Source: Nodosilinea sp. LEGE 06152 (GTDB taxonomy: Bacteria; Cyanobacteriota; Cyanobacteriia; Phormidesmidales; Phormidesmidaceae). From it: a DNA stretch of 64,000 nucleotides. The notes beneath the pieces are model-generated. The model searched no databases and had not been told where the DNA came from. It saw only the letters and a program-made list of their open reading frames with translations. The DNA lies in assembly GCF_015207525.1 (NCBI RefSeq), contig NZ_JADEWR010000011.1, positions 163,462 to 227,461 of the forward strand, given 5' to 3'. This document shows, one piece after another, positions 1 to 64,000 of this stretch (positions are counted from its first letter, which is position 1; each line of letters begins with the position of its first letter). Position numbers and translations under genes: made by a program.

Positions 1-76
1 TGGGCATCAGCAACCTTCGGAGGCGATCGCTAAAAGCCCCCAACCCGCTCACCCCCAGTAAACCACCCTCTCACCC

Positions 77-1720
77 ATGCCCACCGTCACCTTTCCCCTC
101 GCCTACCTGCAGCGGCTCACTGCTACCCCCCCACAGCAGCTAGCCCAGCAGGCCTTTGACTACGGCCTAGATGCCACTTTGGGCAACCAAACCCTGGAGG
201 TTGAGGTGACCGCCGAGCGCCCCGACTTGCTGGCGGCGGAAGGGTTTACCCGCGCCATCAACATCTACAACGGACTGGCCCGCACCGTGCCCGACCAGCT
301 CATTCCCTCAGGTCGCCAGGTGACGGTGCTGCCCGAGGTGCTGCCCCTGCGCCCCCACATTGCCGCCCTAGTGGTGCGCGGGGCCGATCTGCAGGACGGT
401 GGGCTAGAGGTGCTGGTGCAGTTTCAGGAAAAAGTGACCCAAACCTTTGGTCGCCAGCGCAAAAAAATTGCGATCGGCGTCTACGACCTCGACCAGATCA
501 GCGGCGACTTGACTTACGGTGCAGAATCGTTAGATCAGCTGACCTTTGTGCCCCTGCACAGCGCCCAGCCCATGACCGCGCGGCAAATCTTGCAAACCCA
601 CCCGGCGGGCAAACTCTACGCCCATACCCTGAAAGAGAATCACCATGCCCCAGTCCTGCGCGATGCCACCGGCACCGTGCTCTCCATGCCGCCAATCATC
701 AACGGGGCCGGGGCGGGCGAAGTAACGGCTAGCACCCGCAACCTATTGATTGATGTCACCGGCATTTTGCCGCAAACGGTGCTGGAAACCGCCAACATTT
801 TGGCCCACAACTTCTTAGACACCGGGGCCGAGGTGCAGACTGTGGATATTGTGACTGCCGAGGGTACCATTACCACTCCCAGTCTGGCCCGTCGCGCGGT
901 GCCGTTTTCTGCCAAGTACCTGAACGAAATTATGGGTACCGCCATTCCCAAAAGCAGCTTGGGAAACGTACTGTCTCGAATGGATTTAGACGTCAGCGGT
1001 ACCGATGTAGTGTACGTGCCCACCTACCGCACCGACATTTTTAGCCAGGTGGATATCGCAGGCGATCTGCTGGTCGCCCTCGGCATCGCCACCCTCCAGG
1101 CTGAACCCCTGGCAGTTAAGTTTCACCTGGGAGAGGCTGACCCGCTGCGCCAGGTCATGTTCAAGGTGGGTGATCTGGCCCAGCGCATGAAGCTAACCGA
1201 AGTTAAAAGCTACGTGCTCACCGACCCCGACATTCTCGATTGGTTTGCGGCCCCTTATTTACAGACCGGCAACGCCAAAAGCCGCACCTACAGCGCCACT
1301 CGCCCCACCCTACAGGCCGGGCTGCTCGATATTTTAGCCCGCAATATCAGCGCCCCCAAGCCCATTAACATCTACGAAACGGGAGAAGTGCTGCGGTTCA
1401 GCGCCTCGGAAGAGATTCACGAAAGCCAGTGCTGGGGCTTCGCCAGCCTCGACGCCCGTGCCTCGTTTACCACCGCCAAAGCCTATATGCAAACTATGTT
1501 GAAGGCGCTGGGGGTAAGCTACGACCTGGCGGTGTGCGACGCGCCTTACTACATTACTGGCCGCGCCGCCACGGTGCTCGTTAGCGGGCAGCCGGTGGGG
1601 GAGTTTGGCGAAATTCATCCCCAGGTGCTAGAGCATTTTTCGTTTCCGGAACCGGTCTGCACGGGCGAACTGAACTGCACCGCCAGTTTGATCCAAAAGT
1701 CCGGTGCGCGGGTTGAGTAA
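77..1720 (+). CDS. Phenylalanyl-tRNA synthetase beta-like subunit, archaeal/eukaryal type
   Basis: The 547-residue product reads like the beta subunit of archaeal/eukaryal PheRS and not the roughly 800-residue bacterial PheT. Seen: the early block RPDLLAAEGFTRA, the block KKIAIGVYDLDQI around residue 135, HPAGKLYAHTL followed by VLSMPPIING (B3/B4 editing-domain region), RNLLIDVTGI, a B5-like segment ending YRTDIFSQVDIAGDLLVALG, and a C-terminal core ending GEFGEIHPQVLEHF. There is no N-terminal EMAP-like tRNA-binding domain and no C-terminal FDX-ACB domain, both usual in bacterial PheT. Known for the family: beta pairs with PheS and carries the editing site; catalysis sits in alpha. A partner alpha gene is not in the window but could lie upstream. 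The ATG at 77 is the first in frame and has no clear Shine-Dalgarno. Whether this is the cell's only PheRS beta or an accessory copy cannot be told here. Confidence 0.85.
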   Translation: MPTVTFPLAYLQRLTATPPQQLAQQAFDYGLDATLGNQTLEVEVTAERPDLLAAEGFTRAINIYNGLARTVPDQLIPSGRQVTVLPEVLPLRPHIAALVVRGADLQDGGLEVLVQFQEKVTQTFGRQRKKIAIGVYDLDQISGDLTYGAESLDQLTFVPLHSAQPMTARQILQTHPAGKLYAHTLKENHHAPVLRDATGTVLSMPPIINGAGAGEVTASTRNLLIDVTGILPQTVLETANILAHNFLDTGAEVQTVDIVTAEGTITTPSLARRAVPFSAKYLNEIMGTAIPKSSLGNVLSRMDLDVSGTDVVYVPTYRTDIFSQVDIAGDLLVALGIATLQAEPLAVKFHLGEADPLRQVMFKVGDLAQRMKLTEVKSYVLTDPDILDWFAAPYLQTGNAKSRTYSATRPTLQAGLLDILARNISAPKPINIYETGEVLRFSASEEIHESQCWGFASLDARASFTTAKAYMQTMLKALGVSYDLAVCDAPYYITGRAATVLVSGQPVGEFGEIHPQVLEHFSFPEPVCTGELNCTASLIQKSGARVE

Positions 1721-2048
1721 ACGGCGTTGCTTAACGCAGGTGTAGCAAGGTTGGCTTTGTTAGAACACTCACGTGCCTGGTAACACATCCTGAGTATCGA
1801 GCGTCCTAGCCATCAGCTGATATTGCAAACGTCCACTGAGCTATGGCAGGTTCGGCCCAAGGGCATTGCGGTGCAATGTCCCTACCAGATGATTTTGCCC
1901 GTCAAAGTGTCTTAACTAAAGCGACTGCGGCTAACGTGTTGGCCGCACGGTGATCAAATATTACGGTTGCACACAAAATTGTGACGCGACCCGCCACGCT
2001 GACTTGGTTTGGCTAGCTTAGTCAGCATCCACCCTGACAGACCTAGCC
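1721..2048. other. Intergenic stretch with a palindromic repeat
   Basis: This 328-base stretch lies between the PheRS-like gene and the slipin gene. It holds one small palindrome (listed separately at 1860-1885). I see no gene, tRNA or convincing promoter in it. Confidence 0.5.
1860..1885. repeat. Small dispersed palindrome ending in CCCTAC
   Basis: AGGGCATTGC is followed after GGT by GCAATGTCCCT, an imperfect inverted repeat with one bulged base, and then AC. The GTAGGG/CCCTAC terminus is shared with the palindromes at 7387, 13023 and 29781, which suggests one dispersed repeat type. Confidence 0.6.
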
Positions 2049-2963
2049 ATGACCGAACCATCTCCCGAGCAGCCCAACCGAGTTTACGCCAAACCTACCG
2101 AAGGCCATGTTTCCCTTGGCAGTGGCGTGCGGCAAGTGCTGTTTTTTGTGCCGGTGGTGGTCTTGTTTGCCCTCCTCTTTTTTGGGCTGGCTCCCCGCCA
2201 GCGCCCTGCTGGGCTAACGGCTGGTGTGGTGGTAGCGGTGGTCTGGGGCGTAGCAGTCGGCGGTGTGCGGGTGGCGGCCGAGTGGGAGCGGGGGGTGATT
2301 TTGCAGCTGGGCAAAATTCAGGATGTGCGAGGGCCGGGGCTGATGTACGTGGTGCCGGTGCTGGAGTCGGTGCAGTTTATCGACACGCGTACGCTGGTAA
2401 TCAACATTCCGCGCCAGAAGGTGATTACCCAGGACAACGTGCCCGCTGAAATTGACAGCGCTCTGTTTTTTCAGGTCAGCGATGCTCAAAAGGCGGTGAC
2501 CTCGATTCAAGACTTTCGCTTTGCGGTATCGCAGTATGCCCAGGCGGCGCTGCGGGACGTGGTGGGCGGCCTGTCGCTGGATGAGCTGCTGTCGGAGCGC
2601 GAGCAGATTCAAACTCAGATTGGCACCATTGTCGAAGCCCAGGTGCAGGAGTGGGGCATGCACATCGACTCCATTCGTTTGCAAGACATTGAACTGCCAG
2701 AGGATTTGAAGCGAATGATGTCGCGCCAGGCCTCAGCGGAGCGGGAGAAGCGGGCCACGATTACAAAAGCTGACGGCGATCGCCTGGCCGCCCAGAGCCT
2801 AGCCGCCGCCGCCCAGATCATGGCGGCCAACCCCATCGCTCTAGAGCTGCGCACCCTGCAAAGCATCGACGGGCTGGGGGCAAGTCCGTCCAATACGGTG
2901 ATTTTGTTTCCGATGGAGCTGTCTCAGGCGCTGGGCCATCTGCGCCAGCCCGCCGAAGACTAG
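2049..2963 (+). CDS. Slipin / SPFH (band 7) membrane protein
   Basis: A 304-residue stomatin/prohibitin-superfamily protein. A hydrophobic N-terminal region (about residues 28-75) contains two membrane-associated stretches. It is followed by the SPFH start [29 protein letters not shown], the core [30 protein letters not shown], and the helical end [25 protein letters not shown]. Slipins form oligomers on membranes and are thought to organise lipid microdomains or scaffold proteases; a NfeD-type partner is common but is not adjacent here. The start ATG at 2049 is used because the preceding frame gives no better Shine-Dalgarno. A longer reading in another frame from 2009 is an overlapping shadow. 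Gene identity is secure; cellular role is inferred from family only. Confidence 0.9.
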
Positions 2964-3025
2964 CCGTCACGCCTGGCGGTGTCGTGGCCATAATAATAAA
3001 GGCCAACTACGAGAGCAAACTCACC

Positions 3026-3457
3026 ATGCGACTACTCCACACCATGCTGCGGGTCGGCGACCTCGATCGCTCCCTCCAGTTTTACTGCGATGTGCTGGGC
3101 ATGCAGCTGCTGCGCAAAAAAGACTACCCCGGCGGCGAGTTTACCCTAGCCTTTGTCGGCTACGGCGACGAGGCTGACCACACGGTGCTGGAGCTGACCT
3201 ACAACTGGGGTACAGAGTCCTACGATTTGGGTAATGCCTACGGCCACATTGCTTTGGGCGTAGACGACATCTACGGCACCTGCGATCGCATCAAAGCCCA
3301 GGGCGGCCAGGTGGTGCGCGAGCCTGGCCCCATGAAGCACGGCTCGACGGTAATCGCCTTTGTGCAAGACCCTGATGGCTACAAAGTCGAACTAATTCAG
3401 ATGGGCAGCTCTGAGGGGCATCGCAAAGCCGCCGAGCCAGAGATGGCGGTTAGTTAG
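3026..3457 (+). CDS. gloA: Glyoxalase I (lactoylglutathione lyase)
   Basis: This enzyme converts the methylglyoxal-glutathione hemithioacetal to S-lactoylglutathione in the cytoplasm, detoxifying methylglyoxal. The 143-residue protein has the four metal ligands at the positions known for E. coli GlxI: His5, Glu56, His74 and Glu122, counted from the ATG at 3026. The motif [13 protein letters not shown] near the start and [11 protein letters not shown] near the end are typical of the vicinal-oxygen-chelate fold. An in-frame upstream ATG at 2984 would add 14 unlikely residues; the start at 3026 places [10 protein letters not shown] where the family begins. It lies 62 bases after the slipin gene and faces a minus-strand gene, with an inverted repeat between them. 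Confidence 0.95.
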
Positions 3458-3470
3458 GAAAGGTAGACAG

Positions 3471-3527
3471 GGTATAGGGTTTCAGGTACGGGTTCAAGGT
3501 TTGGCCCTACACCTTAAACCCTATACC
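3471..3527. terminator. Inverted repeat between convergent genes, possible bidirectional terminator
   Basis: GGTATAGGGTTT (3471-3482) is perfectly complementary to AAACCCTATACC (3516-3527). The 33-base interior contains further GGTTT/AAACC-like heptads. The convergent gloA and 3549-4028 genes end on either side, so it may end both transcripts, although there is no U-tract. It may equally be a dispersed heptad-type repeat. Confidence 0.45.
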
Positions 3528-3548
3528 TTGCACCCCTGCTAGCAATCC

Positions 3549-4028
3549 TTAAAAAGCATAGTTAACCGTAGCCGTGATCTCCGCGTCGGTGTCGCTGGGC
3601 TTAAACAGCACGCTGCCGTTGATGTCGATGACTACACGGCGGGTGATGCCCCAGTCGAGCCCAGCGGTGATCATCGGGTCAATGGCAGAGCGACCGTCGG
3701 CGTTGTAGGCTACCCCGGCCCCAGCGTAGGGGTAAAGCCCTTGATCGAGGGCGTAGTCTACTGAGAGCGGCAACCGCAGTTCGGTACCGTTATCGAAGAC
3801 CAGCGCTGGGCGCACCGAAAGGGTCGTTCTGGCTCCTAGCTCCAGAACTTGGGCTTTAGAGTCGATTACAAACGAGGTGCTGTCGTTAAACCCGGCTCGA
3901 ATACCAGCACCAACATAGTATTCAGGAGCTTGCTGAGCTTGAACCGCAGCAGGAGCGATTCTTTCAGGCAGAGGCGCTGCCAACGCTCCCAATGTGACAA
4001 CTGACAACAGGGCAAATTTTAGATTCAT
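3549..4028 (-). CDS. Secreted small beta-barrel-like protein, uncharacterised
   Basis: I do not recognise a named family. The 159-residue product starts with a signal peptide (MNLKFALLSVVTLGALAAP, cleavage probably near AVQAQQ) and continues in amphipathic alternating strands with repeated glycine/aromatic endings such as EYYVGAGIRAGFND, YAGAGVAYNADGR and MITAGLDWGITRR, finishing ITATVNYAF. A C-terminal phenylalanine is typical of outer-membrane barrel strands. These features suggest a periplasmic or outer-membrane barrel-like protein. The ATG at 4028 was chosen over the longer reading to 4205 because AGAGGAG precedes it and the signal peptide begins there. Confidence 0.65.
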   Translation of the reverse strand: MNLKFALLSVVTLGALAAPLPERIAPAAVQAQQAPEYYVGAGIRAGFNDSTSFVIDSKAQVLELGARTTLSVRPALVFDNGTELRLPLSVDYALDQGLYPYAGAGVAYNADGRSAIDPMITAGLDWGITRRVVIDINGSVLFKPSDTDAEITATVNYAF

Positions 4029-4619
4029 GGTCACTCCTCTCAGATCAGGAGCCAGCGCGCGGCTGGCCCACTTAGGCATCACAGGGTAATTTTCAGGCTT
4101 AAAGAGGCAAAATCCTGCTAAAAATTCGGGTAATGCAGCGATTTTGGGTAAAGGTTGTGTAAGCTTTCTCCCTAGGTACCAGCAACTAAGCCTGGGCATA
4201 GGCAAAGATCAGCTCAAAGCGCGATCGCCAACAGTATGCAGCCGCTGATAGGGGCCACTTCGCGCAGAGCCTGCGCTACTACTAAAGACAGGAATTACTT
4301 TAAAGCGAGCATCGCGGTGAACGTTGCCCAGACCAACAGCCTGTTTCAGCACCATTGCCCCAGCCCGTCTAGCCCCAATCAACCAGTGAGTCTGCAAAGC
4401 CCTAGATCTCATCTCAGTCCAAGTATAAAGTTGCGATTGATGACAGCCCCTAGCGCAGCTAAAAAATAACCCACTTCGCTGCGATGGGTTGAGAATAGCG
4501 CTTCCCTAAAAGCAGCTTTAGAATCTGGAGTTTGTTCAAATTGGCGGTGGCTTAGTCATCCGTTTCATGAATCTCTTGGCACACTAGAATAGTGACGCCC
4601 TTACCACAGTGCCAACCGC
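4029..4619. other. Intergenic region, divergent between 3549-4028 and the helicase
   Basis: About 590 bases without a supported gene. It contains one HIP1 octamer near 4220 and a weak AACCCA/TGGGTT hairpin at 4468-4490. Short open frames on both strands (for example 4236-4469 plus) overlap each other and have low-complexity translations, so I do not call them. Promoters for the two flanking divergent genes must lie here, but I cannot pin them down. Confidence 0.4.
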
Positions 4620-7262
4620 GTGCTAGACCTCGCCAAATTATTTCCATTTCCCCTCGACGATTTTCAGCACCAGGCGGCAGTGGCCCTCGATGCCGACAAG
4701 TCTGTAGTAGTGTGTGCCCCCACCGGTTCTGGCAAAACATTAATTGGTGAATACGCCATTCATCGCGCCCTAGCCCACGGCAAACGGGTGTTTTACACCA
4801 CGCCTCTGAAGGCGCTTTCTAACCAAAAACTGCGCGATTTTCGGATGGCTTTTGGCTACGAAAACGTCGGGTTGCTAACGGGTGATCTCTCTATCAACCG
4901 CGATGCCCCCATTGTGGTGATGACCACCGAAATCTTTCGCAACATGCTCTACGGCACCCGCATAGGCGAAACCGGCACCACGCTGCAGCAGGTCGAAGCC
5001 GTGGTGCTCGACGAGTGCCACTACATGAACGATCGCCAGCGCGGCACCGTCTGGGAAGAATCGATCATCTACTGCCCGCCCGAAATCCAGCTGCTGGCCC
5101 TCTCCGCCACGGTCGAAAACTCGGGCCAGCTCACCGACTGGCTGCAAAAAGTCCACGGCCCCACCGAGCTAATCTATTCCGACTTTCGCCCGGTGCCACT
5201 GCAGTTTCACTACTGCACCGGCAAGCGGCTGGTGCCCCTGCTCGATGCCAGCCAAAAAGCCATTAACCCCCAGCTCAAAAAGCAGCGGGCTCCCCAGCGC
5301 CAGCCCGGCAAGCGGGGCGGCGGGCGGGTGAGCCTGCCCTTTGTGGTGGGGCAGCTGCAAGAGCGGGATATGCTGCCCGCCATCTACTTCATCTTTAGCC
5401 GTCGCGGCTGCGACAAAGCGGTGGATGAAGTCAGCTATATGTCGCTGGTAACCGACGAGGAAGCGCAGGAACTCAAGCTCCGCATTGACACATTTCTAGC
5501 CCACAACCCCGACGCCGGGCGGGCGGGCCAGGTGGGGCCGCTGTACCGGGGCATTGCGGCCCACCACGCGGGCATTTTGCCCCTGTGGAAAGGGCTGGTA
5601 GAAGAACTCTTCCAGGCCGGGCTGATCAAGGTGGTGTTTGCCACTGAGACCCTGGCGGCGGGTATCAACATGCCCGCCCGCACCACGGTAATCGCCAGCC
5701 TGTCAAAGCGCACTGACATGGGCCACCGCCTGCTCACTTCGTCGGAATTTTTGCAGATGGCGGGCCGGGCCGGGCGGCGCGGCATGGATGAGCAGGGTCA
5801 CGTGGTTACCGTTGAAAGCCCCTTCGAGGGTTCGCGGGAGGCAGTGCACCTGGCCACATCGGGGGCCGACCCGCTGGTCAGCCAGTTTACCCCCGGCTAC
5901 GGCATGGTGCTCAACCTGCTGCAAACCCACACCATTGATGAGGCCAAAGACTTGATCGAGCGCAGCTTTGGCCAATACCTGGCCACCCTGCATCTGGTGC
6001 CCCAGCAGCAGGAGATTGAACGCCTGGAGGGGGCGATCGCTCACCAGCAGGCCCAGCTCGCCGCCTTTGACGAAGGTTTGCTGGCCGAGTACGCCAAACT
6101 CAAAGAGCGTCTGAAGGAAGAGCGACGACTGCTGAAAACCTTGCAGCAGCAGGCGGCCCAGGTGCTGGCCGACGACGTGGCCAAGATGGTACCCTTTGCG
6201 ATCGCGGGTACTCTGCTCTCCCTCAAGGGCAAGCACATACCCGTGGGCGAGCCGGTGCCCGCCGTGCTGGTCACCAAGGTACAGGGGTCGGGGCAGTTTC
6301 CCTACCTGGTGTGCCTGACCAAGACTAACCAGTGGTACGTGGTCACCGCCGCCGATGTGGTGGGCCTCCACGCCGATATTCCTCGATTGCAGGCGGTCGA
6401 TACCCTGGCTCCACCCAGCGAGCTAGCGCCCAGTCCAGGCAAGCGCTGCCGGGGCGACGACTACACCGCCGCGATCGTCGCCACCATGGCCACCCCGCCC
6501 ACCCTCGAAATGCTGGCCCCCGAGGTGCAAGACCAGCTCGATCGCATGCGCGAGGTCGAGCACACCCTGGCCAAACACCCCGCCAGCCAGTGGGAGAATA
6601 CCAAGTCGCTGCTCAAGCGCCAGAAGCGGCTGCGCGATTTAGAGGATGAATGGCGCGATCGCAAGGCCAAACTTGCCCAGTACACCGGTCGCTACTGGCA
6701 AGAATTTCTCAACATCATGGATGTGCTGAAGCACTTTGGCGGCCTCGCCGATAACCGCCCCACCGAACTGGGCGAAATGGCCGCCGCCATTCGCGGCGAC
6801 AACGAGCTGTGGCTGGCCCTGGCGCTGGAGTCGGGCGAGCTTAACCACCTCAACACCGCCCAGCTGGCCGCCGCCTTTGCCGCCCTCGTCACCGAAAACT
6901 CGCGCCCCGACAGCTGGTGCCGCTACAAGCTCTCCGGCACTGTAGAAGAGGCCCTGGGCGGACTGCACAGCCTGCGTCGGCAGCTCTACCAGCAGCAGCA
7001 CCGTCGCCACATCACTGCCCCTATCTGGCTAGAGTACGACCTGGTGGGTATGGTCGAGCAGTGGGCCAACGGAGTTGACTGGGTAACGCTGTGCGACAAC
7101 ACTAGCCTTGATGAGGGCGATATTGTGCGTATTCTGCGCCGCACGATTGATGTGCTGTCCCAAATTCCCCATGTGCCCTACATCAGCGATGCATTGCGCA
7201 GCAACGCCCGTGAGGCCAAAGAACTTATGAACCGCTTCCCAGTTAATGAAGAAATTGGCTGA
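4620..7262 (+). CDS. Ski2/Mtr4-like DEXH-box RNA helicase
   Basis: An 880-residue superfamily 2 helicase. Walker A is APTGSGKT at residues 33-40. The DEXH box is DECH at 131-134, inside VVLDECHYMND. Motif III LSATVEN follows, then the helicase C domain with IYFIFSRRGCD and ATETLAAGINMPARTTV and motif VI QMAGRAGRRGMD. The C-terminal third has a coiled-coil-like linker (EIERLEGAIAHQQAQL) and a DSHCT-like helical end. Mtr4/Ski2 relatives unwind RNA for processing and decay; cyanobacteria and chloroplasts (ISE2) have related proteins. The start is GTG at 4620: the frame carries a TGA at 4593 and no ATG in between, and the product begins LDLAKLFPFPLDDFQ, the expected Q-motif region. It stands alone between two non-coding gaps. 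Confidence 0.9.
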   Translation: MLDLAKLFPFPLDDFQHQAAVALDADKSVVVCAPTGSGKTLIGEYAIHRALAHGKRVFYTTPLKALSNQKLRDFRMAFGYENVGLLTGDLSINRDAPIVVMTTEIFRNMLYGTRIGETGTTLQQVEAVVLDECHYMNDRQRGTVWEESIIYCPPEIQLLALSATVENSGQLTDWLQKVHGPTELIYSDFRPVPLQFHYCTGKRLVPLLDASQKAINPQLKKQRAPQRQPGKRGGGRVSLPFVVGQLQERDMLPAIYFIFSRRGCDKAVDEVSYMSLVTDEEAQELKLRIDTFLAHNPDAGRAGQVGPLYRGIAAHHAGILPLWKGLVEELFQAGLIKVVFATETLAAGINMPARTTVIASLSKRTDMGHRLLTSSEFLQMAGRAGRRGMDEQGHVVTVESPFEGSREAVHLATSGADPLVSQFTPGYGMVLNLLQTHTIDEAKDLIERSFGQYLATLHLVPQQQEIERLEGAIAHQQAQLAAFDEGLLAEYAKLKERLKEERRLLKTLQQQAAQVLADDVAKMVPFAIAGTLLSLKGKHIPVGEPVPAVLVTKVQGSGQFPYLVCLTKTNQWYVVTAADVVGLHADIPRLQAVDTLAPPSELAPSPGKRCRGDDYTAAIVATMATPPTLEMLAPEVQDQLDRMREVEHTLAKHPASQWENTKSLLKRQKRLRDLEDEWRDRKAKLAQYTGRYWQEFLNIMDVLKHFGGLADNRPTELGEMAAAIRGDNELWLALALESGELNHLNTAQLAAAFAALVTENSRPDSWCRYKLSGTVEEALGGLHSLRRQLYQQQHRRHITAPIWLEYDLVGMVEQWANGVDWVTLCDNTSLDEGDIVRILRRTIDVLSQIPHVPYISDALRSNAREAKELMNRFPVNEEIG

Positions 7263-7673
7263 GGGTTACGGCCTAGCCCTTGATCAAGTTAACTGTGACA
7301 GGCTCTAACGGCCCAGGGTTTAAGGTGCACGGCGGGCTTTAACCACCACTAATACTAAATCCTGGTTACCTAGCCCCGATTGGTTAAGGGCAAACGGTTG
7401 TTTGCCCCTACGAGATACCTGTTCCGATCTGGGGTTTTTGAACTCGGACTTGGTATAACCCGTCCTCTTCGGCTTGGCAGACTGCTAGGCTCTATTTTGT
7501 CTAACCTGCGGTTGTAGAGCAGCCGCGGGCGTTGGCTTGTCTGGCGCTAAAAGCCGAGGTGGTCTTGGCTGCACCTTAAGGTTAGCGTCAAAGATGGGCA
7601 AGCTATGGAGGTGCGTTTCCGATCTACGTAAATATCCTCAGGCCACTGGCCCCTCTTTGGCTCCGTAGACCCC
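7263..7673. other. Intergenic region before the glycan locus
   Basis: About 410 bases with no supported gene. It contains the palindrome at 7387-7411. It probably holds the promoter of the plus-strand glycan locus starting at 7674, but I see no clear -35/-10 pair. Confidence 0.4.
7387..7411. repeat. Small dispersed palindrome ending in CCCTAC
   Basis: AGGGCAAAC and GTTTGCCCCT are complementary arms around GGTT, followed by AC. It shares the CCCTAC terminus with the copies at 1860, 13023 (inverted) and 29781. Confidence 0.6.
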
Positions 7674-8957
7674 ATGCTTGACCACTGCCCCACCGCCAGG
7701 CCCAAACCTACAAACCCTACTGCCCAGGGGGTGCAACCCCGAATTTCGATCCTGGTAAGCGATTTATCCCGTCAGGGGGCGGGGCGCTGGGGTGGTGCGG
7801 TGCGCCCTTTTCTGCTGGGGCAGGCGCTGCAAAGCATGGGCTATCCAGTGAAAATCGTCGGTTTTTCGCCGAAGGGCGATGGGCCTGGTGGGAGGGGCGA
7901 TCGCCAGAACCCAATACAGGAAAACCCTACCGCTGCCGCTGGTATTCCCCTGCACACCATCCCCGTTGCCTCGGCGCACCTGGGGCCTCAGGCGGTGGCA
8001 AAACTTTTTCGTCAGCTCAGTGGCGACATTGTCTACGCCTACAAGCTCAAACCCAGCAGCTTTGGGCTGGCCCTGCTGCACCGCCAGATGTCTCACTCCT
8101 GGCCCCGCCGCCCAGTCATTCTCGATATCGACGACTGGGAGCTGAGCTGGCATGGGGGCGATGACTACCGCTATCGTCCCCAGCCCCGACAGCGGTTGCG
8201 AGATTTGCTCAAACCTGGGGGGGCGCTGCGCCACCCGGATCATCCCCTCTACTTGCAGTGGATAGAACGACTGGTTGCCAAGGCCGATTTGGTCACCACC
8301 CACAACAACTTTTTGCAGCGGCGCTTTGGCGGGGTCAAGATCCCCAACGGCAAAGATACCGAGCTATTTAACCCCGATCGCTACGACTCAGAAGCCAGCC
8401 GTGCCGCCTACGGCCTCAGCGACTACCGGGTGCTGATGTTCCCCGGTGCACCCCGTCCCTACAAAGGCGTCGAGGATGTGCTGATGGCGCTGGATCAGCT
8501 GAACCAACCCGACCTGAAGCTGGTGATCGTTGGCGGCAGCCCCTACGACGACTACGATCGCACCCTGCGTGATCGCTGGCCCCAGCACGTTATTCATCTG
8601 GGCAAACAACCCTACGGAGACATGCCTAGGGTGATTGCCGCCGCCCACGTCGTCGTTGTGCCCCAGCGCCAAACTCCCGCCGCCCAGGCCCAGTTTCCGC
8701 TCAAGCTTACCGACGGTATGGCGATGGCAAAGCCTATTTTGGCAACGCGGGTGGGCGACATACCAGAAATTTTGGCCGATACCGGCTACTTGGCCGAGCC
8801 AAATTCACCGGCTGATCTCGCCGCTCAGATCCAGGCTATTTTTGCCGACTGGCCCAAGGCCCAGGCCCAAGGGCAAAGGGCCAGAGCCCGATGTTGCGAG
8901 CACTACAGCATTACCGCGATGGCGACTCAGTTAGACCATTTGCTAGCCAATTTATAA
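7674..8957 (+). CDS. Glycosyltransferase family 4
   Basis: A 427-residue GT-B fold enzyme, probably cytoplasmic and membrane-associated, transferring a sugar from a nucleotide-sugar donor to a growing glycan. The N-terminal acceptor domain begins near ISILVSDLSRQGAGRWGG. The C-terminal donor domain has LMFPGAPRPYKGVEDVLMAL, LVIVGGSPYDDYD, and the end KLTDGMAMAKPILATRVGDIPEIL, the position of the GT4 EX7E region; here the first acidic residue of that motif is replaced by a TDG sequence, which is common in divergent GT4s. The first 20 or so residues are proline-rich and may be a start too far upstream. Only 6 bases separate it from the ABC exporter, so the two are probably co-transcribed. Substrate unknown. 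Confidence 0.8.
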   Translation: MLDHCPTARPKPTNPTAQGVQPRISILVSDLSRQGAGRWGGAVRPFLLGQALQSMGYPVKIVGFSPKGDGPGGRGDRQNPIQENPTAAAGIPLHTIPVASAHLGPQAVAKLFRQLSGDIVYAYKLKPSSFGLALLHRQMSHSWPRRPVILDIDDWELSWHGGDDYRYRPQPRQRLRDLLKPGGALRHPDHPLYLQWIERLVAKADLVTTHNNFLQRRFGGVKIPNGKDTELFNPDRYDSEASRAAYGLSDYRVLMFPGAPRPYKGVEDVLMALDQLNQPDLKLVIVGGSPYDDYDRTLRDRWPQHVIHLGKQPYGDMPRVIAAAHVVVVPQRQTPAAQAQFPLKLTDGMAMAKPILATRVGDIPEILADTGYLAEPNSPADLAAQIQAIFADWPKAQAQGQRARARCCEHYSITAMATQLDHLLANL

Positions 8958-8963
8958 ATCACT

Positions 8964-10772
8964 ATGAGTGCTAACCACCTAATTCTTAACGTTGCCAGAA
9001 AATCGCCGCTGTGGTTTTTATTGTCTATTGTATTTGGCCTGTCGGGAGCCATTTTTAACGGCATTGGCATTACGCTGATCATTCCGTTGATGCTCGATCT
9101 ACTGGGCCAGGATATTCTTAGAAATACCGATTTTCCGCCGCTGCTCAATTCGCTATTCTCGATTTTCGACGGCGTATCTGACGACTATCGGCCCCTGGCG
9201 CTCATGGCACTTTTGCTGGTGGCGCTGCTGTTTAAGAACCTGGCTAACTACGGCGGCACAGCAATTTCTAGCCTGCTCAGCCGAGACTATGTTTGTAATT
9301 TGCGCCGAGACGGGCTGCGGCTTTTGCTGGATGTCGATTTAGACTACTACGCCAATGTTCGACTGGGCGATTTGATGAACTACCTCAACACTGAGGTCAA
9401 TCGAGTCGCAACGGCGGTCAGAACCCTGGCTAGAATTGCGACGTTGATTGTAACCATTCTGGTTTTTTTGGCTATTTTAATGGCTATTTCCTGGCAGCTA
9501 ACGCTGGTTTCGGCGCTGCTGATGGCCACGGTTGCGTTAGCCAATCAGGTATCTATTAATCAAGCTAAAGTATTTGGTCAAGAGCTTTCTAGCGCCGCGG
9601 CGGCGTTATCAAATCGACTGATTGAGGTGCTCTCCGGCATTCGTCTGGTCAAAACAACCGCCAACGAAGACCGGGAGTACGCCATTATCAACCGCCTGGT
9701 AGACCAGCGAGAAGAGGCCGAATTTAAGTCGCAGCTGGTATTTGCCAGCATTGGCCCGGTCAACGAAATGCTGAGCATCATGGCCTTCATTGCGCTGATT
9801 ATTGTGGGGCGATCGCTGTTTGCCAGCCAGCTAGAAACCTTCTCTTCAATTATTTTGATTTACCTGGTGGTGCTGTTTCGCATGCTGCCGTTTATCGGTC
9901 AGCTCAACAGCAGCCGTAGCCAGTTTGCCAGCAACGTGGCCAGCACTGAACGGTTAGATGCCTTTCTCAACCGCAGCGACAAACCCTTTATGGCCTCCGG
10001 GCATCGCCCCTTTTCGCAGCTCAGCGAGGGCATTCGCTTTAACCACATTTCCTTTCGCTATCCCCAGGGCGATCGCTGGGCGCTGCAAGAGGTAGATCTG
10101 ACGCTGCCCAGGGGGCAAACCCTGGCTCTGGTGGGGTCGTCGGGAGCCGGCAAGTCTACCCTGGCCGATCTGCTGCCCCGCTTTTACGACCCGAGTTCTG
10201 GGGCGATCGAGATCGACGGCATTGACCTAAAGGAGTTCGACATTCGCGCCTTTCGCCGTCGGGTAGGGGTGGTGAGCCAGGACACGTTTCTCTTCAATGC
10301 GTCGGTGAAAGACAACATTTGCTACGGCTACCCCGAGGCCAGCGAAGCGGAGGTAATTGAAGCGGCCCGCCGCGCCAATGCCGAAGAGTTTATTCTCAAA
10401 CTGCCCCAGGGCTACGACACACCCATTGGCGATCGCGGCGTTATGCTCTCGGGTGGACAGCGGCAGCGGCTGGCGATCGCCCGCGCCCTGGTGCAAAACC
10501 CCGAAATCCTTATTCTCGACGAGGCCACCAGCGCCCTCGATACGGTCTCTGAGCGGCTGGTGCAGCAGGCGATCGACGAACTTAGCCAAAACCGCACCAC
10601 CCTGGTGATTGCCCACCGCCTTTCCACGGTGCACCGGGCCGACCAGATCGCGGTGCTCGACCACGGGCGAGTGGTGGAGGTGGGTACGCATCGAGAACTT
10701 CTAGCCAGGGGCCAGCACTACGCCAAGCTCCACGCGATGCAGTTTGCTGAACAACCGGCGGTGACCCCATGA
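8964..10772 (+). CDS. ABC exporter (fused permease-ATPase), MsbA/PglK-like
   Basis: A 602-residue half-transporter that would work as a homodimer in the inner membrane. The N-terminal 310 residues hold about six membrane segments. The ATPase domain has Walker A GSSGAGKST at 391-399, the signature LSGGQ at 495-499, and Walker B ILILDE with Asp519-Glu520, followed by the switch histidine in VIAHRLST. The closest known roles are lipid A (MsbA) or lipid-linked oligosaccharide (PglK) flipping. Its place between two GT4 genes, with a 4-base ATGA overlap to the next one, suggests that it exports or flips the glycan made by this locus. Substrate is inference. Confidence 0.9.
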   Translation: MSANHLILNVARKSPLWFLLSIVFGLSGAIFNGIGITLIIPLMLDLLGQDILRNTDFPPLLNSLFSIFDGVSDDYRPLALMALLLVALLFKNLANYGGTAISSLLSRDYVCNLRRDGLRLLLDVDLDYYANVRLGDLMNYLNTEVNRVATAVRTLARIATLIVTILVFLAILMAISWQLTLVSALLMATVALANQVSINQAKVFGQELSSAAAALSNRLIEVLSGIRLVKTTANEDREYAIINRLVDQREEAEFKSQLVFASIGPVNEMLSIMAFIALIIVGRSLFASQLETFSSIILIYLVVLFRMLPFIGQLNSSRSQFASNVASTERLDAFLNRSDKPFMASGHRPFSQLSEGIRFNHISFRYPQGDRWALQEVDLTLPRGQTLALVGSSGAGKSTLADLLPRFYDPSSGAIEIDGIDLKEFDIRAFRRRVGVVSQDTFLFNASVKDNICYGYPEASEAEVIEAARRANAEEFILKLPQGYDTPIGDRGVMLSGGQRQRLAIARALVQNPEILILDEATSALDTVSERLVQQAIDELSQNRTTLVIAHRLSTVHRADQIAVLDHGRVVEVGTHRELLARGQHYAKLHAMQFAEQPAVTP

Positions 10773-11938
10773 CCAACTCACGCAAAACCATTGCCGTCTG
10801 GCAGCCCTATTTTCTCGGCGGCGGGGCCGAGGCCGTGGCGCTGTGGGTGCTGGTGGCCCTGGTCAACGACTACGATGTCACCCTGTGCACGCTCACGGGC
10901 GTTGACCTGGACCATCTCAACGCCATGTACGGTACCGATCTAAGCCGCGATCGCCTGCAAGTGCGCCCCCTGCTCAGCCCCGGTCTTACCCGCTTAGTCC
11001 ACGGTCTAATTGCCAACCTGCCTTGGGTCAGACTGGCATTTATTCACTGGTCAATTCGCCGCTTCAAAGCAATCAGCGCCCAGTACGACCTGGCTATCTC
11101 TACCTACAACGCCGTTGACTTGGGCCAGCGAGGTCTGCAATACATTCACTGGGTCAATGTAGTCGAGCAGCCCTGGGCCAAAGCTGGCCCAATCATGAAG
11201 CTGATGCTGAAGCTGTCGCGGTTTTCTGAGGCCAATCTCAAAGCTAACCGCTCCCTGACCAACTCCTTTTGTACCGCTGGGGTAGTCAAGCAAACCTATG
11301 GCATCGACGCTCAGGTAGTCTACCCGCCCGTAACCACGGCGATCGCCCTCGTGCCCTGGCCCGACAAAGAGACCGCCTTTCTGTGCAGCGGGCGCGTAGT
11401 GGTGGCCAAGCAAACCCACCGCGTGATTGAAATTTTGGCGGCAGTGCGGCAGCGAGGCTTCGACGTCAAGCTGCATATCACTGGCGGCGGTGGTGGCACC
11501 TACGGCTGGGGTTACGAGCGCCGGGTGCAGAAGCTGGCAGCGGCCAACGCCGACTGGGTCACCTTCCACCGCGATTTGCCTTACGCCGACTATCTCAAGA
11601 TTTTGGCCCGCTGCCGCTACGGCATTCATCACAAGCCCGAACCCTTCGGCATTTCGGTCGCCGAGATGGTCAACGCGGGCATGATTCCCTTTGTGTACAA
11701 CCGGGGCGGCCAAATCGAAATTGTCAACGCCGCCAACTCAGACATCATTTTTAGCAATGCCCAGGATGCCGTCGAGAAAATCGTGGCGGTGCTGGAAAGT
11801 CGCGATCGCCAGTCCGCCCTGTTAGAAGCCCTAGTCCAGCAAAAATCCCTTTTCTCCACCGAACGCTTCACCCAGGAAATCGCCGCTGCCGTCGCCACCT
11901 GCCTCTCCCCTATCCCCACCCCTACCCACTCCCTCTAA
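10769..11938 (+). CDS. Glycosyltransferase family 4
   Basis: A 389-residue GT-B enzyme whose ATG overlaps the stop of the ABC exporter by four bases, which indicates translational coupling. Seen: an N-terminal domain with a glycine-rich loop in QPYFLGGGAEAVALWVLVAL; the donor domain with CSGRVVVAKQTHRVIEIL, LHITGGGGGTYGWGYERRV and HHKPEPFGISVAEMVNAGMIPFVYNRGGQIEIV. In the last block, EPFGISVAEMVNAG is a clear EX7E-type nucleotide-sugar site. The gene's 3' end runs into a C-rich simple repeat that encodes the tail PIPTPTHSL. Acceptor and sugar are unknown. Confidence 0.85.
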   Translation: MTNSRKTIAVWQPYFLGGGAEAVALWVLVALVNDYDVTLCTLTGVDLDHLNAMYGTDLSRDRLQVRPLLSPGLTRLVHGLIANLPWVRLAFIHWSIRRFKAISAQYDLAISTYNAVDLGQRGLQYIHWVNVVEQPWAKAGPIMKLMLKLSRFSEANLKANRSLTNSFCTAGVVKQTYGIDAQVVYPPVTTAIALVPWPDKETAFLCSGRVVVAKQTHRVIEILAAVRQRGFDVKLHITGGGGGTYGWGYERRVQKLAAANADWVTFHRDLPYADYLKILARCRYGIHHKPEPFGISVAEMVNAGMIPFVYNRGGQIEIVNAANSDIIFSNAQDAVEKIVAVLESRDRQSALLEALVQQKSLFSTERFTQEIAAAVATCLSPIPTPTHSL

Positions 11939-11962
11939 CCCACCTACCCATCCACCCCCCCT
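11897..11962. repeat. C-rich degenerate simple repeat upstream of the GT10 gene
   Basis: A run of CCCMY/CCAC-type units spans the end of the GT4 gene and the gap before 11963. It contains ACCCACCTACCC (11938-11949), the exact reverse complement of GGGTAGGTGGGT at 12965-12976 on the far side of the GT10 gene. Confidence 0.6.
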
Positions 11963-12946
11963 ATGCCTCTCCCCGTTGTCGGCATGCTCTCTAGCTACGG
12001 TGGCCTCACCCAATGCGACTGGCTGTGGAAGCAGACCCCACAACCCTTCGGCGTGTGGGGCAATATGCAGCTTCATGCGCCAGATCCCCAGCCTGACTAC
12101 CTGCTGCTGTATCAGTTCAACTTTCACGAGCGGTTTGCTCCCCCGCGCCGCTCTAAAATACAGCGGTTGCGCGATGTGCTGTCCCTGGCCAAGCCTAAAA
12201 CAACAAATGCTATAGACAAGCTGCCGCCCCAACTTAGCCAAGTACCCAAAGAGCACACTGCCTTTTTGCTGCGCGAGCCGCCACTGCCGGAAGTGCGGTA
12301 CCAAAACCTGCTCAACTACGCCTACGCCCGTGACTACTGCGGCTACGTCTCTGGCCCCGACGACTCGGCTCCGGTGCCTGCCTACATGCCCGCCATCTGG
12401 TACGTGAATGTGTCGTTTCGCGAACTCAACGAGGCCCCACCCCCCGAAAAGCACAGCCCCTGTAGCTGGATTACCTCCGGCATTAACCGCACCGAAAGCC
12501 ACCGCCAGCGGCTGGCGTTTTTGCAGCAGCTTCAGGAGAGCGACGTGCCCGTCGAGGTCTACGGTCGCGACCTGCCCCCCGGCACCCGCACCGCCGGAGA
12601 ACTGAGCAACAAGTGGTCGGGTATGGCCCCCTACACCTACAATCTGGCGATCGAGAACTTTGCCGACAACAACTGGTACGCCAGCGAAAAGCTTTGGGAT
12701 GCCCTGCTAGCCTGGTGTCTACCCATCTACTACGGCGGCGGCGCAGCAGATAAGCTACTGCCCCCTGGCAGCTTCTTGCGCCTGCCCAGCCTGGATGAAA
12801 AGGGCATCGAGTACATTCGCGAGGTCACGGCCAGCCCCGATGCGTGGATTGAAGCAAAAGATGCGATCGCAGAGGCCCGCCAAGTAATCCTCCACAAGCT
12901 CAACCTAATGAACTGGCTGTCAGAGTGGGTGGGGAGTAAGGAGTAG
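11963..12946 (+). CDS. GT10 family (alpha-1,3/1,4-fucosyltransferase-like) glycosyltransferase
   Basis: A 327-residue enzyme. The diagnostic GT10 motif is the C-terminal YNLAIENF, then ASEKLWDALLAWCLPIYYGG, matching the family pattern of FENS...YITEKIWDALLAGCVPVYWG. An N-terminal part carries SFRELNEAP and SWITSGINRTESHRQRLAFL, the latter corresponding to the family's S...R..F...L block. GT10 enzymes use GDP-fucose, so a fucosylated product is likely, although related bacterial enzymes may use other GDP-sugars. It sits in the plus-strand glycan locus between a GT4 and two GT-A genes, and is bracketed by inverted G/C-rich repeats. The last codons (SEWVGSKE) lie inside the 3' repeat. Confidence 0.85.
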   Translation: MPLPVVGMLSSYGGLTQCDWLWKQTPQPFGVWGNMQLHAPDPQPDYLLLYQFNFHERFAPPRRSKIQRLRDVLSLAKPKTTNAIDKLPPQLSQVPKEHTAFLLREPPLPEVRYQNLLNYAYARDYCGYVSGPDDSAPVPAYMPAIWYVNVSFRELNEAPPPEKHSPCSWITSGINRTESHRQRLAFLQQLQESDVPVEVYGRDLPPGTRTAGELSNKWSGMAPYTYNLAIENFADNNWYASEKLWDALLAWCLPIYYGGGAADKLLPPGSFLRLPSLDEKGIEYIREVTASPDAWIEAKDAIAEARQVILHKLNLMNWLSEWVGSKE

Positions 12947-12996
12947 ATAGGTGGGTGAGTAGGCGGGTAGGTGGGTGGATGAGTGAATGGGCAGGG
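12921..12996. repeat. G-rich degenerate tetranucleotide repeat downstream of the GT10 gene
   Basis: Units like GGTG, GGTA, GATG and AGTG follow one another across the stop codon of the GT10 gene. The stretch GGGTAGGTGGGT (12965-12976) is an inverted copy of 11938-11949. The G-runs could fold as a quadruplex. Confidence 0.6.
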
Positions 12997-13022
12997 GCAA
13001 ACCTGTTTTTCTAGATCAGCAA

Positions 13023-13043
13023 GTAGGGTGGGCACTGCCCACC
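13023..13043. repeat. Small dispersed palindrome starting GTAGGG
   Basis: GGTGGGCA (13027-13034), one C, then TGCCCACC (13036-13043): perfect 8-base arms preceded by GTAG. It ends 15 bases before the next start codon and so would form a hairpin in the leader of that gene. A close relative lies inverted at 29781-29801. Confidence 0.7.
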
Positions 13044-13058
13044 ATTGAGGTAGTTTGA

Positions 13059-14048
13059 ATGGATGGCATTTGTACTCTCGGCAACGATCGCGTCTACGAC
13101 CAAATCGTCGCCCTGATTAACAGCATTGAACTCTCCGCCCCGGGGATGCCGGTGTGCATTTACCCCTACGACAACCAGGTGGAGCGTTTAAGGGAACTGG
13201 TGCAGGAGCGGCCCCAGGTGACGCTCTACGACGATGGCCCTTCTATTCGCCGCTGGGATGCGTGGGTTGAGCAAATCTGGGCTACTCACCCCACCGCTCG
13301 GCAGCAGTGGGATGCGATCGGCAGTGCGGGCATTCACCGCATGGGCACCCACCGTCGATTCTGTGCCTTCGACGGCCCCTTCGATCGCTTCATCTATATG
13401 GATGCTGATACGCTGCTGCTGAGCGACCCACTTCCGGTGTTCAATGCGCTGAACGAGTACGACTGGGTCACCTACGACTTTCAGCACAAAGACCTCAGCC
13501 ACGTATACGACGTGAATTCTGGCTGGATGGAAAAATTATTTTCAGCAGAACAGCTCCAGCGGCAAGCATTTTGCTCAGGGTTCTACGGCAGTCGCCGAAA
13601 CTTGTTTGATCCTGACCAAGGCCAAGAAATTTTGACTTGGCTGAAATCTGGGGAAGCGGCGGTGCTATACTCCATGGCCCCCGACCAAACCATTCTCAAC
13701 TACCTGGTGATGCGGAGCGGGGCGAACTCCTGCAACCTGGCGCTGACGCTGCCAACCGAGCAACGCACCGGCAACTCGGTCACCTCTGGCCACTTCACCG
13801 TTGAGAATTGCCGAGTCTACGACAAGGGTGTGCCGCTGCTGTATCTGCACTATATCGGCCTATCGTCCAAACTCTTTGCCCGTCTGTGCAACGGCGAGAA
13901 TGTGGAGCTGCCCTACCGCGATATGTTCTTGCACTACCGTTATCTGCACAATCCTGAGACCCGTCCGGCTCTGCTGGGCAAACTAGTGACAGCCAAGCCC
14001 CAGGGCTGGCGACGGTACCTAAAACCCCTGGCCCAGCTGCTCCCCTGA
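13059..14048 (+). CDS. GT-A fold glycosyltransferase, first of a tandem pair
   Basis: A 329-residue protein with the beginning GICTLGNDRVYDQIVALINSI, then GPFDRFIYMDADTLLLSDPL, where DAD is the metal-binding DXD motif (near residue 120), and late blocks APDQTILNYLVMRSG and YLHYIGLSS. This layout is that of GT8-like GT-A enzymes. It resembles an uncharacterised cyanobacterial family that I associate with the Nostoc punctiforme loci Npun_R2821/R2823; this link is from memory. It shares the same blocks with the next gene (DQ.I.NYL, DYLHW/YLHYIG, HYRYL..PE/DSRP), so the two arose by duplication. Nine bases separate them. Sugar and acceptor unknown. Confidence 0.75.
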   Translation: MDGICTLGNDRVYDQIVALINSIELSAPGMPVCIYPYDNQVERLRELVQERPQVTLYDDGPSIRRWDAWVEQIWATHPTARQQWDAIGSAGIHRMGTHRRFCAFDGPFDRFIYMDADTLLLSDPLPVFNALNEYDWVTYDFQHKDLSHVYDVNSGWMEKLFSAEQLQRQAFCSGFYGSRRNLFDPDQGQEILTWLKSGEAAVLYSMAPDQTILNYLVMRSGANSCNLALTLPTEQRTGNSVTSGHFTVENCRVYDKGVPLLYLHYIGLSSKLFARLCNGENVELPYRDMFLHYRYLHNPETRPALLGKLVTAKPQGWRRYLKPLAQLLP

Positions 14049-14056
14049 GGATTGCT

Positions 14057-14986
14057 ATGACTTCGCGCGGCATTTACATCACAGCCAACGACAAGGTGCT
14101 CGACCATGCGATCGCCTGCCTTAACAGCATTCGCGCCCACGACCCCAGCATCCCCGTCATGCTGATTCCCTACAACGACGACTACCACCAGGTGGCCGAG
14201 GTGCTGGGCCGCGACTACGGCGTGGAGGTCTACCCCGATCTGGAATTCATTCAGCGGTTGTCAGAAAATTTGCACGGCATCTTTGGCGAGGGGTTCTTTG
14301 CTCGACCCAACCAGTTTCGCAAGCAGGCCTGCTGGTTTGGCCCCTTCGATCGCTTCCTCTACATCGATACCGATGTGGTGGTGTTTAGCGCGATCGCCAA
14401 TGTGCTTGACGCCCTCGACGACCACGATTTCATCAGCTACGACTACCAGCACCGGGGCGGCATTCGCAACGTGTTTGCCCCCGCGATCGTTGAGCAGGGG
14501 GTCTTCACCGCCACCGAGCTAGAGGATATGTTTAACTGCGGCTTTTGGGGTTCTAAAAAAGGACTGGTCAGTGAGCAAGACCTCTACGACACCTTTGCTG
14601 AATGCGCCGCCCACCCCGACTATTTCGACTTCTCCGAAAAGACCTCCGACCAGCCAATTATCAACTACCTGATTCTCAAACGCATGGCGAGGCGGTTTAA
14701 CCTGGTGCGCCAGCCCGGCGGCGGCCCCGGCAACTGGGCGGGCAGCCCCCACTTTGTGCAAGAGGGCATGACGCTCAACGACCCTAACGTAAATAAGCCC
14801 CTCGATTACCTGCACTGGGCGGGCTACCGCATTCAACCGGGCTGCCCCTACTGGGATATTTGGGCTCACTACCGCTACCTGCGCGACCCCGACAGCCGCC
14901 CGGTAGAAGTTCCGACAGCAGCCCCCTCCCCCATGAAAGTTTTAAGCCGCAAGGCAGGCAAACTGCTGAGCCGTTTGAGCAAATAG
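14057..14986 (+). CDS. GT-A fold glycosyltransferase, second of a tandem pair
   Basis: A 309-residue paralogue of the preceding gene. Shared landmarks are GIYITANDKVLDHAIACLNSI at the start, GPFDRFLYIDTDVVVFS with DTD as the metal-binding DXD, FISYDYQHRGGIRNVF against VTYDFQHKDLSHVY, SDQPIINYLILKR and HYRYLRDPDSRPVE. It is preceded by GAGGATTGCT before ATG at 14057, a plausible Shine-Dalgarno. It ends the plus-strand glycan locus. The likely job is adding a sugar in the cytoplasm to the lipid-linked or protein-linked glycan that the ABC exporter handles, but this is inference from context. Confidence 0.75.
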   Translation: MTSRGIYITANDKVLDHAIACLNSIRAHDPSIPVMLIPYNDDYHQVAEVLGRDYGVEVYPDLEFIQRLSENLHGIFGEGFFARPNQFRKQACWFGPFDRFLYIDTDVVVFSAIANVLDALDDHDFISYDYQHRGGIRNVFAPAIVEQGVFTATELEDMFNCGFWGSKKGLVSEQDLYDTFAECAAHPDYFDFSEKTSDQPIINYLILKRMARRFNLVRQPGGGPGNWAGSPHFVQEGMTLNDPNVNKPLDYLHWAGYRIQPGCPYWDIWAHYRYLRDPDSRPVEVPTAAPSPMKVLSRKAGKLLSRLSK

Positions 14987-14999
14987 CAGGATTTTGTAG

Positions 15000-15062
15000 G
15001 GTGGGTTAGGCCTCATTCACTCTGGCCAAACATTCCAATACTTCGTCAGGCCGTAACCCACC
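15000..15062. repeat. Inverted repeat of the GGTGGGTTA type
   Basis: GGTGGGTTAGGCCT (15000-15013) pairs with AGGCCGTAACCCACC (15048-15062) with one bulged G. It begins with GTAGG one base earlier and so resembles the dispersed GTAGGG elements, in a longer form. Confidence 0.6.
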
Positions 15063-15100
15063 AATCGAGCCTTATTGACCGTCAAAATATCCATGTATCG

Positions 15101-15165
15101 AGACCCCAGGGTTCTTTTGCAACTGTCAAAGAATTTTGGCTTACCTCAGAAGAACCCTGGGGTCT
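15101..15165. repeat. Perfect 16-base inverted repeat, 65 bases overall
   Basis: AGACCCCAGGGTTCTT at 15101-15116 is the exact reverse complement of AAGAACCCTGGGGTCT at 15150-15165, with a 33-base interior. It lies just beyond the stop codon of endonuclease V (minus strand) and after the GT-A gene (plus strand). It could act as a shared terminator or RNA end structure, or be a miniature mobile repeat; there is no U-tract. Confidence 0.65.
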
Positions 15166-15172
15166 AACCTCG

Positions 15173-15883
15173 CTAAAACAGGCGGCCTTGTTGAACGTTC
15201 TCTAGCGCCGATCGCGCCGTGCCGGAAGACGCTAGGCGATCGGCGTAGCGAGTAGTTTCGGGCAAACGGTATTTCGTACTGCACTGCAACACCAGGTCAA
15301 TAGCAGTCTCTAGCGATGTGTAGTGGCCAGGGGAAATGTACAGTGGCTTGGTGTTGGCGCGGTTGCGCAGTACGGCCCCGATGCGATCGCCCCGATCTGT
15401 CAGCGGTACCCAGGTACCTTTGTCGGAAGGTACCTCGATGTGGGTGCCGACTAGGCGCGACTTGGCGACGCCAACGGTAGGGCGATCGCACAACAACCCC
15501 AAATGCGACGCAATCCCCAACCGCCGAGGATGCGCGATCCCCTGGCCATCGCAAAGAATTACGTCCGGCTCGGTTTTGAGCTGCGCCAGGGCCGCCAGCA
15601 CCGCAGGCACCTCCCGAAACGACAGCAGCCCCGGCACGTAGGGAAAGACGGTAGGCTGCCGCACCAGCACCTCATCTACTGGGGTCAGGTCGGGGAACGA
15701 CAGCACCACCACAGCAGCACGGGTGGTTTCGCCCTCATCCTCAAACCCCGCATCGACCCCGGCGACGTAGCGAATCGGGTTGGGGATACGGTCTTCGAGG
15801 ACGACCTGGGGGGCAAGGGTTTGCTGGAGTGCGATCGCCTCGGCAGGCGTGGTCGGCCAGCTCTTTGGAAACTGAATCTGCAT
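15173..15883 (-). CDS. nfi: Endonuclease V (deoxyinosine repair)
   Basis: Endonuclease V cleaves the second phosphodiester bond 3' of deoxyinosine in DNA damaged by deamination; some members act on inosine in RNA. The 236-residue product has RYVAGVDAGF with the metal-binding Asp44, the PYVPGLLSFREVP motif that inserts at the lesion, ILCDGQGIAHPRRLG with the second Asp, and the Lys-containing GVAKSRLVG. All the expected catalytic positions are present. Start ATG at 15883 is preferred to an in-frame ATG at 15925 because the family begins shortly before the helical EAIALQQTLAP block. Upstream DNA leads directly to the toxin-antitoxin pair on the other strand. Confidence 0.93.
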   Translation of the reverse strand: MQIQFPKSWPTTPAEAIALQQTLAPQVVLEDRIPNPIRYVAGVDAGFEDEGETTRAAVVVLSFPDLTPVDEVLVRQPTVFPYVPGLLSFREVPAVLAALAQLKTEPDVILCDGQGIAHPRRLGIASHLGLLCDRPTVGVAKSRLVGTHIEVPSDKGTWVPLTDRGDRIGAVLRNRANTKPLYISPGHYTSLETAIDLVLQCSTKYRLPETTRYADRLASSGTARSALENVQQGRLF

Positions 15884-16025
15884 AGGCAAAGCCTTCGTTA
15901 CGCCATAGCCTCTACCTTGCCGCAAATGTCATAGTAGAAACAATCCCCGTTAGAAGGAGACGCAAAAATTTGGTAGGCAGAGCAAGGATTGCAAAACCAA
16001 GGATTCAAATCAGAGGAATGACCTG

Positions 16026-16277
16026 ATGAGCAGTGTACAAATTGACGTTCCTGATGAGGTTTTAATTAGCTTGAAGGAAACGCCAGAAACAATTTCACGA
16101 GAGCTATCGATTTTAGCGGCTGTCAAGCTTTTTGAGTTGGGAAAACTTTCTTCAGGTCGGGCAGCCCAACTGGCCCAGGTCTCACGGGTTGAGTTTCTCA
16201 ATCTTATTGGGCGATATCAGGTATCGCCCTTTGCCCTTTCCCCAGAAGAGCTAGCGCAAGACGTATTGAATGCCTGA
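16026..16277 (+). CDS. UPF0175 family antitoxin-like protein
   Basis: An 83-residue protein matching the UPF0175 type: IDVPDEVLISLKETPETISRELSILAAVKLFELGKLSSGRAAQLAQVSRVEFLNLI. The second half reads as a small helix-turn-helix (SGRAAQLAQVSRVEFLNLIGRY), so it probably binds DNA and represses its own promoter. GAGGAATGACCTG precedes the ATG. Its last 8 bases overlap the start of the DUF3368 gene, the usual antitoxin-first order. Function as antitoxin is inferred from the family and the pairing. Confidence 0.85.
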   Translation: MSSVQIDVPDEVLISLKETPETISRELSILAAVKLFELGKLSSGRAAQLAQVSRVEFLNLIGRYQVSPFALSPEELAQDVLNA

Positions 16278-16770
16278 GAACCCAACTTTTATCAATACAT
16301 CTCCTCTGCTCTATCTTCATCAGGTTGGGCAACTGTCAATCTTACCCAAGCTCTACGGCACAATTATTGCCCCTGCCGCTGTAGAGCAAGAATTATTCAT
16401 TGGTAGAGAGCGAGGTGTTGATGTTCCTGACCTGACTGACCTGAACTGGTTACATATTCAAACCATTGAGTCAGCTTTAACAGTTCCTAACATTGTCGAT
16501 CTCGGTCGTGGTGAAGCTGAGGTCATTGCTTTGGGCTTACAGAACCCCACTGGACTACTCATTCTTGATGATCAATTGGGTCGGCGTATCGCAGCGCTCT
16601 CTCAACTTCGCTATACAGGTACTCTAGGAATTTTAGTCAAGGCTAAACAAGCTGGATACCTAACTACCGTAAGTCCAGTCATTGCGAAATTAAAAACGAA
16701 AGGAATGTGGCTAACTCCAACGATTGTTCAAACCGTATTAGAACTGGCAGGGGAGGCTGATAAATTATGA
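16270..16770 (+). CDS. DUF3368 PIN-like toxin
   Basis: A 166-residue DUF3368 protein. Visible PIN-like landmarks are FINTSPLLYLHQVGQL at the start, where Asn-Thr-Ser replaces the usual Asp-Thr, a middle GRGEAEVIALGL with the acidic Glu, and LLILDDQLGRRIAAL with the paired aspartates. PIN toxins cut RNA; DUF3368 members are presumed ribonucleases, but direct evidence for this branch is thin. It is coupled to the UPF0175 gene by an 8-base overlap. The pair has more relaxed, lower-GC codon use than the flanking genes, consistent with recent acquisition. Confidence 0.83.
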   Translation: MPENPTFINTSPLLYLHQVGQLSILPKLYGTIIAPAAVEQELFIGRERGVDVPDLTDLNWLHIQTIESALTVPNIVDLGRGEAEVIALGLQNPTGLLILDDQLGRRIAALSQLRYTGTLGILVKAKQAGYLTTVSPVIAKLKTKGMWLTPTIVQTVLELAGEADKL

Positions 16771-16913
16771 GTCCTTCAAGTTGTTACAGCTACCCTACAA
16801 GCTGCTTAGCCTATGGAGAGAATTTCTAAAGCTCCTCAATCTCAAACCCTAGACCGTAAACCCTCTAACTACTGCCATGCTAGGGTGATCATGCCCTTCA
16901 CTGCCTCACCTTT

Positions 16914-18968
16914 ATGACCAATCGTCTGGCAGATTCGCCCAGTCTGTATCTGCGCAAGCATGCCGAAAACCCGATTGACTGGTGGCCCTGGTGTGACGAG
17001 GCGCTAGAGCGGGCCAGGGCTGATGACAAGCCAATTTTTCTGTCGATTGGCTACTCTAGCTGCCACTGGTGCACGGTGATGGAGGGCGAGGCGTTTTCGG
17101 ATGAGGCGATCGCAGCCTACATGAACGCCAACTTCATCCCTATCAAGGTCGATCGCGAAGAGCGCCCCGATATCGACAGCATCTATATGCAGGCGCTGCA
17201 AATGCTCACCGGGCAGGGGGGCTGGCCGCTGAATGTGATGCTGCACCCTGAGACGCGAGTGCCGTTTTATGGCGGCACCTATTTTCCGCTAGAGCAGAAG
17301 TACGGGCGACCTGGGTTTTTGCAGGTGCTCACGGCCCTGCGCCAGTTTTACGACACCGAAAAAGCCCGTCTGGCCGAAATCACCGAGGCGGTGATGGGCA
17401 ACTTGCACCAGGGGGCGCAGTTACCAGAATCCCCCACAATTCCGTCGGCGGAGGTGCTCTATGCGGGGCTGACCACCAACGCCAAAATCCTGATTCCTTC
17501 GGGTCAGGGTACCTGCTTTCCGATGATTCCCTACGCGGCAGCGGTGCTGGGCGGGCGGCGGTTTGACCTGGAGCTAGATGTGGCCCACATCTGCGGCCAG
17601 CGGGGGCAAGATATGGCCCTAGGCGGCATCTATGACCACGTAGGCGGCGGCTTTCACCGCTACACCGTCGACCCAAGCTGGACGGTGCCGCACTTTGAGA
17701 AGATGCTCTACGACAACGGCATGATTGTGGAGTATCTGGCTGACCTGTGGGCTAGCGGGCAGCAAGAACCGGCCTTTGAACGGGCGATCGCCCTCACCCA
17801 CACCTGGCTCTTGCGCGAAATGACCGCCCCAGAAGGCTATTTCTACGCTGCCCAGGATGCCGACAGCTTTGTCGCCGCTAATGATGCCGAACCAGAGGAA
17901 GGCGCATTCTACGCCTGGCCCTACAAGACTCTGGAATCGGCGCTGACCCCTGACCAGCTGCAGGCGTTGGCGAACGCTTTTGCGGTGACCCATGAGGGCA
18001 ACTTTGAGGGGCAAATCGTGCTGCAACGATTTGATCTTGGCCCCCTGACCACTGAGGTCGAAGCGGCCCTCGATCAGCTCTTTACCCTGCGCTACGGCAC
18101 CCCAGCGGTCGAGCTAGAGACGTTTCCCCCAGCGATCGACAACCAGGCGGCTAAAACCCAAACCTGGCCGGGCCGCATTCCCCCAGTCACCGACACCAAG
18201 CTGATTGTGGCCTGGAACAGTCTGATGATTTCTGGCTTGGCCAGGGCAGCGACGGTATTCCAAAATCGCAATTACCTAGCCACAGCTGTAGCCGCCGCTG
18301 AGCACATTCGCCAGCACCAGTGGATCGGCAGTCAGCTGCACCGCCTGGGCTACGACGGCACGCCCCAGGTACCGGCTCAATCGGAAGACTACGCCCTGCT
18401 GGTCAAAGCGCTCCTCGACCTGCATCAGGCCAACTTGGCCATGCCAGGGTCTGCTACCGACACCGACTGGCTGACGCTGGCGATTTCAACCCAGCAGGAG
18501 TTCGACTATTTGCTGTGGAGCGCTGACCAGGGCGGTTACCTAAGTGCGGCGGGCGGCGATGACCTGCTGGTGCAGGAACGAGCCTACCAGGACAGCGCGA
18601 CTCCGGCAGCCAATGGGGTCGTTGTGGCCAACCTGGTGCGCCTCTCGCTGCTCACCGAAAACTTAGACTATTTAGATCGCGCCGATCGCACCCTGCAAGC
18701 CTTTGGCACCGTCATAGAGCAAATTCCTCGCGCCTGCCCCAGTTTGCTGGCGGGCCTCAACTGGTTTCGCAACGGCACGGTAGTTAAAGCGATAGCAGAA
18801 ATCATTCCTGAACTAGCGGCAGAATACTGGCCAACGACTGTTTTCACGGTTGCTGACGATCTGTCTGCTGGGGCCGTGGGCATGGTGTGCCGAGGCACCA
18901 CCTGTTTAGCCGTGGCCGATTCTGGCGATAAACTACGGCAGCAGTTGCAAACTCTTCGGCCTCGATAA
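16914..18968 (+). CDS. YyaL-type thioredoxin-domain protein (DUF255, SPATA20-like)
   Basis: A 684-residue cytoplasmic protein. The N-terminal thioredoxin-like domain has C50-H-W-C53 (GYSSCHWCTVM), VDREERPDID and GQGGWPLNVML; the remainder is a large alpha/alpha toroid like that of sugar epimerases and glycosidases, with GGIYDHVGGGFHRYTVD, PHFEKMLYDNG, YYAAQDADS-like FYAAQDADS and KLIVAWNSLMISGLA. The reaction of the family is not established. Three bases separate its stop from the following methyltransferase-like gene, so they form an operon. Length and all blocks are normal for the family. Confidence 0.92.
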   Translation: MTNRLADSPSLYLRKHAENPIDWWPWCDEALERARADDKPIFLSIGYSSCHWCTVMEGEAFSDEAIAAYMNANFIPIKVDREERPDIDSIYMQALQMLTGQGGWPLNVMLHPETRVPFYGGTYFPLEQKYGRPGFLQVLTALRQFYDTEKARLAEITEAVMGNLHQGAQLPESPTIPSAEVLYAGLTTNAKILIPSGQGTCFPMIPYAAAVLGGRRFDLELDVAHICGQRGQDMALGGIYDHVGGGFHRYTVDPSWTVPHFEKMLYDNGMIVEYLADLWASGQQEPAFERAIALTHTWLLREMTAPEGYFYAAQDADSFVAANDAEPEEGAFYAWPYKTLESALTPDQLQALANAFAVTHEGNFEGQIVLQRFDLGPLTTEVEAALDQLFTLRYGTPAVELETFPPAIDNQAAKTQTWPGRIPPVTDTKLIVAWNSLMISGLARAATVFQNRNYLATAVAAAEHIRQHQWIGSQLHRLGYDGTPQVPAQSEDYALLVKALLDLHQANLAMPGSATDTDWLTLAISTQQEFDYLLWSADQGGYLSAAGGDDLLVQERAYQDSATPAANGVVVANLVRLSLLTENLDYLDRADRTLQAFGTVIEQIPRACPSLLAGLNWFRNGTVVKAIAEIIPELAAEYWPTTVFTVADDLSAGAVGMVCRGTTCLAVADSGDKLRQQLQTLRPR

Positions 18969-18971
18969 GCT

Positions 18972-20156
18972 ATGCCCCACAACCCAGATCTGTATCGGGT
19001 GCTGTGCGATCGCATCCACCAATCGCCCCACCAGCGCATCACCTTTGCCGAGTTTATGGAGCTGGCCCTCTACCATCCTCAAGGGGGCTACTACACTACC
19101 AAAGACGCCATCCTGGGGTTTGAGGGAGACTTTGTCACCTCTGCCCACTTGGGCCACGACTTTGGTGAACTGCTGGCCATCCAGTTTGCCGAAATGTGGG
19201 AGCATTTGGGCCGTCCCAACCCCTTTTCGCTCGTAGAAATGGGGGCGGGTCAGGGCTTGATCGCGGCCGATGCACTGGGTGCCTTGCAAAACCACAGCCC
19301 CGACTGCTTTGCCGCTCTGAGTTATCAAATCGTCGAAAAGTCTGACCGACTGCGGGCTGCCCAAGAGCAGCGCCTTTCGCCCTGGGCCGGACGCATCACC
19401 TGGCTAAACCTAGACGACATTCCCGACGACAGCATCACCGGCTGCTTTTTCACCAACGAACTGGTCGATGCCCTGCCCGTGCATCAGGTTGTGATGGGAG
19501 AATCCGGCTTGCAAGAAGTTTACATCACCCTAGCCGACAACCCAGACGCCCCTGTAATGGAAGTCTTAGATACGCCATCAACTCCACGTCTAGCTGACTA
19601 TTTCACCTTTGTCGGCATCGACCTGGCTGATCCCCAGTACGCTTCCGGCTACCGTACAGAGGTACACCTGGCCGCCCTCGACTGGATGAAAACGGTTGCG
19701 GCTAAGCTACACCAGGGCTACGTACTCACCGTTGACTACGGCTACCCCGCCAGCCGCTATTACAATCGGGCGCGTTCCCAGGGCACCCTTCAGTGCTACT
19801 ACCAGCACGCCCACCACGACAACCCCTACAGCCACCTGGGCCACCAAGACATTACCGCCCACGTTAACTTCACCGCGCTAGAGCGCCAGGGCGAGCAATG
19901 CGGTTTAGAAACCCTAGGGGCAACCCAGCAGGGTATGTTTTTGATGGCGCTGGGCTTGGGCGATCGCATTGCCGCCCTGGGCCAAATTCAGGCTAGCGAC
20001 CCCACCACCGTCAACCTTGCCATTCAGCGGCGCGAAAAACTGCACCAGCTAATCAATCCCATGGGCCTGGGGAATTTTGTGGTATTGGTGCAGGGCAAAG
20101 GGCTAACGGCTACGGCCAAGACACTCAAAGGACTGACGGTGCCACCGCTGATGTAG
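18972..20156 (+). CDS. MidA/NDUFAF7-like SAM-dependent methyltransferase
   Basis: A 394-residue member of the DUF185 family. Features: ITFAEFMELALYHPQGGYYT at the start, GDFVTSAHLGHDFGELLA, the SAM site VEMGAGQGLIAADAL, FFTNELVDALPVHQV, and QDITAHVNFTAL. The mitochondrial relative NDUFAF7 methylates an arginine of complex I subunit NDUFS2; the cyanobacterial target could be the NDH-1 counterpart, but that is inference. It follows the YyaL-type gene by three bases and is followed by a convergent terminator belonging to cpcL. Confidence 0.9.
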   Translation: MPHNPDLYRVLCDRIHQSPHQRITFAEFMELALYHPQGGYYTTKDAILGFEGDFVTSAHLGHDFGELLAIQFAEMWEHLGRPNPFSLVEMGAGQGLIAADALGALQNHSPDCFAALSYQIVEKSDRLRAAQEQRLSPWAGRITWLNLDDIPDDSITGCFFTNELVDALPVHQVVMGESGLQEVYITLADNPDAPVMEVLDTPSTPRLADYFTFVGIDLADPQYASGYRTEVHLAALDWMKTVAAKLHQGYVLTVDYGYPASRYYNRARSQGTLQCYYQHAHHDNPYSHLGHQDITAHVNFTALERQGEQCGLETLGATQQGMFLMALGLGDRIAALGQIQASDPTTVNLAIQRREKLHQLINPMGLGNFVVLVQGKGLTATAKTLKGLTVPPLM

Positions 20157-20200
20157 TTCAGTTTGAATGATCGCCACAGCTGTTAATTGTTTCAAACAGC

Positions 20201-20230
20201 AAAAAAAGCCCCCCGACAGTATCGGAGGGC
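20201..20230 (-). terminator. Rho-independent terminator of cpcL
   Basis: Read on the minus strand, GCCCTCCGA, loop TACTG, TCGGGGGGC is followed by TTTTTTT. The stem is strong with one mismatch. It lies about 65 bases beyond the cpcL stop. Confidence 0.88.
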
Positions 20231-20294
20231 GACGTCACAGGCGCAGGTAAACGTTGCATCAGTCAAACCGGGGAGACTGTCCTAACCCTACTGA

Positions 20295-21038
20295 TCAAAT
20301 TGTGATCCAGCCGAACCACGACAGCACCACCGCTACCGCTATAAGGGTAAAGAAGATGGCCAATCCAGCCGTCACGGCCCCAGCCGCCTTGCGCACGCCG
20401 TCGGGCGTTGCTATCCAGTCACCCTGGTCAAGGCGGCGATCGCTCGAAAAGTCGTAGCCCAATGCCTCCAATGTGGTCAGGTGATCGCGGGTGTAGCGAG
20501 GCATGCGCTCAAAGGGGAGGTCGCCCTGCGATCGCTGGGGCAGCACCCGCCGCCGTTGGTAGGGGACGGTGCGATCGCCAAAGTTGGTCATATATTCCTC
20601 ACTGCTGACCAGGGCATCTACCAGCCCCTCAACCCCTTTTGTCGCCAGCACAATCGACCAGGCCAGGGTTTCCTTATTGTCGTAAACGCTGCGGCCGAGT
20701 AAGCGCTGCACGCACAACTCTGCGAAGCGATAGTTGTTGTTTACTTCATAGTTCCAGGTGCGAAAAGCATCAGAGGTAGCGAGGCCTCGCACAAAATCTT
20801 TTACCGAAATCAAACCGCCCCGCAGCTGGGATTCTAGCTGCGTTTGGCGATTGCTTTTCAGCATTTGCTGTTCGTGAAAAATTTGTCGATAGGCTGCCGT
20901 CACTAAGGCATCAACATCGTCTTTATCGTAATTTTGTTCCAGCGTAAAAATTCCAGCATGCTCATCTCCAGGCACTTCGTAGCTTTCTACACGCTGGTTT
21001 TGGCTGCTAGGGGCATAGGTTAATAGCGGCAAAGTCAC
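20295..21038 (-). CDS. cpcL: Phycobilisome rod linker CpcL (membrane-anchored CpcG2 type)
   Basis: This 247-residue linker has a standard PBS linker domain (about residues 30-165: VDALVTAAYRQIFHEQQML, GLISVKDFVRGLATSD, YRFAELCVQRLLGR, VSSEEYMTNFGD) and then a linker ending in a hydrophobic C-terminal segment, TAGLAIFFTLIAVAVVL. That tail separates CpcL from ordinary CpcG, which binds the allophycocyanin core. Known for CpcL: it forms core-less phycocyanin rods attached to the thylakoid, usually delivering energy to photosystem I. The start is GTG at 21038: it gives VTLPLLTYAPSSQNQRV, the canonical CpcG/CpcL beginning, and a GGAGG lies 10 bases before it. The upstream in-frame ATG at 21059 would place that GGAGG inside the coding region. 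Confidence 0.93.
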   Translation of the reverse strand: MTLPLLTYAPSSQNQRVESYEVPGDEHAGIFTLEQNYDKDDVDALVTAAYRQIFHEQQMLKSNRQTQLESQLRGGLISVKDFVRGLATSDAFRTWNYEVNNNYRFAELCVQRLLGRSVYDNKETLAWSIVLATKGVEGLVDALVSSEEYMTNFGDRTVPYQRRRVLPQRSQGDLPFERMPRYTRDHLTTLEALGYDFSSDRRLDQGDWIATPDGVRKAAGAVTAGLAIFFTLIAVAVVLSWFGWITI

Positions 21039-21682
21039 AACAGTTTTTCCTCCACACATAGAATAAAATGGTTTCAGTTAAACGTTAGAGATCGCAGCAA
21101 ATTGAGCATCTCTATTGTTATTGATAGACCCAGAACTATGCTTAGGTTTTAGCTGCGATCGGGCCAGAAACAGCTAAGGCCTAGCCTAAGAGCAATGGGG
21201 ATCAAACATTCTTATTTCGACAGGGAGAGTAACAACCAGTCACGTTTCTTCAAAGTTGCTTGGCGGTATTATTTCTACTGTCCCCTGAGCAGAGTTGTTG
21301 ACAAAGTCGCCTAGAGGTCCAGAGAGCATACCGGCAGGGTTTCGGCTCTGCTTAGCCGACCTAGGGCCAGGGACACTTACCGCCTTTTTTTATTCTGAAA
21401 AAGAATTAAAACCATGCCGGAAGTATTACTTCCCAAATATTTGGCATGACCTGGATATCCAAATTAAAAGCGCGGAATTCGGCAGAGGCGGCTAATAATA
21501 GCCTCTATGCGATTATGGGAGGACAACCGTCGCCCCCCGAGAAGCCCTATAGGTCGAGTTTGGGATAGATTGAAGTTTAAGCCTAGAGCCAGCGACGTGT
21601 GCGGCAGAGCCCTCTCCGATTCAGGGAAGGACTCTGCCGATGGAGATACTATTTGCGCTACCGGCGAGGACTCAACCAGTGC
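21039..21682. other. Intergenic region between cpcS and cpcL
   Basis: About 640 bases with no convincing gene. It should contain the cpcL promoter. It holds a HIP1-like GCGATCG near 21165, a TCGGCT/AGCCGA hairpin at 21342-21359, the nested palindromes at 21413-21448, and a GGCAGAG/CTCTGCC stem at 21603-21638 just beyond the cpcS stop. A 66-codon open frame at 21295-21495 (plus) has no family resemblance and is probably chance. Confidence 0.5.
21413..21448. promoter_or_regulatory. Nested palindromes, possible regulator-binding or RNA structure
   Basis: CATGCC (21413) and GGCATG (21443-21448) enclose two further palindromes in a row: GGAAGTA-T-TACTTCC (21419-21433) and CCAAATATTTGG (21433-21444). 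This density of symmetry is unlikely by chance. Lying between two phycobilisome genes, it could be an operator or a structured leader. Confidence 0.4.
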
Positions 21683-22270
21683 TTACCAGCCAAAGGCTGA
21701 GACAGGGGCTAGCGCTTGTACCTCAGCCTCTTCAGCTTCAATGGCAGGCTCGGCCAAACGCGACTCGGCGCAAAACGACGCCGTGCTAAAGCCGCCAAAC
21801 CGCTTCACCACGCTGGTGCGCAACCTCAGGTTAGGGTTGGCAAACCAAAACCGCTCAACCGAGCTCATAGTTTCGTACTCGGTAATCAGCAGCAGCCCGC
21901 CATCGCCGTCGATTTCGTAGCGACCAATCACAGGCACAATTTCGGCGTAGCCCCGCTCGCGCAGGAGCTGCCCACGGCTGGGATCGTCAGCATCGGGCAC
22001 CAGGGCAAACACCGTGCTGCCGGCGTGGTTTTCGTCGTCCTTATCCCAGGCCATAGCCCCATCCCAGGTCACGTAGGCCCCTCCTACTGCTAGGGCCGGG
22101 TCGACATCGTGGAGCTGGCAAATTTCGACCACGCTGGGGTGCCCCTGATCGAGAGCTTCTACCGAAATAGTAGAGCCGCCCAGCTCGGCCCGGCGAAAGG
22201 GCAGGTGGTGGGTTGTGCGTTGAGAATTCCACTGGCCCGCACTGAGGCGGAAAAAGTCCATTACGTCCAT
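21683..22270 (-). CDS. cpcS: Phycobilin lyase CpcS (CpcS/CpeS family)
   Basis: CpcS attaches phycocyanobilin to the conserved Cys82/84 of beta-phycocyanin and allophycocyanin subunits. The 195-residue product shows the lipocalin-like fold signature of the family: MDFFRLSAGQWNSQRTTHHL at the start, GGAYVTWDGAMAWD, GSTVFALVPDADDPSRGQLLRERGYAE, LLLITEYETMSSVERFWFANPNLRLRTS, and VVKRFGGFSTASFC. These match the CpcS group that acts broadly rather than CpeS for phycoerythrin. The start ATG at 22270 begins MDVMDFF; the in-frame extension to 22408 has no family sequence. It is transcribed away from the cpc operon, from the shared upstream region. Confidence 0.92.
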   Translation of the reverse strand: MDVMDFFRLSAGQWNSQRTTHHLPFRRAELGGSTISVEALDQGHPSVVEICQLHDVDPALAVGGAYVTWDGAMAWDKDDENHAGSTVFALVPDADDPSRGQLLRERGYAEIVPVIGRYEIDGDGGLLLITEYETMSSVERFWFANPNLRLRTSVVKRFGGFSTASFCAESRLAEPAIEAEEAEVQALAPVSAFGW

Positions 22271-22959
22271 GGGGCAGGTTCTATCGCTACTAGCGTTCTC
22301 AGAAATGTATTGACTCAGCCTGGCCAGTACTGGGGCGCACTGGTCTTTCTGGATCATACCGCTGTCGCTGGGGCCAACGCAGCTAATCCCTGTAATAGCT
22401 GGCCGCAAAGGGCGCGATCGCCCTGGGAGAGAGGGTTTAGCCCCTTTGTAAAGGCGGCACCAGCGCCCGTCACCGGGCTGCCTTGGGCACGGCTATTGTT
22501 GCGTAATGTTACGCCACCTGAGAAGACTTGAGGAGTCCTGCAAAGGGCCAGAGTGCCCAGAATGACTGAATTCTTTCGCTTTGCCCCTGCGGCGAAGGTA
22601 GCTTTTCCTTAATAACTTGTAAAAGATAAAGACACACTGGCGGTGTATAAACATGTCTGGAGGGTTAATTGAATTAGCGAAAGCCAATTCAGGCAACGGT
22701 TTCGAGGAATGTTGCGGATCTCTTACAGAACCGCTTTTTCCCCTTCTCATCAGCCTTCTTCTTGAGTGTGTTGAGCCGATTGTGTCGAAGCTTGAACAAA
22801 CTTGAAGAAATGTAAACTAGATGAGAAAACCGAGCACGCTGATCTTTAAGATCCTTCCTATAGATTGGTTAGGCAGCTCCGGCTGAACTAATGATTAACT
22901 CGGTCTTTGGACCATTTTCAAGCAAACTCAGCGACAAAAATATTAGGAGATTTGAGTCG
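22271..22959. other. Divergent regulatory region between cpcS and cpcB
   Basis: About 690 bases without a supported gene. A long leader and the operon promoter for cpcB are expected here, as is common for cpc operons. It includes a possible promoter (22792-22818), a GATCTT-T-AAGATC hairpin at 22841-22853 and a TAGGAGA ribosome site before cpcB. Open frames on the plus strand up to 22531 are antisense to cpcS and I do not call them. Confidence 0.55.
22792..22818 (+). promoter_or_regulatory. Candidate promoter of the cpc operon
   Basis: TTGAAC at 22792-22797 and TAAACT at 22813-22818 with a 15-base spacer. The spacer is short, so this is a weak call. The reverse strand of the -10 region reads TTTACATT, one half-site like the HLR1 element bound by RpaB; a second half-site is not seen. 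Confidence 0.3.
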
Positions 22960-23478
22960 ATGTTTGACGCATTCACTAAAGTCGTTTCCCAAGCTGACGC
23001 ACGAGGCGACTTCCTCTCCACCGATCAGATCGATGCTCTTCAGCGCATGGTTGCCGACAGCAACAAGCGTATGGACTCCGTGAACCGCATCACCAGCAAC
23101 TCTTCCAAGATCGTTTCTGATGCTGCTCGCGCTCTGTTCGCCGAGCAACCCCAGCTGATCGCTCCCGGTGGCAATGCCTACACCAACCGTCGCATGGCTG
23201 CTTGCCTCCGCGACATGGAAATCATCCTGCGCTACGTTACCTACGCTATCTTCTCTGGCGATGCTAGCGTTCTCAACGATCGCTGCCTGAATGGTCTACG
23301 TGAGACCTACGTTGCTCTGGGTACCCCCGGTGCTTCCGTGGCCGCTGGCGTTGAGAAAATGAAAGGGGCCGCTATCGCTATCGTTAACGACACCAGCAAC
23401 ATCACCCAAGGTGATTGCAGCTCTCTCGTTTCCGAGATCGGCAGCTACTTCGACCTGGCTGCGGCTGCAGTTGCTTAG
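22960..23478 (+). CDS. cpcB: Phycocyanin beta subunit
   Basis: The 172-residue protein is C-phycocyanin beta, part of the light-harvesting rods on the stromal face of thylakoids. Cys82 (MAACLRD) and Cys153 (QGDCSSL) are the two bilin attachment sites, and Asn72 (GGNAYTN) is the residue methylated by CpcM in known systems; Cys109 is also conserved. ATG at 22960 follows TAGGAGATTTGAGTCG, a good ribosome site. An upstream in-frame ATG at 22891 lacks homology and is not used. The sequence is that of phycocyanin, not phycoerythrocyanin or phycoerythrin. Codon use is biased to frequent cyanobacterial codons, as expected for a very highly expressed gene. Confidence 0.99.
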
Positions 23479-23587
23479 GTTTAACCAAGCGCTTCGCCGG
23501 TTTGCGCCCATTGGCCAATGGCCACTTGCGCAATACCTTTCATTTGATTTATTCGCTGTGAAGACAACTGAAGGAGAACCTTAAGCT

Positions 23588-24076
23588 ATGAAAACCCCTT
23601 TGACCGAAGCCGTGGCTGCTGCTGATTCCCAGGGCCGTTTCCTGAGCAGCACCGAGATGCAAACCGCTTTTGGCCGTTTTCGCCAAGCTCAGTCTGGTCT
23701 AGAAGCTGCTAAAGCTCTGACCACCAAGTCTGATTCTCTGGTGAGCGGCGCTGCTCAAGCCGTGTACAACAAGTTCCCCTACACCACCCAAATGCAGGGG
23801 CCTAACTACGCTGCTGACGAGCGCGGTAAAGCCAAGTGCGCCCGTGACATCGGCTACTACCTCCGGATGGTCACCTACTGCCTGATCGCTGGTGGTACTG
23901 GCCCCATGGATGAGTACCTGGTTGCTGGCCTAGATGAAATCAACAGCACCTTCGAACTGTCTCCTAGCTGGTACGTGGAAGCTCTGAAGCACATCAAAGC
24001 TAACCACGGTCTGTCTGGCGACGGTGCCGTTGAAGCCAACTCCTACATCGACTACGCCATCAACGCTCTAAGCTAG
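23588..24076 (+). CDS. cpcA: Phycocyanin alpha subunit
   Basis: The 162-residue partner of CpcB. Cys84 ([18 protein letters not shown]) is the attachment site loaded by the CpcE/CpcF lyase. [15 protein letters not shown] at the start and the end in [11 protein letters not shown] are canonical. AAGGAGAACC precedes the ATG. Alpha and beta assemble into trimers and hexamers that stack into rods with CpcC linkers. The intergenic gap to cpcB is 109 bases and that to cpcC has competing stem-loops, consistent with the usual high cpcBA and lower linker transcript levels. Confidence 0.99.
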
Positions 24077-24178
24077 GTTGGCCATTTGCCCGGAGGGGCA
24101 GACAGTTGTTAGCGACTTGTTAGCGATTGTTTGTTGCTCCGGGCATTGTTGTATCTATACACGCCCAAGGAGGCAACC
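24077..24178 (+). promoter_or_regulatory. Competing stem-loops between cpcA and the first linker gene
   Basis: TGCCC-GGAG-GGGCA (24087-24100) forms a local hairpin. TGCCCGGA (24087-24094) is also perfectly complementary to TCCGGGCA at 24138-24145, so a longer-range stem competes with it. Between them lies a direct repeat TTGTTAGCGA (24106-24125). Such structures usually stabilise cpcBA mRNA ends or lower readthrough to linker genes. Confidence 0.5.
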
Positions 24179-24994
24179 ATGGCAGTAACCACTGCGGCGG
24201 GACGCCTTGGCGTTTCGCCCTACAATGAGTCGATGCGGGTTGAGCTACGGCCCAACTGGGTTGAAGGTGATGTGGAAGCGGTTATTCGCGCTGCTTACCG
24301 TCAGGTCTTTGGCAACCAGTACATTATGGCTAGCGAGCGCAATACCAGCGCCGAGTCTTTACTCCGGCAGGGAGATATTTCAGTTCGTGATTTTGTGCGG
24401 GCTTTGGCCCTATCCGATCTGTATCGGGATAAGTTTTTCCTGAGTGGTCCGCAAAATCGCTTTATTGAGCTGAATTACAAGAACCTGCTGGGTCGGGCGC
24501 CCTACGGCCAGGACGAAATCGCCTTTCACACCGACCTTTACAACACCTACGGCTACGCAGCGGAAATCAACTCCTACCTTGATTCCCAAGAGTACCGCGA
24601 CAACTTTGGGGACAATGTAGTGCCCAGCTATCGCGGTCACCTGACCCAGCGGAGCCAGAAGACGGTCGGGTTTACCCGGTTCTTTCAGCTCTACCGGGGA
24701 TATGGTACCAGCGATCGCACCCAAGGTGGTACGCGAGCCAGGCTGGTATCTGAAATTGCTAAAAACTCTGCCTCGCCCGTGGGCAGCGGAGCTACCGGAG
24801 CCGCCGTTGTGGGTGGATCTGGTGGCGATCGCGAGAAGCTCTATCGGGTTCGGGTAACCCAGGCTGCCGTGGCGGGTAGCCCCCAGGTGCGGCGCACCTG
24901 CACCGAGTTTTTGGTGCCCTACGAGCAGCTGTCTCGCAAGCTTCAGCAAGTTAACCGCACTGGCGGTCGGGTAACTAAAGTCGACCTGGCCTAG
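24179..24994 (+). CDS. cpcC: Phycocyanin rod linker CpcC, proximal copy
   Basis: A 271-residue rod linker. Residues about 18-150 form the PBS linker domain ([67 protein letters not shown]). A linker rich in small residues leads to a C-terminal CpcD-like domain ([13 protein letters not shown] to [10 protein letters not shown]). The ATG at 24179 follows AAGGAGGCAACC; the in-frame codon at 24131 is upstream of this ribosome site and gives no family sequence. It joins phycocyanin hexamers end to end. It differs clearly from the next gene and was not copied recently. Symbol number (C1 or C2) is not assigned because numbering varies between species. Confidence 0.95.
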
Positions 24995-25176
24995 GTCCGC
25001 GGCTTTAATACCTCTCTGGCGGAGTGCTTGGTCTTGCTTTGGCAAGGCTGCGATGGCGACCTCATTTGAGCGAGGGCGACGAGGGCTTAGGTCTGCGATT
25101 GCTTTGGCTTTAGATGGGGTTAGCCTGGGGTGCTCCGTCATTTTTTTATTCTGCTGCACCGAGTGGGCTCACGCTC

Positions 25177-25204
25177 ACTGTGTCGATAAGACTGTGTTGA
25201 TAAG
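25177..25204 (+). repeat. Tandem 14-base repeat abutting the ribosome site of the second cpcC
   Basis: ACTGTGTCGATAAG (25177-25190) is followed immediately by ACTGTGTTGATAAG (25191-25204). The end of the second unit runs into AAGGAGGA, the ribosome site of the GTG start at 25217. The duplication leaves the first copy without a GGAGG. Confidence 0.75.
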
Positions 25205-25216
25205 GAGGATATTCCT

Positions 25217-26092
25217 GTGCCTATTACAACGGCAGCATCCCGTTTGGGAACTGCTGCATACGACGAAAGCTCGCCCGTAGAGCTACGCGCCAACTGGTCT
25301 CCCGAAGACGCCGAACTCGTCATTAAAGCTGTGTACCGCCAGCTGCTGGGTAACGACTACCTGATGAAGTCTGAGCGCCTGGTCGGTGCCGAGTCGCTGC
25401 TCAAAAATGGCTACATCAGCGTACGCGACTTCGTGCGAGCCGTGGCTAAGTCTGAGCTGTACAAAGAGAAGTTCTTTTACGGCAACTTTCAGACCCGCGT
25501 CATTGAGCTGCACACTAAGCACCTGCTAGGTCGCGCCGTCTACGACGAGTCTGAGGTCGTTGAGCACCTCGATCGCTACGAGACCCAGGGCTACGACGCC
25601 GACGTTGATTCTTTCATCGACAGCGAAGAGTACCAGGCCAACTTTGGCGACAACGTAGTGCCCTACTACCGCAGCTTCGTCTACCAAGCCGGGCAGCGTT
25701 CTGTGGGCTTCACCCGCATGTTCCAGATGTACCGGGGCTACGCCACCAGCGATACCTCTCAAGCGGGCGGCAAAAAGTCTCGCCTGGCGGGTGAACTGGG
25801 CCGCAACACCTCGTCATCGGTGATTGCTCCCACCAGTGCGGCAGCAGGCTGGTCGTCTCAAGCCAACAAGCTGGCTACCCCCAGCCAGGCCCTAGGCGGG
25901 TCTACCCCCTACGGTGCCAACGCTGGTCGGGTCTACCGCATTGAGGTCATGGGCGCTAACCTGCCCCGCTACCCCAAGGTACGGCGGATCAACACCTCCT
26001 ACCTGGTGCCCTACGAGAAGCTGTCGGCTAAGCTACAGCAGATCAACGCCATGGGCGGTAGGGTAACCAGCGTTACCCCTGCTAGCCTCTAA
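25217..26092 (+). CDS. cpcC: Phycocyanin rod linker CpcC, distal copy
   Basis: A 291-residue linker of the same build as the preceding gene: PBS linker domain ([68 protein letters not shown]) and a C-terminal CpcD-like domain ([19 protein letters not shown] to [12 protein letters not shown]). The start is GTG at 25217, supported by AAGGAGGAT eight bases upstream and by the match of [16 protein letters not shown] to other linkers. Two linkers imply rods of at least three phycocyanin hexamers. The 222-base gap before it holds the 14-base tandem repeat and a T7 run. Confidence 0.95.
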
Positions 26093-26180
26093 GCCACTGC
26101 CAGTCGGCGTATCTCGAGAGGTGCGCCGACTGGAGCCAATTGCCACATTCGAGATCTCGCAACGACCAGGAGAGTTTCCT

Positions 26181-26417
26181 ATGCTCGCTCAAAACGCCTT
26201 TGGCAGTCAGACCACTTCCCCCTCGGGCAACCGCATCTTTCTCTATGAAGTTGAGGGGCTGCGCCAAAACGACGCCACCGACCAAAACAATTACCCCATC
26301 CGTCAGAGCGGCAGCACCTTTATTAAGGTGCCCTACAGCCGCATGAACGAAGAAATGCAGCGCATTACCCGCATGGGTGGCAAGATCGTCAGCATTCAGC
26401 CCCTGGCGGCTGACTAG
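26181..26417 (+). CDS. cpcD: Rod-capping linker CpcD
   Basis: A 78-residue protein consisting only of a CpcD domain: FLYEVEGLRQND near the start, FIKVPYSRMNEEMQRITRMGGKIVSIQPL at the end. CpcD caps the distal end of the rod and limits its length. ATG at 26181 follows CAGGAGAGTTTCCT; the in-frame ATG at 26121 would add 20 residues without family match. It belongs to the same transcript as the linkers. Confidence 0.97.
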   Translation: MLAQNAFGSQTTSPSGNRIFLYEVEGLRQNDATDQNNYPIRQSGSTFIKVPYSRMNEEMQRITRMGGKIVSIQPLAAD

Positions 26418-26459
26418 ACGATCGGGCATCGCTAGGCATCGCTGGAGACCCACTGGAGT

Positions 26460-27302
26460 ATGGAACAGGATTCGCAACCGCTGGTCGCTGTTGAGGGGGC
26501 TGAGGCAGAATCTCTCACCGCAGAACAGGCCATTGCCAACCTGCGCCAGACGGCTGACATGGGATTGCGCTACTACGCCGCCTGGTGGCTAGGGCGCTTT
26601 CGCGTGGCCGAGCCAACGGTTATTGAGTCGCTGGTGCTAGCCCTAGAAGACGAAAGCGATCGCGCCCCCGATGGGGGGTACCCACTGCGGCGCAATGCGG
26701 CCAGGGCGCTAGGAAAACTGGGCGATCGCACCGTTGTTCCTGCCCTGATCAAATGCCTAGCGTGCGACGACTACTACGTGCGCGAATCGGCGGCTCAGGC
26801 CCTAGAGTCCCTGGGCGATCCTCTGGCTATTCCGGCGCTGAGGGCATTGCTAGCGGGCGGTGTCGCCGCTGCCGTAGCGGTACCCGGCAAGCCCCACCTG
26901 GTGCAGCCCTACAACGCTATCCTCGAAGCCCTGGGCACCCTGGGCGCAACCGAGGCTATCGAGGACATTGCGCCGTTTTTGGAGCACGACGTAGCCCAGG
27001 TGCAAAACGCGGCCACCCGCGCCCTCTACCAGCTGACCGGCGATGCCACCTACTGCGATCGCCTAGTCGAGCGCCTGCAAGAGCTCAACCTACAGCTCAG
27101 GCGATCGGCCATGATGGATTTGGGGGCAATTGGGTATTTACCAGCGGCGGAGGCGATCGCGACCACCCTGGCCGAAAATAGCCTCAAGCTGATTGCCCTT
27201 CAGGGCGTTTTAGAATCGCACCTGCGCCAGTCTAACTTTCCCAGCCAGGCGCTGAGCGACGACGCCCGCCGGGTGCTAGTTCTAATGGATGAGCTGTTGT
27301 AA
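26460..27302 (+). CDS. cpcE: Phycocyanin alpha bilin lyase subunit CpcE
   Basis: CpcE with CpcF attaches phycocyanobilin to Cys84 of CpcA. The 280-residue protein is built of HEAT-like repeats; visible units are LRYYAAWWLGRFR, LRRNAARALGKLGDRTVVPALIKCL, YVRESAAQALESLGDPLAIPALRALL and QNAATRALYQLTGD. The family motif QPYNAILEALGTLGA is present. The start ATG at 26460 is preceded by CTGGAG at a slightly short distance. It lies 42 bases after cpcD. Confidence 0.96.
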   Translation: MEQDSQPLVAVEGAEAESLTAEQAIANLRQTADMGLRYYAAWWLGRFRVAEPTVIESLVLALEDESDRAPDGGYPLRRNAARALGKLGDRTVVPALIKCLACDDYYVRESAAQALESLGDPLAIPALRALLAGGVAAAVAVPGKPHLVQPYNAILEALGTLGATEAIEDIAPFLEHDVAQVQNAATRALYQLTGDATYCDRLVERLQELNLQLRRSAMMDLGAIGYLPAAEAIATTLAENSLKLIALQGVLESHLRQSNFPSQALSDDARRVLVLMDELL

Positions 27303-27394
27303 GCGGGAAGGCGCGATTAAATGTATAAAAGGTTTCGCTAGCGCAGCCCCATCTCCACCGGCACACCGGCCCCAACGATATTTGATCAGGCAAT

Positions 27395-28063
27395 ATGGTT
27401 AATGGTCTCCAACCAACGAAAGCAGGCGTGGGTGCACCCGTAGCAGAGCTAGTTCGAGCGATCGAAACCGCCGATTCTAAGGGCGCAATGGTAGTTGCTG
27501 TCAACAACTTGGCTGCTGCTCAAGATGTTGACGCTATTCCCACGCTGATTACGGTATTGGGCTACAACAACCCCGGTGCAGCCGTAGCAGCCGTCAACGG
27601 CTTAGCCGCTTTGGGTAGCGCAGCCGTACCCGCCCTGCTCGAACAAATCGACGGCTATAACTACGGCGCACGGGCCTGGGCTATTCGCGCCCTAGCGCTG
27701 ATTGGTGATCCTCGCGCCCTGCCTGTGCTGCTCGAGACAGCCAAAGGCGACTTCGCCCTCAGCGTCCGCCGGGCGGCGGCGCGGGGGCTGGGCACCATCC
27801 ACTGGCCGCTGCTGCCCCCCGACCAAGCCGCGATCGCTCAGCGCGATGTGCTAGAGGTACTCACGCAGGCTACCGCCGATCCAGAATGGGTTGTGCGCTA
27901 CGCTGCGGTAGCCGGGCTGCAAGCCCTGGCGACTGACTCAGTAGAGCCCATTCGCCAAAAACCGCTGATTCTTGCCTCCCTCCGTCGCAGCTTTGAGCAA
28001 GATGAAACCCTTGCGGTGCAGGCCCGCGCCCGTCTAGCCTTAGACACCCTTGCACTCCAATAA
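27395..28063 (+). CDS. cpcF: Phycocyanin alpha bilin lyase subunit CpcF
   Basis: The 222-residue partner of CpcE, also made of HEAT-like repeats (DVDAIPTLITVLGYNNPGAAVAAVNGLAALG, YGARAWAIRALALIGDPRALPVLLE, LSVRRAAARGLGTI, WVVRYAAVAGLQAL). CpcE/F form a heterodimer that also can remove the bilin. It is the last gene of the cpc operon on this strand; a hairpin at 28170-28191 follows. Confidence 0.95.
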   Translation: MVNGLQPTKAGVGAPVAELVRAIETADSKGAMVVAVNNLAAAQDVDAIPTLITVLGYNNPGAAVAAVNGLAALGSAAVPALLEQIDGYNYGARAWAIRALALIGDPRALPVLLETAKGDFALSVRRAAARGLGTIHWPLLPPDQAAIAQRDVLEVLTQATADPEWVVRYAAVAGLQALATDSVEPIRQKPLILASLRRSFEQDETLAVQARARLALDTLALQ

Positions 28064-28169
28064 AGCCTTTGCTTCGATGTTGAGAAATGCGACACATTAA
28101 CTCAATTTCGAGGTATTGTCTCTATGGTTAATCGCGGCTTTAGAGAGGCATTGACGATTTAAGTCCTCT

Positions 28170-28191
28170 GGCTGAAATATTCAGTTCAGCC
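28170..28191. terminator. Stem-loop after cpcF
   Basis: GGCTGAA, loop ATATTCAG, TTCAGCC: perfect 7-base stem. A short TTTT run follows 10 bases later. It could end or attenuate the cpc transcript before the next gene; evidence is structural only. Confidence 0.35.
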
Positions 28192-28234
28192 GCTGGGCCG
28201 TTTTACGTTGAAATGCAGGTTCGGAAAGGGTCGT

Positions 28235-28972
28235 ATGGTGTTGGCACGGTCAAATACTCCAGAAGTTTTGAAGGTGATGGGTTTACCCGTTCACTGGCGG
28301 GCCGACTATGCAGGCTGGCTAGTCGATCGGTACCGCCAGGGGCACGGGGGCCACGTGGTTACCCTCAATGCCGAAATGGCTATGCAGGCCGACCAAAACC
28401 CGGCCTTGCGCCAGGTCATTCTCAATGCTGAACTGGTAATCCCCGATGGGGCCGGGGTGGTGCTGTACTTTCGCACCAAGGGGCAGCGCATTGAGCGAGC
28501 ACCAGGCATTGAGCTAGCCGCTACGGTGCTCAAGCGCCTGTCACCGTCCGAAACCGTCTTCATGTACGGCGGTGTGCCCGGTGTGGCCGATCGCGCTGGC
28601 ATCTACTGGCAGCGACAGCTAGCTGGTTTGCAGGTCGTCGGCACCCAGCACGGCTATCTGGGGCCTGAAGACCAGCCCGAATTTTTGCAGCGCCTAGAGC
28701 AGCTTCAGCCCAGCGTAATTTTGGTCGGCATGGGCGTTCCCCGGCAGGAACTGTGGATTCATGAGCACCGCCATCTCTGCCCCAACAGCATTTGGATTGG
28801 GGTCGGTGGCAGCTTTGACATCTGGGCCGGGGTTAAGTCGCGCGCTCCGCAGTGGATGTGTGACAACCACCTGGAGTGGCTCTACCGCCTGTACAAAGAG
28901 CCCTGGCGCTGGCGGCGAATGCTGGCGCTGCCCCACTTTGCCCTGCGATCGCTGACCTATTCTGCTCGTTAG
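28235..28972 (+). CDS. WecG/TagA/CpsF family glycosyltransferase (GT26)
   Basis: A 245-residue GT26 enzyme. Family landmarks are VVTLNAEMAMQADQNP, LVIPDGAGVVL, APGIELA, FMYGGVPGVA, VVGTQHGYLGP, VILVGMGVPRQELWIHEH and GVGGSFDIWAGVKSRAPQWM. WecG adds N-acetylmannosaminuronate and TagA N-acetylmannosamine to a polyprenyl-linked GlcNAc; the C-terminal LYRLYKEPWRWRRML is basic and fits peripheral membrane binding. The ATG at 28235 follows GGAAAGGGTC; the upstream TTG at 28208 is less likely. It makes an early lipid-linked intermediate, so it may serve one of the glycan loci in this window, but that is inference. Confidence 0.92.
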   Translation: MVLARSNTPEVLKVMGLPVHWRADYAGWLVDRYRQGHGGHVVTLNAEMAMQADQNPALRQVILNAELVIPDGAGVVLYFRTKGQRIERAPGIELAATVLKRLSPSETVFMYGGVPGVADRAGIYWQRQLAGLQVVGTQHGYLGPEDQPEFLQRLEQLQPSVILVGMGVPRQELWIHEHRHLCPNSIWIGVGGSFDIWAGVKSRAPQWMCDNHLEWLYRLYKEPWRWRRMLALPHFALRSLTYSAR

Positions 28973-29035
28973 CAGGTTTGAGGTTCTGGGTTTCAGGTGC
29001 TGAAAAATCTCTTGAGCCCTGAGCCCCAAACTGCC

Positions 29036-29767
29036 TTAATCTATCCTTAAATTTGCCAGTCCCAAATACCGAATTCCGGCTGGCGTGATTTCAAAGCGAC
29101 AGGGCAGCACCTTTACCCCCTTAAGCATGGCCTCCCGCAGTAGCACGCCGTAGGTAGGGTCGGCCTCGTCGCCGGGGGCAAAATCGGTGCAATCGCTGCG
29201 GTTGATAAAATACAGCATCACCGCCTGAGCCTGCGGGATGAGCGCGGCTAGCTCCCTCAAATGCTTCTGGCCACGGGTCGTCACCGTATCCGGGAACAGG
29301 GCAACGTTGCCCTTGGCCCAGGTGGTGTTTTTGACCTCGATATACGTAGGGAGCGCGTTATCCTCCCCCGAGACAACGAAGTCGATGCGGCTTTTACCGT
29401 CGCCACCGTAGCGCACCTCGGGGCGAATGGCGCTGTACTCTCCCAGCTCTGGAATCTGCCGTGCTTCCAGCAGCGACTTTACGACCCGGTTCGGCAGAGC
29501 CGTATTCACCCCTGCCCAGGTGGGCACCGTATCGTGCACTTCGGCCAGCTCCCACGTGTAGGCCAGCTTGCGCTTGGGGTCGGAGCTATGGGAAACCAGC
29601 ACCCGCCCGCCCAGGTGGCAAACCCCCGTCATCGGTCCAGTATTGGGACAGTGAGCGGTGATTACCTCGCCTGTCTCTAGCTCAATATCGGCAAAAAAGC
29701 GCTTGTAGCGCGACCGCAGCGTGCCCTTCAGGAGCGGGGGAAAGGGGTAGAACCAGTCGGTGGCCAT
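29036..29767 (-). CDS. sfsA: SfsA family DNA/RNA nuclease-like protein
   Basis: A 243-residue SfsA protein. Motifs: GTLRSRYKRFFADIELETGE (N-terminal OB-like part), TAHCPNTGPMTGVC, RIDFVVSG and YIEVKNTTWAKGNVALFPD, where the E-V-K triad and the preceding Asp form a PD-(D/E)XK-like metal site, and RGQKHLRELAAL. SfsA was first described as a sugar fermentation regulator; structures and later work point to nuclease activity. It is convergent with the GT26 gene and lies 30 bases beyond the recJ stop on the same strand, so recJ-sfsA may be an operon. Confidence 0.93.
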   Translation of the reverse strand: MATDWFYPFPPLLKGTLRSRYKRFFADIELETGEVITAHCPNTGPMTGVCHLGGRVLVSHSSDPKRKLAYTWELAEVHDTVPTWAGVNTALPNRVVKSLLEARQIPELGEYSAIRPEVRYGGDGKSRIDFVVSGEDNALPTYIEVKNTTWAKGNVALFPDTVTTRGQKHLRELAALIPQAQAVMLYFINRSDCTDFAPGDEADPTYGVLLREAMLKGVKVLPCRFEITPAGIRYLGLANLRID

Positions 29768-29780
29768 AGCAGGGATATGT

Positions 29781-29801
29781 GATGGGCAGTGCTCACCCTA
29801 C
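29781..29801. repeat. Small dispersed palindrome, inverted copy
   Basis: On the minus strand it starts GTAGGGTGAGCACTGCCC and continues ATC, three substitutions from the copy at 13023-13043. The recJ stop codon TAG is formed by the first bases of this repeat. Confidence 0.65.
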
Positions 29802-32128
29802 CAGGAAAGCGCCGTTACCGGCACCTGGGCAAAATAGCGACGGCGAAACTGCTCCTCTTGAACCGCATCTAAGAATCGTTGCACCATCTTTGCATCGGGC
29901 TCTAAATTGGCAGCAGCAGGGTCTGAGTCAGCCTGAATGGCGATCGCGTCGCCCTCTAGAGCCGTAACCTCGAACCCAGCCGCCGCTAGAGCAGCCAGAC
30001 CGAGGGACAGACTAGTGGGCGCAAGGCTCAGCCGATCGCTGAGCTGCGATCGCGTCACTACTAGCTCAGTCCGCACCAGGTACTTGGCAATACCTACCAG
30101 CTCTTGCCAAACCCCAACGGGTGACAGGTCATCGTTCTCGGCAGAGAAGGTCAGGGCCAGGGGCAACCCAGTCTGAGCCGCCTGACGCTGCCAGGCCTGC
30201 CAGTCGCTCCACTGCACCGGGGCTTGATCAACCCTGAGCACAGCCTCTGGCTCAGCGGGAACCGCCTGCCGCCAATCTAAAACTGGAGCGGTAGGCGGTG
30301 GGGGCAGCTCCGTTGCCTCACGCAGGGCGGGGCGCACATCTACTAATTTGACGTGGTAGCCGTTGTAGCTGTTGAAGTCTAGCTCCACTACCACATCGCA
30401 GCGGCCCGGCGGCAGTTCGTCGCGGTAGTGGCCCCACCACTCGCCTGGAAACCCGGCCAGAGCACCGCCGTCCCACAGCTCAAACTCGGTTTTGATAAAC
30501 CCAACGGCCTTGTTCTGGCGATCGCGCAGCCGTTTGTGAAACGTATTTTGGAACCAGGCGTTGCGGACCAGCAGCCGCGGCACCGGATTGCCCATACCGC
30601 AGGGCTCCAGCCACTTGAGTTCGCGAAACAGGGGCTGGCCCAGCTCAGCCACCGTCACCGTCAGATCTACCTCCAGAGCAGGCTGGGGCACACCATCGCC
30701 GCCCAACTGCTCGCGCACCATGCGGTTGAGCGCCGCCGCCAGCACCTCAATGTGCTCCACCGGCAGGGTCAACCCCGCCGCCAGGGGATGCCCACCAAAG
30801 CCCGTAAGTAATTCGGCCTGAGCTTGAAACAGCTGGTACAGATCGAGCCCTTTGACCGATCGCGCCGACCCCCGCGCCAGCCGGGGGCGACCGCCCTGGC
30901 TAGGCAAACCCTCCTGGCTGGGCGGATCAATGCGCAGCAGAATGGTGGGTCGCCCCAGAGCCTGAGCCACCTGCCCCGCCACCAAGCCCAAGATACCGAT
31001 AGGCCACTGCTCGTCAGCGAGCACTAGACAGCGGGTAGTGGCGAGATCGATCTGAGTCACCCGCGACATCACCTGCTCGTAGAGGTCGCGCTGAAGGGCT
31101 TTGCGGCGGGTATTGGCCAGCTCGGCTTCGATGGCCAGGGCTTGGGCACGGTTGCCATCCTGGCTGGTCAACAGCTCCACACAAAAGCTGGCATCGCCGT
31201 GGATGCGGCTGACGGCATTGATGCGCGGTCCCAGCCCAAAGGAAATATCGGTGGGGCGATCGCCCGTGCGCTTGCACAGTGCCAGCAGCTCCGCCAGCCC
31301 CGGTCGTGGATAAGGCGGCTGGGGTTGGGTCTGGCTTTGCAGCCGCGCCAGCCCTCGCTGGGCCAGATATCGACAGTCACCGCGCAGCTCTACCAGGTCG
31401 GCAATCAGGCCAATCGCCACCAGGTCTAGCACGTGGTCTAGGGGTAAGGGCGGCGGCGAAGCAAGCGATTCGTACAGCCCCTCCAGCAACTTGTAGGCCA
31501 CCGCCACCCCCGACAGCGTCGCCAGGGGATGCTCCGGCGGCAGACGGCGGGGGTTAATCAGGGCCACCGCACTAATATCGACCTCTGGCAGGGTGTGATG
31601 ATCGGTCACAATTACCGCCATACCAAGGGTCTTGGCATAGGCAATTTCGGCCCCGCTGGTGCTGCCGGTATCGCAGGTTACCAGCAGGGTAGCCCCCCAC
31701 TCGGCTAGCTGGTCAAGACCGCGCCGCGACAGCCCGTGGGATTCGCTCAGCCGGTTGGGGATAAAGTAGGTGAGGCGATCGCCCTTGGGAATCACCTGGC
31801 CCAGCCCATCCCAAAGCACGGCGGTAGCGGTTACCCCATCGGCATCAAAGTCGCCCCAGATAGCGACTTTCTCCTGGTTAGCGATCGCCTGCTGGAGTCG
31901 GGTAACGGCGATCGCCATATCGGCCCCCAACGCGCTAGCCGGTGCAGGACAATAGGCAGCAGGGTTGAGCCAGCCCGCCAGTTCGTCGAGCGAACACACC
32001 TGGCGCTGCCACAGCACCTGGGCTAGCCGACGGCTCGTTCCCGGCAGCGCCTGGGCGACCGCCTTGACCCAGCGATCGGGGCAAACATCATCTGGAGGCA
32101 GGTGCCAACGCAGCGCTAAGGCATCCAT
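29798..32128 (-). CDS. recJ: Single-stranded-DNA-specific exonuclease RecJ
   Basis: RecJ degrades single-stranded DNA 5' to 3' in recombination and mismatch repair. The 776-residue protein has the DHH motifs: WGDFDADGVTATAVL, LVTCDTGS, VIVTDHHTLP, NPRRLP, and the DHHA1 block TGFGGHPLAAGLTL, followed by an OB-like domain. The last 200 or so residues (from about DWRQAVPAEPEAVLRVDQ) extend past the E. coli protein (about 577 residues); long C-terminal extensions are common in cyanobacterial and related RecJ proteins. The ATG at 32128 begins MDALALRWHLPPDDV. The stop codon overlaps a dispersed palindrome, so the C-terminus may have been set by that insertion. Confidence 0.95.
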   Translation of the reverse strand: MDALALRWHLPPDDVCPDRWVKAVAQALPGTSRRLAQVLWQRQVCSLDELAGWLNPAAYCPAPASALGADMAIAVTRLQQAIANQEKVAIWGDFDADGVTATAVLWDGLGQVIPKGDRLTYFIPNRLSESHGLSRRGLDQLAEWGATLLVTCDTGSTSGAEIAYAKTLGMAVIVTDHHTLPEVDISAVALINPRRLPPEHPLATLSGVAVAYKLLEGLYESLASPPPLPLDHVLDLVAIGLIADLVELRGDCRYLAQRGLARLQSQTQPQPPYPRPGLAELLALCKRTGDRPTDISFGLGPRINAVSRIHGDASFCVELLTSQDGNRAQALAIEAELANTRRKALQRDLYEQVMSRVTQIDLATTRCLVLADEQWPIGILGLVAGQVAQALGRPTILLRIDPPSQEGLPSQGGRPRLARGSARSVKGLDLYQLFQAQAELLTGFGGHPLAAGLTLPVEHIEVLAAALNRMVREQLGGDGVPQPALEVDLTVTVAELGQPLFRELKWLEPCGMGNPVPRLLVRNAWFQNTFHKRLRDRQNKAVGFIKTEFELWDGGALAGFPGEWWGHYRDELPPGRCDVVVELDFNSYNGYHVKLVDVRPALREATELPPPPTAPVLDWRQAVPAEPEAVLRVDQAPVQWSDWQAWQRQAAQTGLPLALTFSAENDDLSPVGVWQELVGIAKYLVRTELVVTRSQLSDRLSLAPTSLSLGLAALAAAGFEVTALEGDAIAIQADSDPAAANLEPDAKMVQRFLDAVQEEQFRRRYFAQVPVTALSW

Positions 32129-32469
32129 AAATTTGCTTAAGAATAGTTAAGAAACTCAGTCAGGAAAAAGTGATATTGGGATGGTGCAAGATGGACGGAC
32201 GAGGGCAGTTTAAATAAGCTTCCGTAAAATTAAGAGAGCCTGAAATTGTAGATCTATGTCCTGCGATAGAGTTACTGGTATTGAAAGTTGGTCTATTTGG
32301 CTGAATACATTCATACTTATATCTGTCCTAGGTTGGCACAAGGGGTTGAAAAGCCCTTATCGTCTCTAAATTCCACCAGGTTCACGTTTAACGGAAGCCC
32401 CAGGCAAACGCTGCCTTAGCCCCTGGTTGAGCAGGTGCCTCTGGGGTTGTGTACTCCTCACGAACTACT
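32129..32469. other. Divergent intergenic region with an upstream hairpin
   Basis: About 340 bases separate the recJ start from the next plus-strand gene. Just upstream of that gene, AAGCCCCAGGCA (32395-32406) pairs with TGCCTCTGGGGTT (32436-32448) with one bulge, a leader stem-loop. The following ACTCCTCAC recalls the core of the Yfr1 RNA but lacks the rest of it. I see no gene. Confidence 0.45.
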
Positions 32470-33561
32470 ATGACTAAGCATAAGCATAGCCACCCTGAGC
32501 TAGACGGGCAAAACCCTCAAACCCTGTATACCTTCCAACTCAAGCGCCCCGGCCAAACTTTGCGAGAACGAATTACCTGGGGCGCACTGGGGCTCTCGGT
32601 GGGGCTGGGGATAGCCGCCAGCGCTTTTCTGCTGACTCCCCAGGCGAGATCCTGGTCTTGGCCAAACCGAGCCGCCGCCGCTGCCCAAACCGATCCCTTC
32701 CGCCAGGGAGCCGGGCAGGCCATGGCCGCTGCAGAGCTGACTCAAACCGCAGAATTTAGCGAAGACTGGGCCGAGGTTGCTATGCTTTGGCAGCAGGCGA
32801 TCGCTCACATGCGAGCGGTGCCCAAGGCCAACCCCAACGCTGCCCTGGCCCAGGAAAAAGTGGCCGAGTACGAGCGCAACTTGAAGTACGCCCAGAGCAA
32901 CGTGGGCAGCCGCGCCAGCCGCACCCCCACCGACAAAACTTACTGGACTCTTGGCTCTGACAGTGACCTGGTGAGAGCGATTCAGGGGGCACCCTCTCAG
33001 ACCATGCAGTACCAAACTGCCTGCCAACAAACCCTGCGCTACGGCAACAGCTTTGTTGAGCTGCACAACGGCTACGTCAAACAGTATGACAACGCCGACG
33101 GCAATCTGCGGGTACTCGCCAACGAGTCGGCCGTAGTGTCGGCGAGGGCTGCCCAGGGCAGCTGGACGCTGGGGTCAACCCAGGCCGAGGTGGCACAAAT
33201 CCAGGGCGCACCCACCCGCCAAGAGCAGTACACTTCAGAGCGCTTTACCACCTTCTACTACGGCAAAAGCTCGGTGCTGTTCGAAAATGGCCAGGCCATT
33301 GGCTACCTAAACTCCGACAACAACCTCAAGGTGTCGCTGCAGCTGCCCGCCCCGCCCCCCGACCAGGCAGCCCCTCCGTTCTGGACCATGGGGTCTAGCC
33401 GCACTGAGGTGCTGCGGGCTGAGGCTCAAACTCCCATTGCCATCAGCCGCAACGATACCAACTGTGAGGAAGTGTTTCATTTCAGCGACGGTGAAGTAAC
33501 CTTTCGCCAGGGGTTGGTTACCGGCTACCGCGATCGCGGCGGCTCCCTCAAGGTGCGCTAA
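32470..33561 (+). CDS. Membrane-anchored protein with a threefold internal repeat, uncharacterised
   Basis: I do not recognise a named family with certainty. The 363-residue product has a single N-terminal membrane segment (ITWGALGLSVGLGIAASAFLL), a helical middle that includes DWAEVAMLWQQAIAHMRAV, and three C-terminal repeats of about 58 residues beginning at Trp159, Trp232 and Trp305: WTLGSDSDLVRAIQGAP, WTLGSTQAEVAQIQGAP and WTMGSSRTEV. Each unit ends in Y..(N/D/R).....LKV-like. The units would face the periplasm or lumen if the membrane segment is type II. The start ATG at 32470 is preferred; a GTG at 32449 follows the leader hairpin directly. Role unknown. Confidence 0.75.
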   Translation: MTKHKHSHPELDGQNPQTLYTFQLKRPGQTLRERITWGALGLSVGLGIAASAFLLTPQARSWSWPNRAAAAAQTDPFRQGAGQAMAAAELTQTAEFSEDWAEVAMLWQQAIAHMRAVPKANPNAALAQEKVAEYERNLKYAQSNVGSRASRTPTDKTYWTLGSDSDLVRAIQGAPSQTMQYQTACQQTLRYGNSFVELHNGYVKQYDNADGNLRVLANESAVVSARAAQGSWTLGSTQAEVAQIQGAPTRQEQYTSERFTTFYYGKSSVLFENGQAIGYLNSDNNLKVSLQLPAPPPDQAAPPFWTMGSSRTEVLRAEAQTPIAISRNDTNCEEVFHFSDGEVTFRQGLVTGYRDRGGSLKVR

Positions 33562-33757
33562 GGCAGGCCTTGAGGCGTTTCCTACTGCTTCCACTGACAA
33601 ATCGCTCACCGCCAGGGTGCTTAACAATTCAGGTAGTTACCCGGCTACGGGTCGAGTAACGGCGCTACCCTAGAGCTGAGGGTATAGATTCGGTGCATCG
33701 TTTCGGCTCAATGCCCCTATGCTTAGACCAATGACGTAGCCTGCCTGCCCCCGCGTT

Positions 33758-35245
33758 GTGGATGATGCCTCCGCCGCCATTGATTTAGTCATCGTCGACG
33801 ACGATACTGAGACATCGTGCCTCCTGCAGCGGCTGCTGAGCCAGCAAGGGTACCGAATTCGGGTGGCTGAAAGTGGCCAGCAGGCGATCGCGGCCATTTT
33901 GGCGTCTCGGCCGGGTCTGGTTTTGCTCGATTTGCTGCTGCCAGATATGGACGGCTATACCCTCTGCCAGCAGCTCAAGCAAAATCCCCTCACCACCGAA
34001 ATCCCAGTAATTGTGCTGAGTTCTCTGGTAGACTCCATCGACAAGGTCAAAGCCTTTCAGGTTGGAGCGACCGACTACATCACCAAGCCCTTTGCGGTGC
34101 AGGAGGTGCTGGTGCGTGTGCAAAACCAGCTGCGATTGGCCCAGCAGCGGCAGCAGCTCAGCCAGCAAAACGCCCTGCTTACCCAGGAGGTGCACGAGCG
34201 CACCCAGATGGAGCAGGCGCTGATTGCGGTTGAAATGAACTACCGCAGCATATTTGAAAATGCCACGGTAGGCATCTTTAAAGCCTCATCGCAGGGGCAG
34301 TTGCTCAGCGTTAACCCTTCGATGGCGCGCCTCTACGGCTACGAGTCGGCCCAGGAGATGGTGGCTACCGTCGCCGATATCAGCCGTCAAATCTATCTTC
34401 AGCCCAAGCGGCGCGATGAGCTAGTGGTCTACCTCAACCGCTTTGACAAAATCACCGACGCTGAATCGGAGGTGTTTCGCAAAGACGGCACCACTTTTTG
34501 GGTCAGCGAAGACATCTGGAAGGTGTGGGATAAACAGGGCACCTTTTTACATTACGAGGGCATCGTTCACGACATCAGCGAACGTCGCCAGATGGAGACC
34601 GAACTGCGCCAGCAGCGGCAGCAGGCCGATCGCCTGCTGGTCAACATTCTGCCCTACCGCATTGCTCAACGACTGAAGGGCGGTGCCCGCACCATTGCCG
34701 AAAGCCTCGACCAGGTCAGCGTGCTGTTTGCCGACCTGGTTGACTTTACCGCCGCCTCTAGTCAGATGACGCCGCGTCAGCTGGTCAAGATGCTCAACGA
34801 AGTCTTTTCCATGTTCGATCAGCTGGCCGAGTTTCACCGTTTGGAGAAAATCAAGACCATTGGCGATGCCTACATGGTAGCGGGGGGTTTGCCTACTCCT
34901 AACGATGACCATGCCGCTGCGATCGCGCAGTTTGCCCTCGATATTTGTGACGCTATTAAGCAGTTTCAGCGCCCCGATGGCAAAACCTTTCAAATTCGGG
35001 TGGGTATCAACACCGGCCCGGTCGTCGCTGGGGTGATCGGGCGGCGCAAGTTTGCATACGATCTCTGGGGCGACACCGTCAATATCGCCAGCCGCATGGA
35101 AGCAACCGGCGAAGCCCAGCGTATTCAGGTCACCCCAAACCTATACGAGCGGCTAAAAGACCAGTTTCAGTTTGAACAGCGCGGCTACGTGGCGGTTAAG
35201 GGCCGGGGCCAGATGATGACCTACTGGCTGGTAGGGCGGCTGTAA
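33758..35245 (+). CDS. Receiver-PAS-adenylyl cyclase (class III)
   Basis: A 495-residue soluble signalling enzyme. Residues 10-125 are a response-regulator receiver with the acidic pair DDD at 14-16 and phosphoacceptor Asp58 (VLLDLLLPDMDGY) and TKPF. A coiled linker leads to a PAS domain (about 155-285: NYRSIFENATVGIFKASSQG to HYEGIVHDISERRQ). The class III catalytic domain holds FADLVDFTAAS and KTIGDAYMVAGG with the two metal aspartates; Lys in EKIKTIGD and Asp in YDLWGDTVNIASRM are the ATP-selecting residues, so it should make cAMP, not cGMP. The start is GTG at 33758, giving the receiver directly. A histidine kinase partner is not in the window. It precedes the GGDEF gene by 262 bases. Confidence 0.93.
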   Translation: MDDASAAIDLVIVDDDTETSCLLQRLLSQQGYRIRVAESGQQAIAAILASRPGLVLLDLLLPDMDGYTLCQQLKQNPLTTEIPVIVLSSLVDSIDKVKAFQVGATDYITKPFAVQEVLVRVQNQLRLAQQRQQLSQQNALLTQEVHERTQMEQALIAVEMNYRSIFENATVGIFKASSQGQLLSVNPSMARLYGYESAQEMVATVADISRQIYLQPKRRDELVVYLNRFDKITDAESEVFRKDGTTFWVSEDIWKVWDKQGTFLHYEGIVHDISERRQMETELRQQRQQADRLLVNILPYRIAQRLKGGARTIAESLDQVSVLFADLVDFTAASSQMTPRQLVKMLNEVFSMFDQLAEFHRLEKIKTIGDAYMVAGGLPTPNDDHAAAIAQFALDICDAIKQFQRPDGKTFQIRVGINTGPVVAGVIGRRKFAYDLWGDTVNIASRMEATGEAQRIQVTPNLYERLKDQFQFEQRGYVAVKGRGQMMTYWLVGRL

Positions 35246-35507
35246 CCAAGCCGTGGATACGTGTGATTTTGGTACATGTGATAGCGTAATCAAGGTTTAC
35301 ATAAATCGCCTTTCCTGGCGCTTGTTGCGAGGGAGACAATGCCTGCGGGAAGGATAAGGCCAGGGAAAGATTGGGGGTGACCCCAGATCATTCATTAGTT
35401 TGCCCACTTGTTTGACAATGAGCGGTTGGGTTTGCGGTCCAGGGGCGGGGCGGGGTTCGATTCAGTCACGCCAGAGCCTGGTAAGGCTCCGGTAGAGGAT
35501 TGCAGGG

Positions 35508-37526
35508 ATGACGTTACTTCAGCAAGCAACGGTTTTAATTACAGAAGCTGCCCCTCACCAGACAGAGGCCCTGGCCCAGATGCTAGTCGCCGCCAGCTAC
35601 CAGGTGCAGGTGCGCGCCGAAGCAGATCTACTGCCCCAAATATCGCCCCAAACACCGCAACTAGAGCCATGGCCCGACCTCATAATATTGCAGGTCGCTG
35701 GGGCCGACAGCAGCGGCTACCACCTGGGCCAAAAGCTGAAGGCCAACCCTTCCACAGCCGTCATACCGCTGATCTTTGCTGGCAGCTTTAAAGATACTGC
35801 TAGCCGAGAGCGGGTTTTTGCGGCGGGCGGCGTAGACTACTTGGAATCTCCCTTTTTAACAGCAGATGTGTCCGCCCGCGTTGGTCACTGGCTTGAGGTC
35901 GCTACGGCCAAACCCATCCGTCCCTCTTTACTGAAAGACAGCCTGCAGCGCCTGCACAATACCCTCGATCTAGACACCATTTTGCAGACGGCTGTGCAGG
36001 ATGTGCGACAGCAAATCTTGGCCGATCGCGTCATCATTTACCAGTTTGGCCAGAACGGGCGGGGCATGGTGACCCACGAAGCCGTAGTCGATGAGCGCCT
36101 TACCGTGCTGCGCCGCCAGGTAGAAGATGCCTGCTTTGACCAGGAGCACGCGACCAAGTACTGGTCAGGGCGAGTAGGGCAGATCAACGATGTAAAGGCT
36201 TTGGGAAACATCAGTCAGTGCTACCGCGACATGCTGCTGAGCTTCGGTATCCAAGCCAACCTGGTGGCACCCATCATTCACACCCTGCCGGGGCAAAACC
36301 GCTACCTGTGGGGACTAATTATCGTGCACCAGTGCTACCAGCCCCGGCGGTGGCAAACCCATGAGATTGAGCTGCTGCAAGAAATATCGGCCCACCTGGC
36401 GATCGCCATTCAGCAGAGTCGTCTGTTTGAGCAGGTGCGTCACCAGGCTCGCCAGGAAATGCTGCTCAATCACATTCTGGATGAAATTCGCGCCAGTCTG
36501 GATGTGCAGCATATTCTCACCTGCACCGTAGAGCACCTGGGCACGGCCCTTAACCTACGCCAGTGTGGCATTACGCTGCTGCGCCACAACCTGACTAGCC
36601 TGCCCACGCCGTTTGTGGTTACCGTGCAGGCTCCAGCCCTGAGTGAACCTATCGCTCCCTTGGAGATTACTGAAACGCTGCGTCAGCAGCTCATGCTCGA
36701 CAACAACCTGATCGTGCTGCCCTACCGGGTGAACCCACTGCAGATGCGCCCCAACGCTGCTCAGCTGGTGGCCCAGGGCGAAAACACCTACCTGGCTACG
36801 GCCATTCGCATTGACAACCAGGTGCAGGGGGTGTTGTGGGCCTGCCCCGCGCCCAGTCGCCTGGCCAGCATCGACAAAATGAGCCTCTGGGAGCACAGCG
36901 ATCTGAGCCTGGTTGAAGAAGTAGCTATGCAGCTGAGTCAGGCGCTGCAGCAGGCGGCCCTGTACCAGCAACTCCAGGCGGCCAACGACGAACTCCGTCG
37001 GCTGGCCCACCTCGATGGGCTCACCCAAATTGCCAACCGTCGCGAGTTTGACCGCTACCTGGCCCAGGAGTGGCAGCGGCTGCAGCGCGAACAGGGCAGC
37101 CTGGCCCTGGTGCTGGCCGACGTTGATCACTTCAAGGGCTACAACGATACCTACGGCCACCTGGCGGGCGACGACTGCCTGCGATCGATCGCCCGCCTGC
37201 TGGCCCAGGTAACCAAGCGCCCGGCCGATTTAGCCGCTCGCTACGGAGGGGAAGAATTTGCCTTGGTTCTGCCGAATACGACCGCGGCTGGGGCAATCTC
37301 CCTCACCGCAGAAGCCCAAACCTATCTAACCCGACTGGCCATTCCCAACGCAGCCTCGCCCCTGTACGGACAGGTCACGGTCAGCTTTGGCATTGCTGTT
37401 CTTACGCCGGCCCCGGCCCTCTCTACCGAACTTCTGATTCAGCGGGCTGACCAGGCTCTCTACGCCGCCAAGGAGAGCGGCCGCAATAGCTACTGTCTGT
37501 GGTCTGAGGGGATACAATCGACCTAA
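35508..37526 (+). CDS. Pseudo-receiver/GAF/GAF/GGDEF diguanylate cyclase, possible cyanobacteriochrome
   Basis: A 672-residue protein. Residues 8-130 look like a receiver but lack the phosphoacceptor (Gln62 in IILQVAGADSSGYHL), one of the acidic pair, and the Lys of TKP (YLESPF), so it cannot be phosphorylated normally. The first GAF (about 155-310) has the phytochrome-type layout, including Cys209 in DACF and Cys238 in ISQCYRDMLLSFGIQANLVAPI, the two cysteine positions of DXCF cyanobacteriochromes; the usual His after the second Cys is Tyr. A second GAF follows (about 330-495). The GGDEF domain has G580-G-E-E-F584, and an RxxD inhibitory site at 571-574 spaced five residues before it, so c-di-GMP synthesis with feedback inhibition is expected. 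Bilin binding is inference. Confidence 0.88.
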   Translation: MTLLQQATVLITEAAPHQTEALAQMLVAASYQVQVRAEADLLPQISPQTPQLEPWPDLIILQVAGADSSGYHLGQKLKANPSTAVIPLIFAGSFKDTASRERVFAAGGVDYLESPFLTADVSARVGHWLEVATAKPIRPSLLKDSLQRLHNTLDLDTILQTAVQDVRQQILADRVIIYQFGQNGRGMVTHEAVVDERLTVLRRQVEDACFDQEHATKYWSGRVGQINDVKALGNISQCYRDMLLSFGIQANLVAPIIHTLPGQNRYLWGLIIVHQCYQPRRWQTHEIELLQEISAHLAIAIQQSRLFEQVRHQARQEMLLNHILDEIRASLDVQHILTCTVEHLGTALNLRQCGITLLRHNLTSLPTPFVVTVQAPALSEPIAPLEITETLRQQLMLDNNLIVLPYRVNPLQMRPNAAQLVAQGENTYLATAIRIDNQVQGVLWACPAPSRLASIDKMSLWEHSDLSLVEEVAMQLSQALQQAALYQQLQAANDELRRLAHLDGLTQIANRREFDRYLAQEWQRLQREQGSLALVLADVDHFKGYNDTYGHLAGDDCLRSIARLLAQVTKRPADLAARYGGEEFALVLPNTTAAGAISLTAEAQTYLTRLAIPNAASPLYGQVTVSFGIAVLTPAPALSTELLIQRADQALYAAKESGRNSYCLWSEGIQST

Positions 37527-37715
37527 GGGGTTAGCGCCAGTTTGGGTTGAACGAGGACTCGAGGGCTAGAGCAATCTGCACAGGTTGCCGGGGACAAGTC
37601 GAAGGTTTAGACCGTCGAGCTTTTCAACTTGCAAACGTCTCAACCGGCAAACCTAAGCGACAGGTTAGTCTTCCGCTGCCCTCGAACTCGGGTTAGTAAA
37701 CGCTTGATTTAACGT

Positions 37716-38795
37716 ATGGTGATTAGCCTGTCTCCTACCCTACAGCAGCGGCTGCGATCGCCTTTAGCCATTGGCGCTGTAACCTTGCACAGCCGGGTCT
37801 TGCAGTCGCCCCTGTCCGGGGTGACCGATCGCGCCTTTCGCCAGCTGGTGCGCCGCTACGCCCCCACCTCCATGCTCTACACCGAAATGGTGCAGGCCAC
37901 CGGGTTGTGTCACGCCCAGCAGCTCGAAAAGATTATGGACATTGACGCCAGCGAGCAGCCGATCAGCATTCAGCTATTTGACTGTCGGCCTGACTTTATG
38001 GCCGCTGCCGCCCGCAAAGCTGCGGCCGAAGGAGCCCAAACCATCGACATCAACATGGGCTGCCCGGTGAATAAAATCACCAAAAAAGGGGGGGGCTCAT
38101 CGCTGCTGCGCCAGCCCGAAGTCGCCGAGGCGATCGTGCGCACCGTCGCAGCGGCTGTCCCCGTACCCGTCACCGTTAAAACCCGCATTGGTTGGGATGA
38201 CGACCACATCAACGCCATTGACTTTGCCCGCCGTATGGAGGCGGCAGGGGCGCAAATGCTCACCCTGCACGGCCGCACCCGCGATCAGGGCTACCACGGC
38301 CCCGCCCGCTGGGACTGGATCGCCAAGGTCAAGGCAGCGCTGAGCATTCCGGTGATTGCCAATGGCGATATTGTCTCGGTAGAATCGGCGGTGCGCTGCC
38401 TGGAGCAGACCGGGGCCGACGGCGTTATGTGCTCTCGGGGCACCCTGGGCTACCCCTTCTTGGTCGGCGAAATTGATGCTTTTCTCAAAACCGGCACCGT
38501 TCCTGCAGTGCCCACGCCTACAGATAGACTGCGCTGCGCCCGCGAGCACCTGGGCCTGCTGTGGCGGTACAAGGGGCAGAAGGGCATCCACCAGGCTCGC
38601 AAGCATATGGCCTGGTATGTCAAAGGCTTTGAGGGGGCCGCTCCCCTGCGCCGACAGCTCTGCCAAATTGAGACTGTCGAGGCTGGGTATGCGCTGCTCG
38701 ATGGCGCGATCGCTGAGCTAGAAAACGCGATCGTAGCGGTCGAACGCCCCGCGCTCTGGTCGGTTAGATGTAATGAAGTTCTACCCATCGGATAA
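37716..38795 (+). CDS. dus: tRNA-dihydrouridine synthase (DusB-like)
   Basis: This FMN enzyme reduces uridine to dihydrouridine in tRNA. The 359-residue product has the barrel motifs SPLSGVTDRAFRQLV, MLYTEMV, ISIQLFDCRPDFM, TIDINMGCPVNKITKKGGGSSLL with the catalytic Cys, VTVKTRIGWDD, LTLHGRTRDQGYHG, VIANGDI and GVMCSRGTLGYPFLV. The C-terminal helical domain (REHLGLLWRYKGQKGIHQARKHMAWYVKGF) binds tRNA. Which uridine it modifies cannot be read from sequence. It stands alone after the GGDEF gene with a 189-base gap. Confidence 0.95.
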   Translation: MVISLSPTLQQRLRSPLAIGAVTLHSRVLQSPLSGVTDRAFRQLVRRYAPTSMLYTEMVQATGLCHAQQLEKIMDIDASEQPISIQLFDCRPDFMAAAARKAAAEGAQTIDINMGCPVNKITKKGGGSSLLRQPEVAEAIVRTVAAAVPVPVTVKTRIGWDDDHINAIDFARRMEAAGAQMLTLHGRTRDQGYHGPARWDWIAKVKAALSIPVIANGDIVSVESAVRCLEQTGADGVMCSRGTLGYPFLVGEIDAFLKTGTVPAVPTPTDRLRCAREHLGLLWRYKGQKGIHQARKHMAWYVKGFEGAAPLRRQLCQIETVEAGYALLDGAIAELENAIVAVERPALWSVRCNEVLPIG

Positions 38796-38870
38796 CCGAC
38801 CCTTGACTAATGGGCTTTAAGGTAGGATCTATTAATAAATTTAATTTGCAGTTTCCACCCCGTAATCTCC

Positions 38871-39524
38871 ATGACCTCGTACGCCACCGCCACTGCCCGC
38901 GCCGATATGGGTGAGCTTCGCCGTCTGAGAAGCCTACTGCCCCCCGAGCTTCAGAGCTGGGTGACGGTGGAGTCGGCGATTGACGTCACCCCGCCGCTGA
39001 TTACCTGCGAAGAACTGGGCAAAGACCAGGTCGAAATTCAGGTCGATCTGATCAAATGGGAGCAGCTGGCCCTCGATCAGCGCAACCTGCTGTTCTGGCA
39101 CGAGGTGGGTCGCATTCAAAACGACACGATTCCCCGCGACGGTTGGGAAATGGCGGCGTTGGCCATTGGTTTGGGCGGTGCGGTGGGCGAACTGTGGGTG
39201 CAGGACGGTCTGCTGCTGATGCTCGCCCTGAGCCTGTGTGGCTTCTCCAGCTGGCGGCTCTACAAGCGCAACAACAACCAAAAAACCCTCCAAGAGAGCA
39301 TCAGTGCCGACGAGCGGGCGATCGCCATTGCCACTCGCTTTGGCTACACCCTGCCCAACGCCTACAAAAGCCTGGGCAGCGCTCTCAAGACCCTAATTGA
39401 GCAAACCCCTAAGAAGCGCCAGCGCGATCGCTACATCAAGCGTCTAGAGGCTCTCAAAAAGAGCGCAGCGAAAGCCAAGGAAAGCGCTCGGGCCGAGCGG
39501 GGCGACATGCGATCAGCCTATTAA
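38871..39524 (+). CDS. DUF3318 family protein
   Basis: A 217-residue protein found widely in cyanobacteria, function unknown. Visible: ELRRLRSLLPPELQSWV at the start, a VDLIKWEQLALDQRNLLFWHEVGRIQND block typical of the family, two hydrophobic stretches that could be membrane hairpins (EMAALAIGLGGAVGEL and GLLLMLALSLCGFSSW), and a basic, lysine-rich C-terminal helix (KKRQRDRYIKRLEALKKSAAKAK). The HEVGR sequence looks like a metal-binding HExxx fragment but is not a full HExxH. I give no function. Confidence 0.85.
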   Translation: MTSYATATARADMGELRRLRSLLPPELQSWVTVESAIDVTPPLITCEELGKDQVEIQVDLIKWEQLALDQRNLLFWHEVGRIQNDTIPRDGWEMAALAIGLGGAVGELWVQDGLLLMLALSLCGFSSWRLYKRNNNQKTLQESISADERAIAIATRFGYTLPNAYKSLGSALKTLIEQTPKKRQRDRYIKRLEALKKSAAKAKESARAERGDMRSAY

Positions 39525-39614
39525 GGCTCTATACAGCTATTTAGGAACCGGGTGTCTGTGCTTAAGCCTAGATCTAGGTAATCAGCACAGGCATTCGGTT
39601 CCTTTTCATACGAG

Positions 39615-40700
39615 CTAATGCACCGCCTGCAATATCGCCTCTACTACCGCTGGCTCAATCCCCAGCGGCAAGTTCCTGCTGGCCCCAACTACCGCAAACC
39701 CAGACCCCTGAGGAATCACTCCCGTCAGCTCAGCCGCCGTCAACTGTGGCGCGACCTCAGCACTCTGCCTAGGCAGCACGATCAACGGCTTTGGCCCCTG
39801 ACGGTAAACCCCCAAGCGCTGTACCGTTAGCCCAAACGAGCCGGCTTGAAAGGCTGGGTTTAGCCCACCGTCATACTCAAACTTGCTCAGCATCAGCTGC
39901 ATTGAATAGAGCTGCGCCGGGTTGAGCGACGTAGCCTCTGGCACCGTGCGGGCGCGACGGGTGGCCACCATCTCTAAAAAAGGAACCCTAACCTCGCTCA
40001 ACCGATCGGTTTGGGTATCGAACGAGCGGCAGTAGGCCAGGCTATCCCAGCCGGGGTTGTCGCGCAAGATCCACTTGTAGCGCTGGCCGTCGCCCTGAGC
40101 ATAGAGCACCGTGCCCTGCCACTGCCCCAAATTTAGCGGCGGCTCAAGATTGCGCGTGCGAACTGAGGCAAACCCACCGCTGTTGGCCGTAGAAACCTGC
40201 CCCACAAACCGCAGGCCGTTCTGCCACTGCACCTGGCTGGTGCTAACACCCCCCATCACTCCGTCGTCCAGGCTGCCCCACAGCGCTGCGATCGCCGGAT
40301 CAGACTGCCGAAAATCGAACAGGGTAGCCTCCTGATAATTGGGCATTTGGCTCACTCGCTCCAGCCAAGGCTGAAGACCACCCTCAGGATCGGTGGCTGA
40401 CCAAACAACTAGCGCAACATTCCTCATATGAGCGGGTTCAGCGGCCTGCGGTGGGGCCTCAACCCTGTACCCCAGTGAACCAAGGGGTTCGATCAGGCTG
40501 TTGACCCAGTCAGCTGCGCCGCCCAACAGGTACACGCTCGGCTGAGCTAAGGCTGGGTTCAAGCTAGCGGGGTCGAGAGACGGCGTCATTGCACTACCTG
40601 GATCAGCTAGCTCAGACAGCCCTCTCAATACTGGCGCTAAAGGCCCTGCCACATCAAAGTGGACCAGTGTTTTAAGCAGCCGTAGAGGGTTCCAAACCAT
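39615..40700 (-). CDS. CIA30 domain protein with degenerate N-terminal domain
   Basis: A 361-residue protein. The C-terminal part is a CIA30-like beta-sandwich (ATLFDFRQSDPAIAALWGSLDDGVMGGVSTSQVQW, FVGQVSTANSGGFASVRTR, GDGQRYKWILRDNPGWDSLAYCRSFDT). The N-terminal 125 residues have a hydrophobic VYLLGGAADWVNSLIEPLGSLGYRV and ALVVWSATDPEGGLQPW pattern that looks like a decayed nucleotide-binding NAD(P)-type fold; in cyanobacteria CIA30 is often fused to an atypical short-chain dehydrogenase domain, and here the Rossmann glycine pattern is not intact. CIA30 relatives assist complex I assembly in mitochondria; in plants and cyanobacteria roles are uncertain. Confidence 0.75.
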   Translation of the reverse strand: MVWNPLRLLKTLVHFDVAGPLAPVLRGLSELADPGSAMTPSLDPASLNPALAQPSVYLLGGAADWVNSLIEPLGSLGYRVEAPPQAAEPAHMRNVALVVWSATDPEGGLQPWLERVSQMPNYQEATLFDFRQSDPAIAALWGSLDDGVMGGVSTSQVQWQNGLRFVGQVSTANSGGFASVRTRNLEPPLNLGQWQGTVLYAQGDGQRYKWILRDNPGWDSLAYCRSFDTQTDRLSEVRVPFLEMVATRRARTVPEATSLNPAQLYSMQLMLSKFEYDGGLNPAFQAGSFGLTVQRLGVYRQGPKPLIVLPRQSAEVAPQLTAAELTGVIPQGSGFAVVGASRNLPLGIEPAVVEAILQAVH

Positions 40701-41191
40701 AGTGATAACTTACAGCAAAATCTCGGATGGCACAGAGCTATGGCTGTGCGAGGCGGCAGCAAAAGAAAAGTTTTTCTGTGAATTTACTCATTAACCCGGT
40801 GAATAGGCCTGGGTATGCTGAGTTTATCGATGGCTTCGGTGCTGATGACCACTGTGACGATGGCTAGAGTGCCCGGCCACCGGGCAGACACTTTGGCTTG
40901 CAGCTCAGCGGTCTAAGCTGCCTCCAGGCGAAGCTTCTATGAGGTTAACCAGGGCAATGCATCAATCTTCCATAAACAACACCCAAAGGCGTCCTGACTA
41001 CCCCTTAGACTTTCAGTTTAATGAAAGCGGGCCAAGTACTGCGCCCGGACACCATTCCTAAAGTGAGCCTGAAACTATTGCTGGACTGGGCTTAACCAGA
41101 ATCTTGCCCCAACAGCCGTCTCCAATAGCCCCCCTTTCCCAACAGCCCCTACAGACATCTTGCACGCGGTTTTCTAGAGCAGGCGTTGTCC
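40701..41191. other. Divergent intergenic region
   Basis: About 490 bases between the CIA30 gene and the WcaI-like GT4. It contains a perfect TGCCCGG-CCA-CCGGGCA hairpin at 40870-40886. No gene or clear promoter was recognised. Confidence 0.45.
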
Positions 41192-42475
41192 ATGCGAATT
41201 CTGATTTATTCCTACAACTACCATCCTGAGCCTATTGGTATTGCGCCATTGATGACTGAGCTGGCTGAGGGGCTAGCCGCTAGGGGTCACCAGGTGCGGG
41301 TGGTAACCGCCATGCCCAACTATCCTGAGCGCACTATTTATCCTCAGTATCGGGGCCGTCTGTACGCTACCGAACAGCGCAACGGCGTTACTATTCAGCG
41401 TTGCTTTGTACTGGCTTGCCCGAAGCGGGGGCTGGTGGGGCGACTGCTGCTGGAGTCGAGCTTTATCACCCTGAGTCTGTGGCCAGCGCTGCGGGGCTGG
41501 CGTCCCGACGTTATTCTCAACACCAGCCCGTCGCTGCCGGCCTGCTTGCCTGTCGCCATTCTCAAGACGCTGTTTCAGTGCCCCAGCGTGCTCAACCTGC
41601 AGGATATTTTGCCTGAGGCCGCCATCCAAACCGGATTACTCCGCAACCCGTGGGCCATTCGACTGTTTGAGCTGCTGGAATCGTTTGCCTACCGCAGCGC
41701 TACCCGCATCAGCGTGATTGCCCAAGGCTTTCGCGATAACCTGCTGGCCAAAGGGGTACCCGACACCAAAATGGTGCCTATTTCGAACTGGGTGGATGTC
41801 GATTTTATTGCACCTCGGCCCCAGGCCAGCAGCGAGTTTCGCCGTCGCCACCAGCTACAGGACAAATTTGTGGTGCTCTACACGGGCAATATTGCCGAAA
41901 CTCAGGGGGTCAGAACGGCTATTCGCGCCGCCCAGGCGTTAGCCGCTTACCCCGATATTCGTATGGTAATTGTAGGCGAAGGGAAACAGCTGGCGGTGCT
42001 CGACCGGTTTCGCCAGCAGCTGGGGCTAACCAACGTTTTGCTGTTGCCCTTTGTGCCCCGAGCTGAATTGCCCGATATGCTGGCCGCCGCCGATGTGGGG
42101 CTAATTTTGCAGAAGCATGGCGTGGTGGGCTTCAACATGCCGTCTAAAACTCAGGTGCTGCTGGCCAGCGGTCGGCCAATTTTGGCATCGGTACCGGCCC
42201 ATGGCACGGCGGCCCAGGCCGTTAGGGCCAGCGGCGGCGGCATTGTGATTGAACCCGAGAACCCAACGGCTCTAGCTAAGGGGATTCTCGACCTGTATCA
42301 CCAGCCCGAGAAAGCTCAGGCTTTGGCCCGTCAAGGCCGTCAGTATGCGCTAGAGCACTACTCGGCTAAGCGCGCGATCGATCGCTACGAGGCCCTGTTT
42401 TACACGCTGACTGCGCCTCAGCGGCAACCGCTGGATGGAGAGGTCATACTGGCGCTGCAGCCGGTGCAGAAGTAA
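41192..42475 (+). CDS. Glycosyltransferase family 4, WcaI-like
   Basis: A 427-residue GT4 enzyme. It starts MRILIYSYNYHPEPIGIAPLMTELAEGLAARGHQV and contains AMPNYPERTIYPQYRG, INTSPSL-like ILNTSPSLPACLP, LQDILPEAA, PISNWVDVDFI, VLYTGNIAETQG and MPSKTQVLLASGRPILASVP, the pattern of the colanic acid fucosyltransferase WcaI group. In that group the EX7E region is relaxed to KTQVLLASG. ATG at 41192 is preferred; an in-frame TTG lies six bases upstream. It stands apart from the two large glycan loci. The transferred sugar is not determined by the sequence. Confidence 0.87.
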   Translation: MRILIYSYNYHPEPIGIAPLMTELAEGLAARGHQVRVVTAMPNYPERTIYPQYRGRLYATEQRNGVTIQRCFVLACPKRGLVGRLLLESSFITLSLWPALRGWRPDVILNTSPSLPACLPVAILKTLFQCPSVLNLQDILPEAAIQTGLLRNPWAIRLFELLESFAYRSATRISVIAQGFRDNLLAKGVPDTKMVPISNWVDVDFIAPRPQASSEFRRRHQLQDKFVVLYTGNIAETQGVRTAIRAAQALAAYPDIRMVIVGEGKQLAVLDRFRQQLGLTNVLLLPFVPRAELPDMLAAADVGLILQKHGVVGFNMPSKTQVLLASGRPILASVPAHGTAAQAVRASGGGIVIEPENPTALAKGILDLYHQPEKAQALARQGRQYALEHYSAKRAIDRYEALFYTLTAPQRQPLDGEVILALQPVQK

Positions 42476-42533
42476 GGGGGCGAGCCGGCTTGGCTACTGG
42501 CCCAGGGTGACGGGAGGGGGTGATGACGATCGC

Positions 42534-42944
42534 CTATTCTTCGATCGCAAGAGAGACCCGGTTGCCGCCTACGGAACGCATTTCGCCCAGAAACTGCATG
42601 ACCTGCTCGTAGGGGAGGTCTTGATTGGGCAACAGGAACACAATATTTTCAGGGTTGCGGCTGAGATAGGCGTCCATCTGACCCTTGAGGGTATCGACTT
42701 CGATGGGCTGACCGTTGAGCTGCACCTGATTTTCGCCGACTAGCTCCACAATGAACGGATCGGCGGGCAGCGGGGGTGGGGCGTTGTCTTGCTGCTCGGC
42801 GGGAAGCTGAACTTCGATCAGCGTCTCGCTGCCCAGGGTCATGGTGATAGTAACGAAGAAGGCCAGAATGCCCATCATGACCGTGAGCATGGGCACCAGA
42901 TCGACCTGGGGCGGGTTAGGGCTTAATTTAGATTTAAAGCGCAT
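42534..42944 (-). CDS. exbD: ExbD/TolR-family biopolymer transport protein
   Basis: A 136-residue ExbD/TolR protein. A short cytoplasmic N-terminus leads into PQVDLVPMLTVMMGILAFFVTITM, one membrane helix with the proton-conducting Asp (VDLVPML) conserved, then a periplasmic domain ending RSVGGNRVSLAIEE. With ExbB it forms a proton-driven motor that powers outer-membrane transport (through TonB) or envelope tasks. It is 9 bases after exbB on the same strand. No tonB or receptor gene is adjacent. Confidence 0.92.
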   Translation of the reverse strand: MRFKSKLSPNPPQVDLVPMLTVMMGILAFFVTITMTLGSETLIEVQLPAEQQDNAPPPLPADPFIVELVGENQVQLNGQPIEVDTLKGQMDAYLSRNPENIVFLLPNQDLPYEQVMQFLGEMRSVGGNRVSLAIEE

Positions 42945-42953
42945 GGAGGCCTA

Positions 42954-43646
42954 CTAAATTCGCTCTGGGGTACCGACAAAGTCGCTGTGGCGGGCCTTGT
43001 CGGTGGCGAGGGCGGCAGGCTCGTACCAGTATTGGCGATAGATTAGCTCTAGCTCGTTGCCAGCATCGGAGAAGTAGTCGATCTGCTGGGCCTGGAGGGT
43101 GACCAGAACGCGAAAGATTAGCAGCGCCATAATGGCAACAATCATGCCAGCGGCGGTGGTAATTAACGCTTCACCAATACCTGCCGCTGCCGCCGTAGCC
43201 TGATCACCCGTGCCGCCGCCGCCAATGTTGAGGTTGCCAAAGGTGGCAATCAGCCCTGTTACCGTGCCCAGCAGGCCCAGCAGGGGGGCTATAGCCACAA
43301 TGGTTTCGAGCAGTTTGTCGCCCTTGCGCATTTTGACGAACTCGCGATCGCCCGTTGTTTCCATCGCCAGCCGAAAGGTGTCGGGGGAGGGCTGCTTGAG
43401 CCGCAGGGGCGCGAGCAAAAACCGACCGATGGGTAGGTCCTGGGACTGGGCTGCGATCGCGGCCGCCTGCGTCAGATCACGACGGGAGGCATCGAGCACC
43501 TCGCTGACCACCTGGTCTTCCCGGCGCAGTAGCTTAGTCCAAAACAGGGCGCGCTCTAGGGCGGTGGCGATGGTTAGCACCGAGCAGCCCAAAATGGGCA
43601 CCATGACCGGCCCACCCTTCGCTAAAAAATCAAGAACAGTTGTCAT
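42954..43646 (-). CDS. exbB: ExbB/TolQ-family proton channel protein
   Basis: A 230-residue MotA/TolQ/ExbB family channel. Three membrane segments are visible: GPVMVPILGCSVLTIATALE near the N-terminus, LETIVAIAPLLGLLGTVTGLIATF in the middle and GEALITTAAGMIVAIMALLIFRVLV near the end. The last pair carries the conserved GLLGTVTG and the pore-lining ALITTAAG. Five of these subunits surround two ExbD chains. The gene leads the exbB-exbD operon. Confidence 0.93.
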   Translation of the reverse strand: MTTVLDFLAKGGPVMVPILGCSVLTIATALERALFWTKLLRREDQVVSEVLDASRRDLTQAAAIAAQSQDLPIGRFLLAPLRLKQPSPDTFRLAMETTGDREFVKMRKGDKLLETIVAIAPLLGLLGTVTGLIATFGNLNIGGGGTGDQATAAAAGIGEALITTAAGMIVAIMALLIFRVLVTLQAQQIDYFSDAGNELELIYRQYWYEPAALATDKARHSDFVGTPERI

Positions 43647-43789
43647 AGCCCAGAACTAAGGTTGAAGTTGGTTGTGCGAGCAGGTCTGCCTACCAGGATA
43701 AGCGTATCGAAAGCCGCTGCCTCACACATTAACGCATGGGATTTAGCGCTTTAAGAACAAATTAAACCCGCAGCTCTATTATTCCCACA

Positions 43790-44530
43790 TTAGTCATTGT
43801 CGCCCGGAAGGTAGGGACGGTTGATGACCCGGCCCGTGGGACCGGTCACAGCGGTAGTTTTGACCGTCGGAGCGGCCTGCGGCTCAGCCCCATTGGCCGG
43901 GGGAGCAGACGCAGGTTGGGCTGGCACCGCAGGGGCGGTTGAGGCACTGCTGAGCGCTACCGCCGCTGACGCTGCCGTGGTGGACTGCAGCTCTTGCCAG
44001 CTTAAATTGCCGTCGGGGTCGATTCTGACTAGCACTGAATCAATGCTACTAGACCCTGTTTCTAAACCACCCACTACCTGACACTGGAAGCGATCGCCCG
44101 GCTGGTTGACCCGATATGTGGCGGTGCCACAGTCGATCAGGGCGCGCTGCCCAAAGGCCTGAGACAGCTCCTGCTGAATCGTGTCTTCAACCGTGGGCAG
44201 GTTGAGCAGCACCTTAGAGTTGGGCACCTCCCAGGTAACATTGCCCTGGTTGTCCTGCTGGGTCACATTGATCGTGAACGTACCCTCAGGGTCTAACTCT
44301 CCCACACAGCGAAAATAGGCCCCCGCCTGGCGGCTGACGTCGCTGGGGCAGCGTACCGCACTGAGTGACAGTCGCCGCCCCTGGCGCTCGATATCGGCCT
44401 GAATGTTGGCTTCGATGTCGGCGGTGTCGAGGCGATTGCCGCAGGCCGTCAAGCCCAGGACTGCCAGCCCGAGCAGCCCGAGCAGAGATGGCGAAAAATT
44501 TACGCGAGGTATTGGGTTGCGCCTGTCCAT
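43790..44530 (-). CDS. Lipoprotein with two DUF4333-like units
   Basis: A 246-residue lipoprotein. The signal peptide ends in the lipobox LTAC with the lipidated Cys30. Two related units follow: the first around residues 36-110 with VRCPSDVSRQAGAYFRCVGEL, TINVTQQDNQGNVTWEV, the second around 110-180 with LIDCGTATYRVNQPGDRFQCQVV and VLVRIDPDGNLSWQ. Each has the two-cysteine pattern of DUF4333. The remaining C-terminus is a low-complexity Ala/Pro/Thr tail. Location is the periplasmic face of a membrane; role unknown. Confidence 0.8.
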   Translation of the reverse strand: MDRRNPIPRVNFSPSLLGLLGLAVLGLTACGNRLDTADIEANIQADIERQGRRLSLSAVRCPSDVSRQAGAYFRCVGELDPEGTFTINVTQQDNQGNVTWEVPNSKVLLNLPTVEDTIQQELSQAFGQRALIDCGTATYRVNQPGDRFQCQVVGGLETGSSSIDSVLVRIDPDGNLSWQELQSTTAASAAVALSSASTAPAVPAQPASAPPANGAEPQAAPTVKTTAVTGPTGRVINRPYLPGDND

Positions 44531-44739
44531 CGAGCCAGTGAATCCTTAGAGTTAAGTTGGGTATTGACTATGGTAGTACCCCAATTGTGGCAGCCAGGGG
44601 GGTCTAAGGCACGCTATCTCCACTACCTTCAGCACCCAAAGCCGTGACCAAAGGGAAGGCACAATTTTTGCTGGACTGACCCCAGTCTCCACCATAATGA
44701 AGACAGCTCTTAACACTCGTTCACAAACATTTCGGCATT

Positions 44740-46251
44740 ATGGCAAAAGATCTACAGCAATTTTTGACCCTGCTCGAGCAGCGTGGGCAGCTGCGTCGCA
44801 TTGCGGCCTCCGTTAGCCCCAATCTAGAAATTGCTGAGATTGCTAACCGCCTGCTGCTCGGCGGTGGCCCCGCGCTGCTGTTTGAGAATGTGCAGGGAGC
44901 CACTATGCCCTTAGCTATCAACGTGCTGGGCACCGTAGAGCGGGTGTGCTGGGCCATGGGTATGGAGCATCCTGAGGAGCTAGAAACCCTGGGCGAAAAA
45001 CTGGCACTGCTCTACCAGCCCCGTCCTCCCAAACAGTTTTCCCAGGCGATTGATCTGGGCAAAGCGCTTTTCGATGTGGTCAAGGCCAAGCCCGTGCGCG
45101 ATCTGCTGCCGCCCTGTCAACAGGTGGTGCTCAAGGACGATGCCGTTGATCTCAACCAAATACCGCTGCTGCGGGTCTATCCTGGCGACGCCGATAAGGT
45201 GATTACCCTAGGCCTAATGATCACAAAAGACCCGGAAACTAATATTCCTAACGTGGGGGTCTACCGGCTACAGCAGCAGTCGAAGAATACCGCCACAGTC
45301 CAGTGGCTCTCGGTGCGGGGCTGTAGTCGCCACCTGCGCAAAGCGGCTGAAATGGGCAAAAAGCTGGAGGTGGCGATCGCGATCGGCGTTCACCCCCTGG
45401 TAATTCTGGCTGCCGCCACGCCGCTGCCCATCGATCTGTCGGAGTGGCTATTCGCTGGACTCTATGCGGGCAAAGGACTCAGTCTGGCCAAATGCAAAAC
45501 CGTTGATTTAGAGGTACCTGCCGCCTCTGAAATCGTTCTAGAGGGCACCATTACCCCTGGTGAAACCGCCGTTGACGGTCCTGCAGGCGACCACATTGGC
45601 TACTACGGCGGCATCAATGAAGCTGCGCCCCTGCTGCGGTTCCATTGTATGACTCACCGCAAAAACCCAATCTATATGACCACCTTTAGCGGTCGCCCGC
45701 CCAAGGAAGACGCCATGATGGCGATCGCCCTCAACCGCATTTACAATCCCATCCTGCGCCAGCAGGTGCCCGAGATTCAGGACTTCTTTTTGCCGATGGA
45801 GGGGCTGAGCTACAAAGCGGCCGTACTCTCAATTGAAAAGTCATACCCAGGTCAGGCTAAGCGGGCAGCCCTCGCCTTTTGGTCAGCCCTACCCCAGTTC
45901 AGCTACACCAAGTTCGTGATTGTGGTTGATAAAGCCATCAACATTCGCGACCCCCGCCAGGTAATGTGGGCGGTGACATCCAAGGTCGACCCCGTACGCG
46001 ACGTGTTTATTCTGCCCAATAACCCCTTCGATCGCCTCGACTTTGCCACCGAAAAACCGGGGCTGGGCAGCCGCATGGGCATCGATGCTACCACCAAGGT
46101 CTACCCCGAAACCGATCGCCCTTGGAGCGAGGAACTCACCCCCGACCCGGCGACAGCGACGCTGGTAGATGGCCGCTGGGCAGAGTATGGGTTGGGTGAT
46201 TTAAACCTGGGCGATGTCGACCCCAATTTATTTGGCTACGACCTGCGCTAA
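44740..46251 (+). CDS. ubiD: UbiD family decarboxylase
   Basis: A 503-residue UbiD protein. UbiD enzymes use prenylated FMN to decarboxylate aromatic or unsaturated acids. Seen: PALLFENVQGATMPLAINVLGT, NVGVYRLQ (with the usual preceding IPNVG), VAIAIGVHPLVILAAATPLP, the E-rich SEIVLEGTITPGE, and GPAGDHIGYYGG. In cyanobacteria a UbiD-like protein acts in plastoquinone synthesis, and this is a reasonable assignment here, although a separate function cannot be ruled out. A UbiX partner is not in the window. It marks the left edge of the AT-rich glycan island. Confidence 0.92.
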   Translation: MAKDLQQFLTLLEQRGQLRRIAASVSPNLEIAEIANRLLLGGGPALLFENVQGATMPLAINVLGTVERVCWAMGMEHPEELETLGEKLALLYQPRPPKQFSQAIDLGKALFDVVKAKPVRDLLPPCQQVVLKDDAVDLNQIPLLRVYPGDADKVITLGLMITKDPETNIPNVGVYRLQQQSKNTATVQWLSVRGCSRHLRKAAEMGKKLEVAIAIGVHPLVILAAATPLPIDLSEWLFAGLYAGKGLSLAKCKTVDLEVPAASEIVLEGTITPGETAVDGPAGDHIGYYGGINEAAPLLRFHCMTHRKNPIYMTTFSGRPPKEDAMMAIALNRIYNPILRQQVPEIQDFFLPMEGLSYKAAVLSIEKSYPGQAKRAALAFWSALPQFSYTKFVIVVDKAINIRDPRQVMWAVTSKVDPVRDVFILPNNPFDRLDFATEKPGLGSRMGIDATTKVYPETDRPWSEELTPDPATATLVDGRWAEYGLGDLNLGDVDPNLFGYDLR

Positions 46252-46570
46252 GGGGAGAGCACACGATGGTATGGTGAAACTTTTATTTTGGCGCTAGTTG
46301 AGCTTGTAGTCTTGGGAGGATGGTTAAGGCTGAGATGATGATGCCTTGTAGCCAGCAAGCTCTGTCGCCACATGGAGGGGCAGCAAATCTGCATCAACTC
46401 TATCAAACGTAGTACAGAATACTTCGGGGAATATCGATTGTTGGTTAGCGTAGAGAGCAGCCGTCAACCCCTAAAACGCTAGACTATCGCCAGTCTGCGG
46501 CGGCTTTGGAGAAAAAAAGGATTTTTTCACCTAAAATTGCCATCCGGTAGCTAATTTGTGATTTAGTCCC
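46252..46570. other. Convergent boundary between the core region and the glycan island
   Basis: About 320 bases at the junction of GC-rich and AT-rich DNA, between the stops of ubiD and the minus-strand GT4. A short plus-strand frame near 46390-46480 reads INSIKRSTEYFGEYRLL, which could be a fragment of an inserted gene but cannot be assigned. No repeat or attachment-site pair was recognised. Confidence 0.4.
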
Positions 46571-47743
46571 TCACTGGCTACTTCTCATTTCGAGAATGGC
46601 CGCATAGACCGCTATTAGTCGAACCGCAATTTTGTCACATGTATAATTATCCAAAATGAATTTACGGGCACGAGCACCTACAGCTTTAGCCGAAGACCAA
46701 TCGGATAAGCAGTTAATTAATGCTTGAGCAATAGCCTCTGAGTCAATAGCAACGACTTGGGCTACCCCAGCCTCTGCAGCTTCAGGAAAATTGCAGCCAG
46801 TGGTGATGATGCATGGTAAACCAGAAGCCATGGCTTCTAACACCGAGATGCTAAAACCTTCTGAATAGGATGGCAATGTAAATATGCTAGAAACGTTTAG
46901 AGCGGCTTGTTTCAACTCACCGGTTAGCATTCCGGTAAAAGTTACGGCGTCTAAACAACTTACATCGGCAAAGTATTTTTTAACCTTGGCGCTGTAACCA
47001 ACGCTATCAGGCCCGGCAATAGCCAAGTGAATGTTTGGGAATTTGGCTCGGGCTTTAGCAAATGCCTTCGCCAACAAGTCTAAGCCTTTTTTCGGATCAA
47101 GACGGCTCATAAAAAGGATTAGAATTTTTCCTTTTGCTTCAGGAAAATGCTGATAAAAGAGCTCAGAGCCAAAGGGACATGGCAAAGCCTTGACATCAAT
47201 TCCATTGGGTAATAGGGCCATATTCTTTAGGCCCATAGCGGCCAAGTTTTTTGCTTCACTGTGGGTTAAGACTTGAATGGCAGATGCCTTGGACAAAGCA
47301 TTTTTCTCCACCATTTGCAAGTAAAAAGCTTTCTTTTTAGATTTGTGGGCGAGTGCCCAAGGCTCTAACATACCATGGGGAGTCATGAGGTAAGGAATGC
47401 TACGGCTCCAGCACAGACGATGCAACCGCGACAGCATGGGAGAAAACAACGTGTGAGTATGCACTAAATCATAGTCATTAACATGCTGGTTCAACCATTT
47501 AAGTAAAGACAGGCTAAATACTAGATCGTATCGATGCCAGCAAGGAAAGTACTGAATTCGAAAACGGGTCTCGATCACCCATTGCTCAAAAGGTACATCT
47601 AAAGTGTTGCCGTCGTTGGCATTTGTGGTGACTATATCCACATGAATGCTTTGCTGGCCAAGGGCACAGGCTAGATCTCTAACAACACGAGCTGTGCCGC
47701 CATAGACAAAACTAATATAGGGCACAACTAATAAGACCTTCAT
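46571..47743 (-). CDS. Glycosyltransferase family 4
   Basis: A 390-residue GT4 enzyme. N-terminal domain: VPYISFVYGGTARVVRDLACALG and DYDLVHTHTLFSPM with LMTPHGMLEPWALAHKSKKK, a standard GT4 acceptor-side pattern. Donor domain: LFMSRLDPKKGLDLLAKAFAKA, LAIAGPDSVGYS, VTFTGMLTGELK and LPSYSEGFSISVLEAMASGLPCIITTGCNFPE, with a clear EX7E (E..SISVLE). It is the last gene of the minus-strand cluster in the direction of transcription; its ATG overlaps the stop of the preceding GT4 gene by four bases. Sugar and acceptor unknown. Confidence 0.88.
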   Translation of the reverse strand: MKVLLVVPYISFVYGGTARVVRDLACALGQQSIHVDIVTTNANDGNTLDVPFEQWVIETRFRIQYFPCWHRYDLVFSLSLLKWLNQHVNDYDLVHTHTLFSPMLSRLHRLCWSRSIPYLMTPHGMLEPWALAHKSKKKAFYLQMVEKNALSKASAIQVLTHSEAKNLAAMGLKNMALLPNGIDVKALPCPFGSELFYQHFPEAKGKILILFMSRLDPKKGLDLLAKAFAKARAKFPNIHLAIAGPDSVGYSAKVKKYFADVSCLDAVTFTGMLTGELKQAALNVSSIFTLPSYSEGFSISVLEAMASGLPCIITTGCNFPEAAEAGVAQVVAIDSEAIAQALINCLSDWSSAKAVGARARKFILDNYTCDKIAVRLIAVYAAILEMRSSQ

Positions 47744-48903
47744 GCAAGGATGTTAGTAGAGGTCTTAAAAGATCGACTTGTCTGAATAATGCAGTCTGTG
47801 AGAGCAATTGCCCAGCTTTCAAGGCTAAAATCTTGAATAATGCGTTGAGAAGCTTGCCCCATATCTTTTTGAAGACTGACAGAATAATGACTAAAGGATG
47901 TCATGGACTGATTGATGCTTTGACTCTCCCACGGATTAAACACAGAGCCATTAATACCAGGAAAAACCAAGTCGAAAATCGCTCCACATTGAGAAGATGC
48001 CAAAATTGGCAACCCGCAAGCCATTGCTTCATTAATTACTAAACCCCAGGGTTCACTAATGCTTGGTAGGATAAATGCTGAGGCTAAGCCATAGTAAGCT
48101 GGCAACTCACTAATTTGCTTAAACCCGGGCCAGACTATGTTCTTCAAGTCCAACCTCTTTGCTTTATCCTTAAGAACTAATTCTTGATCTCCACTGCCCA
48201 CTAGAACTAGCGTTAATGGCTCGGAAGGATGTGCGTTTTGATATAACCCAAATGCTTCTAGCAGACGCAAGAGGTTTTTTTCTTGGGAAAATCGACCTAC
48301 ATAAAGAAAAAACCTTTCTGGTAAGCCTAGTCTCTCACGCTCATAAATTTTATTTTGCTTGACTAAATGCGAAGCTTTGCTGAAATAGTGATTGTCGATA
48401 ACATCGTAGCCCCGCCATATTTTGTGCTTAGGGAAACCAAGTTTTTCTAGATAGCAGGCAGCACTCGCTCCTGCGACAAAGGCGGCATCGCATCGTCGAC
48501 AAATCCATTGTCCTTTAATGGCTTCTAAAACAGGGTTGCGGGGGCGATCGCAATATTGCGAGTCCGACAACAGAATAACCGGAATTTGATTCCGATTACT
48601 CCATTTAATAGCTGCCCTCATTGCAGGTTGATTATATCCTGCAACAATGAGTATGGAAGGTCGAGTTTTTGTTAAGTGCTCAAGCAGACCTTTGATTAGA
48701 TCGCTAGCTGCGTATGCTTCTAAAACTCCGTCAGCAATAGTTGTTACTTTAACTGAGCAATCATCTACAATCCACCGGCGCTGACTTTCTTGAGCAGCGA
48801 GCTGAATAAGATCTACATTTCCAGGATAAGCAGAGGTAAGTGCACGGATGCGAGCCAAGTGGTAAGGGCCGCACTGGGTATGAATAATCGCTATTGGGCT
48901 CAC
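47740..48903 (-). CDS. Glycosyltransferase family 4
   Basis: A 387-residue GT4-like enzyme. It begins MSPIAIIHTQCGPYHLARIRAL and has VGRFSQEKNLLRLLEAFGLYQ, LVLVGSGDQEL, VWPGFKQISELPAYYGLASAFILPSISEPWGLVINEAMACGLPILAS, where SEPWGLVINEAMACG is the EX7E nucleotide-sugar site. A HIP1 octamer lies inside at 48544-48551, one of few in this island. It is coupled to the downstream GT4 by a four-base overlap and follows the polymerase-like gene by 28 bases. Substrate unknown. Confidence 0.87.
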   Translation of the reverse strand: MSPIAIIHTQCGPYHLARIRALTSAYPGNVDLIQLAAQESQRRWIVDDCSVKVTTIADGVLEAYAASDLIKGLLEHLTKTRPSILIVAGYNQPAMRAAIKWSNRNQIPVILLSDSQYCDRPRNPVLEAIKGQWICRRCDAAFVAGASAACYLEKLGFPKHKIWRGYDVIDNHYFSKASHLVKQNKIYERERLGLPERFFLYVGRFSQEKNLLRLLEAFGLYQNAHPSEPLTLVLVGSGDQELVLKDKAKRLDLKNIVWPGFKQISELPAYYGLASAFILPSISEPWGLVINEAMACGLPILASSQCGAIFDLVFPGINGSVFNPWESQSINQSMTSFSHYSVSLQKDMGQASQRIIQDFSLESWAIALTDCIIQTSRSFKTSTNILA

Positions 48904-48931
48904 AGTACTTACCCATGTAGAATCAAAAACC

Positions 48932-50320
48932 TCATTTATAAAAAGATGATTGCATCGGTGATGTATGGGAAGAGTAGGGCAAAACAGAGGACTGGGTTTG
49001 AAAGGAGCGACCGTCAGTGGAATATTTCCAAATTAGCCAAGCTGCACCGGTCATTAGCAAAAACCGAAAAGCCATTGCTTCTAGAGTCTGCATTACTAGA
49101 TATACCGAAAGAGCTGCTAGTAGTGTGTAGATTAAAATCCACAAACCTCCTCTCCTAATCGCTCTTCGCCATGTCATTCCATAAAGCCAGCCGATGGCAA
49201 ATAAGACAAAAGGAGAGAACCACCAAAATTCTAGCCACATATCTGCCACAATGCCCGGAGCGGAGCCAACTGCTCCAGCCCAACCCAGAGTTTCAACAAA
49301 AGTTTCTCCTCCTGTACCCAAGTTTAGTTCTAGATTTGGGATTCCTAACATTCTGCTAGCATCTTGGTACTTAGACGGCCAGAGAAATCTAGGGATCGGG
49401 CGAATAAACAGAATTGTAAAATATCGTCTTCCCCAAAAGAACGTATTTGTACTGTTTGCATTAACTATAACACCACCGCCATAAATAAACTCGTTACTAC
49501 TAACTATTTCAGAGGCGTAGCTAGAGGAATTCGTGAAGTCAAAGTCTGAGCCAAGATAAATACTGCCTCGATTTGCTACTAGAAAAAGCATTAACGTCCC
49601 AAGAGCCACTGCCCCTAGAACGACTTGCCTAAGATGAGGACGCTTAAAGCGAACAAAGAACCAACCGACTACTGATGCAATTAAAATCATGGCTGTTGGG
49701 CCACGCCGAGCGCCCAACAGCCCATGTATCAATATGGGAGCAGTAAACAGAAAAATCCATCCCCAGTCCTTCAATTTCATCTTTTGGTGTAAGTGACTCA
49801 CCATAAACCAAAGAAGGGCAGGCAAGGTCAAAAGAATCGCCTCACGAATATAGCCCGACTCACTCCATCCTCCACCATAGGCACGACCGTAGGCCGAGCT
49901 CAATCCTCCGCGTTGAATAATGCCATAAACAAATCCTAAGATGCCGAGAAAACCGCAGACGATAGCACCACGCTGAAGTCGCCTTCGAACGCTAATCGTG
50001 AGTATCCACGAATTCTGAAGAAAAGGACTAAATGAAGTTCTCCTAGCGCTGATTAATACACCAAGACAAATACTTAAAACCCCAACAAAATTTATTGTTT
50101 GAACATATTCTAGCTGTTGAGCGGAAAGAAAAGTTTGCAAATGAGCAGAATTTTTTTGTGCAAGGCTTAAGGGTAGGTAGCTATATAAGTAGAACAGCAT
50201 TAACCCTAAAAAAATCATGGGATGCAAGGCATCATGGCTACGTCGATAGGCAATCCAAATTGCGCCCAAGGAAACCACTCCAATAGAAATTGTCAAGGCT
50301 ATGAAATAGTCAATCAGCAT
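48932..50320 (-). CDS. O-antigen/oligosaccharide repeat-unit polymerase-like membrane protein
   Basis: A 462-residue polytopic protein with about ten to twelve hydrophobic segments, for example FIALTISIGVVSLGAIWIAY, PMIFLGLMLFYLYSYLPL, VCGFLGILGFVYGII, IFLFTAPILIHGLLGARRG and LLAALSVYLVMQTLEAMAF. A large loop between two late segments (about residues 265-345) contains FFWGRRYFTILFIRPIPRFLWPSK, and a hydrophilic Arg-rich loop GARRGP. This layout fits Wzy/EpsG/OrfX-type polymerases that join lipid-linked repeat units in the periplasm. Sequence identity between such proteins is low, so the call rests on topology and on the surrounding glycosyltransferases. Confidence 0.75.
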   Translation of the reverse strand: MLIDYFIALTISIGVVSLGAIWIAYRRSHDALHPMIFLGLMLFYLYSYLPLSLAQKNSAHLQTFLSAQQLEYVQTINFVGVLSICLGVLISARRTSFSPFLQNSWILTISVRRRLQRGAIVCGFLGILGFVYGIIQRGGLSSAYGRAYGGGWSESGYIREAILLTLPALLWFMVSHLHQKMKLKDWGWIFLFTAPILIHGLLGARRGPTAMILIASVVGWFFVRFKRPHLRQVVLGAVALGTLMLFLVANRGSIYLGSDFDFTNSSSYASEIVSSNEFIYGGGVIVNANSTNTFFWGRRYFTILFIRPIPRFLWPSKYQDASRMLGIPNLELNLGTGGETFVETLGWAGAVGSAPGIVADMWLEFWWFSPFVLFAIGWLYGMTWRRAIRRGGLWILIYTLLAALSVYLVMQTLEAMAFRFLLMTGAAWLIWKYSTDGRSFQTQSSVLPYSSHTSPMQSSFYK

Positions 50321-50415
50321 ATTTTAGGACTCGTTCCACTAAAACTAAAACTATGCTCTCGAAATTTCGGAAATACTTAGTTACTTATCCTTTGTTTTTC
50401 TTTGCTAAAAGTTTA

Positions 50416-51215
50416 TTAACCCTTTCTCCAAGCACATAGCAATTCTGCTCCTTCGAGAGAACTGAGCTAAAAATTTTGCTGATTCCATAGGCAGAGTGGT
50501 GCGTAATGATAAGACGGTGAAGAAATATACAAAATTTAAATCACTAAAAGATTCTCTGTAGTACACTTCATTTAAAAGTTGAGGACGTACCAATCACGAT
50601 AACCTTTTATAACTTTTACGGTGAAGATTTCGATATATCTCTGATCCAGTAGAGATGGTCACTATGAGTTCGTTCCGGACAAGATGACGCTAAGCAAATT
50701 CGAGAAAATTTGAGACGGCAGGTAAATGTTCGATAACGTGGGCCGAAAAAAATAACATGAAATTCGCCTTGAATATCTGACAAATTATTTTTGACACTAA
50801 CACCTAATTGTTGACAAGCGAATTCACTATGAGGCTTAAATATCTCAAAACCTTTTACTCGATAACCTGCTGCTTGAAATTGTCGAGATCTATATCATCA
50901 GGAACAGCTATAATTTAGAATTGACTTCCCAGGCTTTACTTCAAGGGCCTCAAAAAATTTCAAGTAAGATGTAAAATCCTTTTCTAAGTTCGCAGATCCG
51001 GTTCCAAGATGATCATCGAGTCAGGTATTATCAGGAACTTCTGTTGTAACTCCTTGAGTATAATCTTGCTGATGAAAATGCTGACTTTCTTAATCACTTG
51101 TGTCAGGTATGATAAATAGAAAGACGCAGTTTTTGCACCACCTCAAATCTGTAATCAAATATTTTCTTTCAACCACTTCTGCTATAGAATGGCCGCAGCT
51201 CAGGCATAGATTGCT
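50416..51215 (-). pseudogene. Decayed zinc-ribbon class I SAM methyltransferase
   Basis: Minus-strand translation shows a nearly full-length gene broken many times. The 5' frame reads LCLSCGHS and LRWCKNC (two CxxC pairs of a zinc ribbon), then YLKFFEALEVKPGKSILNYS (motif I), AAGYRVKGFEIFKPHSEFA (motif II) and, after a shift in the A7 run at 50746-50752, FSAHVIEHLPAVSNFLEFA (the conserved HV.EH motif). The next readable blocks are LVRPQLLNEVYYRESFSDL and EGAELLCAWRKG with a natural stop at 50416. At least five internal stops (several TGA at positions where Trp is expected, such as the SWGYGS motif) and two or more frameshifts interrupt it. It sits between the GT4 at 51255 and the polymerase-like gene. 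Confidence 0.85.
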
Positions 51216-51254
51216 TTGCGATAAAAGTCTCTTTTTAGAGAAGAAGCAAGATAC

Positions 51255-52508
51255 TTAACTTTTATATTCATTTTGCTGAAGTGAGGTTTTTGCATTGTCA
51301 CTGTTCTGAGGATCCAATGCCTTTTGTAGTCGGTCTCGGTAATGCATCCAGGTAAATTCTTGAGCGCGGCGGCGGGCAGCCTGCCCCATCTGAGCACGGA
51401 GTTGCCGATCGTTGGTTATCCGTTCGATTCTTTCCGCTAAAGCCTCAGCATCTCGGATGGGGACAATAAAACCTTCAACCCCATCGCGCACCACTGAGCC
51501 ACAGTGGGGAGTGGTAATTACCGGTACGCCGCAGGCTAAAGCCTCTAGATGAACCAACCCAAAACTTTCCGATAAGGTCGGTAGAACAAAGACATCTGCC
51601 TGACAAAATTCCTTGTAAATGAGTGATCGAGGTACTTGACCCAAATACTTTGGTCCCCGGAAAAGTGAGTTTTCAACGTTGACAAGCCAAGGCCCTACGA
51701 CTCGAACTTCTCCTTGAAATCCTCGGGTTTTGAGTAAACGTGTTGCTTCTGCTAAATAATGATTGCCTTTTCGCAGGCCCACTTGGCCGACAAACAAAAT
51801 TCTACCTGGTGCAGGGTTGGCAGGAAGCTTTAGCCACTCTTCCTGGACACCGTAGGGAACAATCCATAACTTGTTGGGGTCTCCTCCTAGGGCAACGCAG
51901 CTGTCAAAACAATACTGTGAGGGCACTAGTACCCGATCTACGGTTGCCCATTTTTCCTGATCTTTCTGAATACCTGCCTCAACAACTGCTTTTGTTTCTC
52001 CATGGGGTTCAATGCCGGGAAATTTACGTCGTTCTTCCAATAAAACACGCCCAACATCTATACTGATAATCAGTTCGTGGATGCAAAATAAACCAGCGGC
52101 TTTGGCGGCACGAACGACGGGTAAATCGTTATTGATAAAATTAGTGTAGAGAGCAGACGCCTGGGCAAAGTGTTCCTGCCGTGCTCGTTCTAATACAGCT
52201 TGTTCAGAATCGAGGTAAACACCAGGTAGTCGATTCAGCAGCGTGGCCGTCAGGGTTCTAAAGGGCTGATCCCGAACGAGTGATCGCGGAATATCGGCAG
52301 GAAGTTTGCGCCCCAATAGACGCTTAAGAGATTTTGGCGTCGGCAGTTCCTCCTGGTTGAGCCACTGTAACCAGCTATGATTGCTGTGTAAATCTGTATA
52401 AAATGCCTTGAGCTGATGGGTTTGTGCCAGAAGTGCTGGAACAGCATAGTGCATGCGTGCCCCGGCCTGTAAGACCGCAAAGGTTGGTTTAGAGCTAGAA
52501 ATGGTCAT
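51255..52508 (-). CDS. Glycosyltransferase family 4
   Basis: A 417-residue GT4 enzyme. N-terminal TFAVLQAGARMHYAVPALLAQTHQLKAFYTDLHS; middle FCIHELIISIDVGRVLLEERRKFPGIEPHGETKA; donor domain ILFVGQVGLRKGNHYLAEA, VRVVGPWLVN, YLGQVPRS and LPTLSESFGLVHLEALACGVPVITTPHCGSVV, with EX7E in ESFGLVHLE. ATG at 52508 gives MTISSSKPTFAVL; the longer in-frame start at 52613 overlaps the upstream gene by more than 100 bases. It overlaps the stop of the upstream GT4 by 14 bases. Downstream lies the broken methyltransferase. Confidence 0.85.
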   Translation of the reverse strand: MTISSSKPTFAVLQAGARMHYAVPALLAQTHQLKAFYTDLHSNHSWLQWLNQEELPTPKSLKRLLGRKLPADIPRSLVRDQPFRTLTATLLNRLPGVYLDSEQAVLERARQEHFAQASALYTNFINNDLPVVRAAKAAGLFCIHELIISIDVGRVLLEERRKFPGIEPHGETKAVVEAGIQKDQEKWATVDRVLVPSQYCFDSCVALGGDPNKLWIVPYGVQEEWLKLPANPAPGRILFVGQVGLRKGNHYLAEATRLLKTRGFQGEVRVVGPWLVNVENSLFRGPKYLGQVPRSLIYKEFCQADVFVLPTLSESFGLVHLEALACGVPVITTPHCGSVVRDGVEGFIVPIRDAEALAERIERITNDRQLRAQMGQAARRRAQEFTWMHYRDRLQKALDPQNSDNAKTSLQQNEYKS

Positions 52509-53637
52509 AGGAAAAGGTGTCTGCTCCTTGCCAGAGTTGAATGAATTTGTGAACAGTGTTGTTCCAAGAAAACTCTTTGGCTCTTGCTGCAACCCGCTGC
52601 CGGAGTTCTGCATAGCGATCTAGGTCTTGAATGTAAGTTGCTAAAACATTAGCCACTACATGCGGAGGGGTTCCTGGAATAAACAAGTGCCCTAGCTCTT
52701 CCGGTAGGGTAGCAGGAATACCACCAACTCGATGGGCGATCGCCGGAACTCCTAGCCTTAAACATTCTACATTTGAAATACCAAACGCTTCTGCCGCTGA
52801 AAATAAACAGCCAAAGTGGAAGCTTTGCACAAGCTGAACATAGTCGGCCAGATGAGTAGATTTGTTGATAAATCCCACGCTTCTGATCGCTGGGTGTGTT
52901 GGCAGATCATCGGTTGAGGGGCCAACAACAACGACCTCAACCCGCATTTCTTTCTTCAAGAGCACATCAGCAATTTGGAGCAGGTAGGGCAAGCCTTTTC
53001 GGTTCCAATCCTTGCCTACAAACCCAAGACGCAAGGGTTGCAGGGGCGAAAAATAAGCGGAAGATGGCGGTAACGCTTCGTCGTCGAGATTGGCCCCGCC
53101 AGGTATGATGTGCACCTTCGACGAACAGATGCCATAATCTTTGACCACCGACTGGGCGGCCCAGGTGCTCATGCAAATGATTCGATCGCACGCTTGAAAA
53201 TTAGCTTTTTCCCGTTCTAGGGCCGTTCGTCGAATGTTAGGGCTTACCTTAGTCCGTAACCCATAATCTTCAAAAATTTGCTTCGTTGTTGCATCTAGAT
53301 AATAACTTACACTCCATGATGATGGCCAGGGCATAGGAGGCAGCAGGGGGAAATGACTAATGATATCTGTTGGTTTATTGCCTAACTTTGCCTGAGCAAA
53401 TAGCCGATTAAGACCAGCTGTGGAGTACTGAAATCCTCCATGATGAGCAGTGGTAATGTGCTGCCATCCATTCCACAGCAGGCGCTGTAGGTTTAGTTTT
53501 TCGGGTTGAAGGGGCAGGCCACGATGCAGAAATCCTGCTGCTTGCCCAGCCTTTAGGAAAAAGTAGGGAATATTACTCCAAGTATTAATTTGATTAGGGT
53601 CTCCTACTAAGGTCAGCACCCGTTGAGTAGAAGTCAT
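52495..53637 (-). CDS. Glycosyltransferase family 4
   Basis: A 380-residue GT4-like enzyme, starting TSTQRVLTLVGDPNQINTWSNIPYFF. Landmarks: FQACDRIICMSTWAAQSVVKDYGI, VHIIPGGANLD, LRLGFVGKDWNRKGLPYLLQIA, VEVVVVGPSTDD and FGCLFSAAEAFGISNVECLRLGVPAIAHRVGGIPATLPE, with EAFGISNVE as the EX7E site. It overlaps the gene upstream by four bases and the gene downstream by 14, so these are co-translated. A HIP1 octamer lies at 52736-52743. Substrate unknown. Confidence 0.87.
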   Translation of the reverse strand: MTSTQRVLTLVGDPNQINTWSNIPYFFLKAGQAAGFLHRGLPLQPEKLNLQRLLWNGWQHITTAHHGGFQYSTAGLNRLFAQAKLGNKPTDIISHFPLLPPMPWPSSWSVSYYLDATTKQIFEDYGLRTKVSPNIRRTALEREKANFQACDRIICMSTWAAQSVVKDYGICSSKVHIIPGGANLDDEALPPSSAYFSPLQPLRLGFVGKDWNRKGLPYLLQIADVLLKKEMRVEVVVVGPSTDDLPTHPAIRSVGFINKSTHLADYVQLVQSFHFGCLFSAAEAFGISNVECLRLGVPAIAHRVGGIPATLPEELGHLFIPGTPPHVVANVLATYIQDLDRYAELRQRVAARAKEFSWNNTVHKFIQLWQGADTFSYDHF

Positions 53638-54761
53638 ACAGGTACTCTAGGATTCAGCAACTGGCCATACCAGCGCTGGGCACAGGTATGAATACTGTAG
53701 TGATTGACGGCCCTATTGTAGGCCAACTGACCCCATTGCTTACGCTCATCAACCGATAGGATAAAGCCTTCCAATACCTTTGCCATAACAGAAACATCCT
53801 TCGCTGTAACCAGGACTCCGGCTTTTCCGTTGTCTAGTACTTCCCGGCAGGCAGCAACATCGCTTGCAACGATTGGCAAGGATGCCGCCATTGCTTCAAC
53901 CAAGGCAATGCCAAAGCCTTCTGCTTCAGTAGTACTGAAGACATAAACATCCATTTGCCCTAAGAGCTCCGGTACATCAGAGCGTGTTCCAAGAAATTTT
54001 ACGCCTCTGCTTAGATTTAAGCGATCGCAGAGCTTCTCCAAGTAACTTTTTCTAGAACCTTCCCCGATTAGCCATAGCTCGACATTTTTGTAACTTATGA
54101 ATAAGCGTGAAAATGCATGAATTAGGGTTGCCTGGTCTTTAATCGCATCTAACCTTGCGACCATACCAATAATGAAGACGTCACAATTGACCTTTTTTTT
54201 CTGAGTCAATTGTGATCGTCTCACTATATTCTCAATATCACAACCATTTGGAATTGGAAAGGAAAACCTAGGCAGTTGTGCTAACGTCTGCAAAGAATTA
54301 TGTGTAGCCTGCGAACAGGCATGAATAGGAATATCCAAGAGCCTAGATACCTGAATGATACGCTTCCACTGACGCCTAGATCGGCTGTTGAACGGTGCAG
54401 GATTTCCAGCATGAGCAACTGCTACATCAATGGCCGCTAAGCGTGCAGCAAAACCAACTAAAACGTGGATTCCAAATGGCTGAATTAAGATTGCATTAAG
54501 CTTTTCTCGCCGAAGAAGGTAGGCAAGAGAGAGTACAAACATGACTTTATTCCTTGACTTATATTGGCAATTTATTATCCTTAAATTACTGATTTGCTGA
54601 AACTTAGGGAGCATATCTAGCTTCTCAGAGTTTAGATTTATTAAGACATGCTCGGTTTCGCTAGGGGAATGAATTATTAGCTGAAGGCAAAGATTTTCAA
54701 TTCCCCCTCTATCTAGGCCATTCAGTACATGAGCTACTCGAATTGTGTATACTCCATCCAT
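53634..54761 (-). CDS. Glycosyltransferase family 4
   Basis: A 375-residue GT4 enzyme. It begins MDGVYTIRVAHVLNGLDRGGIENLCLQLI, the standard GGIE donor loop, and has VAVAHAGNPAP-like DVAVAHAGNPAPFNS, GMVARLDAIKDQATLIHAFSRLF, LWLIGEGSRKSYLEKL, FLGTRSDVPELLGQMDVYVFSTTEAEGFGIALVEAMAASLPIVASDVAACREVL. EAEGFGIALVE holds the EX7E motif. The donor half resembles that of the GT4 at 55763-56902, so the two are related. It follows an FkbM gene by six bases. Only a four-base overlap separates it from the next GT4. Confidence 0.88.
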   Translation of the reverse strand: MDGVYTIRVAHVLNGLDRGGIENLCLQLIIHSPSETEHVLINLNSEKLDMLPKFQQISNLRIINCQYKSRNKVMFVLSLAYLLRREKLNAILIQPFGIHVLVGFAARLAAIDVAVAHAGNPAPFNSRSRRQWKRIIQVSRLLDIPIHACSQATHNSLQTLAQLPRFSFPIPNGCDIENIVRRSQLTQKKKVNCDVFIIGMVARLDAIKDQATLIHAFSRLFISYKNVELWLIGEGSRKSYLEKLCDRLNLSRGVKFLGTRSDVPELLGQMDVYVFSTTEAEGFGIALVEAMAASLPIVASDVAACREVLDNGKAGVLVTAKDVSVMAKVLEGFILSVDERKQWGQLAYNRAVNHYSIHTCAQRWYGQLLNPRVPV

Positions 54762-54767
54762 GTTTCA

Positions 54768-55610
54768 TCACTTAAGGTGAGGTGCAGAAGATCTGTAGCG
54801 ATAAATTTCATAGCCATCGAAAATGACTTGATTATCGCTTGATATGTAGCCTGCTTGACTGAAGTTTTCATGGATATCCAAGGGATCTATGCCTCGACTT
54901 TCTAAAATTGTTTTGTGATAGTCAATTGCTACAGCCTTTATCTTCCCCATTGCAAGAGACTTACGCATACCACAAACGACTTCGTACTCATAACCTTCTA
55001 CATCAACTTTAACGAAGTCTACTGCCTCAATATTTTTATTTTCTAACAAAAAGTCGAGGTTAAATGCATGAATTTGTTGCGCTTTTGAACCCCATCGGTA
55101 ATGCCTGGCCACGGAAGATGCTCCTGTATTTGTCTCAGGCCAGAGATTTATCGACAACTTTTCGTTGGGCTTATCCGATAGACAAAAGTTGAAAACAGTA
55201 GCGTTAAAACATAAATTTTCATTGAGGTTTTCAAAAATTAGCGGCAGGAGGCGAAACTGCGGTTCGATAGCAAGCACTGTGCCAGTTTTTCCAGCAAGCT
55301 TTGCCATTAAGCAGGTGAAATAACCTTCGTTTGCTCCTACATCTATGCAGATGCTGCCTTCATGAATTGAGTCTGCTAAAATCTTCTGCGTGGCCTGCTC
55401 ATAAGTCCCGATGGAAACCAAAGAGCTGCCTAAGTTAGAAAAGGGATCTACCCAATGACTAAGACCTGTTTCTTTATCTGAAACTAGAATTCTACGCTTC
55501 TCCAAGTTTCCATAAATGAAGCGAATTAGCAGGCTTTGCAGACTCGCAGGTCTAATAGCTTTTATTAGTTTCTGAAAATCTATATTTTGAGGAATAGTTT
55601 TTAAGAACAT
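54768..55610 (-). CDS. FkbM family methyltransferase
   Basis: A 280-residue FkbM-type SAM methyltransferase, probably O-methylating a sugar hydroxyl. Motif I is ICIDVGANEGYFTCLMAKLA, followed by VLAIEPQFRLLPLIFENL and the late VDFVKVDVEGYEYEVVCGM block, where DVEG is the FkbM signature. All expected motifs are intact. It lies directly upstream of the GT4 at 53634 in the same orientation, six bases apart; the order FkbM then GT4 is repeated at 56952/55763. No membrane segment is seen, so it acts in the cytoplasm before export. Confidence 0.9.
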   Translation of the reverse strand: MFLKTIPQNIDFQKLIKAIRPASLQSLLIRFIYGNLEKRRILVSDKETGLSHWVDPFSNLGSSLVSIGTYEQATQKILADSIHEGSICIDVGANEGYFTCLMAKLAGKTGTVLAIEPQFRLLPLIFENLNENLCFNATVFNFCLSDKPNEKLSINLWPETNTGASSVARHYRWGSKAQQIHAFNLDFLLENKNIEAVDFVKVDVEGYEYEVVCGMRKSLAMGKIKAVAIDYHKTILESRGIDPLDIHENFSQAGYISSDNQVIFDGYEIYRYRSSAPHLK

Positions 55611-55762
55611 ACGTGTTGTTATTCTAGCTTTTTTAGATTAGATAAACTTAAAACGAAGAGATAGCTATAAGCGTTGGGATTTATATTGTAGGTTCTGTCC
55701 TCATTTAAAGTTAGTAAAGCTGTCATTTAGATTTGCCAATTTCTTAAGTAAAAACTGTTTGA

Positions 55763-56902
55763 TTAACCATTAAGAGCGCGTTGCTGTGTTGTTTTGTTGC
55801 TCAATCTGAGTTCATGGGAATAGGCTTGAGCCATTGCTTCAATGCTAAAAACTGATTGGGCACGTTCACGAGCGATCTGAGTCCGTTTTGCCGCTTCATA
55901 GGGCAAATTCATGACGGTCAAAATTCCTTTGGCAAGGTGCTCAGGACTTTCTGGTTTAACTAGAATCCCGCTTAAACCATTCTGAAGAATTTCTCTACAA
56001 GCCCCAACATCGGTCGCTACAATCGGTACTCCTGCTGCCATAGCTTCCACGAGAGCTATCCCAAAGCCCTCGTCGGGTTTGGCCGAAAATACAAAGGCAT
56101 CCATCTGCTGGAGCAAGGATGGAATGTCGCGCCGCATCCCTAGCAGGTACACCGTGTCCTGCAGCGATAACTCATCAATAAGAGTTTCGTATTCTTTGCG
56201 GCGACGACCTTCTCCAACTAAGTTAACTTGAATTTTGAACCCCTGGTTCTTTAGCAGTCCTGCCGCTCGAATTAGGGTCGGCTGGTCTTTGTGCTGCTCT
56301 AGTCGCGCTACCATTCCGACAATGAAAGGACGATTGTCGGAGCGAACGGTTACTTTCGCTACTGGATTAGCTACGCAATTAAAAGGACAGCCGTTATAGA
56401 TCGTGACAGCCTCGGTAGGAGTGAGATTAAAGTGCGCTAGTACTCCCTGACGGATGTAGTTACTACAACAAATCAATCGATCTGTTACTGGACGCCCTAG
56501 CTGAATTTGCAGGCGAAATTTTTGAAATGCCAAGCCGCTCCAATGCGGTGGGTAATTTCCTACATGGGCGGCTACTCGCTTAACACCAGCGCATTTTGCT
56601 CCGTAAGCAACACAAGTATGCCAGCCCAAGGGCATAGAAAGCACTGCCGAAGGTTTGAGTTGATAACAAAGTTGGTAGATTTCTTTAGTAAGTTTGGCGT
56701 AACGGCCTAGACCAGCTTTGGGAAGTTGAAGGTAGATTAGAGGAATGCCCAATGCCTCAAACTCAGGAGCCAAATCATTGGGCTGAGGATAAAAAAGTAC
56801 AATAGTAGGCCGAATGCCGCAAATCAACCACCAGCGGCAGAGTTCGAGAACAAGCACAGGGGTGCCTTCGGCGCAAAGAGAGGTGAGAACAATCAGAAGC
56901 AT
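55763..56902 (-). CDS. Glycosyltransferase family 4
   Basis: A 379-residue GT4 enzyme. Landmarks: SLCAEGTPVLVLELCRWW, GVKRVAAHVGNYPPHWSGLAFQ, TIYNGCPFNCVANPVAKV, FIVGMVARLEQHKDQPTLIRAAGLL, VNLVGEGRRRKEYETLIDELSL, YLLGMRRDIPSLLQQMDAFVFSAKPDEGFGIALVEAMAAGVPIVATDVGACREIL. The EX7E motif lies in DEGFGIALVE. The HVGN and donor blocks match the GT4 at 53634-54761 closely enough to suggest common descent. It is preceded by an FkbM gene, 49 bases apart, and followed by a 152-base gap without a gene. Confidence 0.88.
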   Translation of the reverse strand: MLLIVLTSLCAEGTPVLVLELCRWWLICGIRPTIVLFYPQPNDLAPEFEALGIPLIYLQLPKAGLGRYAKLTKEIYQLCYQLKPSAVLSMPLGWHTCVAYGAKCAGVKRVAAHVGNYPPHWSGLAFQKFRLQIQLGRPVTDRLICCSNYIRQGVLAHFNLTPTEAVTIYNGCPFNCVANPVAKVTVRSDNRPFIVGMVARLEQHKDQPTLIRAAGLLKNQGFKIQVNLVGEGRRRKEYETLIDELSLQDTVYLLGMRRDIPSLLQQMDAFVFSAKPDEGFGIALVEAMAAGVPIVATDVGACREILQNGLSGILVKPESPEHLAKGILTVMNLPYEAAKRTQIARERAQSVFSIEAMAQAYSHELRLSNKTTQQRALNG

Positions 56903-56951
56903 CCCAGCTTGGAGAATTTAAATTTACAATGAGGTTCAAACTGCAACAGAC

Positions 56952-57824
56952 TTAGTTACACGTGCTGAGTCTTTGCAAAACGAAATCCTTGCGGTCTTTG
57001 CTGATGAACAAAACATCATTCCAAGTATCTGTCTTGAAATCAAGGCGATTTGAGTCTGCATCATAGGTAGAAGCCTCATACCCGAAATCTTCTAAGAGGC
57101 AGTAAATATCTTTTTCTGAGTATCCATACCTTGAAAAAGAATTATTAATTTCTAGTAATATAACAGGAGGGTTAGAATTTTTCAAAAGCTTATATGCACC
57201 ACGAAGAAAAAATAGCTCATAGCCCTCAAGATCAACCTTAGCCATTGCCCAAGGAATATCCAATGGAACTGCTTCGCTCAATGGCATAGAAGAGACAGAA
57301 ACAGCTAAATGCTGAGATGCATCGGGAACTACATGGTTTGTTTCATCTTGGTCAAGAGTAAATTTTAATTGTTCAAAGCTTTCACCTAGTGCTATTTGAA
57401 AGGACTTAATGTTTGTAATATTATTTTGAGTGATATTTTTTTGAAGTCTGCGAAAAGTTGAAGGGATGGGCTCAAATGAATATACACAACCCTTTATACC
57501 GACTAAAGAGGATGCTAGTAAACTGTAAATTCCTATATTTGCACCTGCATCAATAAAAAAGTCATCAGTCTTTAAATATCGCCGAATAAAGTTCATGCCA
57601 TGATAATCTTTGAGCGCTGTGTAGTAGATATAGCTTCTTGAAAAGTCCGCTTTTGGGTCTAAAAATAGATTATATCCAAATGCAGGTATTCTTATTTCCT
57701 GGCCTTTCACTAAGCAAGTGTAGTACTGACTAGCCGATCTTAATACCGCACCTAGACGATTTTCATGGTTGGAGGGATGATTCCATATGCTTTTGACTTG
57801 GCGAATATAGTTGTTAATTGACAT
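56952..57824 (-). CDS. FkbM family methyltransferase
   Basis: A 290-residue FkbM-type methyltransferase. Motif I is FFIDAGANIGIYSLLASSLVG, followed by VYSFEPIPSTFRRLQKNI and the late MAKVDLEGYELFFLRGAYKLL block with the family DLEG. It resembles the other two FkbM genes only at the motifs. Its N-terminus (about 90 residues before motif I) is longer and includes YTALKDYHGMNFIRRYL. It lies upstream of a GT4, as does the FkbM at 54768. The methylated sugar is not known. Confidence 0.9.
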   Translation of the reverse strand: MSINNYIRQVKSIWNHPSNHENRLGAVLRSASQYYTCLVKGQEIRIPAFGYNLFLDPKADFSRSYIYYTALKDYHGMNFIRRYLKTDDFFIDAGANIGIYSLLASSLVGIKGCVYSFEPIPSTFRRLQKNITQNNITNIKSFQIALGESFEQLKFTLDQDETNHVVPDASQHLAVSVSSMPLSEAVPLDIPWAMAKVDLEGYELFFLRGAYKLLKNSNPPVILLEINNSFSRYGYSEKDIYCLLEDFGYEASTYDADSNRLDFKTDTWNDVLFISKDRKDFVLQRLSTCN

Positions 57825-58151
57825 AAAAGAACTAGCTCAAAATAAAGAAATTTATAATAGGGCGTTAAAGGCACTAGCGTCAGCAAGCTACAAATCTTGC
57901 ACTATCGACTAAAAAGAAAACAAATGAGCATTTAATTAGAATAAGCTCGAATTTAGCCTGGAACGCAAAAAGACTAGTTTAGTATGACCAAATATGTCAG
58001 ATATTGATTCCCCATACGCTGAAGATGATGGGTATTTAAAGTACTCGTGTGCATGATCTAAAGCAATGCTCTAGCTGTTCAAACCTTGAAATCTCATATT
58101 TTAAGTGCTTTGTCAGGCATTCTATGAAGCGCAAAAAACTGGAATAAAAGC
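57825..58151. other. Gap between two FkbM genes
   Basis: About 330 AT-rich bases with many stops in all frames. I looked for a decayed gene as at 50416-51215 and saw no clear motif. Promoter elements for the downstream FkbM gene may lie here. Confidence 0.4.
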
Positions 58152-58988
58152 TCAGACCAGAACGAAACACTCGTCGTAATGATTCTCATTCTTGTTGGAT
58201 ATAGGAATAAAACCACAGTTTTTCATGTAGTCATAAATATCAAAATCGGAATTGGCTAACCGCTTGGATCGTTGATGATCAATTTCAACAATAACCTTGC
58301 GTACTTTGCCGGATATCAACGCTGCTTTCATTCCAAGTAAGACTTGTGGCTCAAAACCTTCAACATCAATCTTTATAACAAATGAGTTGTTCAGATTATT
58401 GTCCATGAGATTGTAATATTCTTTATATGAGTTCACCAAGTGATCTACTGTTACCATTTGAACTGTTTGAGTTTGGCAAATATTCTGAGAAATACTATCA
58501 AGAAGGATTGAATTGCCGCCACTGTGCGAAATTTCTTGTACATGTATCTTGCTTAGGCTGAGTTTACTCCCTGCTGCTCCTAGAATAGGGACAACATTGG
58601 TACACTTGTTGAGTGAAATATTTCGTATAAGCTCTGAGAATTCTCTGGAAGATGCTTCTATGGAAATAACCATAGAGCACTGAGAAGAAGCAAGAATTGT
58701 AAAGAGGCCTATATTAGCACCTATATCGATAAAAACATCGTTTGCCCCTAAGTCTTGAAGATGATCATAACAACCTTCATTGCCGTAACGGGCCATAAGC
58801 CAAAAAGTGCTATCTTTAAATCTTGCGCTTAGTTTTGGCCCATAAACCGAGGTGACAACTGCTCCATCTAGAAAATGGCTAATCAACGTAGCAATTTTAT
58901 ATTTTCCTCGTTTGATCGGAAAATTCTGTATGTACGACAGGAAAAATTCTGAAAGCAATGTTTTCAGATTAAGTTTTCTACCCATCAA
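58152..58988 (-). CDS. FkbM family methyltransferase
   Basis: A 278-residue FkbM-type methyltransferase. Motif I is VFIDIGANIGLFTILASSQC, then VISIEASSREFSELIRNI and the late FVIKIDVEGFEPQVLLGMKAALISG. DVEG is intact. Following the family, it should transfer a methyl group from SAM to a hydroxyl of a sugar. It is separated from neighbours by 129 and 327 bases, so it may be transcribed on its own. The AT content of this gene and its gaps is high. Confidence 0.88.
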   Translation of the reverse strand: MMGRKLNLKTLLSEFFLSYIQNFPIKRGKYKIATLISHFLDGAVVTSVYGPKLSARFKDSTFWLMARYGNEGCYDHLQDLGANDVFIDIGANIGLFTILASSQCSMVISIEASSREFSELIRNISLNKCTNVVPILGAAGSKLSLSKIHVQEISHSGGNSILLDSISQNICQTQTVQMVTVDHLVNSYKEYYNLMDNNLNNSFVIKIDVEGFEPQVLLGMKAALISGKVRKVIVEIDHQRSKRLANSDFDIYDYMKNCGFIPISNKNENHYDECFVLV

Positions 58989-59117
58989 ATTAGCATTCCT
59001 TGCTGTTGCTGATTAATCTACTCACAAATTTGAGCATTAAAATTTCCATACTATAAATACTCGAAGCTTTGCAAGTCTAATAAAAAAGAAAGCATATGAA
59101 GATACCGTAAAACATAT

Positions 59118-60137
59118 TTAGGATATTACTTTCAAATATTGCTCAACCATAACGTCTGCACTGAAACGGGTTTCAGCAGTGTGACGGCAAGTCCATCGGT
59201 CGAGAATGTGAACTTGCTTAACTGCTTCGACCATTGTATTCACTGACTCACACAAGAAGCCAGTTTTGCCATGGTCAATTACTTCTGGAGTCGAAGCGCG
59301 GCGGGTGGCGATGATAGGCGTGCCGCAGGCTAAGCTTTCAATCATTACGATGCCAAAGGGTTCATCCCATTGAATGGGGAAGAGTAAAGCCAAGGCATTG
59401 CCCAAAAGCTCGTTTTTTTGTTCGTCGTCTACAGGGCCAACCCACTCACAACCATAACCAAGATGAGGCTGGATAGCAGCTTCAAAGAACTGACGATCAG
59501 ATAAATTATTAGGAATATTGCCAGCAATTTTGAGAACAACACCTGCGGCTTGAGCTACTGCGATCGCGACATCTACTCCCTTGTTCTGAGTTAATCGACC
59601 AAGAAAAAGAAGATAAGGAGGTGATTTTTTTGAATCACCCAAAAACTGAAAACGCTCTAGCTCAACACCATTGTAGACAACATGAAAACCTCTCTCAAAT
59701 TTTAGATGTGCAATCTGAGCTTGGCTAATACCAACAAGGTTAAGTTGTTTTCTATTTCTACGACTAACTAAAAAATCAATCTCAGTTTGGTGGATTGGAT
59801 TTGCAAATCTACAAACCAGGGGTTTAGATGTCTTAAGCAGTAGCTCTAGGTAATCAATTCGTCCAAAATTTAGGATTATATCGACGTTAGATAAACTAGT
59901 TGCACATAGGTATTGGAACCACAATTTCCTAGATGCACGACTGGCGTAGGCTAATGTCGGTGCTTGGTGGATCTTTAAATGTCCTCCGTAGGAACGAGAC
60001 CCCGCACCCGCAATCAGATCAATAATATGACCGCGATTTTGTAGTCCTTGGCATAGCAAATGAATGATTCTCTCTGTTCCTCCATAACAGTGGGGCGGAA
60101 TCGGAATGTGAGGATCAGCAATAACCAACAATCTCAT
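59118..60137 (-). CDS. Glycosyltransferase family 4
   Basis: A 339-residue GT4 enzyme of the compact type: VIADPHIPIPPHCYGGTERIIHLLCQGL at the start, CRFANPIHQTEIDFLVSRR, YLLFLGRLTQNKGVDVAIAVAQAAGVVLKIAG, CEWVGPVDDEQKNELLGNALALLFPIQWDEPFGIVMIESLACGTPIIATRRASTPEVI, with EX7E in DEPFGIVMIE, and GKTGFLCESVNTMVEAV. It is coupled by a one-base stop/start overlap (TAATG) with the GT4 upstream. A HIP1 octamer lies at 59560-59567. Confidence 0.9.
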   Translation of the reverse strand: MRLLVIADPHIPIPPHCYGGTERIIHLLCQGLQNRGHIIDLIAGAGSRSYGGHLKIHQAPTLAYASRASRKLWFQYLCATSLSNVDIILNFGRIDYLELLLKTSKPLVCRFANPIHQTEIDFLVSRRNRKQLNLVGISQAQIAHLKFERGFHVVYNGVELERFQFLGDSKKSPPYLLFLGRLTQNKGVDVAIAVAQAAGVVLKIAGNIPNNLSDRQFFEAAIQPHLGYGCEWVGPVDDEQKNELLGNALALLFPIQWDEPFGIVMIESLACGTPIIATRRASTPEVIDHGKTGFLCESVNTMVEAVKQVHILDRWTCRHTAETRFSADVMVEQYLKVIS

Positions 60138-61420
60138 TAGTTTAGACTGAGGTAGAGAGTATTTAAGGCTGTATTTAGCTCTTTAAAGCTTGGATATTGC
60201 TTTGGCTGATTGTTTAAATAGTGAGGGGAACTAACTATTTTTGCAAGTATGTTACTCCAACTATCAATTTCAGAAGGTATCAAAAAACAACCCTCCTGGT
60301 TTTTCAAGAGCTCTCGAATACCTCCTAGATCCGAACCAATGACTGATAACCCTGCGGCAAAGGCTTCTAAAACCGTTAGAGGCCCGGTTTCTAACCATGT
60401 GGAGGGAATCAAAGCCACATCGTACTGCTGCAGTTTTGGCAGCAGCTTTTCTTTCGGCAAATTCCCGTGGACTGTGAAGCGAGGGTCATGGACAATTCGA
60501 CTCAGCATAGCTTGACCGTAGGCATTGTCCCAGTGGGGCCCATAAAATGATACTTTTATGGGCAAATGGATAGGAAGCTTCTGCACTGCATCAATAATGA
60601 TGTGAATGCCTTTTACCTCTGCGCAACGTCCCCAGTAAACGCAACGAAGCGCTCCGTCTTCCATGGGTTTTCGCTGCTTCAGAGGTAGTGGTTCTGGCCC
60701 AGCAGTGCGAATCAGGTGAAGCTTCGATTCAGGCACCTCATTACGGCGCAAAACTTGTTGAGACCAGTTGCATAGTACGTGGAATGCATCTACATCATGG
60801 ACAACTTTAGCCCAAGCCTGACGAAATGCTGCTGTCAACTGTTTTGCTGTCAGTACATGGCGCACTTTGCTGTTTCCTTCAGGAGATATATAAGGCCAGC
60901 GATAGGTAGCTATTAAGCGGGCTAGAAGTGCCGGCAGTCTCCCATTGATCACTCGACACTCAGTACATTTTTCATCACGAATAGCGCCATCACAAATTGT
61001 TTTACGGCGATATAGCAAACTTCCTTGTATACAAGTAAAGCCAGGAGCATGAACAGTCATAACAACTTTTGCGCCTGCTGATTTAGCTAATTTAATGTGA
61101 GCTAAACCACATTGATAAGAGAGGGAGTGTAAATGGACAATATCAGGCTTGAAGTGAGCTAAAAGATCGGCAAAGCCAGTTGCTTCTCTACAACAATGGG
61201 AAACGGTTTCGATTCGATTACCCTTGACAATTGGCGGCAAGGTAAAAACATTAATTCCTTTATGACAGTCTTCACCTAGGGGCTGGCTGTCATTATTTTG
61301 ATGAGCTGCCCATAAAACCTCATGTCTGCATAATTGTTGCTGAGAAACTTGCTCAATGAAAAGTTCAGTACCGCCAGTAACATCGCGAGATAAATTGTTA
61401 CTTAATTGAAGAATTTTCAT
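60137..61420 (-). CDS. Glycosyltransferase family 4 with Cys-rich segment
   Basis: A 427-residue GT4 enzyme. N-terminal LQLSNNLSRDVTGGTELFIEQVSQ, then HSLSYQCGLAHIKLAKSAG and VVMTVHAPGFTCIQGSLLYRRKTIC followed by DEKCTECRV: four cysteines that probably bind zinc or form a structural knuckle. A similar segment is in the GT4 at 62558. The donor domain has CVYWGRCAEVKGIHIIIDAVQKL, VHGNLPKEKLLPKLQQYDVALIPSTWLETGPLTVLEAFAAGLSVIGSDLGGIREL; the EX7E site is ETGPLTVLE. It is immediately upstream of the GT4 at 59118. Confidence 0.88.
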   Translation of the reverse strand: MKILQLSNNLSRDVTGGTELFIEQVSQQQLCRHEVLWAAHQNNDSQPLGEDCHKGINVFTLPPIVKGNRIETVSHCCREATGFADLLAHFKPDIVHLHSLSYQCGLAHIKLAKSAGAKVVMTVHAPGFTCIQGSLLYRRKTICDGAIRDEKCTECRVINGRLPALLARLIATYRWPYISPEGNSKVRHVLTAKQLTAAFRQAWAKVVHDVDAFHVLCNWSQQVLRRNEVPESKLHLIRTAGPEPLPLKQRKPMEDGALRCVYWGRCAEVKGIHIIIDAVQKLPIHLPIKVSFYGPHWDNAYGQAMLSRIVHDPRFTVHGNLPKEKLLPKLQQYDVALIPSTWLETGPLTVLEAFAAGLSVIGSDLGGIRELLKNQEGCFLIPSEIDSWSNILAKIVSSPHYLNNQPKQYPSFKELNTALNTLYLSLN

Positions 61421-61469
61421 TACTTTAAGCTTGGGCGCATTATGCCAGAACCAATCTGCCGCTTAGACA

Positions 61470-62468
61470 CTAAAAGTTGTTAGACAAATAGGCTTTTCTA
61501 GCACTTTTGAGTTCGTACTTCCTTGCCCAAGGATCATAAACCAAAGCATCAAAATCATCGGCTTTTACTAAACCGAGGCTAAGAAGCAAGCGAGTTACCT
61601 GAATAACTAATTCATGGAATCTAGTCTGCGAAAGCCTGTGCAAAACCTTTTGTTGCCAATTCAGCTTAGGGGCAAATCCTAGCGAGCGTATTAACCTATA
61701 TTCTTGTGCCCTAATAGCATCGTTTGATGTCAGTTGCTTGCCATGCCATCGCATTGACGAGAAAATTGCGGTGGTCAGCAAAGGCTTGCTCCTGCTGAGC
61801 AAAATGTTATGAAGAGCTGTATCAAATATGTTTTTCAACTCTTTTGGAACTTTTTGGGAAGCCTGGTTGAACTCCTCTAATTGCACGAAGGTCGCATCTT
61901 GAGGAAAGAAACCCTGGCCAAAAGCTAACAGATTTGGGCTTCTGATCCAGGGACAAGTACTTCTAACGCAGTACCCCTCTTTATTAATGTCAATTCTGCC
62001 GCCAGAGATCCACTTGTATGTTTGGCAAAAGCTTGCAATTTCAGCAAAATTAAAAAGGCTGTTTGGCATTAACACATCATCACTATTAAGCCAATTAAAC
62101 CACTTTCCAGTACACATTTTTGAGCCCTTCAGAACTGCATCCCATGCTCCTTGATCCTTTTCGGAAATCCAGCCTGTTATGTGTTTGCTGTACTTTTTTA
62201 TGATTTCTACCGAATTGTCGGTACTTCCGCCATCAATAATGAAATACTCAAGATTAGGATATCCTTGTGTAATAACTGATTGAATAGTCTCTTCAATAAA
62301 TTCTCCTTGATTATAGCTAGGAGTTACAATGCTGATGCGTGGCCATGCTGAACCATTGGGCATATACGCTGACAATGATTGGCTAGCAATAGCCCAGGAC
62401 CAGTCTGCTTTATCTGCCAATGACTTAGATAAACTTGCTGAAGTAAAAGCGGAATAATTTGCTTTCAT
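61470..62468 (-). CDS. Glycosyltransferase family 2
   Basis: A 332-residue GT-A enzyme of family 2. The fold start is RISIVTPSYNQGEFIEETIQSV, followed by LEYFIIDGGSTDNSVEIIKKY, WISEKDQGAWDAVLKG and the metal site WLNSDDVLMPNSLF, where SDD stands for DXD. The GGSTDNS block is typical of GT2 with inverting mechanism. No membrane segments are seen, so it adds one sugar in the cytoplasm. It lies 49 bases after the GT4 at 60137 in transcription order reversed (it is upstream of it). Confidence 0.88.
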   Translation of the reverse strand: MKANYSAFTSASLSKSLADKADWSWAIASQSLSAYMPNGSAWPRISIVTPSYNQGEFIEETIQSVITQGYPNLEYFIIDGGSTDNSVEIIKKYSKHITGWISEKDQGAWDAVLKGSKMCTGKWFNWLNSDDVLMPNSLFNFAEIASFCQTYKWISGGRIDINKEGYCVRSTCPWIRSPNLLAFGQGFFPQDATFVQLEEFNQASQKVPKELKNIFDTALHNILLSRSKPLLTTAIFSSMRWHGKQLTSNDAIRAQEYRLIRSLGFAPKLNWQQKVLHRLSQTRFHELVIQVTRLLLSLGLVKADDFDALVYDPWARKYELKSARKAYLSNNF

Positions 62469-62557
62469 TAAAATACGATTTGGTATAGACGGAGGGGAAT
62501 CAGACCTCGTTGAACGTTATTGAAGGGTTGCTTAGGCAGATCTGGAATGAGTTAAAG

Positions 62558-63787
62558 TTATTTATTTAGCAACTGTTGGTACAGGCGCTGGTATCGCTGG
62601 GCCTGTAGTTCAAGAGAATACTCTTCTAAAGCAATACGCCGACAGTTTCTGCTTAACCGCTGGCGTTGAATATCGTCACTAAGAAGTTTAATGATGCCGC
62701 CGCAAAAATCGCTAGTGTCTTCAGGGCGGGCTAGATAGCCAGTGATGCTGGGGCGGACCAGATCGGACACACCACCAATGTCGAAAGATATTATAGGGGT
62801 GCCGCAGGCCATGCTCTCTTGCAGTACTAGGGGTAAGTTATCGGCGCGGGTAGGAAAGAGAAATAAGTCTGCGGCAGAATAGGCAACAGCCTTAAGTCGA
62901 TCGCTACTGATGTAACCCAGATGTATTGCCGGTATATCGACTGCTGCTTCTAGCTGAGTAGTGCGTTTACCTAGGGTAAGCAATACACAGTCTTGCTTAA
63001 GCGCAGGAGGGAGGTGCTCGAGCGCCTGAATTAGCAAGTCACTCCCTTTGCGAGAATCTTTAAGGTTCTCAGCACTAAACATTAAAACTCTTTTCCCTAA
63101 AGGGATGCCTAATGTGGCACGACAGAGTTCGGAATCAAGGGGATGATAGGCATCGGTGTCAATACCATAGGGTATATGGTGAACTGGAAAACGACCTAGC
63201 ATGCTGGCCTTAGCTTGGGATGTTAACCAACGACTAGGCGTAACTATCGTTAGGTCTGAGCGGTTATAAACCCAATCCTTTAGCTTCCATTCCCAACGGG
63301 TGCTGTCGCGGCGGATGGCGGGATAAGTTTCTGGATAAGGGCACTGACCACAGCCGATTTGCCATCGGCTGCAATCATAGCTGTAAGCACAGTGACCAGT
63401 AAAGCTCCACATATCATGGAGGGTCAAGACAGCTGTTTTTTTACGAATGAGGTAGGGTATGGATAAGTAACTGAAGAAACCACTGTGAATGATGTGAAAG
63501 TTAATAATATCAGCATCAATAAAAAATGGGTCTTTGTCTATATTAAAAGAACTGATACAGTGAACGTCGTTTAAACCTAGCTTATAAGTGAATTTTCGAA
63601 TAGCTGATTCGTACCTTGGTTGCCTATCTATAGATTTTGTGTATGACAGATCGGTAGTTTTAATTCCGCTAAGACTCTTACAGTCTATGCCTAGATTCCT
63701 TAAACTTTCTAATAAACGGAAGTGAGCAATCGAGCCGCCGCCGCCTTCAGCATAGTCACTGAAATTTATTTGTAAAACTTTCATCAA
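62558..63787 (-). CDS. Glycosyltransferase family 4 with Cys-rich segment
   Basis: A 409-residue GT4 enzyme similar to WcaC-type proteins. N-terminal VLQINFSDYAEGGGGSIAHFRLLESL, then LTLHDMWSFTGHCAYSYDC followed by WQIGCGQCPYPETYP, a Cys-rich segment, and VTPSRWLTSQAKASML. The donor domain has LMFSAENLKDSRKGSDLLIQALEHL, IHLGYISSDRLKAVAYSAADLFLFPTRADNLPLVLQESMACGTPIISFDIGGVSDLV, with the EX7E region in ADNLPLVLQE (first Glu replaced by Asn-flanked Asp, as in this subgroup). It is the first complete gene at the right edge of the window. Confidence 0.88.
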   Translation of the reverse strand: MMKVLQINFSDYAEGGGGSIAHFRLLESLRNLGIDCKSLSGIKTTDLSYTKSIDRQPRYESAIRKFTYKLGLNDVHCISSFNIDKDPFFIDADIINFHIIHSGFFSYLSIPYLIRKKTAVLTLHDMWSFTGHCAYSYDCSRWQIGCGQCPYPETYPAIRRDSTRWEWKLKDWVYNRSDLTIVTPSRWLTSQAKASMLGRFPVHHIPYGIDTDAYHPLDSELCRATLGIPLGKRVLMFSAENLKDSRKGSDLLIQALEHLPPALKQDCVLLTLGKRTTQLEAAVDIPAIHLGYISSDRLKAVAYSAADLFLFPTRADNLPLVLQESMACGTPIISFDIGGVSDLVRPSITGYLARPEDTSDFCGGIIKLLSDDIQRQRLSRNCRRIALEEYSLELQAQRYQRLYQQLLNK

Positions 63788-63815
63788 ATGCTTTTCTTAA
63801 AAAGCGATTACCTAT

Positions 63816-64000
63816 TTACAAGTAGCGATATTCTTCAACAGTCCAGTAGGCCTTAGGATTGTCTTTTTGCATTCTATAGATCCTTTTACCTACGTATCCA
63901 ACTTTTAGCTTCAAATATTTTCTTGCTTTAGGGATTTGATCTACTTTTAACTTAAGAAGTGTTTTCCTAACCTTATGAGGCTTCCAGCCTTTAATCTTTC
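63816..64000 (-). CDS. C-terminal part of an unidentified protein, cut by the window edge
   Basis: The last 61 codons of a minus-strand gene end in TAA at 63816-63818. The visible tail is very basic (KPHKVRKTLLKLKVDQIPKA, KLKVGYVGKRIYRMQKD) and ends TVEEYRYL. No motif was recognised. It lies 28 bases upstream of the GT4 at 62558 and is probably part of the same glycan cluster. Confidence 0.55.
   Translation of the reverse strand, partial: KIKGWKPHKVRKTLLKLKVDQIPKARKYLKLKVGYVGKRIYRMQKDNPKAYWTVEEYRYL

Follow-up and report, generated by a model that had tools for sequence, protein, structure and literature searches.

The open reading frame at 35,508-37,526 on the forward strand of the analysed window, a 64,000-nucleotide stretch of DNA from Nodosilinea sp. 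LEGE 06152, raises the question of whether it encodes a diguanylate cyclase controlled by light, and whether the Tyr that stands in place of the usual His after its canonical bilin cysteine gives such a light response an unusual tuning, as a first-pass annotation had proposed. The product of diguanylate cyclases, c-di-GMP, is a biofilm signal. The frame starts with ATG and encodes 672 amino acids arranged as degenerate receiver, GAF1, GAF2 and GGDEF domain, and all features described below lie on the forward strand of the window unless otherwise stated. GAF1, the presumed sensor domain, encompasses residues 154-306 (35,967-36,425; Pfam GAF at residues 154-301, E 7.9e-26). GAF2 (residues 331-482; 36,498-36,953; Pfam GAF_3 at residues 333-482, E 9.7e-5, under the cut-off) is without a bilin cysteine motif and gave weak matches only when compared with solved structures, the best at E 0.0011. 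A helical linker (36,954-37,004) leads from GAF2 to the GGDEF domain (residues 500-661; 37,005-37,490; Pfam GGDEF at residues 500-660, E 3.2e-51), which keeps a GGEEF active-site motif (residues 580-584; 37,245-37,259), the conserved metal/GTP residues and an RxxD inhibitory site (R571-P-A-D574; 37,218-37,229). Five residues separate RPAD from GGEEF, as in PleD-type inhibitory sites. The intact active-site motif and inhibitory site of the first-pass annotation are therefore both present, and by its sequence the domain has the characteristics of an active diguanylate cyclase. An antisense open reading frame of 201 residues (36,555-37,160), which overlaps GAF2 and the GGDEF domain, was regarded as mechanical and bears no sign of being a gene.

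GAF1 was compared with solved cyanobacteriochromes and matched them down to an E value of 4.8e-36, indicating homology and not a chance motif. Its two predicted bilin cysteines, Cys209 in the DXCF motif (D207-A-C209-F210; 36,126-36,137) and the canonical Cys238, which is followed by Y239-R240-D241 (CYRD, residues 238-241; 36,219-36,230), were found exactly as first reported and have their counterparts, DXCF and canonical respectively, in the aligned sequence of TePixJ, the blue/green DXCF prototype (PDB 3vv4, 4glq). The alignment with TePixJ extends to residues D, F, GR and ANLV, whereas TePixJ differs in having Cys-His, a chemotaxis-receptor output and a distant tree position. The two cysteines of GAF1 are 29 residues apart, a minority spacing that is also found in other genomes and agrees with an expected spacing of about 28. 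In a maximum-likelihood tree of 114 GAF domains, GAF1 grouped with the DXCF domains, outside the red/green and NpR3784 groups and apart from TePixJ; it shares a starred clade of 16 rows (96/82) with the Thermosynechococcus SesA domain and, inside this clade, falls in a subclade of 13 rows (91/83). When two trait columns were dropped, the query and SesA were again placed together in a 13-row grouping by a quick tree. A strict clade of the query and SesA is absent from the tree and was not rejected either (AU p 0.349). Two other origins were considered: descent from a red/green domain that regained the DXCF cysteine was rejected by the tree, and descent within the NpR3784 lineage, whose derivative miRFP670nano is also Cys-Tyr, was rejected on the basis of the separation in the tree and of the missing DXCF cysteine of NpR3784. 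Homology, cysteine alignment and tree position thus identify GAF1 as a true member of the DXCF cyanobacteriochrome domains, in agreement with the first-pass annotation. The host genome encodes a PcyA-family enzyme (Fe_bilin_red hit, 261 bits), in keeping with a host that would make phycocyanobilin. An AlphaFold model meant to place both cysteines relative to a bilin-sized pocket, calculated from four near-identical alignment rows, had an unusably low pLDDT of 37, and a scan of viral contigs for further alignment rows found none. A five-residue insertion (TLPGQ here; 36,282-36,296) following ANLVAPIIH is common to the orthologues and absent from SesA and TePixJ; RcaE/CcaS-type chains also have extra residues at this site.

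The frequency of Tyr after the canonical cysteine was assessed at the level of whole genomes, because the GAF domains collected by similarity (49 DXCF rows with Cys-Tyr, the query family included, and 61 with Cys-His) form a biased sample. A specific DNA pattern, DXCF...GR... followed by Cys-Tyr or Cys-His, was searched in one set of 194 cyanobacterial genomes and a genome was counted when it contained at least one instance, yielding 99 genomes with DXCF and Cys-Tyr and 153 with DXCF and Cys-His; the reversed-pattern controls gave two hits and none. A first pattern with a shorter motif had given mere noise, since its matches for the most part did not exceed those of the reversed control. On the GAF tree, the residue after the canonical cysteine requires at least 14 changes between His and Tyr. 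A Thermosynechococcus protein of 772 residues (L248) with CBS, PAS, GAF and GGDEF domains, a DXCF Cys499, a canonical Cys527 and an RxxD site at 676 also has Cys-Tyr, as Cys527-Tyr528-Arg529. We take this protein to be SesA/Tlr0924, from the match at R676, the domain and motif matches and the Cys499 and Cys527 of Tlr0924, so that the textbook blue-light cyclase is itself presumably Cys-Tyr. Cys-Tyr as a rarity was rejected; it is a common natural state of DXCF domains, and since His and Tyr interchange frequently among DXCF sensors, an unusual colour response should not be read from Cys-Tyr by itself. Of the earlier interpretation, control of a diguanylate cyclase by a DXCF cyanobacteriochrome was thus retained, with good support from homology, motif conservation, tree position and the intact GGDEF domain, and unusual tuning was abandoned; this correction is the more useful outcome of the analysis.

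SesA is activated by blue light and inactivated by green light, binds phycoviolobilin (PMC8846402) and is subject to product inhibition through its RxxD site at R676 (PMC5871770), and the title of Rockwell 2008 (a reference in PMC10151467) gives the second GAF cysteine as needed for the blue/green switching of Tlr0924. The query shares with SesA a DXCF GAF with Cys-Tyr-Arg, the GGEEF motif, an RxxD inhibitory site at the same place as R676, membership of the same tree clade, and a linker and GGDEF domain that align without gaps (46% identity over 203 residues, including the linker that joins GAF and GGDEF in SesA); identity between GAF1 and the SesA GAF is 38% over 170 residues. However, SesA has CBS and PAS domains before its GAF and the GAF is joined directly to GGDEF, whereas the query has a dead receiver before GAF1 and, after it, the non-bilin GAF2, which stands beside GGDEF where SesA has its sensor. 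The spacing of the two cysteines is 29 residues in the query and 28 in SesA, and GAF1 has the five-residue loop insertion. With Cys-Tyr, GGEEF and RxxD present, and with neither CBS/PAS domains before the GAF nor a direct cyanobacteriochrome GAF-GGDEF join, the query protein is, as judged from its domain organisation, not a SesA orthologue. A group of Thermosynechococcus proteins with the order receiver-like-GAF-GGDEF-EAL (L122-L129) likewise has a DXCF GAF with Cys-Tyr-Arg and an N terminus that by eye resembles a degenerate receiver, and differs from the query in its GGDEF-EAL output, in being without GAF2 and in belonging to another tree clade; a Pfam search of this N terminus detected no receiver at E 0.01. 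Four proteins of this group were read through, and in one of them (L125) GSDEF stands in place of GGDEF. SesC was considered as the identity of the group and dropped, as the sesC construct deletes approximately 3400 bp within the ORF (PMC9090330), exceeding the ORFs of L122-L129.

The N-terminal receiver-like domain, which is missing from the first-pass annotation, encompasses residues 5-128 (35,520-35,891; Pfam Response_reg, 24.2 bits, E 3.9e-5, under the cut-off) and resembles the PhoB/PleD receivers in sequence. Q62 replaces the phospho-acceptor Asp, T12 and E13 replace the acidic pair, and E113 replaces the conserved Lys, so that none of the residues of a phosphorylatable receiver of the PleD type is in place. 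Position 62 is Q or P across the orthologues and Asp in none of those compared. PleD-type receiver-GGDEF response regulators share with the query a receiver-like N terminus and a GGEEF/RxxD cyclase; however, a phospho-controlled regulator of this type was rejected, and phosphorylation is not the input, because the phospho-acceptor Asp is absent from the query and all orthologues compared.

Orthologues were found in eight of the 28 genomes of the genus, the host genome included, a count that depends on the genome set sampled; beyond these eight, nothing more than 50% identical over GAF1 was found among 390 genomes drawn across the class. The gene is an accessory one, present in part of one genus (Nodosilinea). 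Two of the loci (L011 and L040) give the same protein, and seven orthologous proteins (query included) were aligned, in which D207, C209, F210, C238, Y239 and R240 are invariant down to an overall identity of 68% and the DXCF motif varies at position X only. Invariant columns make up 61% of GAF1 and 26% of the receiver. Where computable, dN/dS ranged from 0.05-0.11 in GGDEF through 0.07-0.17 in GAF1 and 0.11-0.27 in GAF2 to 0.12-0.29 in the receiver, the low values of a working protein under purifying selection, with the receiver evolving fastest.

Taken together, the protein is likely to be a SesA-like, light-gated (blue-activated) and product-inhibited diguanylate cyclase, which is the simplest prediction because the sensor motifs and the gapless linker and GGDEF domain are shared with SesA. 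Domains of the DXCF type typically have their second cysteine bonded to C10 in a blue-absorbing dark state and form a green-absorbing photoproduct (PMC11284453). GAF1 would bind phycocyanobilin via Cys238, probably converting the bound bilin to phycoviolobilin, and in the dark state Cys209 would add to C10 of the bilin to give a blue-absorbing form; blue light would isomerise the bilin, upon which Cys209 would be released and a teal-to-green-absorbing form would arise. The signal would be relayed by the GAF helices, and then by the non-bilin GAF2 and the coiled linker, to the GGDEF dimer, which would make c-di-GMP, most likely more of it under blue light, and c-di-GMP at RPAD would then switch the enzyme off. 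The receiver-like domain is not phosphorylatable in the usual way and probably serves for dimerisation or docking. If this is right, a genus of thin filamentous cyanobacteria that has received little study gains a blue-gated c-di-GMP synthase, and optogenetics gains a natural sensor in which an additional GAF acts as relay.

The sign and strength of the regulation are uncertain because of GAF2, the dead receiver, the longer Cys-Cys spacing and the loop insertion, and the sign in particular may differ from that of SesA, in which no GAF2 intervenes between sensor and cyclase. With domains lying between or before the modules in this way, GAF1 could be photoactive and yet act on the cyclase in the opposite sense or through another colour pair, for example as a blue/orange sensor or with highest activity in green or teal light. 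Thermosynechococcus SesB and SesC are examples of related sensors coupled to other outputs (PMC5871770); however, the closest characterised output arrangement is that of the blue-activated SesA, to which the linker and GGDEF domain align gap-free, and we regard a different sign or colour pair as unlikely. A decayed cyanobacteriochrome, in which GAF1 no longer binds bilin and a light-blind cyclase takes its input from GAF2 or from the receiver-like part, would be in keeping with the lost receiver active site and with the apparent loss of the gene in a sister clade, but the invariance of all bilin motif residues, the far higher proportion of invariant columns in GAF1 than in the receiver and the low dN/dS make such decay very improbable.

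The remaining alternatives retain light as an input through GAF1 and add another through GAF2, and they draw on the neighbourhood of the gene. The upstream neighbour (33,758-35,245), found in 26 of the 28 genomes of the genus, encodes a receiver-PAS-class III cyclase with a receiver that is intact by eye; it is probably an adenylate cyclase, since Lys and Asp occupy the nucleotide-selecting positions in the ATP-selecting combination, a specificity read from the sequence and from family knowledge. Downstream lies a probable tRNA-dihydrouridine synthase gene (37,716-38,795), the function again being read from the sequence. The order cyclase, diguanylate cyclase gene, synthase is the same in all eight carrier genomes, while in eight genomes without the diguanylate cyclase gene the slot corresponding to 35,246-37,715 measures approximately 18-24 bases between the two neighbours. 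On a tree of the neighbouring cyclase, at least two presence changes are needed for the diguanylate cyclase gene, such as a gain plus a loss. It is quite doubtful, though conceivable, that the dead receiver and the non-bilin GAF2 have made of a SesA-like blue switch a two-input enzyme which receives light via GAF1 and a second signal via GAF2, its gene lying beside that of an adenylate cyclase under phosphorylation control, with cAMP and c-di-GMP set from one locus. The specific form in which GAF2 binds a small ligand, such as cAMP from the adjacent cyclase, is favoured by the fixed gene order in eight of eight carrier genomes, but GAF2 shows no cyclic-nucleotide motif recognisable by eye and has no informative solved relative, and with 262 bases between the two genes their co-transcription is no more than a possibility; we consider this form highly improbable. 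In a homologue of the downstream dihydrouridine synthase gene from the same genus (G038:C564:9471-10484) an in-frame TGA was observed, which may reflect a pseudogene or a sequencing error.
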